DNA from: Candidatus Methanophagaceae archaeon GoMg2
GTDB taxonomy: Archaea; Halobacteriota; Syntropharchaeia; Alkanophagales; Methanospirareceae
NCBI GenBank assembly: GCA_013180585.1
Contig: QBUM01000249.1
Location: 1-44,365, forward strand
Direction of reading: 5' to 3'
Length of the DNA: 44,365 bases
This document shows positions 1-44,365 of this stretch, in pieces. Under the pieces are notes generated by a model that was given only the letters and a program-made list of their open reading frames with translations, searched no databases and had not been told where the DNA came from. The position numbers were made by a program, and so were the translations under genes. How positions within the stretch are numbered: position 1 is the stretch's first letter; each line of letters starts with the position of its first letter.

Positions 1-9
1 GAAGAAATA

Positions 10-489
10 ATGGCAATGAGTGAAGCTGAAAAATTAAAAACCGCTATTATATATTTGTTTCAGTGCGCTTACCATGAAATGGGACATGTTGTGGCTTTAA
101 GACTGACAGATGAATTATTGGAGTTCTGGGGAGACTTGGTTGATGAAGAAATCCTTCAAATATTAGAAACAGAATCACAGGAAGCCGAACCAATAGGCAT
201 TTTCCTACTAAAGGATATGATAAATGCAAGGGGCGGTGCAATCACCGCAGAAAAAGAAGGGCGTATTGATAAGATGAAAATGACAAAGGAAGAAGTCGCC
301 AGAGTTAAATTTCTTGTTGAAATCTTTTCTACTAAATGGAATTTATTTGTTCATGAGAAACGTGGAATAAATAATAGTTATTTTGCGCGCCGTGGCTTGA
401 AAGTGACTGCGGGACAGCGCGATTTCCTTGAGGAATATTTGCAGATGTTAATAAAGTATGGCGATGAGGCAGTGTCCTATAAACCGTGA
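10..489 (+). CDS. hypothetical protein
   Basis: Open frame of 159 aa; no family recognised. Confidence 0.5.
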   Translation: MAMSEAEKLKTAIIYLFQCAYHEMGHVVALRLTDELLEFWGDLVDEEILQILETESQEAEPIGIFLLKDMINARGGAITAEKEGRIDKMKMTKEEVARVKFLVEIFSTKWNLFVHEKRGINNSYFARRGLKVTAGQRDFLEEYLQMLIKYGDEAVSYKP

Positions 490-522
490 CCTTTATGTGC
501 CTCTGACACTACAAGCTATTTT

Positions 523-927
523 ATGACCGGAGCAAATCCAAATGACCAGATATGTTTGAATCCAGACTGTCCGGACTACCGGAAGAAGAACACAGGACAA
601 ATCATTAAGAAGGGATTTAACGTCAAAGGCAACCAGATGTTCAAATGCAAGACCTGCAGTGTGAGATTTCCTGAAACCAAAGGTACGGTATTCTACAACA
701 GACACCTCAACGAAGAACAGATCATCATGATATGCAAGCTTCTTGTCGAAAAGAACGGCGTCAGAGCGATTGAACGCATAATGGAGATCCACAGAGACAC
801 GGTATCGGATGTTATCGAGGATCTCGCCAGACATGCAGGAGAAGTGACGGATTTACTGATAAAAAACGTGGGATTAACCCGGATAGAGGTGGATGAGATG
901 TGGCCCTTCGTAAAAAAAACAAAATAA
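523..927 (+). CDS. IS1-family transposase, InsA-like N-terminal half
   Basis: Zinc-ribbon CLNPDCPDYRKKN...FKCKTCSVRF plus HTH; ends ...VDEMWPFVKKTK at an A8C tract. Confidence 0.75.
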   Translation: MTGANPNDQICLNPDCPDYRKKNTGQIIKKGFNVKGNQMFKCKTCSVRFPETKGTVFYNRHLNEEQIIMICKLLVEKNGVRAIERIMEIHRDTVSDVIEDLARHAGEVTDLLIKNVGLTRIEVDEMWPFVKKTK

Positions 928-1033
928 AATTGAACAGGGAGATGTTGGATCAGATAAACATGACGACTGCTGGATCTACACAGCTATAAAATCTGACACA
1001 AAACTCTATTTAGCCCATTGTACGGGCAAAAGA

Positions 1034-1546
1034 GTGCAGGGAACTGCGAATAAACTGATGGCAACGATAAAAAACCGTGGTAATGTGCCTGACACCGATG
1101 ATAAGGCTACGTTCGTCAGCGATGGCAATGATCAGTACACTACAGCTATACTTGGGAACTTCGATCCGGACACAATCAACTACGGACAGCTTGTTAAGGA
1201 ACGGAAAGGAGGCAGAGTTGTTGGGAAGACGAGAACAATAATATTTGGTGATTTAGAGGCTGGAGATATTGAAACGGTGTATGTAGAACGATATAACCTT
1301 ACCTTGCGGCACGGAATCTCGAGATTCGTCCGGAAAAGTCTCTGTTTTTCGAAATGCAAGAATATGCTGGATGACCACCTTGACCTCTACCAGTGCTACA
1401 CCAATCTTATCAGACCCCATTCAACACTTGCGATTGAAACTCCCAAAGGGATCAGAAACATCGAGAGGACTCCGTGTATGGCGGAAGGGATTACCAACCA
1501 TCCCTGGACGTGGAGGGAATTTTTGATGTTTAAGGCTGGGTCATGA
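1034..1546 (+). CDS. IS1-family transposase, InsB-like C-terminal half (frameshifted relative to 523-927; the open frame extends upstream to about 914)
   Basis: Frame 2 reads KKQNKIEQGDVGSDKHDDCWIYTAIKSDTKL... through ...YTNLIRPHSTLAIETPKG, typical IS1 DDE half. Confidence 0.7.
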   Translation: MQGTANKLMATIKNRGNVPDTDDKATFVSDGNDQYTTAILGNFDPDTINYGQLVKERKGGRVVGKTRTIIFGDLEAGDIETVYVERYNLTLRHGISRFVRKSLCFSKCKNMLDDHLDLYQCYTNLIRPHSTLAIETPKGIRNIERTPCMAEGITNHPWTWREFLMFKAGS

Positions 1547-1956
1547 AATTTAGGACACTACCTAAAATCGGTGATGTGATCAAACGTGCAAAGGCATGGA
1601 GACAGGAAGACCACATCAACGTATTGAACCCCCTCATTACTGGCTGGTCGAATTATCACCGATCGGCTGTAGCTAAAGAGATATTCAGCAAATTAGATCA
1701 TATTGTCTGGGGTATGCTCTGGAGGTGGGCTAAGAGAAGACATCAGGATAAAAAATCCAGAACGTGGGTTGCTAATAGATATTGGCACTCCGCGGGAACT
1801 CGGAACTGGGTGTTTTCTACCGGCGAGTATAGATTGATACTATTCTCGGATACGAAGATTGTCCGGTGTGCTGGCCTGAAGTTGGATAAGAATCCTTATA
1901 TTGATCAAGACTACTTTAGCTTACGGAAATGCTGCCCGATACTGAAAGGGTTATGA
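1543..1956 (+). pseudogene. C-terminal fragment of group II intron reverse transcriptase/maturase
   Basis: IKRAKAWRQEDHINVLNPLITGWSNYHR...WGMLWRWAKRRHQDKKSRTWVANRYW matches the maturase (GIIM) region; RT domain absent. Confidence 0.8.
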
Positions 1957-1963
1957 GATGCTT

Positions 1964-2035
1964 GAGCGGTATGAGGTGAAAGTCTCACGTACCGTTCTGA
2001 GATGAGGAGGAGCGGGCAACCGCTTCCTTCTTAAT
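1964..2035 (+). ncRNA. group II intron domains V and VI (3' end of intron remnant)
   Basis: 34-nt GAGCGGTATGAGGTGAAAGTCTCACGTACCGTTC has domain V architecture; followed by GGAGGAGCGGGCAACCGCTTCCTTC domain VI-like hairpin. Confidence 0.8.
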
Positions 2036-2151
2036 CGGCGGTTAGCAAAACAAATACGAAGAATGTTATACTTTTTATGTACAACAATAAATGTCTACTA
2101 AATCTGTTGATGCTTGGTAGCAGGTAATGGAGCAATATAAAAGCTGAAAAA

Positions 2152-2706
2152 ATGTCAAAAAGAAATAAGCGAGTGTGTCCGGTTGAAAGAGCTAGTGGTC
2201 TTGATAACCTATTTAGAAAATGGATTCATAATCCAGACAAGATTCTGGGCGACTATATCAAAGAGGGGATGGTGGTTTTGGACGTTGGATGTGGACCCGG
2301 CTTTTTTTCGGTTGAAATAGCAAAAATGGTGGGTAAATCGGGCAAGGTGATTGCCGTAGATTTGCAAGAAGGAATGCTCGAGAAATTGAAGAACAAGATT
2401 CAGGGATCAGAAATCGAAAAACGAATTGAATTACATAAATGTGAAACAGATAAAATAGGTATTTCAACAAATCTGGATTTTGTCCTGGCTTTTTACATGG
2501 TTCATGAAGTTCCGGACCTAGAAACGTTCCTGGAAGAAATACAATCTATACTGAAACCAGACGGAACTTTTTTTATCATCGAGCCGAGTTTTCATGTTTC
2601 AAAGCAGGCATTTGAAGAAACAATAGACAAAGCTGTTGCGATAGGTTTTAAACATATTAAAAGACCAAGAGTATTTTTGAGCCGAGCAGCAGTCTTGAGG
2701 AAATAG
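2152..2706 (+). CDS. class I SAM-dependent methyltransferase
   Basis: Motif I VLDVGCGPGFFSVEIAK, acidic motif VIAVDLQEGML. Confidence 0.8.
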   Translation: MSKRNKRVCPVERASGLDNLFRKWIHNPDKILGDYIKEGMVVLDVGCGPGFFSVEIAKMVGKSGKVIAVDLQEGMLEKLKNKIQGSEIEKRIELHKCETDKIGISTNLDFVLAFYMVHEVPDLETFLEEIQSILKPDGTFFIIEPSFHVSKQAFEETIDKAVAIGFKHIKRPRVFLSRAAVLRK

Positions 2707-3008
2707 ATTTTTTAACGTAAAACAGCCCTTTAGTTCTTAGTCTTTATTCCGCTGCACAAAGCTCCTTCTCTTCTCATCAAGCCATTACGTCCCCCAGATA
2801 TATTAAGAGTCAGTACCATAAAAACCGCTTTAAAACTCTTGTCTTTGTGATATAAACTTAGAGGGGTGCATTACGCGTTTATTACTGGGTTGCATATCAT
2901 CCATGGCTTTTTCCTTACGGTTTCTTAAAAAATATTGCTGCAACATCCCTATAAAGACGTACTTCATGCGTAAAAAAAATCCGTTGTAAGAACCGATAAT
3001 ACACCCGA

Positions 3009-4499
3009 TTAATCGTTACCCCTTTCAGTGCTAATCTCGCCGTAAACATCATAAATCACAATCACACTCACGAAAAGATACAATACGTTTACGTTACCCA
3101 ACGTGCCGAACATATTTGCAACTACAAGCAAAGCACCCAGAATGCCACAACCCAATATTGATATCTTCGGTGTGCTCCGATCCACCGCCCGCTTTATCGC
3201 TTTTAAACCACTGCGATGTCCGTAAATCGGAAGCCCTGAATCACGCACCATTGCGTTTATATCCCTCGTTTCCAGACCCGGCGTTAGTTTTAACCATATT
3301 AGCGCGATTAGCATTGCTCCCGCAGCCATTATTGAAGCGGTTACTGCTACTCTCACTGCAATTTGCCAGACCGCAATATCTGGATAAATACTATGCACAA
3401 GCGTAGGCACCCAGTCATTGGGACTGTAAACGGGATTGAGATAATATGCCAAACAACCTGTTATTGGATTGCCATATGCATCGTACGTCCCGAATGTGGT
3501 AATTCCTTTGGTCAAAAGCAACCTTCCAAAACCCTGTATGCTTGCTAATATAGCCCAACCCCCGGGGAAAAACACCAGCGGAGCAACAATAGCATACGAA
3601 AAGTGCATAAGCTTGATCGGAAATCTGACTAGGCCTCGGCTACTTCGCCGTTTCAAATAGCCCGGTATCTTTATCTCTATACGAGTACATGTCAGATAAA
3701 TAACGAGTAAAAAAAGAGCGACAGTCGTGATAAGCGCGATTACGTAATTTTGGAATAGAAAAACCAATCCGCCTTCTGATATTTTATATGGCTCTACTTG
3801 CTGCGCTATTTCTATCCATCTTGGTATTACACCGACCGCTAAGCCACTCGAATCAGGCATCCAATTAATAAACCCGGTAAATAACTGCTGCGTAACACCA
3901 GCCATGATAAAAATACCTATTCCCGAACCTACACCCCATTTCGTGACTACACCTTCCATATAATATATCAATATCCCGCCGAAGAATACCTGCAAAAAGA
4001 TTAAGAAAGAAATGAACTGCAGAGACACACCAAGCTGGTATGCTATTTCCAGATCGGGCATATAAAAGCCAACGGCATAGGAAATGCTGTTAAGAAACAC
4101 GAAACAAAGAACGATCATTTTATGCAAGTTCAGATAAAATGCCTGGTCCCTTGGGTTGCTCAAGTCGAGCTTCATTAACTTTGGGCCCGCTAAAATCTGT
4201 AAAATAAGCGAAGCACTTATGATTGGCATGATACCAACACCACTAAGCGAGAATCTTTCGCCTGCGAATAGTGCACGCCACTGACCGAAAAGGACCATTG
4301 ATTCGGGAGAAAGACCGAAGAGCGGGATATTGCCCATAGCAAAATAAAGTATAAGTATAGCGGCAGTAAACAGTAGCTTTGCCTTTAGTGGTACATACCG
4401 CCTGGGACGTTCTACCATCGGGATTTTTGTTAAAACGAACGTTAACGCATCCCTTACGCTTAGCCCGTTCAAACCCATCACAGTTTCGTTATCAATCAC
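3009..4499 (-). CDS. SecY-like preprotein translocase subunit, second paralog
   Basis: Multi-TM; aligns by eye over its length with the adjacent SecY (LFGLSPESMxLFGQWRAxFAGERFSL, KWGxGSGI, GHRxG); plug-proximal segment and C-terminus diverged. Confidence 0.85.
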   Translation of the reverse strand: MIDNETVMGLNGLSVRDALTFVLTKIPMVERPRRYVPLKAKLLFTAAILILYFAMGNIPLFGLSPESMVLFGQWRALFAGERFSLSGVGIMPIISASLILQILAGPKLMKLDLSNPRDQAFYLNLHKMIVLCFVFLNSISYAVGFYMPDLEIAYQLGVSLQFISFLIFLQVFFGGILIYYMEGVVTKWGVGSGIGIFIMAGVTQQLFTGFINWMPDSSGLAVGVIPRWIEIAQQVEPYKISEGGLVFLFQNYVIALITTVALFLLVIYLTCTRIEIKIPGYLKRRSSRGLVRFPIKLMHFSYAIVAPLVFFPGGWAILASIQGFGRLLLTKGITTFGTYDAYGNPITGCLAYYLNPVYSPNDWVPTLVHSIYPDIAVWQIAVRVAVTASIMAAGAMLIALIWLKLTPGLETRDINAMVRDSGLPIYGHRSGLKAIKRAVDRSTPKISILGCGILGALLVVANMFGTLGNVNVLYLFVSVIVIYDVYGEISTERGND

Positions 4500-5970
4500 C
4501 GAAGAATCTACGCATTGCTGGATACATCTCCATCATCTGCTCAGATGCTACGTCCTCATATAGCCGGTATGCGATACTCACGGCCAGAAGCAAACCCGTT
4601 CCTGATGCTTGCCCCAATGTGCCGAACATATTTGAAAGCACGCATAGCACACCCAGGACAGCACCACCCATTAATGCTATTCGCGGAATGTAGCCCTCCA
4701 TCAGTCTCTCGATCGTTGCTTGTCCTCTCCGATGTCCCGGTATTTGCAGTCCTGAGTTATGTATCTGCGCTGCCACATCCTTGGGCCCCATACCAGTCGT
4801 ATTTATCCAGAATAGCGCGAATATCGCACCGCCTACGACCATAAAAATGAGATCAATACCGAGCCTCGTGGCAATTTGCCAGCCCGCAATGTTTGGATAA
4901 ACACTATGCACCATTGATGGGAACCAATCCCAGGGACCATAAATCGGGTCAAGATAATATACCAATCCTGATACTGCACTTCCATTTGCATCGTACGTCC
5001 CGAATATGGTAATTCCTTTGTTCCAAAGCAACCTTCCAAAACCCTGTATGCTCGCCTGTAATGCACGTACAAGAATCATTGGAAGTACACTTGCGTATAA
5101 CAACTTAATTGGAAACCTGCCACGAGCGCCTCGCGCCATCGAATGTGCTAAAGGTATCTCTAAACGAGTACTCTCAAGGTACACAACAACGAAAAATACC
5201 ACAATGGTTGAGATAAGTGCTATTAGATGATGCTGGAAAAGAAAAGTCATTCCTCCTTCTAATATCTCATACGCTTCTACGTGCAATGCCGAGCCAGGCC
5301 ATAGCAACTCTATCCATCTTGGAATCACACCTACCGCCAATCCGCTCTGATCTGGCAGCCAGTTAATGAGTCCGATAATTATTTGTTGCGAGACACCTGC
5401 GAGGATGAACAACGAAATACCTGATCCTATACCCCATTTCGAGACCACTTCGTCCATGAAGTATATAAGCAATCCGCCAGCGAATACCTGTAAGAAAAGC
5501 ATGAGCGAGATGGCCTTCAGAGATACACCGAGCAGAGATGCTATTGCCGGATCCGGCTTATAAAAGCCTATGACATAAGTCAGGCTAATAAAAGCAGAGA
5601 AGACGATAACGAGTAACTTCTGCAAGCTCTGATAAAACGCCTGGTCTTTTGGATCGCTCAGGTTAAGTTGTATTATCCCCGCACCGACCAGAAGCTGTAA
5701 AACAATAGAAGCATCAACGATTGGCATAATACCGAGCGCAGTAAGCGAGAACCGCTCCCCTGCAAAGATGGCACGCCACTGACCGAAGAGGTCCATTGAT
5801 TCTGGCGATAGTCCGAAGAGAGGAACGTTTCCCAATGCAAAGAAGAGAACGAGTATGCCAACCGTCCATGCCAGCTTCGACTTGAAGTGGACGTGCCAGC
5901 CCGGCCGCTCCACCATAGGGAACTTACTTAAAACCTGTGTTAAAACCTCTCTCGAATTTATCGCTTCCAT
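4492..5970 (-). CDS. secY: preprotein translocase subunit SecY
   Basis: LLVGAGIIQLNLSDPKDQAFYQSLQK, VSKWGIGSGISLFILAGVSQQI, C-tail EMYPAMRRFFGD; next to uL15. Confidence 0.93.
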   Translation of the reverse strand: MEAINSREVLTQVLSKFPMVERPGWHVHFKSKLAWTVGILVLFFALGNVPLFGLSPESMDLFGQWRAIFAGERFSLTALGIMPIVDASIVLQLLVGAGIIQLNLSDPKDQAFYQSLQKLLVIVFSAFISLTYVIGFYKPDPAIASLLGVSLKAISLMLFLQVFAGGLLIYFMDEVVSKWGIGSGISLFILAGVSQQIIIGLINWLPDQSGLAVGVIPRWIELLWPGSALHVEAYEILEGGMTFLFQHHLIALISTIVVFFVVVYLESTRLEIPLAHSMARGARGRFPIKLLYASVLPMILVRALQASIQGFGRLLWNKGITIFGTYDANGSAVSGLVYYLDPIYGPWDWFPSMVHSVYPNIAGWQIATRLGIDLIFMVVGGAIFALFWINTTGMGPKDVAAQIHNSGLQIPGHRRGQATIERLMEGYIPRIALMGGAVLGVLCVLSNMFGTLGQASGTGLLLAVSIAYRLYEDVASEQMMEMYPAMRRFFGD

Positions 5971-5980
5971 CTATGCTAAT

Positions 5981-6415
5981 TCACACTCCAGTCGCCAGTT
6001 CTACAGTGCCACCTGCACTTTCTATCTTATCCTTCGCTATTTGTGATATTTCATTCGCTTTGAGTATCCACTTCTTCTCCACTTGTCCCTTGCCCAGTAC
6101 CTTCTGTATACCGAGCGGGGTTAGATCAACAAAAAAGCCATCAGTTCTCTCTTCCGCTTTGCCCTTCGCTATCAGCCCTTCCAGCATATCCTCCAACTCG
6201 CCTACGTTTATCACTATTTTATCACCAGGCTGCTCGCGCGAGGTTGCACTCTTATTATGGCCCTTACTTATGCCTCGTTTTAGGGACCAAACGAAGTGGT
6301 GCCCGTACGCTCCGGCCTTACCCGAACCACCCTTGCTTCCTTTGCCCCTTCTCTTCTTAGCCGAGCCGCCACCGCAAGTCCTTGTCCCTCTTATCCTCTT
6401 CACCCTCTTCTTCAT
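5981..6415 (-). CDS. rpl15: 50S ribosomal protein L15 (uL15)
   Basis: MKKRVKRIRGTRTCGGGSAKKRRGKGSKGGSGKAGAYGHHFVW...; upstream of secY as in the spc operon. Start chosen at the MKKR methionine. Confidence 0.93.
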   Translation of the reverse strand: MKKRVKRIRGTRTCGGGSAKKRRGKGSKGGSGKAGAYGHHFVWSLKRGISKGHNKSATSREQPGDKIVINVGELEDMLEGLIAKGKAEERTDGFFVDLTPLGIQKVLGKGQVEKKWILKANEISQIAKDKIESAGGTVELATGV

Positions 6416-6525
6416 CTCTATTCCCCTTCTCTCCGCAACATAATACCCTAATAGATTATATACTTTACTTATACACAATAGTTAGTAACCATGTTTACTT
6501 GTTATAAAAGGGGGCGTGAAGAAAG

Positions 6526-7077
6526 ATGACAGAAGTAGATATAAAAGTAGAAAATGTAGTAGCGAATGCAAGAATTGCTGAAGAGTTAGACCTGCAATAT
6601 ATTGAATCACGGTTAGAAGCGGCGGTGTTCACGAAGAAGAAGTTTCCTGGATTGGTGTATAGGACGAAAGATCCGAAGTCCGCTTTCCTTATCTTTCGTT
6701 CCGGGAAAGTAGTGTGTACGGGGTCAAAGACTAAAGAAGGTGTGCGAATCGTAATGGACAAGCTTTCCACTGACCTTAGGGGTTTAGGGATAGAAGTGGC
6801 GGAGCATCCGGAATTTAAAGTGCAGAATATCGTTGCTTCTGCCAGTATAGGAAAAGAACTCAACCTTGGGGCTATCGTAGTGGGATTGGAACTTGAGGGC
6901 ATGGAGTACGAACCGGAGGTATTCCCAGGCTTAGTGTACCGAATAAAGGATCCAAAGAGCGCTATACTGATATTCAGCTCAGGGCGACTGGTCATAACCG
7001 GGGGAAAGACGGTAGAGGATTGTAAAAAATCCGTGCATATCTTGAAGGAAAAATTAAAGAGCTTAGAGCTAATTTGA
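6526..7077 (+). CDS. tbp: TATA-box-binding protein
   Basis: Two imperfect repeats (FPGLVYRTKDPKSAFLIFRSGKVVCTGSK / FPGLVYRIKDPKSAILIFSSGRLVITGGK). Confidence 0.96.
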   Translation: MTEVDIKVENVVANARIAEELDLQYIESRLEAAVFTKKKFPGLVYRTKDPKSAFLIFRSGKVVCTGSKTKEGVRIVMDKLSTDLRGLGIEVAEHPEFKVQNIVASASIGKELNLGAIVVGLELEGMEYEPEVFPGLVYRIKDPKSAILIFSSGRLVITGGKTVEDCKKSVHILKEKLKSLELI

Positions 7078-7125
7078 AGAAGGAAGCGCCGGAATTGGAA
7101 CTCGATACCTGGTTTCTTACGAACC

Positions 7126-7569
7126 ATGTCAATGTTTGAGCCGAAGATAGTGGCTTTTTGCTGTAATTGGTGTTCTTACGCAGGTGCAGATCTCGCGGGC
7201 GTATCTCGCTATCATTATCCCCCTGCAGTACGAATATTAAGGGTAATGTGTTCGGGGAGAGTAGAACCAGTTTTCGTACTCGATGCGTTCAAACACGGTG
7301 CTGACGGTGTCATCGTCACGGGCTGTCATTTAGGCGAATGCCATTACATTTCAGGCAATCAAAATGCCGAGCGAAGGGTAGAAAATACGAAGAGGGCATT
7401 GGAATATCTGGGGCTTGGCGCGGAGAGGCTCCGGCTGGAATGGATATCTGCGTCGGAAGGGCAGCGGTTTGCAGAGGTGATGCGAGAATTTACAAAAGAA
7501 ATAAAGGCGTTAGGACCTTCGCCCTTTAGAAGGGAAAAGACAAGGAAAGGTGAAGAAAAGGGAGAGTAA
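7126..7569 (+). CDS. mvhD: MvhD/HdrF-type [2Fe-2S] delta subunit
   Basis: IVAFCCNWCSYAGADLAGVSRYHYPPAVRILRVMCSGRVEP...GADGVIVTGCHLGECHY. Confidence 0.93.
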   Translation: MSMFEPKIVAFCCNWCSYAGADLAGVSRYHYPPAVRILRVMCSGRVEPVFVLDAFKHGADGVIVTGCHLGECHYISGNQNAERRVENTKRALEYLGLGAERLRLEWISASEGQRFAEVMREFTKEIKALGPSPFRREKTRKGEEKGE

Positions 7570-7575
7570 AGCGGG

Positions 7576-8928
7576 ATGGGCGAAGAGGAAGTTACTGTGA
7601 ACCCGAATGCGCTGGTTATAGGTGCGGGCGTTGCAGGAATGCAAGCGGCAATGGATATAGCGGACATGGGATTCCATGTATTTTTAGTGGAGAAGGAGCC
7701 ATCAATTGGGGGTAGGATGGCGCGTTTTGAGAAGGTGTTTCCGACGAACGAATGCTCTATCTGCATCCTGGAGCCTAAGATGGAGCAAGTAGCGCGTAAT
7801 GAAAACATAGAGCTATTGTCGTATGCAGAAGTGGTGGAAGTGAAAGGATTAGTGGGTAATTTTGAAGCTACGATAGAGCACAAGCCCCGATACATAGATG
7901 TGGATAAATGTACCGGGTGTGCGCAATGTGTAGAGAATTGCCCTGTGGAAGTGCCATACGACTTCAACGAAGGTTTTGGCACTCGGAGGGCAGTGTACGT
8001 GCCGTTCCCGCAAGCTGTCCCGCTTCGTGCGGTAATAGACATAGAAAATTGTCTGAGAACAGAAGGTACGGAGTGCAAAGCCTGTATAGAAGCATGTGAA
8101 CGCGATGCTATAGATTTCTCACAGGAGAAACGATACAGTGAGGTAAAAGCGGGAGTGATAATAGTCGCGCCGGGGTTCGTGACCTACGACCCCGAACCGA
8201 GGAACGCTTATGGCTATGGGATATCAGACAATGTAATAACAGCGATGGAATTTGAGCGGCTTTTGAATGTTACGGGTCCGACGGAGGGGCACGTTATAAG
8301 ACCTTCTGATTGTAAGGAGCCCTTGCGGGTGGGCTTCATCAATTGCGTTGGCTCTCGCGACATAAAGACGAATGAGTATTGCTCTGGTGGTGTCTGCTGT
8401 ATGTTTAACATAAAGAATGCGATTCTATTGAAGGAGAAACGTCCGGAGATTTCGTGTTATATATTTTACATAGATATAAGAACGCCATTCCGAGGCTATG
8501 AGGAATTTTATAACCACGCAAGGGAGCTTGGCATCAGATTCATCAGGGGAAGACCTGCGGAGGCTATAGAGACGGAGGATGGAAATCTGGTGATAAGGGC
8601 AGAGGATACATTGAAAGGCGTGGTAAGGACGATAGAAGTGGATTTAGCTATTCTTGGTACTGGTATTGTACCCCATCCGGATATAGAGAAATTATCAAAG
8701 ATGCTGAAGATTCCAAGGGCTGCGGATGGACTGTTTATGGAATTGCATCCGAAATTGGGTCCCATAGATACGGAGTTGGACGGTGTCTTCGTAGCCGGCG
8801 GTGCATCAGGTCCGAAAGACATCCCGTTTGCTGTTGCGCAGGGTAGTGGTGCAGCGGCGAGAGCAGCGAGATTGCTCGTTAGAGGCAAGGTGAAAATAGA
8901 AGGGGTAACCGCGGTTTCTGATGAATGA
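7576..8928 (+). CDS. hdrA: HdrA-like FAD/iron-sulfur subunit
   Basis: ALVIGAGVAGMQAAMDIADMGFHVFLVEKEPSIGGRMA, CTGCAQCVENCPVE, CLRTEGTECKACIEACERDAI. Confidence 0.92.
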   Translation: MGEEEVTVNPNALVIGAGVAGMQAAMDIADMGFHVFLVEKEPSIGGRMARFEKVFPTNECSICILEPKMEQVARNENIELLSYAEVVEVKGLVGNFEATIEHKPRYIDVDKCTGCAQCVENCPVEVPYDFNEGFGTRRAVYVPFPQAVPLRAVIDIENCLRTEGTECKACIEACERDAIDFSQEKRYSEVKAGVIIVAPGFVTYDPEPRNAYGYGISDNVITAMEFERLLNVTGPTEGHVIRPSDCKEPLRVGFINCVGSRDIKTNEYCSGGVCCMFNIKNAILLKEKRPEISCYIFYIDIRTPFRGYEEFYNHARELGIRFIRGRPAEAIETEDGNLVIRAEDTLKGVVRTIEVDLAILGTGIVPHPDIEKLSKMLKIPRAADGLFMELHPKLGPIDTELDGVFVAGGASGPKDIPFAVAQGSGAAARAARLLVRGKVKIEGVTAVSDE

Positions 8929-9040
8929 TGGGGCAGCGGCATTTCAAAACTGCAATGGTAGAAGTACATGTAAAGAGCTTGTTTACGTTTTCAGACGATT
9001 GGACTTTTATAAATGTCTTTCCTTATATCATATATAAAAT

Positions 9041-9115
9041 AGCGGGGTAGGGTAGTTAGGATATCCCGTCGGGCTCATAACCCGGAGACCGGTGGTTCGA
9101 ATCCATCCCCCGCTA
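9041..9115 (+). tRNA. tRNA-Met (CAT), initiator type
   Basis: Acceptor AGCGGGG/CCCCGCT with A discriminator, anticodon loop CTCATAA on a stem with three G-C pairs (GGG/CCC), T-arm GGTTCGAATCC; upstream TTTATAAA. Confidence 0.93.
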
Positions 9116-9146
9116 TCGTTCGTTTTACGCTATCTCAAAAGGAAAG

Positions 9147-10391
9147 ATGATAATCAATTCCGATTTACATATCCATTCTCATTATTCGGCTGCTACCTCG
9201 CCGCGGATGGATTTAGCCACGCTGGCTAAGGAATCTGCGAGGAAAGGAATTCAGTTGCTCGGCACTGGTGATTGCTTACACCCCAAATGGTTGGATGAGA
9301 TACGGGAACTGGACGAAAAGAACGGCATTTTCTACTTTAAGGATAAAGCGGAAGGGACTGCTTTTGTGCTCACCGTGGAGGTGGAAGATAATAAAAGAGT
9401 GCACCACCTCCTTATATTGCCATCTATCGCGAAGGCAGAGCAATTATACGAGTCGTTTAAGAAGTATTCGTCGAATATTGATTCTGATGGCAGACCTTCG
9501 CTGAGGATAAGCGGCGAGGAAATAGCAGCACATGCAAAAGATGCAGAAGCTCTTATAGGCCCTTGTCATGCGTTCACGCCCTGGACTGCTTTATACGCTT
9601 ACCACAATTCATTGAAGGACTGTTATGGCGACCTGAGCGGATATATTTCCTTTGTGGAGTTGGGATTGAGTGCGGATTCGTCTTATGCAGACAGGATAAG
9701 CGAATTGCACGAGCTCACGTTTTTGACTAACTCGGATGCGCATTCGCCGTATCCTATCCGGCTGGCGCGGGAGTTCAACAGGTTTCAGATTGAGGATATG
9801 AGTTTTGAAGACTTGAAAGCGGCGATAGAAAGAAGACGAGGCAGGAAGCCGGTGCTTAATGTTGGTCTGCCGCCGAAGGAGGGCAAATATAACGAAAGTG
9901 CCTGTATCAGGTGCTATGAGCATTATTCGCTGCGCGATGCGATAATAAGGAAATGGCGATGTGAATGTAAGGGCATGATAAAGAAGGGTGTGCGTGATAG
10001 AGTAAATGAGCTTGCAGATTGCGAGGGTACACATCCAGAGCATAGACCGTCTTATATGCACTTGATACCGCTGGCTGAGGTAATAGGCTTGGCAGTGCAT
10101 AAGTCCGCGAGTTCAAAGACGGTAACCGCGGTATGGGAATCACTATTAGCAGAATTTGGCACCGAAGTTAACGTGTTGGTAGATGCATCTATGGATGAAC
10201 TCCGTGCAGCGAAGCGGGATGATCGTGTGGTAGAGGCAATAACTGCATTTAGAACTGGTAAAGTATCCGTAATTCCTGGTGGCGGTGGCAAATACGGTGT
10301 TATCGTGTTGAGCCCTGAAGGGTGTGAAGGAGTGGAAGAAGAAGAGCCCGAAAGAGAGCAGAAGGGGCAGCTTTCTTTGTTTGATTTTTGA
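9147..10391 (+). CDS. PHP-domain endonuclease Q-like protein
   Basis: PHP motifs NSDLHIHSHYS, TNSDAHSPYPIRLAREFN; Cys cluster CIRCYEHY...CEC; C-terminal QLSLFDF PIP-box-like motif. Confidence 0.85.
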   Translation: MIINSDLHIHSHYSAATSPRMDLATLAKESARKGIQLLGTGDCLHPKWLDEIRELDEKNGIFYFKDKAEGTAFVLTVEVEDNKRVHHLLILPSIAKAEQLYESFKKYSSNIDSDGRPSLRISGEEIAAHAKDAEALIGPCHAFTPWTALYAYHNSLKDCYGDLSGYISFVELGLSADSSYADRISELHELTFLTNSDAHSPYPIRLAREFNRFQIEDMSFEDLKAAIERRRGRKPVLNVGLPPKEGKYNESACIRCYEHYSLRDAIIRKWRCECKGMIKKGVRDRVNELADCEGTHPEHRPSYMHLIPLAEVIGLAVHKSASSKTVTAVWESLLAEFGTEVNVLVDASMDELRAAKRDDRVVEAITAFRTGKVSVIPGGGGKYGVIVLSPEGCEGVEEEEPEREQKGQLSLFDF

Positions 10392-10446
10392 GCGGTTTTA
10401 CATTCTAAACGTATCGGGGCTGGAATAGAGGTATCTATCAAATATA

Positions 10447-10607
10447 GTATTTGTTTGACTAACCACAAGATTACACAGATTTTTACGAGAAAATATGACG
10501 CTGTAAGATATAAGATGCAAATCTAACCGGTATTCTGTGTCCAGTATCATCTTCTTGTGTTAATCTCGTGGAATCACGAGGGTTTTTTGCATCAGGTATA
10601 CAAATAT
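10447..10607. mobile_element. Family-A repeat A1 (degenerate)
   Basis: GTATTTGTTTGACTAACCACAAGATTACACAGATTTTTACGAG ... TCTTGTGTTAATCTCGTGG ... GGTATACAAATAT. Confidence 0.6.
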
Positions 10608-10692
10608 TAGTGCGGGTGTATGTACTACGATAGTATACCCGCATAAAGTGCTTTTAGTAAAGCTTTTCTCTAAGAAAAAGTTAGTAATATTG

Positions 10693-11676
10693 ATGACCGA
10701 AATGTTTCCTGCAGTTAGGATGAGACGTTTGCGAACGCTAAAATTGATAAAAGAAACCCGGCTTAGCACGGACGACCTGATTCTACCGTTGTTTATTGAC
10801 GAGAACATAGCAGGAAAAATGCCGATTGAGTCCATGCCGGGGCAGTACAGGTTCTCGATAGAACGTGCAGTGAAAGAAGTCTCAGAAGCGCGTTCGCTCG
10901 GTATAAAATCGGTGTTGTTGTTCGGCATCCCCACGAAAAAGGACGAAACAGGCAGTGAAGCGTTCAACAAAGAGGGTGTAATACAAAGAGCGGTTAGAGT
11001 GATAAAGAAGGCTGCGGAGGATATTGTTGTCATCACTGATTTATGCCTATGTGAGTACACAACTCACGGGCATTGCGGACTTATAGAGAATGGAATAGTG
11101 CTCAACGACCCGACACTGGAGGTGCTGGGGAAAGTAGCAGTGAGTCAGGCGGAAGCGGGTGCGGATATTGTCGCGCCTTCGGGTATGATGGACGGTATGG
11201 TAAAAGCTATAAGGAATAGCCTTGACACAGAAGGCTTTGCTGACACTGCTATTATGTCTTACGCGGCAAAATACAATTCAGCGTTATACGGACCTTTTCG
11301 CGATGCCGCGGATTCTGGTTTCATGTTCGGAGACCGAAGCGGCTATCAGATGGACTTTCACAATGCACGGGAAGCACTGCGCGAAGTAGAGCTTGACATT
11401 GCAGAAGGTGCGGACATCGTGATGGTGAAACCCGCTATTTTCTATCTTGACATCATTGCTAAGGTACGTGCGAAGTTTGACGTTCCGTTGGCGGCGTATA
11501 ACGTGAGTGGTGAGTATTCGATGATAAAAGCGGCGTCGGAAAAAGAATTCTTAAATGGTGAAGAGGTAATGATAGAATGCCTGACAGCGATAAAGCGGGC
11601 GGGTGCGGATTTGATTATCACGTATTTTGCGAAGGAAGCTGCTGAGATTTTGTCTACGGGAGCCCCCAGCAAATAG
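10693..11676 (+). CDS. hemB: delta-aminolevulinic acid dehydratase / porphobilinogen synthase
   Basis: MRRLRTLKLIKETRLSTDDLILPLFID...VLLFGIP...DLCLCEYTTHGHCG...MVKPAIFYLDII. Track ORF starts at 10648; 10693 preferred. Confidence 0.95.
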   Translation: MTEMFPAVRMRRLRTLKLIKETRLSTDDLILPLFIDENIAGKMPIESMPGQYRFSIERAVKEVSEARSLGIKSVLLFGIPTKKDETGSEAFNKEGVIQRAVRVIKKAAEDIVVITDLCLCEYTTHGHCGLIENGIVLNDPTLEVLGKVAVSQAEAGADIVAPSGMMDGMVKAIRNSLDTEGFADTAIMSYAAKYNSALYGPFRDAADSGFMFGDRSGYQMDFHNAREALREVELDIAEGADIVMVKPAIFYLDIIAKVRAKFDVPLAAYNVSGEYSMIKAASEKEFLNGEEVMIECLTAIKRAGADLIITYFAKEAAEILSTGAPSK

Positions 11677-11701
11677 TTTACCCATTTTGATAATTAGCAT
11701 A

Positions 11702-11822
11702 GACACAGATTTCACGGATTTACACGGACGCTACTGTCCTGATTATTAAGCTTTTACGGGTTGAATCAAAATTTAAAAACTACACTACTTTAAATCTGTG
11801 TTAATCAGTGTTAATCTGTGTC
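11702..11822. repeat. family-C interspersed repeat (ACACAGATTT iteron-like, inverted ends)
   Basis: GACACAGATTTCACGGATTTACACGG ... AATCTGTGTTAATCAGTGTTAATCTGTGTC. Confidence 0.65.
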
Positions 11823-11933
11823 TTAAAAATCCTTGGAAAATGATACAGTTCGGGTAAATTATTATTTGTGAGTTCCCTAAGGTAAATGTTTTACACCAAA
11901 ACCTTTTAAGAATGTGTGGGGAAACATTATAGA

Positions 11934-12364
11934 ATGCCAAACGACATAGAAACACTAATCAAAAAAGGCGAAAGCCAATATATTGAATTCAAAGACTCTT
12001 TAGGATTAAGGAAAGGAACAGGAGAGACTGCTTCTGCTTTTTCAAACACCAAAGGAGGAACTATTCTAATAGGTATTTCTGATTCAGGGAAAGCTATTGG
12101 AATTGACGTTGGCAAAAGGACCTTAGAGGATTTAGCAAATTACCTGAAAATGAATACTGACCCCCAAGTTTACCCAGAGATAAATCTACATAGCGTTAGG
12201 CAAAGATATAATCGAGGAAACAAGCAATAACTAATAAAGAATATCAAGAGTTATTTGCTATCTCAAAACGAACAGCCACATCAGATTTATCTGATTTAGT
12301 AAATAAAGGAATATTTAAGAAAACAGGTACGGGTAGAAGAGATTTAAGATATAGATTAAGATAG
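11934..12364 (+). pseudogene. AlbA_2/Schlafen-type DNA-binding protein with internal deletion
   Basis: N-terminal IETLIKKGESQYIEFKDSLGLRKGTGETASAFSNTKGGTILIGISDSG; C-terminal HTH (TNKEYQELFAISKRTATSDLSDLVNKGIFKKTGTGRR) resumes in another frame from 12230. Confidence 0.75.
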
Positions 12365-12469
12365 AACAAAACTGCCCATAACCTGCCCATAAACTGCCCA
12401 TAAATCTTTAAACCATTTAAACTGCATTATCATCAGTTAACATTTAAAATTTGTTTTTAGTAGTGTCTT

Positions 12470-13483
12470 TTGGCATTGTCTTGTTTTTTACTGCTTCTGT
12501 TAGCGCTCAGGTTAGTTGAATGGACTCATTTAGTTGATATTCAGGGGATGCCTACTGGCGCGGCGGCGCTTGGCGGATACCTTGTCGCGCTTTATAATTT
12601 TCTTTTAGGCGCCGTAGGGATTATCGCGCTAATGATGCTTGTCTATGGCGGGTTCCGCTATATGACTTCTGCTGAAAATCCCGCGGCTATGGGAGACGCA
12701 AAAGATATTGTTTATTCCGCTGTCATAGGCCTTGCGCTGGCGCTTCTTTCCTGGTTGATTATCAGCACAATAAACCCCGAGCTTCTTTTCACCGCAGAGC
12801 CGACGCTTTCTCCTGTCGGAAGCGGCGGCGGATTCAGCGCAAATCTCCCGCCTGCGTCCTGCGCGGATAAAAGCCATGGCGGATATGAAAATCCTGATGA
12901 ATGCCGTTGTCTTGGATATACGGAATTATTCCCTGCTCGCAGAGAATGCACAGATGTTAAGTCGCTTTATGGTTGGGGCGGCACTTGCGATGAACTATGC
13001 GAACGTTTTGTCTGTCCTATGTATCCATACTGTTGCGTAAAGGCGGAATTAATAGCAGGGACCAATACAGAGGAAGTAAGTTATAGCGGAGAGCTTCCTC
13101 CTGTAAAAAAAGGCAGTCCAGTATTTTTTGATGCTATGAATAATTCTTTTACTTGTATACCGGGAGATAAAATAGTGAGAGTAGGAGTACAAATAAATCG
13201 TCCTTGGATTGATTTTGGTAGTTTCCAATCAGAATGGAGTGAAGAAACTGAAGAAAGTTCTTCGTGTAACTGGACTGATTGTGACATAGCTCCTCCTGGT
13301 CTTCTTGGTTTTGAATGCGATTCAAATGATCCATGGTGTAATAGCGGAACTGGAAGATTTACAGCGGACACTGATCGTATTTCAGCAGGAACTCATAATC
13401 CTTGGCTAAGAATATGCGTAGAACAGATTGACGGAACTTGCGTTATAGTTGATGATAAATCCATGACACTTATTATAGAATAA
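12470..13483 (+). CDS. VirB2/TrbC-like pilin-type membrane module fused to Cys-rich ectodomain
   Basis: TTG start; NFLLGAVGIIALMMLVYGGFRYMTSAENPAAMGDAKDIVYSAVIGLALALLSWLIISTINPELL resembles T4SS pilin-like proteins; then ~230 aa with many Cys. Confidence 0.65.
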   Translation: MALSCFLLLLLALRLVEWTHLVDIQGMPTGAAALGGYLVALYNFLLGAVGIIALMMLVYGGFRYMTSAENPAAMGDAKDIVYSAVIGLALALLSWLIISTINPELLFTAEPTLSPVGSGGGFSANLPPASCADKSHGGYENPDECRCLGYTELFPARRECTDVKSLYGWGGTCDELCERFVCPMYPYCCVKAELIAGTNTEEVSYSGELPPVKKGSPVFFDAMNNSFTCIPGDKIVRVGVQINRPWIDFGSFQSEWSEETEESSSCNWTDCDIAPPGLLGFECDSNDPWCNSGTGRFTADTDRISAGTHNPWLRICVEQIDGTCVIVDDKSMTLIIE

Positions 13484-13550
13484 ATCATAATAAAATTTGA
13501 ATAAAAAAATAAGGAAAATTAATTATTTCCCTTTTTTTTATTGTTTTAAT

Positions 13551-14321
13551 TTATATGATTTCTATGTATTTTGTTTCTTCTGGTTTTACGCACTCAACTG
13601 AAAACTTATATTTTGTGCCTGGTTTTATTGTCGGCACAATATCTTTAAATATAGTACTTCCTACAGTTTCAGTTTTCATAGATTCTCCAATTCGTTTTTC
13701 CCAGTATTCTTCCCAGAGCAATTCTAATCGTTTTGTATCACAATAATTATTCGGCCATTGACATTGTGCGTTTGCCATCCTGTATTGTATTCCACTTCCA
13801 TATATACATACCCATTGTTCTCTCCATATGTGATTTTGTTTCGCGGCAAGAAAATATATTAACACTGGTCTTACTCTGATACTTCTTTCCTGATTAATGT
13901 TTAGATAAGCGGCTGTAATTTTGTCATCATTTATTTCAATATCTGTAATTATTAGACCTTCTTTGTGCTTATATGTCTGGATAAATTTCGGTATATTGGA
14001 AATATCAATTATCGTTTTGTAGGGCATGATTTCGTTCGGGTTGGGAATTTTCGTTGCTTTGGTTATTTTCTTCTCATCTTCTTCGTCGGCTAATACTAAA
14101 CCTGAATTTATTGCTGGCTGGGACGCGCCGTAAATTTGGCTGGCTGATGCGTCTATCGCTGGGTCGCTGTTGCTGAAAATTCCTGATGTTGCGGCAAAAA
14201 ATATGCCGAGAATAGATGCTGCAAGGACAGCGGCGATGAGCAGGTATTTCCATGGTGCTGGAGTCTTGACTGGCTTGGTATCCTTTCCCCCCGTGGAACC
14301 ATCTCCCGATTGCACTACCAT
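13551..14321 (-). CDS. hypothetical single-TM anchored extracytoplasmic protein
   Basis: N-terminal TM segment YLLIAAVLAASILGIFFAATSGIF; soluble C-terminal domain. Confidence 0.6.
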   Translation of the reverse strand: MVVQSGDGSTGGKDTKPVKTPAPWKYLLIAAVLAASILGIFFAATSGIFSNSDPAIDASASQIYGASQPAINSGLVLADEEDEKKITKATKIPNPNEIMPYKTIIDISNIPKFIQTYKHKEGLIITDIEINDDKITAAYLNINQERSIRVRPVLIYFLAAKQNHIWREQWVCIYGSGIQYRMANAQCQWPNNYCDTKRLELLWEEYWEKRIGESMKTETVGSTIFKDIVPTIKPGTKYKFSVECVKPEETKYIEII

Positions 14322-14398
14322 GCTTATATTATCACATCCTTTCGCTTTTTATTTAGCTTTTACACTCAGGAAACCGTAAAGGACATTTATCTATAAAT

Positions 14399-14555
14399 GT
14401 TTTTCTGTTTTGAAACCATAAGATTAGACAGATATTCACGAGAAGGGAATAATAATGCCATGTTTCCGTACACTACTGGCTACTTTATCCCCCCCCCCAT
14501 TAATCCCAAACTCTTGTGTTAATCTCGTGGTTTTTTTCGTCCGCTATATAAATAG
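14399..14555. mobile_element. Family-A repeat A2 (degenerate)
   Basis: AAACCATAAGATTAGACAGATATTCACGAGAA ... CTTGTGTTAATCTCGTGGTTTTTT ... GCTATATAAATAG. Confidence 0.55.
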
Positions 14556-14582
14556 TAATTCGTAATTACCCTCAGAGCGACC

Positions 14583-16112
14583 CTAAAAGAAATCCTCAAA
14601 CGTCTTTTGCGTTTTTACCTCTTCCTTCTCATCTTCCTTCTTGACTTCCACCGTCTCTGATCCCTTTATTTTTATTAGCTCTAATTCATCATCGCCTTCT
14701 TTTCTTTTCTGCGCAACGGATACAGTTTCAGCCACTTCCGTCTTTATCGCCCCCCTTTTTTCTGCGGTAATCGCCGCTGCATCCTGGTATATCTGCTTAG
14801 CTTTTTTAGCCCGCTCTTTAGTATCCTGCTCAGTATCGCTCGACAAAAACGCTATTTGCGGAACGTCCAACCGTAGTAATGCCGCCACATCCCTCGCTTT
14901 GCTTTCGTTTCTAAAAGAAACTTTCAAAAACGGTATGATAAAAGATCGTGCATAGTGCAGCGATACTTTACAATACGCACCTATTTTCTTCGCTATCTCC
15001 TCCTTTACCGCGGCATATTTACGGTCTTCTCCGTCTTGCGCCCGTGCGCGTTGCCAGGGCGATTTATACTGGTAATAACGACGCCGTGATTGCCGCCTTT
15101 GCCCTTCTTTTACCTCCTTTGTAGAGAACACGCCACAAACCATTAAACTGGAAGCATACCGCCAGAACTTATAATTCTCGCGACTGCGCGTTCTCCCTAA
15201 AAACGTATCCGCCCTGCTCAAATAATGCAAACCCCGCAAAAAGCTTTCTTCTTCTCCATTGCCGTAGGCATTCGGTAAATTCGCGTAGATCCAGCTTATG
15301 GTCTCATCAGGTGTCTTGTCGAGACTATAAAGAGCGTAAAGAACCTCTTGCATCTCGTACCCACGACCATCCCTAGATTCACAGAATATTTTCTTCAATA
15401 CCTCAAATATAGACTCTTCAACGTCTCGTTTCCCCGTTGCTATATCGCCTTTAACTACCCCCCTTCCGCTATCCAATATGGAAATCGCCTGCAGGTCGTT
15501 TATTGCCGACCGCAAATCGCCATTAGCGTTCTCTGCTAAAACGCGCAGCGCTTCCTCTTCTACCGCTATCCCTTCCACTGCGCTTAATCGTTTGAGCACA
15601 CGAACAACTCTCTCGGATCTTATCTTTTGAAACCTAATTACCTTACAATTACGCTGTAAGGGCTGCCCCATCTTATATAACTCATTTGCAATGAGGATAA
15701 TTGGCTGTGTGCTTCTTTTCACTATCTCTGTTATCGCTTTGGTACCACCACGGTCTTCATTGCCATGCAGGTTATCTGCCTCATCCAGAATGATTAACCG
15801 CGTTGTCCTGCTGAAGGTATTACTTGTAGAAGCAGGACCCACGATACTTTTTATCACCCCTTCGCTCCTCTGGTCTGAAGCGTTTAGCTCTATGACTTCC
15901 CACCCTTTCTCTGACGCAAGAGCGTAAGCTGCGGATGTCTTACCACAGCCAGGTGGTCCGTGAAGAATAGCTGCTTTTCTCGACTTTGCATTATGGATAC
16001 TCTCAGCCCACGCTTTTAGGTCTTCTGCCGCTTTTGCGTTGCCCACAACCTCTATTAGCTTCTTTGGACGGTATTTCTCGACCCATTCCTCGCTGCTTCT
16101 TTTCGTTGTCAT
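14583..16112 (-). CDS. rfcL: replication factor C large subunit
   Basis: WVEKYRPKKLIEVVGN, Walker A HGPPGCGKTS, Walker B LIILDEADN, C-terminal PIP-box QKTFEDFF. Confidence 0.94.
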   Translation of the reverse strand: MTTKRSSEEWVEKYRPKKLIEVVGNAKAAEDLKAWAESIHNAKSRKAAILHGPPGCGKTSAAYALASEKGWEVIELNASDQRSEGVIKSIVGPASTSNTFSRTTRLIILDEADNLHGNEDRGGTKAITEIVKRSTQPIILIANELYKMGQPLQRNCKVIRFQKIRSERVVRVLKRLSAVEGIAVEEEALRVLAENANGDLRSAINDLQAISILDSGRGVVKGDIATGKRDVEESIFEVLKKIFCESRDGRGYEMQEVLYALYSLDKTPDETISWIYANLPNAYGNGEEESFLRGLHYLSRADTFLGRTRSRENYKFWRYASSLMVCGVFSTKEVKEGQRRQSRRRYYQYKSPWQRARAQDGEDRKYAAVKEEIAKKIGAYCKVSLHYARSFIIPFLKVSFRNESKARDVAALLRLDVPQIAFLSSDTEQDTKERAKKAKQIYQDAAAITAEKRGAIKTEVAETVSVAQKRKEGDDELELIKIKGSETVEVKKEDEKEEVKTQKTFEDFF

Positions 16113-16199
16113 TACACGAAAGACACAAATCTAATCTAATATATCTTTGAAAATAGAAAAGTTCTTAATGTAAGACGCAAAAAACACCAAATAGTAAAA

Positions 16200-16895
16200 A
16201 TGGACGAGAATAAAGCGGGAAAGGGAAAGGAGAGAGCAGCGGAATCGGTATCTTCTTTGATAAAAGACGGTATGGTGGTGGGTCTCGGCACGGGTTCAAC
16301 GGCAGAAATGGCGGTAAGAATGATAGGCAACAGGATAAAAGAGGAAGACCTCGAGATTTTCGTTGTTCCTACTTCACTCAAAACCGAGATGACCGCGATA
16401 GAATGCGGAATTCGCGTTACTACACTTTCTGAGCATTCGTCTTTAGATATTTGTATAGATGGTGCGGACCAGGTGGATTCTCAACTGAATCTGGTCAAAG
16501 GTGGCTGGGGGTCGCATACGAGGGAGAAGATAGTATCGTACGCCGCGAAAAAGCTTATTATATTTATTGATGAAGCGAAATTAGTAGAAAAGCTAAGTAT
16601 GCCTGTTCCGTTAGAAGTTTTACCATACGCCGTGAAAGTGGTGGAGCAGCAGGTAAAAGAGCTTGGTGGTGCGCCTGCTTTAAGGAACGAGGGAAATAGA
16701 GGTGGCTATTTTATAACAGAGGGTGGGAATCTGGTAGTAGATGCAGATTTTGGTGTTATAACTAATCCAGAAAAGTTGAGTGCTGCTCTTTCTTCCGTTG
16801 TCGGCTCGGTCGAACATGGGATATTCACAAATGCCGTTGAGGTGCATGTAGGCAACGAAAAAGGAGTGAAGATATTAAAGAGAAGTGTTTTGTAA
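16200..16895 (+). CDS. rpiA: ribose-5-phosphate isomerase A
   Basis: GMVVGLGTGSTAEMAV, DICIDGADQVDSQLNLVKGGWGSHTREKIV. Confidence 0.94.
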   Translation: MDENKAGKGKERAAESVSSLIKDGMVVGLGTGSTAEMAVRMIGNRIKEEDLEIFVVPTSLKTEMTAIECGIRVTTLSEHSSLDICIDGADQVDSQLNLVKGGWGSHTREKIVSYAAKKLIIFIDEAKLVEKLSMPVPLEVLPYAVKVVEQQVKELGGAPALRNEGNRGGYFITEGGNLVVDADFGVITNPEKLSAALSSVVGSVEHGIFTNAVEVHVGNEKGVKILKRSVL

Positions 16896-16938
16896 GTAGA
16901 GAGATTAAGATGATGGCGAAAAGGGAGGTTATAGAAAA

Positions 16939-17652
16939 ATGAAAGTGTTAGTAAGCCCGAAGGATATTGAGGAAGCGAAGGCAGTGATTAGTGGAAATGC
17001 GGATATTGTAGACGTGAAGAATCCAAAAGAGGGGTCTTTAGGTGCTAATTTCCCGTGGGTTATAAAATCAATAAAACAATTGGTGGAAGAGAAAGGAAAT
17101 GGAATGAAAATGAGTGCGGCAATCGGCGATTTCGATTATAAGCCGGGGACTGCGTCTTTAGCGGCGTTAGGTGCTGCAGCCTCAGGTGCGGAATACATAA
17201 AAATTGGGTTGCACAAGATAAAGACGAGAGAAGAAGCGATTGATTTGCTTACCGGCGTGGTTAAAGCGGTAAAGGACTTTGACCCTACGAAAAAAGTCGT
17301 TTCGGCTTTCTATGCCGACTACAAACGAATAAACTCGATTTCACCTTTTGAAATTGTAGAAATAGGTAAAGAAGTGGATATAGATGTGGCGATGGTTGAC
17401 ACAGGAATAAAGGATGGGCGGACAACGCTGGAATTTATGAGCGAGGACGAACTTAAGTCTTTTGTTTCTGAATCAAAATCTCTTGGACTGGTGACTGCAC
17501 TTGCAGGTGCACTAAAATTTGAGGATATTCCAGTAATAAAGGCGATAAACCCTGATATACTGGGTGTTCGAGGTATGGTCTGTGGCGGTAATAGAGACGA
17601 TAGCGTACAGGTAGAGTTGGTGACAAATTTGAAGAAGATGGTTGCGGAGTGA
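16939..17652 (+). CDS. mfnB: (5-formylfuran-3-yl)methyl phosphate synthase (methanofuran biosynthesis)
   Basis: MKVLVSPKDIEEAKAVISGNADIVDVKNPKEGSLGANFPWVI..., characteristic of MfnB (formerly DUF556). Confidence 0.88.
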   Translation: MKVLVSPKDIEEAKAVISGNADIVDVKNPKEGSLGANFPWVIKSIKQLVEEKGNGMKMSAAIGDFDYKPGTASLAALGAAASGAEYIKIGLHKIKTREEAIDLLTGVVKAVKDFDPTKKVVSAFYADYKRINSISPFEIVEIGKEVDIDVAMVDTGIKDGRTTLEFMSEDELKSFVSESKSLGLVTALAGALKFEDIPVIKAINPDILGVRGMVCGGNRDDSVQVELVTNLKKMVAE

Positions 17653-17743
17653 GCAAGTAATAAGAGATGTGAGAGGGCACTAAAAGCAGATATATACAGG
17701 CAGAAATTGATTAACTAGATTATATAGTAATGCTCATAGTAGA

Positions 17744-18883
17744 ATGAAGCGGATTTTTCACGTTGCGGACACACACATAGGCTATTCGGCGTACCGGAAG
17801 ATAGATGAGGCAACCGGCTTGAACCAGCGAGAAGTGGACGCCTACGAAGCATTCAAGCATTTTGTGGATTATGCGCTAAAAGAGAAGCCTGATGCCGTAT
17901 TACATGCAGGTGACCTCTTCGATTCCGTGCGACCGACGAATCGCGCTATCTCTTTCGTACTCAGCCAGTTGATACGATTAAGTGATGCTGATATTCCATT
18001 TGTGGTGATTTCAGGCAATCATGAGACGCCTCGTTTAAAGGAGACGGGCAGTGTCCTCAGCCTGTTTGAGCATATTCCTGGAATACACGTGATTTATGAG
18101 TCTAATTATAAAATCGTTGAGTTTGATGGCTTAAGTGTCCATGCTGTCCCGCATTGCGATGACATCGAAGCGGAGAAGAAGAAACTGAAGCCGAATAACG
18201 CTGGTTCCAATATCGCACTACTGCATGCCAGCGTTCAGGGTGCGGGACAGCCGACGTTCCTGATGGGTGAATTCAACGAGCAAATTGTCAGCATTGATGA
18301 CTTAACTGGTTTTGACTATATCGCTTTAGGGCATTTTCACGGGTGCACGAAAGTAAGAGCAAACGCATACTATGCCGGCTCCACAGAACGATTCAGCTTC
18401 AACGAGGTGAATGACGCTAAAGGTTTCTTAGAAGTAAACCTAATAGAAGATGGTGGAACTGAGGTCATATTTCATTCTTTAAATATACGGGAGATGGCGG
18501 ATTTGGAGCCGATTGTTTGCAGCGGTCTCAATGCGCAGGAGATAGGAACTGCAATAAAACATCACATCCAGGAATGCAATCCGCAAAATAAAGTAGTGCG
18601 GTTAAAAGTGCAGGATATGCCCCTGCATGTGTACCATTCACTGGACTTTGACGACTTTAAGCGGTTAACGAAGTCCGCAGTTCATTTCGAGATAAAATAC
18701 GAATTCCGAATGGATAGTGAGTTACCGTATGCCGAACAGCCAGCTTTTCATTCGTTGCATACCGAGTTCGATAAGTTTATCGGCAAGTACACGATAGGAA
18801 CGGATGTGGATAAAGGAAAGCTAAAGGCGCTGGGGATGAAGTACATGCAGGAATGGGAGAAGGATAACGAAGAAGAGGGCTGA
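17744..18883 (+). CDS. Mre11/SbcD-type DNA repair exonuclease (metallophosphoesterase)
   Basis: FHVADTHIGYSAYRK, VLHAGDLFDSVRPTNRAI, VVISGNHETPR, ALGHFHGCT. Confidence 0.85.
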   Translation: MKRIFHVADTHIGYSAYRKIDEATGLNQREVDAYEAFKHFVDYALKEKPDAVLHAGDLFDSVRPTNRAISFVLSQLIRLSDADIPFVVISGNHETPRLKETGSVLSLFEHIPGIHVIYESNYKIVEFDGLSVHAVPHCDDIEAEKKKLKPNNAGSNIALLHASVQGAGQPTFLMGEFNEQIVSIDDLTGFDYIALGHFHGCTKVRANAYYAGSTERFSFNEVNDAKGFLEVNLIEDGGTEVIFHSLNIREMADLEPIVCSGLNAQEIGTAIKHHIQECNPQNKVVRLKVQDMPLHVYHSLDFDDFKRLTKSAVHFEIKYEFRMDSELPYAEQPAFHSLHTEFDKFIGKYTIGTDVDKGKLKALGMKYMQEWEKDNEEEG

Positions 18884-18953
18884 AAAGCATCCACCTTCTT
18901 TAGTTATTATTTTATTGTGAAAGAGAGATATGTTAAAGCAAGGTGGATAGAAA

Positions 18954-19026
18954 AGTCCCGTGGTGTAGCGGTCAAGCATACCGGCCTTTGGAGCCTGTGA
19001 CAGAGGTTCGAATCCTCTCGGGACTA
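18954..19026 (+). tRNA. tRNA-Gln (TTG)
   Basis: AGTCCCG/CGGGACT acceptor, anticodon loop CTTTGGA, T-arm GAGGTTCGAATCCTC. Confidence 0.9.
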
Positions 19027-19061
19027 TTTTTAAAGTACCCTAAATCAAAAGAGATTTTAGA

Positions 19062-20057
19062 GTGATGATTAAAAACGAAAAAACGTTAGAACGCTGCAAA
19101 TTGGTAAAAGCTCCTGCACTTGCCGGTCCGGGGTACGGGTGCGCTCCTGAGGCACGTCCAATACTGGAGCATATCGAAAGAGGAGTGGTAGTTATAGATA
19201 AACCCGCGGGTCCGACATCGCACGAAGTTGTTGCGTGGGTAAAGGAGATACTGAAATTAAAGAAGGCAGCGCATACGGGGACACTGGACCCGAATGTTAC
19301 AGGCGTACTGCCGGTTCTGCTTGGCGCGACAAGGAAGTTAGCCGATAGTTTCGTTTGGGACAAGGAGTACGTATTCGTGATGAAACTGCATGGCGCGGTT
19401 GATGAAGCAGAGCTGAGAAAGGTAAGTAAAGAATTCGTAGGGAAGATATACCAAAAGCCGCCATTGAAATCCGCTGTTAAGAGAAGGATAAGGGTGAGAA
19501 CCGTGCGGTACATAGAGATAAAGGAGATAGAGGGGACGGACGTGTTGATGAGGGTGGGTTGTGAAGCCGGAACGTACATAAGAATGCTCTGTCACCATAT
19601 CGGGCTCGCATTGGGCGTGGGCGCGCACATGTTACAGTTGAGAAGGACGAAATCATTCCCATTCGATGAGGCTAATATCATGAAACTACAAGACCTGAAG
19701 GATGCGTATGTGCTTTATGAAGGAGGAGATGAGAGCCTTCTCCGCGAACTAATCATGCCGATGGAATATACGCTGGGGCATCTGCCGTGCATAATCGTAA
19801 AAGATACCGCGGTTGATGCGATATGCCACGGCGCGGATCTCGCAGCACCCGGTATTTCAAGGATAGAAGAAGGAATAAATATAGGGGATCGTGTAGTATT
19901 ATATACGCTAAAAGGGGAAGCGGTATGCAGAGGCAAAGCAAAGATGAGCACCGAGAGTATGTTCAGAGCCAAGGAAGGAATATGTGTAGACGCGGAGAAG
20001 GTGTTTATGAAGCCCGGGACATATATGAAAGGTTGGGGTGATAAAGAGACGGGATAG
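19062..20057 (+). CDS. cbf5: Cbf5/TruB-family rRNA/tRNA pseudouridine synthase
   Basis: VVIDKPAGPTSHEVVAWVK, HTGTLDPNVTGVLPVLLG, PUA-like C-terminus. Confidence 0.92.
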   Translation: MMIKNEKTLERCKLVKAPALAGPGYGCAPEARPILEHIERGVVVIDKPAGPTSHEVVAWVKEILKLKKAAHTGTLDPNVTGVLPVLLGATRKLADSFVWDKEYVFVMKLHGAVDEAELRKVSKEFVGKIYQKPPLKSAVKRRIRVRTVRYIEIKEIEGTDVLMRVGCEAGTYIRMLCHHIGLALGVGAHMLQLRRTKSFPFDEANIMKLQDLKDAYVLYEGGDESLLRELIMPMEYTLGHLPCIIVKDTAVDAICHGADLAAPGISRIEEGINIGDRVVLYTLKGEAVCRGKAKMSTESMFRAKEGICVDAEKVFMKPGTYMKGWGDKETG

Positions 20058-20066
20058 AACAAAGGA

Positions 20067-20169
20067 GCCGAGGTGGCTGAGTGGAAAGGCGCAGGCCTGG
20101 AATTTACAGGGCCAAACTGATAGCCTGTGTTCCGAAAGGGACTCAAGGGTTCAAATCCCTTCCTCGGCG
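20067..20169 (+). tRNA. tRNA-Ser (GGA), likely containing an anticodon-loop intron at ~20103-20121
   Basis: GCCGAGG/CCTCGGC acceptor, class II variable arm GTTCC-GAAA-GGGAC, anticodon stem CAGGC/GCCTG enclosing CTGGAA + ~19 nt + A. Confidence 0.82.
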
Positions 20170-20232
20170 AAAAATACTCTTTTTAGATAAAACATATTTC
20201 TTTGGTAAAACAGTTATTAAAAGAAACGCAAA

Positions 20233-20751
20233 ATGAGCGAAGAAGGGGAGAAGGCAGAAGGAGTGGAAGAGGATGAATTCCGGCATATTGTCCGGATTTT
20301 AGACACAGACTTGGATGGTAACAGGCGCGTGGCATATTCGCTCTGTGGGATAAAGGGAATAGGAAGGAGAGTGGCGAGGACAGTAGTCATAACTGCGGGT
20401 ATAGATCCGAATGCGAAGATGGGCTATCTATCAAACAGCGATGTAGAGAAGTTAAAAACAGCAGTTAGCGGTGTAGAGAAACGATTACCTTGGTGGATGC
20501 TGAACAGGAGAAAAGATTTGATTAGTGGTGAGGACAAGCATATAATGGGCTCTGACATGGCGTTGAAGTTCAGGGACGACATAAATTTGTTGCGTAAGAT
20601 ACGGTCTTATCGTGGAATACGACATGAGAGGGGGCTGAGAGTGAGAGGACAAAGGACAAAATCAACAGGACGAAGAGGAATGGTAGTAGGCGTGGTGAGA
20701 AAGAAGATTTTAGCGAAGACAGGCGGAGGTAAGCGAGATGGGGCATCCTAA
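20233..20751 (+). CDS. rps13: 30S ribosomal protein S13 (uS13)
   Basis: FRHIVRILDTDLDGNRRVAYSLCGIKGIGRRVA...YRGIRHERGLRVRGQRTKSTGRRG. Confidence 0.96.
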   Translation: MSEEGEKAEGVEEDEFRHIVRILDTDLDGNRRVAYSLCGIKGIGRRVARTVVITAGIDPNAKMGYLSNSDVEKLKTAVSGVEKRLPWWMLNRRKDLISGEDKHIMGSDMALKFRDDINLLRKIRSYRGIRHERGLRVRGQRTKSTGRRGMVVGVVRKKILAKTGGGKRDGAS

Positions 20752-21292
20752 GAAGAGTAAGAAGACGTACGAACGACCAAGAAGACCCTGGGTGTTGCAA
20801 AGGATAAAAGAGGAGCGGGAGTTAGCAGAGAAATACGGACTAAAGAACAAGCGAGAGATATGGAAAGCAGCGAGCATAATAAAGAAATATCGGCGTGAAA
20901 TAAGAAACATCTTAGCGGAAATAGCAGGTATGAAACCCTCAGAACATACGATAAATAAGGAAGCGGCTATCTTAGCGAGCTTGAAGCGGAAGGGAATGTT
21001 GGGTGAAGGTACGAGTTTGGAGGATGTTCTGGAGTTGGACGTGCAGGATATCATGGAACGGCGGCTTCAGACCTGCGTACATAAAAAGGGGCTGGCGAAT
21101 TCGCCGAAACATGCCAGACAACTCATCGTTCACGGACATATCGCGGTTAATAATAGGCGAGTTACAATTCCATCTTATATAGTGAAGATGGATGATGAAA
21201 GGGGAATTAGCTTTTATGAGCATGCTCCGGCTTCTATTACGTCCATTGGCAGTGAGCAAGGCGAGGGAATAGAAGAGGGCAAGGAGAAATAA
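20738..21292 (+). CDS. rps4: 30S ribosomal protein S4 (uS4)
   Basis: MGHPKKSKKTYERPRRPW...ERRLQTCVHKKGLANSPKHARQLIVHGHIAVNNRRVTIPSYIV; overlaps S13 by 14 bp. Confidence 0.96.
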   Translation: MGHPKKSKKTYERPRRPWVLQRIKEERELAEKYGLKNKREIWKAASIIKKYRREIRNILAEIAGMKPSEHTINKEAAILASLKRKGMLGEGTSLEDVLELDVQDIMERRLQTCVHKKGLANSPKHARQLIVHGHIAVNNRRVTIPSYIVKMDDERGISFYEHAPASITSIGSEQGEGIEEGKEK

Positions 21293-21309
21293 TATAACGA
21301 GGTTAAATA

Positions 21310-21699
21310 ATGGTAGAAGAAAAATGGGTAATTGCACATATCTTCTCTTCTTTTAATAATACTATCATCACGGTTACCGATATGACCGGTGCGGAGACGA
21401 TTGCAAGGGCTTCTGGTGGTATGGTAGCAAAAGCGGACCGTGATGAGAGTTCTCCGTATACTGCGATGCAGATGGCGGCACAACTTGCGGAGAAATTAAA
21501 AGAGCGGGAAATAAGGGGTATTCATGTGAAGGTAAAAGCGGCGTCGGGGCGTAAGTCGAGAACACCCGCACCAGGGGCACAAGCGGCGATTCGGGCTTTT
21601 GCCCGTGCAGGGTTACGAATAGGTAAAATAGAGGACGTGACTCCAGTACCGCATGACGGAACGAAGCGTCCTGGTGGGAAGCGAGGCAGGAGAGTTTAA
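21310..21699 (+). CDS. rps11: 30S ribosomal protein S11 (uS11)
   Basis: [34 protein letters not shown]...[18 protein letters not shown]. Confidence 0.97.
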
Positions 21700-21767
21700 G
21701 TAGGGTAAGCGTGCAAAAAGAAGGTGTATAGCAGTTTTTAGTAAAGGTTTTGCGGAGCAAGAAGTGT

Positions 21768-22427
21768 ATGGAAGTAAAAATATTGGAACGCGAGGAGAAT
21801 GAAGTAATAATTGTGCTTTCGGGTGTGAAAGTGCGGTTTGTAAATGCACTGAGGAGGGCAATGATTGCAGAAGTGCCGAAGCTTGCGATTGATGAGGTAA
21901 ACATTTATGAAAACAACTCTTTATTATACGATGAGCAATTGGCGTTGCGTCTTGCGTTGACACCCTTGAAGACGGACGATCTCAGTGCTTATAGTGATGA
22001 AGACCAAATTTCTCTGACTTTGAAAGCGGTGAGTCCAGAAAGAGAGGGATATACAATGGTTTATTCCAAGGAACTCATCTCGTCAGACCCTCATGTAGAA
22101 CCCGCATTTGAGAACATTCCCCTTGTGAAGCTGATTTCTACTGAGAGAGAGATTAGTGGCATGAGAACGGTCGCGCGACAAAGCCTCTCTTTTGAGGCTA
22201 TTGCAAGGCTGGGCAGGGGGAGCGAGCATTCGAAGTGGCAGCCTGTGACCGTGTGTGGCATAAAAAAGATGCAGAATCAAGGTGAGGGGACGAAGGCAGA
22301 TAAGAAGTCGTTATTATTCAGTATTGAGGGCGACGGTTCCGTGCCGGTAGATGAGATAGTAATAGAAGCGGCGAGGATAATGCGAGAGAAATGTGAGATG
22401 GTAGTAAATGAATTGACGAGTCAGTAG
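21768..22427 (+). CDS. rpoD: DNA-directed RNA polymerase subunit D
   Basis: VRFVNALRRAMIAEVPKLAIDEVNIYENNSLLYDEQLALRLALTPLKTD; follows S11. Confidence 0.93.
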   Translation: MEVKILEREENEVIIVLSGVKVRFVNALRRAMIAEVPKLAIDEVNIYENNSLLYDEQLALRLALTPLKTDDLSAYSDEDQISLTLKAVSPEREGYTMVYSKELISSDPHVEPAFENIPLVKLISTEREISGMRTVARQSLSFEAIARLGRGSEHSKWQPVTVCGIKKMQNQGEGTKADKKSLLFSIEGDGSVPVDEIVIEAARIMREKCEMVVNELTSQ

Positions 22428-22459
22428 TTATCAACTAATTACAAGATACCACGTGGAAA

Positions 22460-23140
22460 TTGAAAATAAAAGCGATTATACCGTTTAAGAAGAAAGGCGC
22501 GAAATCGAGATTAGGCTCGTTTTTAAGCGAGAAAGAGCGTGAGGAACTCGCTATACGAATGTTAACGGATGTATTAGTTGCGTTATCAGAATCGGCGATA
22601 GGGAAAATCGAGATAATTACAACATGCACCCGGGACGAGCTAATAGGCGAATTGAGGTTAACGCATCGTGACTTGAAGTCAAAACTGAGTGTAAGGACGG
22701 ATGCAAGAGGCCTGAACGAAATGCTGAACGAACTATTAACAAGAGAAGAAGAGCCAATGCTGATAATAATGGCAGATATTCCGCTGGCAACGCCCGAAAC
22801 TATAAATGAAATTATTCGGCACGAGGAGGATGTAGTAGTGATGCCAGGAAGAAATGGAGGTACAAACGCTCTATTTCTGCGACGACCTCACGATTTCGCC
22901 GTATCTTACTATGGAATTAGCTTTTTGGCGCATATAGAGACTGCGAAGAGGCGTAATTTGAGTTATGCGGTTCATGACTCCTTCTTTATCGGTGTGGATA
23001 TAGACGAGGTAGAAGATCTGATAGAGTTATTGATTCATGGCAGAGGTGCTTCGGTGGAATACCTACGAGAAATTGGCGTTCGACTTCGTGTGGATAAAGC
23101 GGCAAAGGTGAGGGTGAGCGTGGAGCGAACTTCATCTTAG
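22460..23140 (+). CDS. cofC: 2-phospho-L-lactate guanylyltransferase (F420 biosynthesis)
   Basis: TTG start; KAIIPFKKKGAKSRLGSFLSEKEREELAIRML...PMLIIMADIPLATPE. Confidence 0.88.
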   Translation: MKIKAIIPFKKKGAKSRLGSFLSEKEREELAIRMLTDVLVALSESAIGKIEIITTCTRDELIGELRLTHRDLKSKLSVRTDARGLNEMLNELLTREEEPMLIIMADIPLATPETINEIIRHEEDVVVMPGRNGGTNALFLRRPHDFAVSYYGISFLAHIETAKRRNLSYAVHDSFFIGVDIDEVEDLIELLIHGRGASVEYLREIGVRLRVDKAAKVRVSVERTSS

Positions 23141-23338
23141 GCTTCATCCCTGAAGTGTCCGTAACCTCATTCAAAACAAACAGATTTACGAACCCCTATG
23201 TGTGGAGAGTTAATCCAGTATCTCATCAAGCACATATCAAGAAAATAAATCACTGGACACAGATTAACGCTGATTTACGCGGATCAACAATCTCAAACTC
23301 AAATAAATCCGTATCCTTCGTAGAATGTAGTTATACTT

Positions 23339-23453
23339 TATAGAGGCTGTCCCACAATTGATTTTAACCATAAAAATATCGCTTCTTTTGGGGTTTAAAG
23401 CCCTATTTGTCTTTCTTTTTCCGCTATTTTTGGATTGTGGGACAGCCTCTATA
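23339..23453. mobile_element. ~115-bp MITE-like element with perfect 20-bp terminal inverted repeats
   Basis: TATAGAGGCTGTCCCACAAT (23339-23358) and its exact reverse complement ATTGTGGGACAGCCTCTATA (23434-23453). Confidence 0.75.
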
Positions 23454-23500
23454 TAGATTAAAAAATAAAAAAGGAATGAGTTTTTTTCATTGTTTAATAC

Positions 23501-24934
23501 TCATTCCCCTATCTCTATTGTGTACTCAAAGTCTTGTACGTTAATCGGCAGTATCTCCAGTGCCCATTGCCCACCTGTTGCGTTAGTTACCTTGTATGTT
23601 TTGCTGTATTCTGTGTACCTCACGTGATATGGTTCTTCACTTGCGGTATCCCAGGGATAATATGGTTTATAGTCCATACCAACGTTTACTTCTCTTTTCT
23701 TGACCGTTTTTGACGACTCTGGTGTCACTTTTTTGCCGTCTTGATTTGACAGCTCAACATTGAACGAAGGTTCTTCTGCCGCTCTATTGTAGCTACCGTA
23801 TCCGTACTCGCGGGCGGTGACCATGACGCTGAAGGTCTCTCCTTGTCCAACGGTAAAATTATCACTGTATGGCGTTGTGGGTTGTTTCCAGACCTCTATG
23901 TTCATGTTCACTATTTGGCCCCATTCAAGAACAGAGGGGTCGTCTATGTTTAGATTTATTTCAGTCTCGTACCATCCAAATGTATCATCGGGTACATCCA
24001 GAGTAACCGTTACCGTTGCCGTTGAGTTCGCAGGCACATTTGCAGGTGCTTCTATCGTTAGCCAATCATCGGGAATCCTGCCTTCGTTGTATCCATAGGG
24101 AAACGGAACAAATACAGGCCGCTCTATTATCCACTCTTTTCCCCCTCCTATTTCCGGGTTTATTGCAATCGCTTTGTCGCCTATATTTTCAAGCTGTATC
24201 TCATATTCGTAACTCTGTCCTGCCTTTACCCTGTCGCTTATATATTGTGGCCAAAAGTAAATCTTCGGCGGTGTCCAAACGTTTACCGATAAGTCCATAG
24301 CATTCACGTACTTCGGATACGGCTCAGGATAGGGTGCTTGGAACGTATCATCAGTAAATACGATTTGAGCGTTGTAATATCCAATTTCCGCATCGTCTGG
24401 TATATTTATCGTAACGTTGTAGTCTTGCTTAACGCCCGCCGCTATCTCTGCGCTCATTGGCTCAACAGTTATCCAATCTTTTTCAATGCAGTAATCACAA
24501 TATGGCAATGTTTCGATGTGTACCTGCGTGGATACCGACTTGTTTTCATCATGTTTTACTGTTACTGTAAACTCTGTTTTGTCTCCGGGTTTCATCTCAA
24601 ACCGCACGTATCGCGACGAGATTAGCAATCTGGTGTAATTAACATCTATAGGCTCTTCTGGCGGTTCTGGCAGCTTTACAATAGGCTCTATAATAGGTTC
24701 TGGAGTAGGCCTATAGGGCTTTGGGTAGACTTTAGGAGTACCTACTCGTGGATAAATATGTGCTGCACCACCATCTCCTGCTACTCGGGGCTGTCGCATC
24801 GTATCCCAGTGGAATACTCGTGGCTGATCCTTTATTGTTGCCTGTGTGGAAATACCCTGGGTAATGACAGTTCCAACAAGCAGTACCACAAACAAGACCG
24901 CGACTGAAACTACTATCTTCTTTTTCGCTAACAT
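23501..24934 (-). CDS. secreted/cell-surface beta-sandwich protein
   Basis: Signal peptide KKKIVVSVAVLFVVLLVGTVITQG; Pro-rich linker; repeated Ig/NEW3-like segments (KPGDKTEFTVTVKHDENKSVS, VPANSTATVTVTLDVPDDT). Confidence 0.65.
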   Translation of the reverse strand: MLAKKKIVVSVAVLFVVLLVGTVITQGISTQATIKDQPRVFHWDTMRQPRVAGDGGAAHIYPRVGTPKVYPKPYRPTPEPIIEPIVKLPEPPEEPIDVNYTRLLISSRYVRFEMKPGDKTEFTVTVKHDENKSVSTQVHIETLPYCDYCIEKDWITVEPMSAEIAAGVKQDYNVTINIPDDAEIGYYNAQIVFTDDTFQAPYPEPYPKYVNAMDLSVNVWTPPKIYFWPQYISDRVKAGQSYEYEIQLENIGDKAIAINPEIGGGKEWIIERPVFVPFPYGYNEGRIPDDWLTIEAPANVPANSTATVTVTLDVPDDTFGWYETEINLNIDDPSVLEWGQIVNMNIEVWKQPTTPYSDNFTVGQGETFSVMVTAREYGYGSYNRAAEEPSFNVELSNQDGKKVTPESSKTVKKREVNVGMDYKPYYPWDTASEEPYHVRYTEYSKTYKVTNATGGQWALEILPINVQDFEYTIEIGE

Positions 24935-25147
24935 CTCTTCTTTTTTTATTACCTCCTACCACCTGTGTAAGAACAAGGGGGTATATATAGTTGGGGGTGA
25001 TCGTGAGTCGGTTCGTATTAAGTGCGCGCGGTAGTTTCGCTAAACAAACGTTTCTTTTTTACTTCGTATAGCGATTTTTAGCATATCACGTAAAAAACAG
25101 TAACTTTTATTACTTCGGGCTTATCTTCTTCATTGAGGTAAAAGAAA

Positions 25148-26047
25148 ATGGAATTAGAAGGAGTAGAGATAGAGGATACATTTGCAGAGGCGTTTCCGAT
25201 AAAGGTTGCGCGTGTATTGATAACGGCGGTGAATGAGAAATGGGCGCTTGAAGCGGCGAAGGAGATGACGGGTTTCGGCACGTCAGTTATAATGTGCCCT
25301 GCGGAGGCGGGAATAGATAAAATAGCAGCCAGTGGTGAGACCCCGGACGGAAGGCCCGGTGTTTATGTAATGGTTTGCACGTTTGGCTATAAAGCGATGG
25401 ACGAGCAATTGCTTGCAAGGATAGGACAATGCGTCCTTACCAGTCCAACAGCGGCGGTATTTAATGCTCTGGAGAACGGCGAGAAGGAGTTCAACATAGG
25501 CTTCAAGTTAAAATTCTTTGGCGATGGATTTGAATCCGAGGAGGAACTTGGCGGTAGAGAGGTGGCGAGAGTACCGATAATGGGTGGCGACTTCGTGATA
25601 GAGAAGAACCTGAGCGCAAAACCTGGCGTTGCCGGTGGTAATATCTTTATCCTTGCGAAGGACCAGATGTCCGCGTTGACAGCGGCTGAAGATGCTGTTT
25701 CTGCCATCAGGCAGGTAGAAGGCACGATAACGCCGTTCACGGGTGGCGTAGTCGCATCGGGCTCGAAACCCAGCTCAAACAAATACAAGTTCATGCACGC
25801 TACGATAAATGAGAAGTACTGCCCCACGCTAAAGGACAAAATAGAAGACTCAGAACTGCCCGCGGATGTAAACGGTATCTTTGAGCTTGTGATAAACGGG
25901 GTTAGCGAAGAAGCGGTTAAAGAAGGGATGAAAGCAGGGATAAAAGCGGCGGTGAAGGCTCCGGGCGTGGTAAAGATAACGGCAGGGAACTTCGGCGGTA
26001 CCCTTGGTAAGTACCATCTCCAGCTTAAGGATGTGTTGGGGTTATAA
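25148..26047 (+). CDS. ftr: formylmethanofuran--tetrahydromethanopterin N-formyltransferase
   Basis: EIEDTFAEAFPIKVARVLITAVNEKWALEAAKEMTGFGTSVIMCPAEAGID...NFGGTLGKYHLQLKDVL. Confidence 0.96.
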   Translation: MELEGVEIEDTFAEAFPIKVARVLITAVNEKWALEAAKEMTGFGTSVIMCPAEAGIDKIAASGETPDGRPGVYVMVCTFGYKAMDEQLLARIGQCVLTSPTAAVFNALENGEKEFNIGFKLKFFGDGFESEEELGGREVARVPIMGGDFVIEKNLSAKPGVAGGNIFILAKDQMSALTAAEDAVSAIRQVEGTITPFTGGVVASGSKPSSNKYKFMHATINEKYCPTLKDKIEDSELPADVNGIFELVINGVSEEAVKEGMKAGIKAAVKAPGVVKITAGNFGGTLGKYHLQLKDVLGL

Positions 26048-26161
26048 CCGAATCAACCTTCGATAAGGAGAGGATTAAACGCACATACAGGGCTAAATCC
26101 TCTTCCTCTATTTTTCGGATGCAGTTTTTATATTTCTCATGTCTTGGGTAAAAGATATACA

Positions 26162-26797
26162 ATGGATCGGTTCACACATGTGAATTTAGGAAAAGCATTA
26201 TTATTAAAAAGTGGTCTTAACACGGAACTTAGTGATTGGGCAAACGCTCCAGATCACGATTCCGAATTTTTACACCGCTATTGGTACCATAGATTTAGTG
26301 TTCTCGATAAAATCGTTCGGGTTGGACAAGAGCATGGTTTAAGAAAAGGTGATAAAACCGCCATTGCTTTATGTGTTATTTCACATTTCTGGAATGATAT
26401 TTTTAATGCACCGATATGGTGTTTTGGTTTTCCTTTTGCTGCATATTATGTTGAAATCGTCAAAGCAGAAGAGTATGACATTGCGGAGCTCAAAAAAGAT
26501 ATGAACGCTTTAAGCTTCCCGGATGTAGCAAATGCAACAATTAAAAAATATTTTGAAAAGTCAACTAAGTTGTTTAACGAGGATCTTAACGGATACAGCG
26601 CCGCTGAATTAATTTATGGCTTTGTTTCCCTAACTGCTAATGCTCGTATCTTATTTAAAAAAGGAGGTAAGGCGAAAGCATTAAAATTCGTTTCAAAATT
26701 CACGGGCAAAACTATACCAGAAGTGGATTTAGCGGATTTTTTCGAGTTCCAGAATAAATACGCAAAGATAATAATAGATGCAGCTAAACAGATTTGA
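26162..26797 (+). CDS. hypothetical protein with His-rich motifs
   Basis: APDHDSEFLHRYWYHR...ISHFWNDIFNAP could be a metal-dependent hydrolase; family not recognised. Confidence 0.45.
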   Translation: MDRFTHVNLGKALLLKSGLNTELSDWANAPDHDSEFLHRYWYHRFSVLDKIVRVGQEHGLRKGDKTAIALCVISHFWNDIFNAPIWCFGFPFAAYYVEIVKAEEYDIAELKKDMNALSFPDVANATIKKYFEKSTKLFNEDLNGYSAAELIYGFVSLTANARILFKKGGKAKALKFVSKFTGKTIPEVDLADFFEFQNKYAKIIIDAAKQI

Positions 26798-26844
26798 TAA
26801 CGTTGCGTGCTTTCGCTAACATTGGTGTGGAATAAGTTAGAAGG

Positions 26845-27594
26845 ATGGAAACCGAAATTATAAAGGAGAAACTTGCGGAATTAGAAGACCGGATAGGACA
26901 TCGGTTCAAGAACATAGCGCTTCTGGAAGAGGCAATAACCACGAGTTCGTATGCCGCCAGTTCTTTAAATTATCAAAGACTTGAATTCCTTGGGGACCGT
27001 GTAGTTAGTCTAATATTGGCAGAGAAACTTATCACTTCAGAATTTCTTGACGAAGGGGAAATGACTTTTTTGAAGTCAGAACTTGAAAAGAACAAGCAGT
27101 TGGCGGATTTTGGTGAGAAGATTGGTCTAAGAAACTATATCCGAGCGGGCGAGCAGAGAGAGCAGATAAGCAAAAAAGTTATCGCAGATGTATTCGAAGC
27201 TATTTGCGGGGCGATATATCGGGATACTGAGGAAACAGTCCGGCTAAAAGAAGTGGAGAGATTCTTACAGAAATTTAACATTTCAGAGCGGATAAAAGAT
27301 GAAATGCGTACTACGAGCGACTTCCTCCCGATTAGAAACCAGTTTGAGAATAAGTTCCGTGAAATAAACCGTTGCAACCCTGAAATAGAATTTCAGTACA
27401 GTTCAGAGGGTGAGGCGCACCAGAAACGCTGGCGGATAGATAAATGTTCGATTAAGGATAATAACACTGGTGAATATGCCACCCTAAAAGATGTTAAAAA
27501 CGATAAATGGTTCGATAGTAAGAAGGATGCCCAAATGGATGCAATTACGCAGGCGTATAGATATATGGAAGAAAAGGAGTGGAAATTGTGTTAA
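26845..27594 (+). CDS. rnc: ribonuclease III with C-terminal dsRNA-binding domain
   Basis: Signature RLEFLGDRVVSLILAEKL, second motif KKVIADVFEAICGAIYRD, dsRBD-like SSEGEAHQKRW...SKKDAQMDAITQAYRYM. Confidence 0.88.
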   Translation: METEIIKEKLAELEDRIGHRFKNIALLEEAITTSSYAASSLNYQRLEFLGDRVVSLILAEKLITSEFLDEGEMTFLKSELEKNKQLADFGEKIGLRNYIRAGEQREQISKKVIADVFEAICGAIYRDTEETVRLKEVERFLQKFNISERIKDEMRTTSDFLPIRNQFENKFREINRCNPEIEFQYSSEGEAHQKRWRIDKCSIKDNNTGEYATLKDVKNDKWFDSKKDAQMDAITQAYRYMEEKEWKLC

Positions 27595-27825
27595 GTTTTT
27601 TTAAAACACTGTTAAAAAAGTGTTTACGAACTTTCTTTTCTGGCACTGCCGAATTTTCCTGTGAAATCACTATATCCTCAAGTTTTGCCGCAGAGTGCGC
27701 GTAGAACGCAGAGGCATCAGAAAACCCAAACGTGGATTTGCTTAAACTCAGCGCTCTCGATGATCTCCGCGGTGATAAATAACTGGGTTTTTAGACTGAC
27801 TGTGCCTCTTTCCTAAATAAAGGTC

Positions 27826-29061
27826 TTATGCGAACATTACCCCCATCTCCTTCATATTCACGTAATTTCTATGCTCATCACCCATCATCTTCTTTATTGC
27901 TACATCAAAATCATCCATTCCTATCGCTTTCTTGTCCTTTTTTACCGCCATCATTCCCGCTTCGGTTGCTATTGCTTTTATGTCCGCACCGGTGGCATTT
28001 TCTGAAAGTGCCGCTAAAAGATCAAAATCTACGTCCTTCCTCAGTTTCATCTTTGATGTGTGTATCTTAAATATCTCCATCCTTGCGTCAATATCGGGTA
28101 GCGGTGTTTCTATGATGCGATCGAATCTCCCGGGGCGGAGTAAAGCGGGGTCGAGAATATCCGGGCGGTTCGTAGCCCCTATTATTCGAACGTTTCCCCG
28201 TGTATTGAAGCCATCTATCTCGGCTAAAAGTTGCAGCATCGTCCGTTGCACTTCTCGCTCTCCTGAAGTGCCATCCTCCACCCTACGAGCCGCAACCGCA
28301 TCCAGCTCGTCAATGAACAATATGGAAGGTGCCTTCTCTTTAGCCAGTGCAAATAACTCCCTCACTATCCTCGCACCTTCTCCTATGTATTTCTGCACTA
28401 ATTCTGAGCCGACAATTCGTATAAATGTAGCAGATGTACGTTTTGCAACTGCCTTTGCAAGCAATGTCTTTCCCGTGCCCGGCAACCCGGTCAAAAGAAC
28501 GCCTTTTGGTGGCTCCACGCCTACGCGCTCAAACCTCTCCGGCGCTGTCAGTGGCAACTCAACTACTTCCCTTATCGCCTCTATCTGCTCACTTAATCCT
28601 CCTATCATGCTATAATCAACATCCGGAGATTCTATCACTTCCATACCATGCACGGAAGGATCTTTTGCTGATGGTAGCACGCTTACCACAGCCAGCGATT
28701 GTTGATTCAGCCCAACCTGAGCACCCGGAACGGCTTCTGCTGCATCTATAAACTGCGAATACGTCACAACGAATTTAGGTCCCGTACTGCTCCGTACCAG
28801 CATCCTTTTATCATCTATTTTGTTTACAACCGTCCCAACGATCAACGGAGGGTTCCGCAACTTCTCCAGTTCCGACTTTAACTTCCTTAATTCCCGCTCG
28901 TATCGGACTCGCATATCCTGATGATATCGCCATTCTCGCTCTATCTTCCCAAGCTTTTCCTTAAGCAGGAGGTTTGTATCTTCCAACTGCTTCATCTTGT
29001 CCTGCATAAATCTTGAATAATCATCGCCATACGATACACTTCCACCGCTGCTCGATTTCAT
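27826..29061 (-). CDS. pan: proteasome-activating nucleotidase
   Basis: Coiled-coil N-terminus, OB segment, [23 protein letters not shown], Walker [13 protein letters not shown], Walker [15 protein letters not shown]. Confidence 0.95.
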
Positions 29062-29117
29062 TTTACCACCATTACTTATTCCTTCTACTTCTTATATATA
29101 AAAGGACAGGAACGAAA

Positions 29118-29510
29118 ATGACTGAGTGTGAGATATGTGGTGCGGAGATAAGAGGAAGAGCACAATACATCTCCATAGGTGCCTCAAAGTTGAAGGTGTG
29201 TAGCGCGTGTGCGCGACATGGAACGGTGGTGGTAGAAGAGAAGAAGATGAAAATGGGGCGGTCCGAAGGGGCGAAGAAGACGAAATTATATGAACGGATG
29301 GACCACGAGATAGAAGAGGGGCTGGAGCTTGAGGAGGATTATGGCAGGAAGGTAAGAGATGCACGGGAGAGAGCAGGGCTAAAACAGACAGAACTTGCGA
29401 AAAGGATAAATGAGAAGCAATCCTTGTTGCGGAAGATAGAGAATGAGGAGATAACCCCAAGCAACGATGTGATGCGTAAAATAGAGCGGGTTCTTAAGTC
29501 ATTTATTTAA
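29118..29510 (+). CDS. mbf1: multiprotein-bridging-factor-1-like transcription factor (aMBF1)
   Basis: Zinc ribbon CEICGAEI...CSACARHG; HTH VRDARERAGLKQTELAKRINEKQSLLRKIENEEITPSNDVMRKIE. Confidence 0.9.
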   Translation: MTECEICGAEIRGRAQYISIGASKLKVCSACARHGTVVVEEKKMKMGRSEGAKKTKLYERMDHEIEEGLELEEDYGRKVRDARERAGLKQTELAKRINEKQSLLRKIENEEITPSNDVMRKIERVLKSFI

Positions 29511-29607
29511 ACTTACAAGGCGTTGTGGACAGCGAAGAGGAAAGAAGTAGGATAGCAAACATTTTTTCTGAACAAGAAAGCATAATATTCAACTGAAATT
29601 AATTATT

Positions 29608-29673
29608 GACACAGATTAACGCTGATTAACGCAGAAGAAATTAAATCTGTGCAAATCCATGTAAATCTGCGTC
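29608..29673. repeat. family-C interspersed repeat
   Basis: GACACAGATTAACGCTGATTAACGCAG ... AATCTGTGCAAATCCATGTAAATCTGCGTC. Confidence 0.65.
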
Positions 29674-29712
29674 CTAAATAGATAGAGGTTATACTTTATA
29701 TACAAAAATAAT

Positions 29713-30681
29713 CTAAACTTTCCGCACTACATGCACGCCCACAATCATTGGATACGCACCATATTCCAGTCGGTCAGCGCCATAATCGCTATATGTAAGG
29801 CCTATTGCAAGGTACGTATCGTTCTTCTCTAAATACCTTAGCATTCTCCAGCCATAAGTCCAACGATGTCGCTTCTTCAGCTCGTTCCAGATTTGGTAGA
29901 AGGCATCGCATCTGCATGACCATCTCCTGTATATCCTGCCGGAGGAATCTCTGAAGTTTAACCTGATATACACCTCATGGCTCTTCGGCCCCGTTCTCTT
30001 CCGCACTCTCTCTTCATACACATGCAAAATGCGTGGCTTTATCAATCCTAAGCTTCTGTCGCCTTTGAATACGGCATCCACAGAATCGTCCATATTCCTT
30101 TCTAAGAATTCACGCTTCTCTTCTTCGTTCAGTTCCCTCTCCACACCTTCGCCGTAAACAAAGAAGCGGTCCTCATGCCGTGGACATCTGCCTCTCCACT
30201 CGTCAACATAAATTTTCGTGATGCCGAGGTTCTTGAAGTTTTGACTTTCAGAGCAGAAGACATCGTTTTCATAAACGCCCTGCGGTCTTATCCATTCACC
30301 ATTTTCATCTATGCCTGCGATGCAGACCTGCCCTCCCTCAGGCCTCGCAACAGCCAATACGGTGAGATTCAACGGAGGTGCATGACTTAACGCAGCGATA
30401 TTCAATGCGATTCTATTTATCTGCGTGTATCTACCGGCATTTGCTCTTTTCGCGCCTCCTTTATTATTTCCGGTGGGAAGATGCGCGTTCTCTATTCTCA
30501 GCATGTCGCCTACTTTTATATCGCCACGAAGCACGAGTTCTGCTTTTTCCGCCCACAATGACACCCTACGGTAATCAAAAGCATCTGCTATTATTAGGTC
30601 AACGACTTTTTTTGTGCTATCTGCGATTTCTACTTCTCTTAAAGGTAGAATCCGAAGTACTTTTCCGGTTATGTTCACCAT
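29713..30681 (-). CDS. OB-fold nucleic-acid-binding-like protein
   Basis: N-terminal RPA-type OB pattern (VNITGKVLRILPLREVEIADSTKKVVDLIIAD...DMLRIENAHL) followed by a second all-beta/Cys-containing module. Confidence 0.5.
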   Translation of the reverse strand: MVNITGKVLRILPLREVEIADSTKKVVDLIIADAFDYRRVSLWAEKAELVLRGDIKVGDMLRIENAHLPTGNNKGGAKRANAGRYTQINRIALNIAALSHAPPLNLTVLAVARPEGGQVCIAGIDENGEWIRPQGVYENDVFCSESQNFKNLGITKIYVDEWRGRCPRHEDRFFVYGEGVERELNEEEKREFLERNMDDSVDAVFKGDRSLGLIKPRILHVYEERVRKRTGPKSHEVYIRLNFRDSSGRIYRRWSCRCDAFYQIWNELKKRHRWTYGWRMLRYLEKNDTYLAIGLTYSDYGADRLEYGAYPMIVGVHVVRKV

Positions 30682-30777
30682 TGCTTTTAGTATTGAACCA
30701 AATGTACCCACGAAGTGGGGGCACCCGAAGGGCAGTTGCGAACGAAGTGAGCAACTGTCTGGACCAATACTAAATTT

Positions 30778-30955
30778 GTATTTGTATAGCTAACTAAAAA
30801 ACCACGAGATTTCACAAGATTAACACAAGAAATGGTGATTAGTAGGGGTGGGCGGAACTATTCGCTATAATCACCCAATAGAGTACTAAAAACCGATTCC
30901 AATCATTGTTCTCTCGTGGAAATCTGTGTGATCTTGTGGTTAGCTAAACAATTAC
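30778..30955. mobile_element. Family-A MITE A3 with 8-bp TSD CTAAATTT
   Basis: GTATTTGTATAGC ... GCTAAACAATTAC ends; TSD 30770-30777 / 30956-30963. Confidence 0.85.
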
Positions 30956-30991
30956 CTAAATTTAATAGATGAAAAACATATAATATTAGTA

Positions 30992-32212
30992 ATGACCACT
31001 TTAGGATTGCTAATTCATGGACCGGAAGTAATAGACGAAGGCGAAGCGGGCGAAGCAATAGAAACGCTAATAAAAACAGGATTTGACGTAGAAGCGACTT
31101 TGGGTGGGATAACAGGTAAGACTGCGGTTATTGATGCCGGCCTACAGCACGCGATAGACATAAGCAAGGATATGAAACCGTCTGAAGTGGTGGAGTATTA
31201 CGTAAAGCGAGGAATAGACATTATCATGCTGGTGAACCATGCAAAGACCGAAGAGAGCGGATTCATGCTTGGCGAGGGCATTCTAAGGAATTTTATTGCT
31301 AAATGTGATGCGGAGGAAAGTTTTTCGTTTGTGCAATTAGAATACAGCAACAGAATTATTATACGATGGCTTGTGAAGTCAGGAGATGAGTACATATTTA
31401 GAAATATAACGGGCGTTTTCACTGCGTTTGAAGAGCGAGAACCGTACAAACTCGAATCAAGATGCAAAGAAGAATCGAATCTGGTGTACCGGGAAATAAG
31501 AGGAGTGTATCCAGGTGAGAAAATTGTGGTGGACGGTGTTATTGTTGGGACGGCTTCACGTGGCGATAGTGTTACACTGGTCGCAAGAGATGGGAAGCTT
31601 GTAAATATCCTTGGCGGCACGTTGATAGAGCATAACCTTGAGAAGTTACCTCCTTTGGAGCTGGAGAAAGAGCTGATAAAAACAGCAAGCGTAATCCGGA
31701 GGACGAAACCGAAGTTGATAGGGGACGTACCGAGGAAAGGAAAGAGGAAGGGGGTAGCATGTTTCTTTTACACAGTGGATAAACTTTTCCCGAAGATGGA
31801 GGAGGAGCGGGATGCAGATATTGCAGTTGCAGTGACCATAGGGGACGACACAACAGGCATTGCCGGCGACATACTGAAGCGATTTGGTATTCCCATGATA
31901 GGCATTACAGATGGTGATGCGGATGGATTGATAGAGGGTATAGAAACAGGTGCCCTGGAAGAATACGCAAAATTCATGCCGCATGATTCGATGATAATAA
32001 GATTAAAGCCGGAACGAGACGACATTATCGGTGAGAGGATAAAGGCTGAGATTTTTAAGGGTGGCGATGAAATTGAGCTGGAAGGTGATCTCGAGAAGCA
32101 ATTTGATGATTTGAAGTCTCGAATACAAGAAATCGCAAAAGATGATATTATCGGTGTGTTGAGGTCCCCGGCCTCGAGCAAGGAAAGATTTAGCGTTCCA
32201 CAACGCCTGTAA
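30992..32212 (+). CDS. conserved archaeal protein, probably DUF2117 family
   Basis: GLLIHGPEVIDEGEAGEAIETLIKTGFDVEATLGGITGKTAVIDAGLQ...; assignment from memory. Confidence 0.5.
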   Translation: MTTLGLLIHGPEVIDEGEAGEAIETLIKTGFDVEATLGGITGKTAVIDAGLQHAIDISKDMKPSEVVEYYVKRGIDIIMLVNHAKTEESGFMLGEGILRNFIAKCDAEESFSFVQLEYSNRIIIRWLVKSGDEYIFRNITGVFTAFEEREPYKLESRCKEESNLVYREIRGVYPGEKIVVDGVIVGTASRGDSVTLVARDGKLVNILGGTLIEHNLEKLPPLELEKELIKTASVIRRTKPKLIGDVPRKGKRKGVACFFYTVDKLFPKMEEERDADIAVAVTIGDDTTGIAGDILKRFGIPMIGITDGDADGLIEGIETGALEEYAKFMPHDSMIIRLKPERDDIIGERIKAEIFKGGDEIELEGDLEKQFDDLKSRIQEIAKDDIIGVLRSPASSKERFSVPQRL

Positions 32213-32266
32213 TATTATCAATTAACGGCAAACGAAGAAAACCAGACTAAAATCAGTTACTAAATC

Positions 32267-32428
32267 GTAATTGTTTAGCTAACCACAAGATTTCACAGAT
32301 TTTCACGAGAATCGAAGGATAGTAACCAAATTTTAGTATACCATATGCCACATTATCCCACATCAATCCCAATTTCTTGTGTTAATCTTGTGGAATCTCG
32401 TGGTTTTAAAAAATCGCTATACAACTAC
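32267..32428. mobile_element. Family-A MITE A4 (162 bp), TSD (A/C)CTAAATC
   Basis: GTAATTGTTTAGC ... GCTATACAACTAC ends; flanks ACTAAATC / CCTAAATC; reverse complement closely matches A5. Confidence 0.85.
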
Positions 32429-32584
32429 CCTAAATCTTTTGTTCATAAAGCTCTTGTTTTTATACTTTTGCTCCATAGTGCGTACGGTCAACCAAACACT
32501 CTGAGCGTATCAGAACTCTACCGCAATCGGATTTGGGTTATGATACAAGCTCGTAACCAGATACGCACTGTTATGCAACGCCCG

Positions 32585-32960
32585 CTACTTCAATATTTCT
32601 TCGATAATCTCTGCAGCATCCTGAACAAATTTTGGACACAGCGTCTCAAATAGTTTCTTCTCGTTTGCCTGACTCATTCCATCCAGGGTGCTTAGATCAC
32701 AACCGAGCAACTCTTTACACAGAATCTCGCTACAAACTCGTTAACGAGTCTATAAGTCTCTTCTTTTGCCACAGCATCGTCAACGCTTGTCATTCCGTGT
32801 TTTAATCCTATGAACATAAACGCATCGGTCACAGCACCACATGTTTCTCCTCTGCGACCTATTCCACCACCGAAAGCACCGGAAACCTTTAAGGCTGTTT
32901 CACGAGTTAACCCGAATTGTGTGTACCGTAAGTTGAGAGCATTGCTTGTGAACAGCTAAA
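32585..32960 (-). pseudogene. degenerate C_GCAxxG_C_C-type redox protein, frameshifted
   Basis: Minus-strand FRLTRETALKVSGAFGGGIGRRGETCGAVTDAFMFIGLKHGM... then frame change into LLGCDLSTLDGMSQANEKKLFETLCPKFVQDAAEIIEEILK*. Confidence 0.7.
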
Positions 32961-33045
32961 ACCTGTTTTAAAACAAGAAACCGCACGTTCAACTCTATTC
33001 ATTTTTCGTGCCTCCAACATTTAAGCGGGTGGTGTATAACGGAAC

Positions 33046-33118
33046 CAGCATATACGACGTGCTACCGAAGGGAGCAATGTCCCGAAGGCAAGGGCGTAAG
33101 CCCGTAGCGTATATGCTG
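33046..33118. repeat. structured inverted repeat with internal small hairpins
   Basis: CAGCATATACG (33046-33056) / CGTATATGCTG (33108-33118), enclosing GGGCGTAAGCCC and TGCTACCGAAGGGAGCA. Confidence 0.6.
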
Positions 33119-33198
33119 TGTTATCTGCACCTGAAGGGTCGGAGCGACCAAAGGGAGCGGAGAGTTTCGAATTCTGTCAAAAAAAATCTTAAGATGGC

Positions 33199-34647
33199 TC
33201 ATGCTAATCTTTCATTAATGATTTTAAATAATCTCTCAAAATTTTCTGTTGTTAGTGTTCCTAACTTATCATCTTTAAAAGAAGAATCTAATGTCATCTT
33301 GTTGATCTGGCGCGCCACCAAAACTTTATCAAATTTTCCAAACCCCTTATTTTTGAGGAATTCTGCATACTTTTTTGTGTGTTTGGTTATAGCAGTATCC
33401 AATTCATATAGAGTTATGTCTTTCCTTATTATTTTACTGTATGCTTCATTTACTGCCCTATTATAAAACTTCTCATCAATCAAATCTTCAATTTCAATAT
33501 CTCTTCCACGACCTCCCCTTTTCATTTTGTCCGATACACATTCATTTAACATGATTACTATGTCTTCTTTGATGTTATACCTCTCTTCTAATTCTTTTTT
33601 CACACGGATTCCTTGGGTGTCGTAATCAAGAACTGTGATAAAACTAAAATTTTCTTTTTCCAATAAAAGTGCAAAGTATGGAAACTTATCGGCACCACCG
33701 ACGGGAATGATTGCGGTTTTAGAAAAATCTAAACATTCTTTTTTGTTTCTCTCGAAATAATTTGATACTGCCTCTATTATCAGATAATCTGAAAACCCCT
33801 CTACAATCATATTTTTCTTATTTGTAAAAAGAGAATCCCCAATTGTTGCTCCAATGGCTGCTCTTATTGGTGCAAGTGCATCAAGCTCTGAATCATGAAA
33901 CTTTTCTTTGACAACAGTACCTTTATTTTTTTCTTTTTCAAGTATTTTAATTCTATCAAGGTTGTTTTTATCAATTAAAAATGGAGAATGTGTAGCATAT
34001 ATTATTTGATTATTTTCTTTAAGTTTTTCTAATGTACTCAATAGGTTTTTCTGCCCTTCTGCGTGTAAGTGAACTCCAGGATCATCTAACAATAAAACGG
34101 TATTTCTAAGCACACCTTTTGATCCCTGCATAAAGTTTATGTAGAAGGATAAGAACCATTGAAAGCCTTTACTTCTCTTACTTGGAGGTGTTGGTTCTGC
34201 ACTTGTTTCATCTTCTATCATAATAACAAAATCAGGCGTATTATATGTTATTTCGACTTCATATTCACCTTGTTTCCAAAACTCATTTATCTCACCAGTT
34301 ATCTTCTTTGATGCTTTTTTCGTATAGATGCGTTGCTGAGACGGTGGTTTTTTCTTTAATTCCTCTGCATTTAATCTCACCAACTTCAATAGGTTATCAA
34401 AAGTTTTATATTTTGATTTATTCTTCAAAAAGTCATTTATGTTAACGGTGTCCTCCTTTAAGATGTTTATATCATCAAAATAAATGAAACTTGGCATTAG
34501 TTTTAGTATCTTATGCACATTATCCCTCGGCATTTCTATTAATTCACCCTTAATCTCTTCAATGCGTTTTATAGTATTCTCAATATCATTCACAATTGGT
34601 TGATCCGTATCTGGCAACGCTTTTAGATTATCATAAAAAGTATTCAT
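33199..34647 (-). pseudogene. C-terminal part of OLD-family ATPase/TOPRIM endonuclease
   Basis: VLLLDDPGVHLHAEGQKNLLSTLEKLKENNQIIYATHSPFLI (ABC ATPase) and TOPRIM NMIVEGFSDYLIIEA...TVLDYDTQG; split from its N-terminus by the element at 34645-35069. Confidence 0.85.
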
Positions 34648-35069
34648 GTGTGTTCGGTTAAGTAATTATGGTCCACAAAACAAAAAGAAAAGGCATACAA
34701 AAAGTATTATATTTGTATAGCGAATTTTTAAAACCACGAGATTCCACAAGATTAACACAAGAAATAGGGATTAATGTGGGATAATGTGGCCCATGGTATA
34801 CTAAAATCTGGTTACGGTCCTTCTATTCTCGTGGAAATCTGTGAAATCTTGTGGTTAGCTGAATAATTACAAAGTATTTAATGGACACGGATTAACGCAG
34901 ATGGAAATCAAAAACTTCTAATTAATTTTGGGCGCTCTGCTCTGTGACGGTAAAACGTCGTATGAAAGACAAAAAAGATAAATCAGTGTAAATCTGTATC
35001 TGAAATGCGTTGTTATATTAGTTCATGGGTCATTATTTATCTTGTGTCGTACTTAACCGAACACCTATG
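34645..35069. mobile_element. Family-B MITE (copy B1), 425 bp including a nested family-A element; 10-bp TSD AAAAAGTATT (34635-34644 / 35070-35079)
   Basis: Ends CATGTGTGTTCGGTTAAGTA / TACTTAACCGAACACCTATG; body matches copy B2 in reverse orientation. Confidence 0.9.
34709..34870. mobile_element. Family-A MITE A5 (162 bp) nested in B1, TSD AAAGTATT
   Basis: ATATTTGTATAGC ... GCTGAATAATTAC ends; TSD 34701-34708 / 34871-34878. Confidence 0.88.
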
Positions 35070-35661
35070 AAAAAGTATTAAATACCTCGATTATCCCATC
35101 TTCTTGTAACCCAGTAAAGTCTATTGAAATGAACTCCTCTATATGCTGGTCATACTGTGCTTTACTACTGGCAAATGGTGCGTATCTTTGTATGTAGGCA
35201 TCTATCCGCTCAGATAAATTATCGATCTCTTTTTTTATCTCAGGTATTGATCCTATAGTTTGTTCTATCTTTAATTTCTCTATTTCTAATTCAGGACTTT
35301 CAACCGTGTATTGATTGTTAAAATACTTGGTGACTTTTAAATGCTTTATTTTACCAAGATCTTCATGGATCTCTTTTAATCTTTCTCTATCATTATCTAT
35401 GATCTCAAACCAAGTTGTAACCATTTCTATATTCGCTGCTTCTATCTCGCCAGAATCTAACTTTTCTTTGACATTAGAATAAGAACTGATATCCTCCCCG
35501 TCATATTCATACTCTGAATTGAAAGATTCCAACGCTTTTAGAAATGTTGTCTTGCCTCTTTCATTTCTACCTATTAAGCATACGATATCATCATCTATCT
35601 TTACTTCACCAGAGTCACTAATACATCTGAAATTTTGTATTCTAATTTTTTCTAGTTTCAT
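35065..35661 (-). pseudogene. N-terminal part of OLD-family ATPase/TOPRIM endonuclease (split by B1)
   Basis: MKLEKIRIQNFRCISDSGEVKIDDDIVCLIGRNERGKTTFLKALESF (Walker A); ends ...EVFNTF at the TSD. Confidence 0.85.
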
Positions 35662-35879
35662 ACTTGTTCCCTTATTTTTTCACATCGAATTAACATTATG
35701 AGTTAATATTATCATAGACTATCTTTCTATTTAATTGGATTTATGAAGTTAATAAACAGGATTCGGAATTGCAGATAACGTTGTATATCCGAACTTACTT
35801 CGCATATCCTTCCAATTTGGCGATATATCCGAACATAGTTCGCATATACTACCCTCTGATCGAACTTCTCCATCTTTAA

Positions 35880-36003
35880 TCATCTTCCTCCCATCTCATC
35901 TGTAAGTTATCCCACGGACTTTTTATCTTATCTATATCTCTATCACTTACCTGAGCATACATTTCTGTCGTCTTCAAACTTTTTGTGCCACCACAGTTCT
36001 TGA
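35880..36003 (-). pseudogene. C-terminal remnant of tyrosine recombinase/integrase
   Basis: Minus frame: FKNCGGTKSLKTTEMYAQVSDRDIDKIKSPWDNLQMRWEEDD*; LKTTEMYAxVSD is the typical integrase C-terminal signature. Confidence 0.7.
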
Positions 36004-36015
36004 ATATCCCGCATA

Positions 36016-36732
36016 TTATCTCCTACCACCATACATTGCAAATATCCCATACTTATAGAAACAATCCACATCCTTGAACCCTACTTCATTCAAAGCATTT
36101 AACTGATCGGTCAATGTATCCAGCTTACTATAATGCCCTTTTTCTTTATAACTGCGGATAGTGCCTTCATAGTCGTCTTCTATCCCCAACGCCGTTTGTT
36201 TCTCGATTATCCATTCCCGCCATAAATTCTGATACCAGCCCTCAAGCGCCTCTGTCGGTGGAAGGATAACCTCGATATTCACAAAATAACCGCCGGCGTC
36301 TAAGTGCGAATAAATGTATTTAAATAGCGATTTCTTCTCGCTCATTGTTAGATGGTGAATGGCAAGCGCGGAAACGACAAAATCAAATTCCTGGAGTCCA
36401 ATATGCAATAGCTCCTGAAAGCTTGCCTTAACGAACCTGATATCTTTGAAAGCCGTCAACCGGTTTTTAGCTTTAGTCAGCATATCCTCGGAGCCATCAA
36501 CCAACGTGGCTGATATAGAACTATCAATACCCAAAAGCTCATGGATCAGAACGCCATCGCCACATCCAAGGTCCAGAACTCGGCATTGCTTCTTGTCCCC
36601 CTGGAAATGGCGATAAAATGATTTCAAGATTGCCAGCAATCTGTCCCGCTCTACGACTCGGATGTCTGCGGTTTCCAGATACTGCTGGCCAAAGTCCTTC
36701 TCAGCCCAGCGGGTATTATCAAATTCTGTCAT
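36016..36732 (-). CDS. class I SAM-dependent methyltransferase
   Basis: CRVLDLGCGDGVLIHELLG, ATLVDGSEDMLTKAKNRL, FVVSALAIHHL. Confidence 0.82.
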   Translation of the reverse strand: MTEFDNTRWAEKDFGQQYLETADIRVVERDRLLAILKSFYRHFQGDKKQCRVLDLGCGDGVLIHELLGIDSSISATLVDGSEDMLTKAKNRLTAFKDIRFVKASFQELLHIGLQEFDFVVSALAIHHLTMSEKKSLFKYIYSHLDAGGYFVNIEVILPPTEALEGWYQNLWREWIIEKQTALGIEDDYEGTIRSYKEKGHYSKLDTLTDQLNALNEVGFKDVDCFYKYGIFAMYGGRR

Positions 36733-36782
36733 GATTTGGATGCTCTTATCTTCACTTCTTTCGCTCCTCTAATAAAGTTTTC

Positions 36783-37224
36783 CTATTTGTATAGCAGAGA
36801 TAAAACCACGAGATTTCACGAGATTAGCACAAGATTTGGGGGTTAACATGAGATAAAAAACCCAATAGTACACTTAAGCCGGATCCATAGGGTTCGGTTA
36901 AGTACGACTCAACGTACATAAAGATTCATAAAATAATATAACAACGCATTTCCGACACAGATTTACACAGATTTACACGGATTTATCTTTTTTGTCTTTC
37001 ATACGACTTTTTACCGTCACAGAGCAGAGCGCCCAAAATTAATTAGAAGTTTGTGATTTCCATCTGCGTTAATCTGCGTTAATCCGTGTCCATAAAATAC
37101 TTTTTGTATGTATTTTTTGGATGTTTTGTGGGCCATAATTACTTAACCGAACACACATGAAGCCGGATCCATATTAATATTTCTCGTGGAAATCTGTGTA
37201 ATCTATGGTTAGCTAAACAAATAC
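36783..37224. mobile_element. Family-A MITE A6, interrupted by B2
   Basis: CTATTTGTATAGC left end and GCTAAACAAATAC right end; about 158 bp once B2 plus one TSD is removed. Confidence 0.82.
36886..37159. mobile_element. Family-B MITE (copy B2), 274 bp; 10-bp TSD AAGCCGGATC (36876-36885 / 37160-37169)
   Basis: Ends CATAGGGTTCGGTTAAGTA / TACTTAACCGAACACACATG (left of 37159 reads ..ATTACTTAACCGAACACACATG); inserted inside family-A copy A6. Confidence 0.9.
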
Positions 37225-37325
37225 AACTTTTACTACGGGATTTTGGCCAAAGGCGTGTGTATGTTTCTAAATCCAAAGAACAGGATAAGGTGCTTGAGAT
37301 TTGTAAATCCATGTTATCGCCACAA

Positions 37326-37505
37326 CCTAAAAGCAGGGATCCAATCGTAGTACCGTTCGCCATTTACGTCTATGAATTCTGTACAGGTTATTCCACCACC
37401 GGTTGCATTAAACTCATGCTCATGGATAATTTGAGGATACGAGCCCGTTTTTAGCGTGTAGTTGTATGTTTCGTTTGCTACAAGTCTGAATGATTGGTTA
37501 AAAGT
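37326..37505 (-). pseudogene. fragment of a secreted/surface protein gene
   Basis: Minus frame SFRLVANETYNYTLKTGSYPQIIHEHEFNATGGGITCTEFIDVNGERYYDWIPAFRLW; protein-like and has N-glycosylation sequons, not transposase. Confidence 0.4.
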
Positions 37506-38032
37506 GACGTTTGTAGAGGATAAATCCACAATAGAGAAGGAAACGCTGAGAAAGGGTAAATTCATCGTGGCTACAAACCTATTGGACCGCGAGAATCTGA
37601 GTGACGAAGAAGTGCTTACGGCTTACAAGGAGCAGCAATATGCGGAAAGAGGGTTCAGATTCCTCAAAGACCCGCTATTCTTCGCCCACAGCTTGTTTCT
37701 GGAGCAGGAAAGTCGAATTGTCGCGATGGTGATGATTATGGGGCTTCTGCGAAGTATTTTGATCAAACTTTCTTAAAGTTTGACTCATGGTTTACGCGAT
37801 TGCTGAGAATAAGTTGCGAGAAGCGCGGGATAAGGAAGACGAGACTGTCCCTGATCAGAAGAACCACCCTACGAAGAAACCGACAATCAGACGTGTCTTC
37901 TGGGTGTTTGAGGGTATTACAGTACTTTACAGAGGTTCCGAGATGGTGAATGTCATGAACTTGCGACCGATTCATCAAAAAGTCCTTTCATTGCTTGGTC
38001 GTGAGTATGCGAGGATGTATTGCACCGGTTAG
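37490..38032 (+). pseudogene. IS1634-like transposase remnant (C-terminal part, interrupted)
   Basis: KGKFIVATNLLDRENLSDEEVLTAYKEQQYAERGFRFLKDPLFFAHSLFLEQESRIVAMVMIMGL ... VYAIAENKLREARDKEDETVPDQKNHPTKKPTIRRVFWVFEGI. Confidence 0.8.
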
Positions 38033-38274
38033 GGCTGTGGTTGTTATTGAGGTACGCGGCAATGCAACGCAGTGGAGAAAGGGGCCGTTAGATTATCGCA
38101 TTTCATGCGAAAACGATAGAAACGGAGGTATAAAAGGTGTGGCGAGAGATGTGATGCGTGCAGGGGCATCCGCATAAAACGTACACTGTTTAGCAGGTTC
38201 GTTGTTGTGCGCAATTCTGAAAGTGCCCTATTTTATTGTGGTAAAGTGCGGAATGTGGGAGAGAAAATAGAAAT

Positions 38275-38668
38275 GGACTATATTATCTTGCTTGTGGAAG
38301 ATGAAGAACAGATTCACACACTACTGCCAGTTTATCTGGCGAGGAACAAGCAGCATACGTTCACCGTGCATTCTGCCAGGCATGGCAAGGCGGGAGTTGA
38401 GCAGTACAGCAAGTTGGCAAACGGAGGTAAGAAGCCGGACCTCGTGTTGATGGACATCAAGATGCCGGTGATGAACGGCATGGAAGCAACCAGAATGATA
38501 ATGGATAACGACCCGGCAGCAAACATTTACCTGTTCACCGCCTATGCGGGAACCGAGGTAGAGAGAAACGCACTCGATGCGGGTGCAAAAGGTACTAAGC
38601 AAGGACGCAGACTGGACCAAGATAGCAGAAGAGATAGTGAATATTCTAAAATCCGCTTGACAAGGTAG
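38275..38668 (+). pseudogene. receiver-domain (CheY-like) protein, copy 1, C-terminus frameshifted
   Basis: LLVEDEEQIHTLLPVYLARNKQHTF...DLVLMDIKMPVMNGMEATRMI; 2-nt loss relative to copy 2 (GGTACTAAG vs GGTACACTAAG). Confidence 0.8.
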
Positions 38669-38814
38669 GGCAAACACGTTAAATCTTATCTTCCTGAAGT
38701 GTGGTAAAATAATTTCATTTTTTAATAATTTAGTTATAAATATCCATCATTTTTTTAATAGTGTTCGAATAATTTAACAACACATCACGACAATATTGTA
38801 TGTGAGGGGTAGAA

Positions 38815-39204
38815 ATGGAATATAATATCTTGCTTGTGGAGGATGAAGAAGAGTTTCACAATTTACTGCCACTTTATCTGGCGAGGAACAAGAAGCATAC
38901 GTTCACCGTGCATTCTGCTCGGTCTGGCGAGGCGGGAGTTGAGCTGTACAGTAAACTGACAAACGGAGGTAAGAAGCCGGACCTCGTGCTTATGGACATC
39001 AAGATGTCGGTGATGAACGGTATGGAAGCAACCAAAAGAATAATGGCTAACGACCCGGCTGCAAACATTTACCTGTTCACCGCCTACGCCAAAACAGGAG
39101 TAGAACGAAATGCGCTCAACACGGGTGCAAAAGGTACACTAAGCAAGGACGCAGACTGGACCAAGATAGTAGAAGAGATAGTGAATATTCTGGAATCCGC
39201 TTGA
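38815..39204 (+). CDS. receiver-domain (CheY-like) protein, copy 2
   Basis: LLVEDEEEFHNLLPLYLARNKKHTF...DLVLMDIKMSVMNGMEATKRI...LSKDADWTKIVEEIVNILESA. Confidence 0.85.
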   Translation: MEYNILLVEDEEEFHNLLPLYLARNKKHTFTVHSARSGEAGVELYSKLTNGGKKPDLVLMDIKMSVMNGMEATKRIMANDPAANIYLFTAYAKTGVERNALNTGAKGTLSKDADWTKIVEEIVNILESA

Positions 39205-39386
39205 TAAGGAAGGGCAAACACGTTAAATTTTATCTTCCAGAAGTGTGATAAAATAATTTCCCTTTTTAATAATTTAGTTATAAATATTCATCATTTTTCT
39301 TATAATGTCCGAAAGATTTAACAACACATCATAATAATACTGTATTAGACAAGTTTAGTCTGAAACAAACAGGAGGTGACATAAAA

Positions 39387-39824
39387 ATGAAAAAACTAAT
39401 TGCATTCGGAATCGTGGCAATACTGCTGGCAGGACTAACAGGGGTGGTAATGGCAAGATGCGTGTGGACTGAAGAAGAACCAATAATGCTCAGTGACGTT
39501 ACGTTTATACTGAGACCCGCAGTAGACGGTGACGGAAATCCCCTATACGATGCAGATGACGTTACTAAAGTAGTGTTGGTAAAGCTTAACGATGAGAAGT
39601 TAGACAAAAAGGCACGTATCAGGGGCAAAAATCTTGAGGTTGTCGAAAATGAAAACGCAAACGTCTTGAAGTTCGATATAAAGAGACATAAATTGGCAAA
39701 ACAAGTAGATCAGTTAGGCATTGGCCTTCCGTCTAATGTCAGCTTTACATTTAAAGTGGTAGTTGTGGACGGTGAGGGCAAAGGAAAATATTTCGACCAC
39801 GCACATGATATACCTGTCGCGTAG
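39387..39824 (+). CDS. small secreted hypothetical protein
   Basis: Signal peptide KKLIAFGIVAILLAGLTGVVMA; mature beta-rich segment. Confidence 0.65.
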   Translation: MKKLIAFGIVAILLAGLTGVVMARCVWTEEEPIMLSDVTFILRPAVDGDGNPLYDADDVTKVVLVKLNDEKLDKKARIRGKNLEVVENENANVLKFDIKRHKLAKQVDQLGIGLPSNVSFTFKVVVVDGEGKGKYFDHAHDIPVA

Positions 39825-39845
39825 TAAATGACAAATAAGTAAGCT

Positions 39846-39886
39846 GCACCGGGTTAAAAGCTAACGCCCGGTGCTTTTTCTTTTTT
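39846..39886. terminator. intrinsic-terminator-like hairpin
   Basis: GCACCGGG (39846-39853) / CCCGGTGC (39867-39874) followed by TTTTTCTTTTTT, between convergent genes. Confidence 0.75.
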
Positions 39887-39922
39887 ATATGGGGATTTAG
39901 TGGTATATGGCCTTGGTTTTTT

Positions 39923-40288
39923 TCAGTGCAGTGCCTTTTCAATTCCAGCAAACAAAACATCCATGGGTGCAGGTTTTTGTAAGAAGCCAACGGCGCCTAT
40001 TTCCAGTGCTTTCTCCTTTACAGAAACATCAGCGCTGGCAAACAATATTCTCGCATTTTCATCCAATTCGAGTATTTCCATGGTTGCTTCTATTCCGTTC
40101 TTGAGTGGCATTCTATGGTCCATGATGACTAAATCCGGCTTTTTGGTGAATTTTTTGTATTTCTCTATTGCATTCTGTCCATCTGTTGCAGTATCTAAAA
40201 TGCGGTAGCCATTATTACGTTCTATCATCATCCTGAATAGTACCAGTATATTTGGGTCATCCTCAACAAGAAATATTGTATCTGTCAT
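39923..40288 (-). CDS. response regulator receiver protein
   Basis: DTIFLVEDDPNILVLFRMMI...KPDLVIMDHRMPLKNGIEA...FLQKPAPMDVL. Confidence 0.88.
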   Translation of the reverse strand: MTDTIFLVEDDPNILVLFRMMIERNNGYRILDTATDGQNAIEKYKKFTKKPDLVIMDHRMPLKNGIEATMEILELDENARILFASADVSVKEKALEIGAVGFLQKPAPMDVLFAGIEKALH

Positions 40289-41394
40289 CGGATTTCCGCC
40301 CTCCCTTTAGGAACAATCACATTAAAGACACTTCCCTGCGTATAGTCTCCCTTTATCAGGTCTTCCACCCAAACTTCCCCACCACATCGGTTTATAAGCG
40401 TTTTCACCAAATACAAACCGATCCCGCTTCCTTTTATAGATTGCTGCCCTCTAATGAAACGTCCGAAGATTGCTTCTTTCACTTCGTCTGGGACTCCTCT
40501 CCCTCTGTCTCCGACACTTATCCTATAAAATTCTTTACCATTTCTTGAATAATCATCAACACCGATGTCAATCGCGACTTTTTTAGATGGCGTAAATTTT
40601 ATCGCATTATCCAGAATATTGCTGAATATGTTGCTTGCTAAGGAATTAGCAAGGATGTATTGGCTTTCTGCAGAAGGATTATAGATTATAGTGACTTCTT
40701 TATCTTTATGGCTTGCTTTGGCTGAGTCAATGCACTCCGTTAGTATCGCCGTTAAATCCATGACTTTTAGTTCAGGTTCAGTTTCCTGAACCTGTTTCAG
40801 TTTTCTCACGTCCTCAATTAGTTTTGCACTTCTTTTAACCGCAGATAACGCTTTTTCTATGTACTCTTTTTGTTCGTCGCTACGACTCGATTCCAATAGT
40901 AGATTAAGATAGCCCATTGTTGTTTGATTTATATTATTTATGTCGTGTGCCATCAGGTCGTTATAAAATTCCGCTATCTGTTTCAACAAGAATACTTCTT
41001 GCTCTAACCTGTTCTTCTCAAGCCCTCTCTCAATGATTCTTTTCAGGTCTTCCACCTGGTACGGTTTTGGCATATAATCGTAGCAACCTTTCCCTATCGC
41101 CTCTATTGCCGTATCTAAAGAGGGATAGCCTGTGATGACTATTCCAATCGTGTATGGATCGACTTTTTTTGCTTCCTCTATTACCTCTATACCATCTTTC
41201 CCTGGCATCTTCAGATCTGCTAATATCACGTCAAAAATCTGCTTCTTCAATATATCCAGTGCAGCCAATCCATCTTCCGCTGTCGTCACCTTGTACCCTT
41301 CTTCTTCCAGTATCGCTTTGGTGGTGACCCGAAAAGAATGTTCATCATCCACTATGAGTATCTTTTCTCTCATTTTCTTCTCCATTTTTTTCAA
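40285..41394 (-). CDS. hybrid receiver-histidine kinase
   Basis: REC (ILIVDDEHSFRV...VILADLKMPGKDGIEV) + H-box MAHDINNINQ + HATPase N, G1, G2 boxes. Confidence 0.9.
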   Translation of the reverse strand: MKKMEKKMREKILIVDDEHSFRVTTKAILEEEGYKVTTAEDGLAALDILKKQIFDVILADLKMPGKDGIEVIEEAKKVDPYTIGIVITGYPSLDTAIEAIGKGCYDYMPKPYQVEDLKRIIERGLEKNRLEQEVFLLKQIAEFYNDLMAHDINNINQTTMGYLNLLLESSRSDEQKEYIEKALSAVKRSAKLIEDVRKLKQVQETEPELKVMDLTAILTECIDSAKASHKDKEVTIIYNPSAESQYILANSLASNIFSNILDNAIKFTPSKKVAIDIGVDDYSRNGKEFYRISVGDRGRGVPDEVKEAIFGRFIRGQQSIKGSGIGLYLVKTLINRCGGEVWVEDLIKGDYTQGSVFNVIVPKGRAEIR

Positions 41395-42694
41395 CTATAG
41401 GTAGTATTATATTAAATGTTGTGCCTCTTCCCACTTTGCTTCTTACTTCTATTATACCCTTATATCTCTTTATTATTCCATAAGATACGGACAAACCCAG
41501 TCCAGTACCCTTACCACCTTTCTTTGTGGTGAAAAAAGGGTCAAATATCTTATCTATCTCTTCCTCAGGTATCCCACGACCAGTATCGGTAAATTCTATT
41601 ATAACTTCTGGCGATCCTGCAGGGTGAGAATAAGTTTTTATTGTTAATTCTCCACCTTCGGGCATTGCCTCCACTGCATTCAGTATTAGATTCAGGAACA
41701 CCTGCTTGAGATGTTCTGAAGAAGCCATAACCGCTGGCAGTTTCGGATTAAAATCTTTAATTACTCGCACGCTCCGATTGGCGAATTGCTTTTTCACGAT
41801 TTCCAATATGTCATCAAGCGGAAAATTTACGTTTGTCGGTGCTAGTATCTCTTTTTGGGGACGATATAAATCCAAGAGCCTCCGGACAATCCCGGAAATA
41901 CGATCTACTTCTTGCTCTGCAATCTCTAAATATTCTTTTTTATTCTCGGATACCGAATCAGACAACAAATATAGACTGTTTTTTATGCCACCCAAGGGAT
42001 TGTTTATTTCATGTGCAATATCAGCAGATAATCTACCAAGAGCCGCGAGTTTCTCTGAGTGAATTAACTGTTTCTGGGTATCTCTTAATTCTTTATTAGC
42101 CCTTGATACTTCTTTGTTAAAGGATATCAAACCATAAAAGACCAGGATAGCTATGCTTATGACGCTTATTCCAATCACCAGGCTTCCCCATATCATACTC
42201 CATACCTCAGCATAAACTTTTTCAAGAGAGAAGCCCAACCAAACCGTATGACCTCGATAGCTGGGTGTCACGACTACTTTTATTTCCTCTACGCCATATA
42301 TGTCAGTTTTTATCACTGTTTTATCTGTTTTAATAGCTCTGTCCCTGATAAGCACCCCCCGCTCTTCCACTATATTGGATAAATAAATTTCTCCAGTGGG
42401 CTTTACTATTCTGCAATATACGATATCATCGGGTTCTGCTAATTTCCTCACTATTTCCCTCTTATGCGCGGGAACGGCGTGTACTTCGGCAGACCCGATG
42501 CTCATGGCGGCTGTCTCTGCCAACATTACTTTCTCGTCAATCGCGGATTCAATCATGTACTCCCGCTCGTTAACGATTGTCAGATACGTTTGCAGACAGA
42601 TAATGAAAATCAAAAAAAAGAAAAAGACGAAAGAGAGCTTTATACGCGCTCTTCTACTTTTGCCCTTCAACATATTACTGATTTTTTCCTTCAT
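41345..42694 (-). CDS. membrane sensor histidine kinase
   Basis: Two TM segments around an extracytoplasmic sensor, H-box DIAHEINNPLGGIKN, HATPase NLILNAVEAMPEGG, TDTGRGIPEEE, GTGLGLSV. Confidence 0.92.
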   Translation of the reverse strand: MKEKISNMLKGKSRRARIKLSFVFFFFLIFIICLQTYLTIVNEREYMIESAIDEKVMLAETAAMSIGSAEVHAVPAHKREIVRKLAEPDDIVYCRIVKPTGEIYLSNIVEERGVLIRDRAIKTDKTVIKTDIYGVEEIKVVVTPSYRGHTVWLGFSLEKVYAEVWSMIWGSLVIGISVISIAILVFYGLISFNKEVSRANKELRDTQKQLIHSEKLAALGRLSADIAHEINNPLGGIKNSLYLLSDSVSENKKEYLEIAEQEVDRISGIVRRLLDLYRPQKEILAPTNVNFPLDDILEIVKKQFANRSVRVIKDFNPKLPAVMASSEHLKQVFLNLILNAVEAMPEGGELTIKTYSHPAGSPEVIIEFTDTGRGIPEEEIDKIFDPFFTTKKGGKGTGLGLSVSYGIIKRYKGIIEVRSKVGRGTTFNIILPIVEKNGEENERKDTHSG

Positions 42695-42700
42695 CTTAGC

Positions 42701-43657
42701 TCAATATCCGAATGCAGGAGACGAGCTGTGGTCTGCGTGCACGAGTGTTATTTTTATGTTCGCGTCCATTCCTTCTATCTTCTTTATAAACTCTTCATCC
42801 CCATAACTCCAGCGTATAAGGTTTTCTTTCGTAACCCTCCCTCCTTTATTAAACGGCACGATGGTGACAGGGGCGGTTATCCTGTCATCTAAATATTCGG
42901 CTAATTCCCACTGCGCAAGTACCACAGGGTCGTATAAATTTACTACCTTCTCTAATTCATCCACCGTGACGTGGTCCACGTGCCCATGCGTCACTAATAT
43001 CAGGTCAATATCATCGAAAGCCGTATAGTCCTTGTATTCCGCCGGGCAGTCGGGATTTGCTTCCAGCCAGGGGTCTATCAATATTCGCGTTCCGTTCACC
43101 GACTCGATGAGAAAGGATGCGTGCCCCAGCCAGAGGAATTTTATGCCCATCAATTCACGCCAGACGCCGTATTCCAGGACGACAGGCTCTGCTCTTGTTT
43201 CTCCCCTATCTCTGAATTCATTTACTCCTGCTACGAACTCGGATGCGTTTTGTGTCATCTCAGCAAAAGAATGGTAGTGATAGGGAACTACGAACTTCGG
43301 ATTTATCAGTGTCGTGGCGTATGCGGCATCTTTTGAATCCATTGTGTAAAAGTCACCAATGGGTAAAAAAGCAATGTCGGGCTTGTAGTAGTCGCCTATG
43401 ATGAATTTCATACCCGCAAAAAGACAGGTATCACCCGCAAGATAGTACGTAACCCCGTTCTCGAATACAATTATATACCCATTAGAAGTCCCGGTGTAAA
43501 TCGGTCCTTCAAATCCTACACTTTCCATTGGAACCTTAGGCTCAACTATCTCTATTTTCTCTGTAGTCGCTTGCAGAAATCCGGCAATGGAAATACCAAG
43601 CGAAACTACCGAAATCACTATAATTAATCCTATTGCTATCCATATTTTTTTATCCAT
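42701..43657 (-). CDS. membrane-anchored, circularly permuted UlaG/UPF0173-like metallo-beta-lactamase-fold hydrolase
   Basis: N-terminal TM; residues ~46-169 = C-terminal MBL half (YYLAGDTCLF, PYHYHSF); residues 170-318 = N-terminal MBL half (MGIKFLWLGHASFLIES, LILVTHGHVDHV, HADHSSSPAFGY). Confidence 0.85.
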   Translation of the reverse strand: MDKKIWIAIGLIIVISVVSLGISIAGFLQATTEKIEIVEPKVPMESVGFEGPIYTGTSNGYIIVFENGVTYYLAGDTCLFAGMKFIIGDYYKPDIAFLPIGDFYTMDSKDAAYATTLINPKFVVPYHYHSFAEMTQNASEFVAGVNEFRDRGETRAEPVVLEYGVWRELMGIKFLWLGHASFLIESVNGTRILIDPWLEANPDCPAEYKDYTAFDDIDLILVTHGHVDHVTVDELEKVVNLYDPVVLAQWELAEYLDDRITAPVTIVPFNKGGRVTKENLIRWSYGDEEFIKKIEGMDANIKITLVHADHSSSPAFGY

Positions 43658-43701
43658 TTTTATGCACCTCTTTCTTAAATAAATGTTTAAGGTATAACTA
43701 T

Positions 43702-43971
43702 TTAACTTTGTTTTGTTATCTTTTCCACTCGCATCAACGGGTACTCCAGCTCAGCTTCGTATTTCAGCCTTACATGTACTTCCGCTTGTCCATACACGAC
43801 CACCACTTTTACGTCCAGCATTGCACCGCTTAACTCGCAGTATTTGAATTGGTTCGCAGCCTGACGCACCTTTTCCCGGTTTATATTCACTTCTACGGAT
43901 GCCACACCGGGCTGAAGCGCGACACTCCTTTCTATCGTCCGTTCCAGCGGTTCCCGTGTTTCCGTGCTCAC
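43702..43971 (-). CDS. hypothetical protein
   Basis: 89-aa ORF just upstream of and co-oriented with the permuted MBL gene. Confidence 0.5.
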   Translation of the reverse strand: MSTETREPLERTIERSVALQPGVASVEVNINREKVRQAANQFKYCELSGAMLDVKVVVVYGQAEVHVRLKYEAELEYPLMRVEKITKQS

Positions 43972-44103
43972 GGGTGTACGATTGCGTGTTATTTGAGTAA
44001 CGTGATATGGTAGCCTATAAAACTCGTAATGTCAATATCTAACCCCCCTCACTTTGTATAGTATCTGACATAATTATTTAGACCATTAGCCTAAATAAAT
44101 GAC

Positions 44104-44365
44104 ATGGACTCATCCAACCCGCTTATCCAGCATATTTCGCTGGAAAAATTAAAACGTCTTATTCGAGAGGAGAAAAACAAGCACGTCTTCCAGCGTCTGT
44201 TGTTTATTCATCAGTTGTACTTAGAGGATGGTGTTGAAAAAGCTTGCAATAGAATGTGCATATCAAAGCAGACAGGGTATAACTGGTTAAACCAATGGAA
44301 CGAGCAAGGATATGAAGGCATCAACCCAAATTTTGGCGGTGGCAGACCCCCAAAGCTAACCAAAA
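44104..44365 (+). CDS. helix-turn-helix transposase N-terminus (IS630-like), truncated by window end
   Basis: LIREEKNKHVFQRLLFIHQLYLEDGVEKACNRMCISKQTGYNWLNQWNEQGYEGINPNFGGGRPPKLTK. Confidence 0.75.
   Translation, partial: MDSSNPLIQHISLEKLKRLIREEKNKHVFQRLLFIHQLYLEDGVEKACNRMCISKQTGYNWLNQWNEQGYEGINPNFGGGRPPKLTK

Follow-up and report, generated by a model that had tools for sequence, protein, structure and literature searches.

A conserved, circularly permuted metallo-beta-lactamase-fold protein in ANME-1 archaea, and its possible role as an auxiliary sensor for a neighbouring histidine kinase

Toward the end of the window (the whole 44,365-nt stretch of DNA that was analysed) lies a gene, here called cpMBL, whose product carries the motifs of a metallo-beta-lactamase (MBL) fold in swapped order, next to a gene for a sensor histidine kinase. 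The locus raises two questions: whether the protein is a genuine circular permutant, and what such a protein might do beside a kinase. The open reading frame starts with ATG and, as an earlier note on this DNA had claimed, runs for 318 codons with no internal stop. Its features are as follows.

42701-43657, minus strand: gene for cpMBL, a UPF0173-type MBL-fold protein of 318 aa, circularly permuted and with a membrane anchor at its N-terminus
43583-43639, minus strand: predicted transmembrane (TM) helix, residues 7-25 (hydropathy 2.74 and charge balance; helix 3-32 in the predicted model)
43151-43507, minus strand: residues 51-169, the half of the MBL fold that is normally C-terminal, holding AGDT (D76) and PYHY (H127)
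43130-43162, minus strand: residues 166-176, the new linker where the old C-terminus meets the old N-terminus, a tight beta-hairpin in the AF2 model
42704-43150, minus strand: residues 170-318, the half of the MBL fold that is normally N-terminal, holding GH179, THGHVDH (H224, H226, D228, H229) and HSSS (H310)

The UPF0173 family (PRK00685; Igni18/Igni_1254, 6hrg; TM1162, 3x2x) shares with cpMBL both half-sequences, all metal-ligand motifs, and NKGG/NIGG, GDT and PMHY/PYHY. The UPF0173 motif order of GHxxFLI, HxHxDH, HSS, GDT and PxHY was absent from cpMBL and its four homologues described below, the order being swapped in 5/5 proteins. The NCBIfam profile PRK00685 scored cpMBL at 171 bits (cut-off 144), and the match consisted of two stretches in swapped order, with residues 52-149 aligned to profile positions 120-214 and the remainder to the front of the profile. 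Three of the other permuted proteins scored above the same cut-off (L023, 178 bits; L024, 162; L025, 167), and L026 fell just under it, at 141.9 bits. Sequence matches to the PDB told the same story: cpMBL residues 172-234 aligned with residues 4-63 of Igni18 and residues 56-145 with residues 124-212, and the match to TM1162 showed the same swap.

Re-joining the halves in the normal order, as the earlier note had proposed, raised the PRK00685 score only from 171 to 179 bits. Local scores are summed over separate stretches, which kept the gain to 8 bits, and the order of profile matches and a rotation scan are therefore stronger tests. In the scan, every rotation of the catalytic region was scored against an HMM built from 14 normal-order relatives. 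In each of the five proteins, the optimum was a re-opening at residue 170-172 (GIKFLWLGH) or at the equivalent position; in the window protein and L023, it was tied with starts within an insertion. Rotation increased the single-domain score from 98 to 152 bits for L024, from 98 to 159 for L025 and from 85 to 131 for L026. The gain was small for L023 and likewise for the window protein (101 to 107 bits), both of which are split by the insertion; in the window protein, it measures ~20 aa (~residues 272-298) and lies ahead of the HSS motif.

The re-joined alignment extended across the old junction (HSSSPAFGY / VGFEGPIYTGT). In normal proteins, this point falls within the variable loop that separates the HSS motif from G-x-P-x-G. 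At the new junction, the old last strand (VVLEYGVWREL) leads into the old first strand (GIKFLWLGH) with nearly no linker added, and AF2 strands 166-169 and 172-176 form a hairpin there with pLDDT ~90. Profile order, PDB matches, the rotation scan and the re-joined alignment uphold the clean circular permutation proposed earlier. We read cpMBL as a true circular permutant of a UPF0173-type MBL domain, passed on by inheritance. The internal Met170 is poor evidence for a relict start codon because it is not conserved, relatives having Glu or Asp at that place. As to the origin suggested in the earlier note, a tandem duplication with loss of the outer halves, the searched genomes yielded no intermediate in duplicated form.

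A search of related genomes, also suggested in the earlier note, recovered the same permuted order in a total of five genomes from two phyla. Besides the window's own genome, three MAGs of Methanophagales held full-length permuted homologues (identities to cpMBL of 81, 66 and 67%), as did one of Aenigmatarchaeota (44% identity over the alignment). In a tree with 14 normal-order archaeal relatives, the five proteins formed one clade with support of 100/100. Ratios of dN/dS between the Methanophagales copies were ~0.17-0.31; cpMBL is under purifying selection. Its distribution is patchy: 4/58 genomes of the window's class, the same four among 397 genomes in a sample of the window's phylum, and 1/160 Aenigmatarchaeota genomes. 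These counts are a lower bound, the scan across GTDB species having used a single query sequence that finds close relatives only and the profile search having covered archaeal genomes. No permuted relatives were found in plasmids or in viral contigs. We rejected the possibility that the Aenigmatarchaeota copy comes from a contaminating contig. A transglutaminase-like gene flanking it has relatives in 59/160 genomes of that phylum, whereas 159 genomes from the phylum of the window gave just two matches, both partial and weak; this indicates that the contig is correctly placed and that the module crossed phyla.

Seven ligands, H224, H226, D228, H229, H310, D76 and H127, were invariant in all five permuted proteins. 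The earlier statement that all metal-ligand motifs are kept holds for these seven but not for H307, which is Tyr in L023, or H129, which is Gly in L026. An AlphaFold-type model, which the earlier note had called for, was coherent (pTM 0.72, from an alignment of only five sequences), but the C-terminal ligand loop 308-318 was poorly modelled (pLDDT <50), so that the model does not show a complete metal site in three dimensions. When the structure was compared with the PDB using Foldseek, the closest UPF0173 structures aligned over only about half of it (~100-112 columns, with rmsd values mostly of 2.0-2.8 A), and alignments to other MBLs were longer but had an rmsd of ~6 A or more. Foldseek aligns sequentially, in an order-dependent way; its half-only matches to UPF0173 structures are consistent with a permutation but are no test of a complete site. 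UlaG lactonase belongs to the same MBL superfamily and resembles cpMBL distantly; we rejected an assignment of cpMBL to UlaG, the permuted proteins scoring 18-25 bits against a cut-off of 306. None of the open-access papers searched described a natural circularly permuted MBL. We conclude that cpMBL is a real, conserved and new variant of a known fold.

By contrast with UPF0173 proteins, cpMBL has swapped halves, the ~20-aa insertion before HSS, an N-terminal anchor and a kinase partner. The normal-order relatives that we examined have no membrane anchor, begin at the first strand and have no conserved kinase neighbour. Hydropathy placed a TM segment at ~residues 5-25 in 5/5 permuted proteins and, together with charge balance, bore out the N-terminal anchor described in the earlier note. 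The N-terminus of cpMBL is predicted to lie inside and the remainder outside, judging from hydropathy and a weak charge bias, and the stretch between the TM helix and ~residue 57 was poorly ordered in the predicted model.

The genes downstream of cpMBL encode signalling proteins, a context that the earlier note had missed.

41345-42694, minus strand: 449-aa sensor histidine kinase, whose gene follows cpMBL after a gap of 6 bases; TM1 at ~23-41, external sensor domain, TM2 at ~172-190, HisKA, HATPase
40285-41394, minus strand: receiver plus HisKA/HATPase hybrid protein, the next gene in 4/4 Methanophagales loci
39923-40288, minus strand: response regulator made up of a single receiver domain, last in the cluster, with homologues that likewise follow the hybrid gene in L024 and L025

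Conserved adjacency to a histidine kinase, a mark of auxiliary sensors, was found in 5/5 genomes, the kinase gene lying directly downstream of cpMBL on the same strand with gaps of 6, 11, 14, 14 and 36 bases (by listed starts). At the Aenigmatarchaeote locus, a receiver protein is encoded convergently to the pair. The neighbours of cpMBL were the kinase and receivers, with no conserved metabolic gene in the loci seen. The two partners have diverged in parallel, with identities of 81/66/67/44% for cpMBL and 78/66/67/32% for the kinase. The external domain of the partner kinases spans ~130 aa between two TM helices. We searched 51 genomes of the family with a profile of this domain, defining the close sensor type by a score of >240 bits. 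The close type occurred in exactly the four cpMBL genomes and in 0/47 others; diverged relatives (55-68 bits) occurred in seven other family genomes. The sensor domain matched no Pfam family above cut-off, its profile gave no meaningful match in the PDB, and its AF2 model had a pLDDT of 48.

Elsewhere in the window, single receiver genes are duplicated at 38207-38668 and 38815-39204 (plus strand; 88% DNA identity over 390 bases), the first copy appearing frameshifted close to its end. Two SecY-like translocon genes stand in tandem at 3009-4499 and 4492-5970 (minus strand, 8-base overlap), with a cut-off of 300 bits; one product, at 303 bits, is a normal archaeal SecY, and the other, at 184 bits, is a paralogue that has diverged. 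A 337-aa protein encoded at 12470-13483 (plus strand) combines a type IV secretion system pilin-like domain (PF18895) with a long Cys-rich C-terminal extension, unusual in an archaeon, and the gene at 33199-34647 (minus strand) encodes an AAA_21 ATPase and OLD-like TOPRIM protein resembling OLD-family nucleases. Apparent degraded transposase fragments, judged by eye, lie at 37257-37776 (~37.3-37.8 kb), and a transposase-like HTH gene begins at the contig edge (44104-44364, plus strand).

The genomes with diverged sensor relatives offered a comparison. In 4/7 of them (L039, L040, L041 and L043), the gene directly upstream of the kinase encodes a FIST_N/FIST_C protein; in another of the seven, it encodes a CARDB/DUF3344 surface-type protein. 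The three FIST genes seen whole all encode an N-terminal hydrophobic anchor, accompanied in two by a lipobox-like Cys. They end 9-34 bases before the kinase gene. The FIST genes of these four genomes directly precede those of HAMP/PAS sensor proteins, some of which have a kinase domain. The cpMBL gene occupies the same position as the FIST gene in the related loci, and no FIST domain was detected in cpMBL itself, which matched only MBL families. NosP-type FIST proteins are auxiliary sensors that bind an adjacently encoded kinase and control its autophosphorylation (PMC12570481). The likeness to cpMBL lies in a separate sensor gene beside its kinase, and the difference in the MBL fold of cpMBL, with no evidence of haem. 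The anchored FIST proteins of ANME-1 are possibly an extracytoplasmic counterpart of NosP.

We propose that cpMBL is a membrane-tethered, extracytoplasmic, circularly permuted MBL that serves as an auxiliary sensor of its kinase, a reading that we hold to be about 60% probable. It is supported by the conservation of the permutation, the adjacency to a kinase in 5/5 genomes, the exclusive co-occurrence with one sensor type, the parallel divergence, the FIST analogy and purifying selection; the partnership with the kinase, the sensing and the direction of signalling are our interpretation of these patterns. According to this model, cpMBL would sit on the outside of the cytoplasmic membrane, tethered by the TM helix at its N-terminus, and would form a two-gene signalling module with the downstream histidine kinase. 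The conserved metal site would bind a metal or small-molecule ligand, or turn over a substrate, and this event would alter the contact between cpMBL and the external sensor domain of the kinase. The altered contact would in turn set kinase autophosphorylation and phosphotransfer to the nearby receiver proteins. The permutation would move the tether from the old N-terminus to the loop after the HSS metal-ligand motif, where, we conjecture, it could couple the metal site mechanically to the membrane.

The intact metal-ligand set suits an active enzyme and a sensor equally well. cpMBL might instead be an exported metallo-hydrolase with a mainly catalytic role, acting for example on a lactone, a phosphodiester or an envelope component, with the kinase sensing its substrate or product or regulating its expression. 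The invariance of the seven ligands fits such a role, as does the behaviour of Igni18, the closest characterised relative, which is a promiscuous hydrolase with lactonase, phosphodiesterase, beta-lactamase and other activities (PMC7846560). We nevertheless regard a mainly catalytic role as rather unlikely, since cpMBL lies beside a kinase and receivers at each locus seen, with no conserved metabolic gene, and since related kinases have a FIST protein in the same position, which argues for cpMBL as a sensing partner. Still less credible is that cpMBL and the kinase lack any functional link and are chance neighbours or transcriptional passengers: the known loci number only five, and a single family supplies four of these, but the pair has been kept in two phyla at 32-44% protein identity with a spacing of 6-36 bases, and both the parallel divergence and the exclusive co-occurrence speak against coincidence. 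Finally, although the window comes from a fragmented MAG of 251 contigs, a misassembly at 42701-43657, a pseudogene or a chance rearrangement in one MAG can be dismissed, because five independent assemblies share the permuted ORF and its dN/dS is well below 1.

The auxiliary-sensor reading has a possible parallel in the oxygen-binding protein ODP of Treponema denticola, which has an MBL fold and is a soluble protein of another MBL family with the normal order. ODP is a diiron protein and an oxygen sensor genetically coupled to chemotaxis signalling (PMC7666581), and we liken it to cpMBL as a metalloprotein tied to signalling. The cpMBL-kinase pair is probably a new kind of two-component input. 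We give even odds to a broader proposal, in which a permuted, tethered MBL senses for its kinase as a previously undescribed input, the module is swapped horizontally between ANME-1 and DPANN (Aenigmatarchaeota), and the permutation positions the metal site for signalling.

Few enzyme folds are as widespread as the MBL fold, and a conserved permutant is a test of how much re-threading the alpha-beta/beta-alpha fold tolerates while its metal site stays whole. The pairing of cpMBL with a kinase whose sisters work with FIST proteins suggests that the outer sensor proteins of archaeal kinases are swapped, and this provides a way to approach what the uncultured ANME-1 archaea, which oxidise methane, are sensing.
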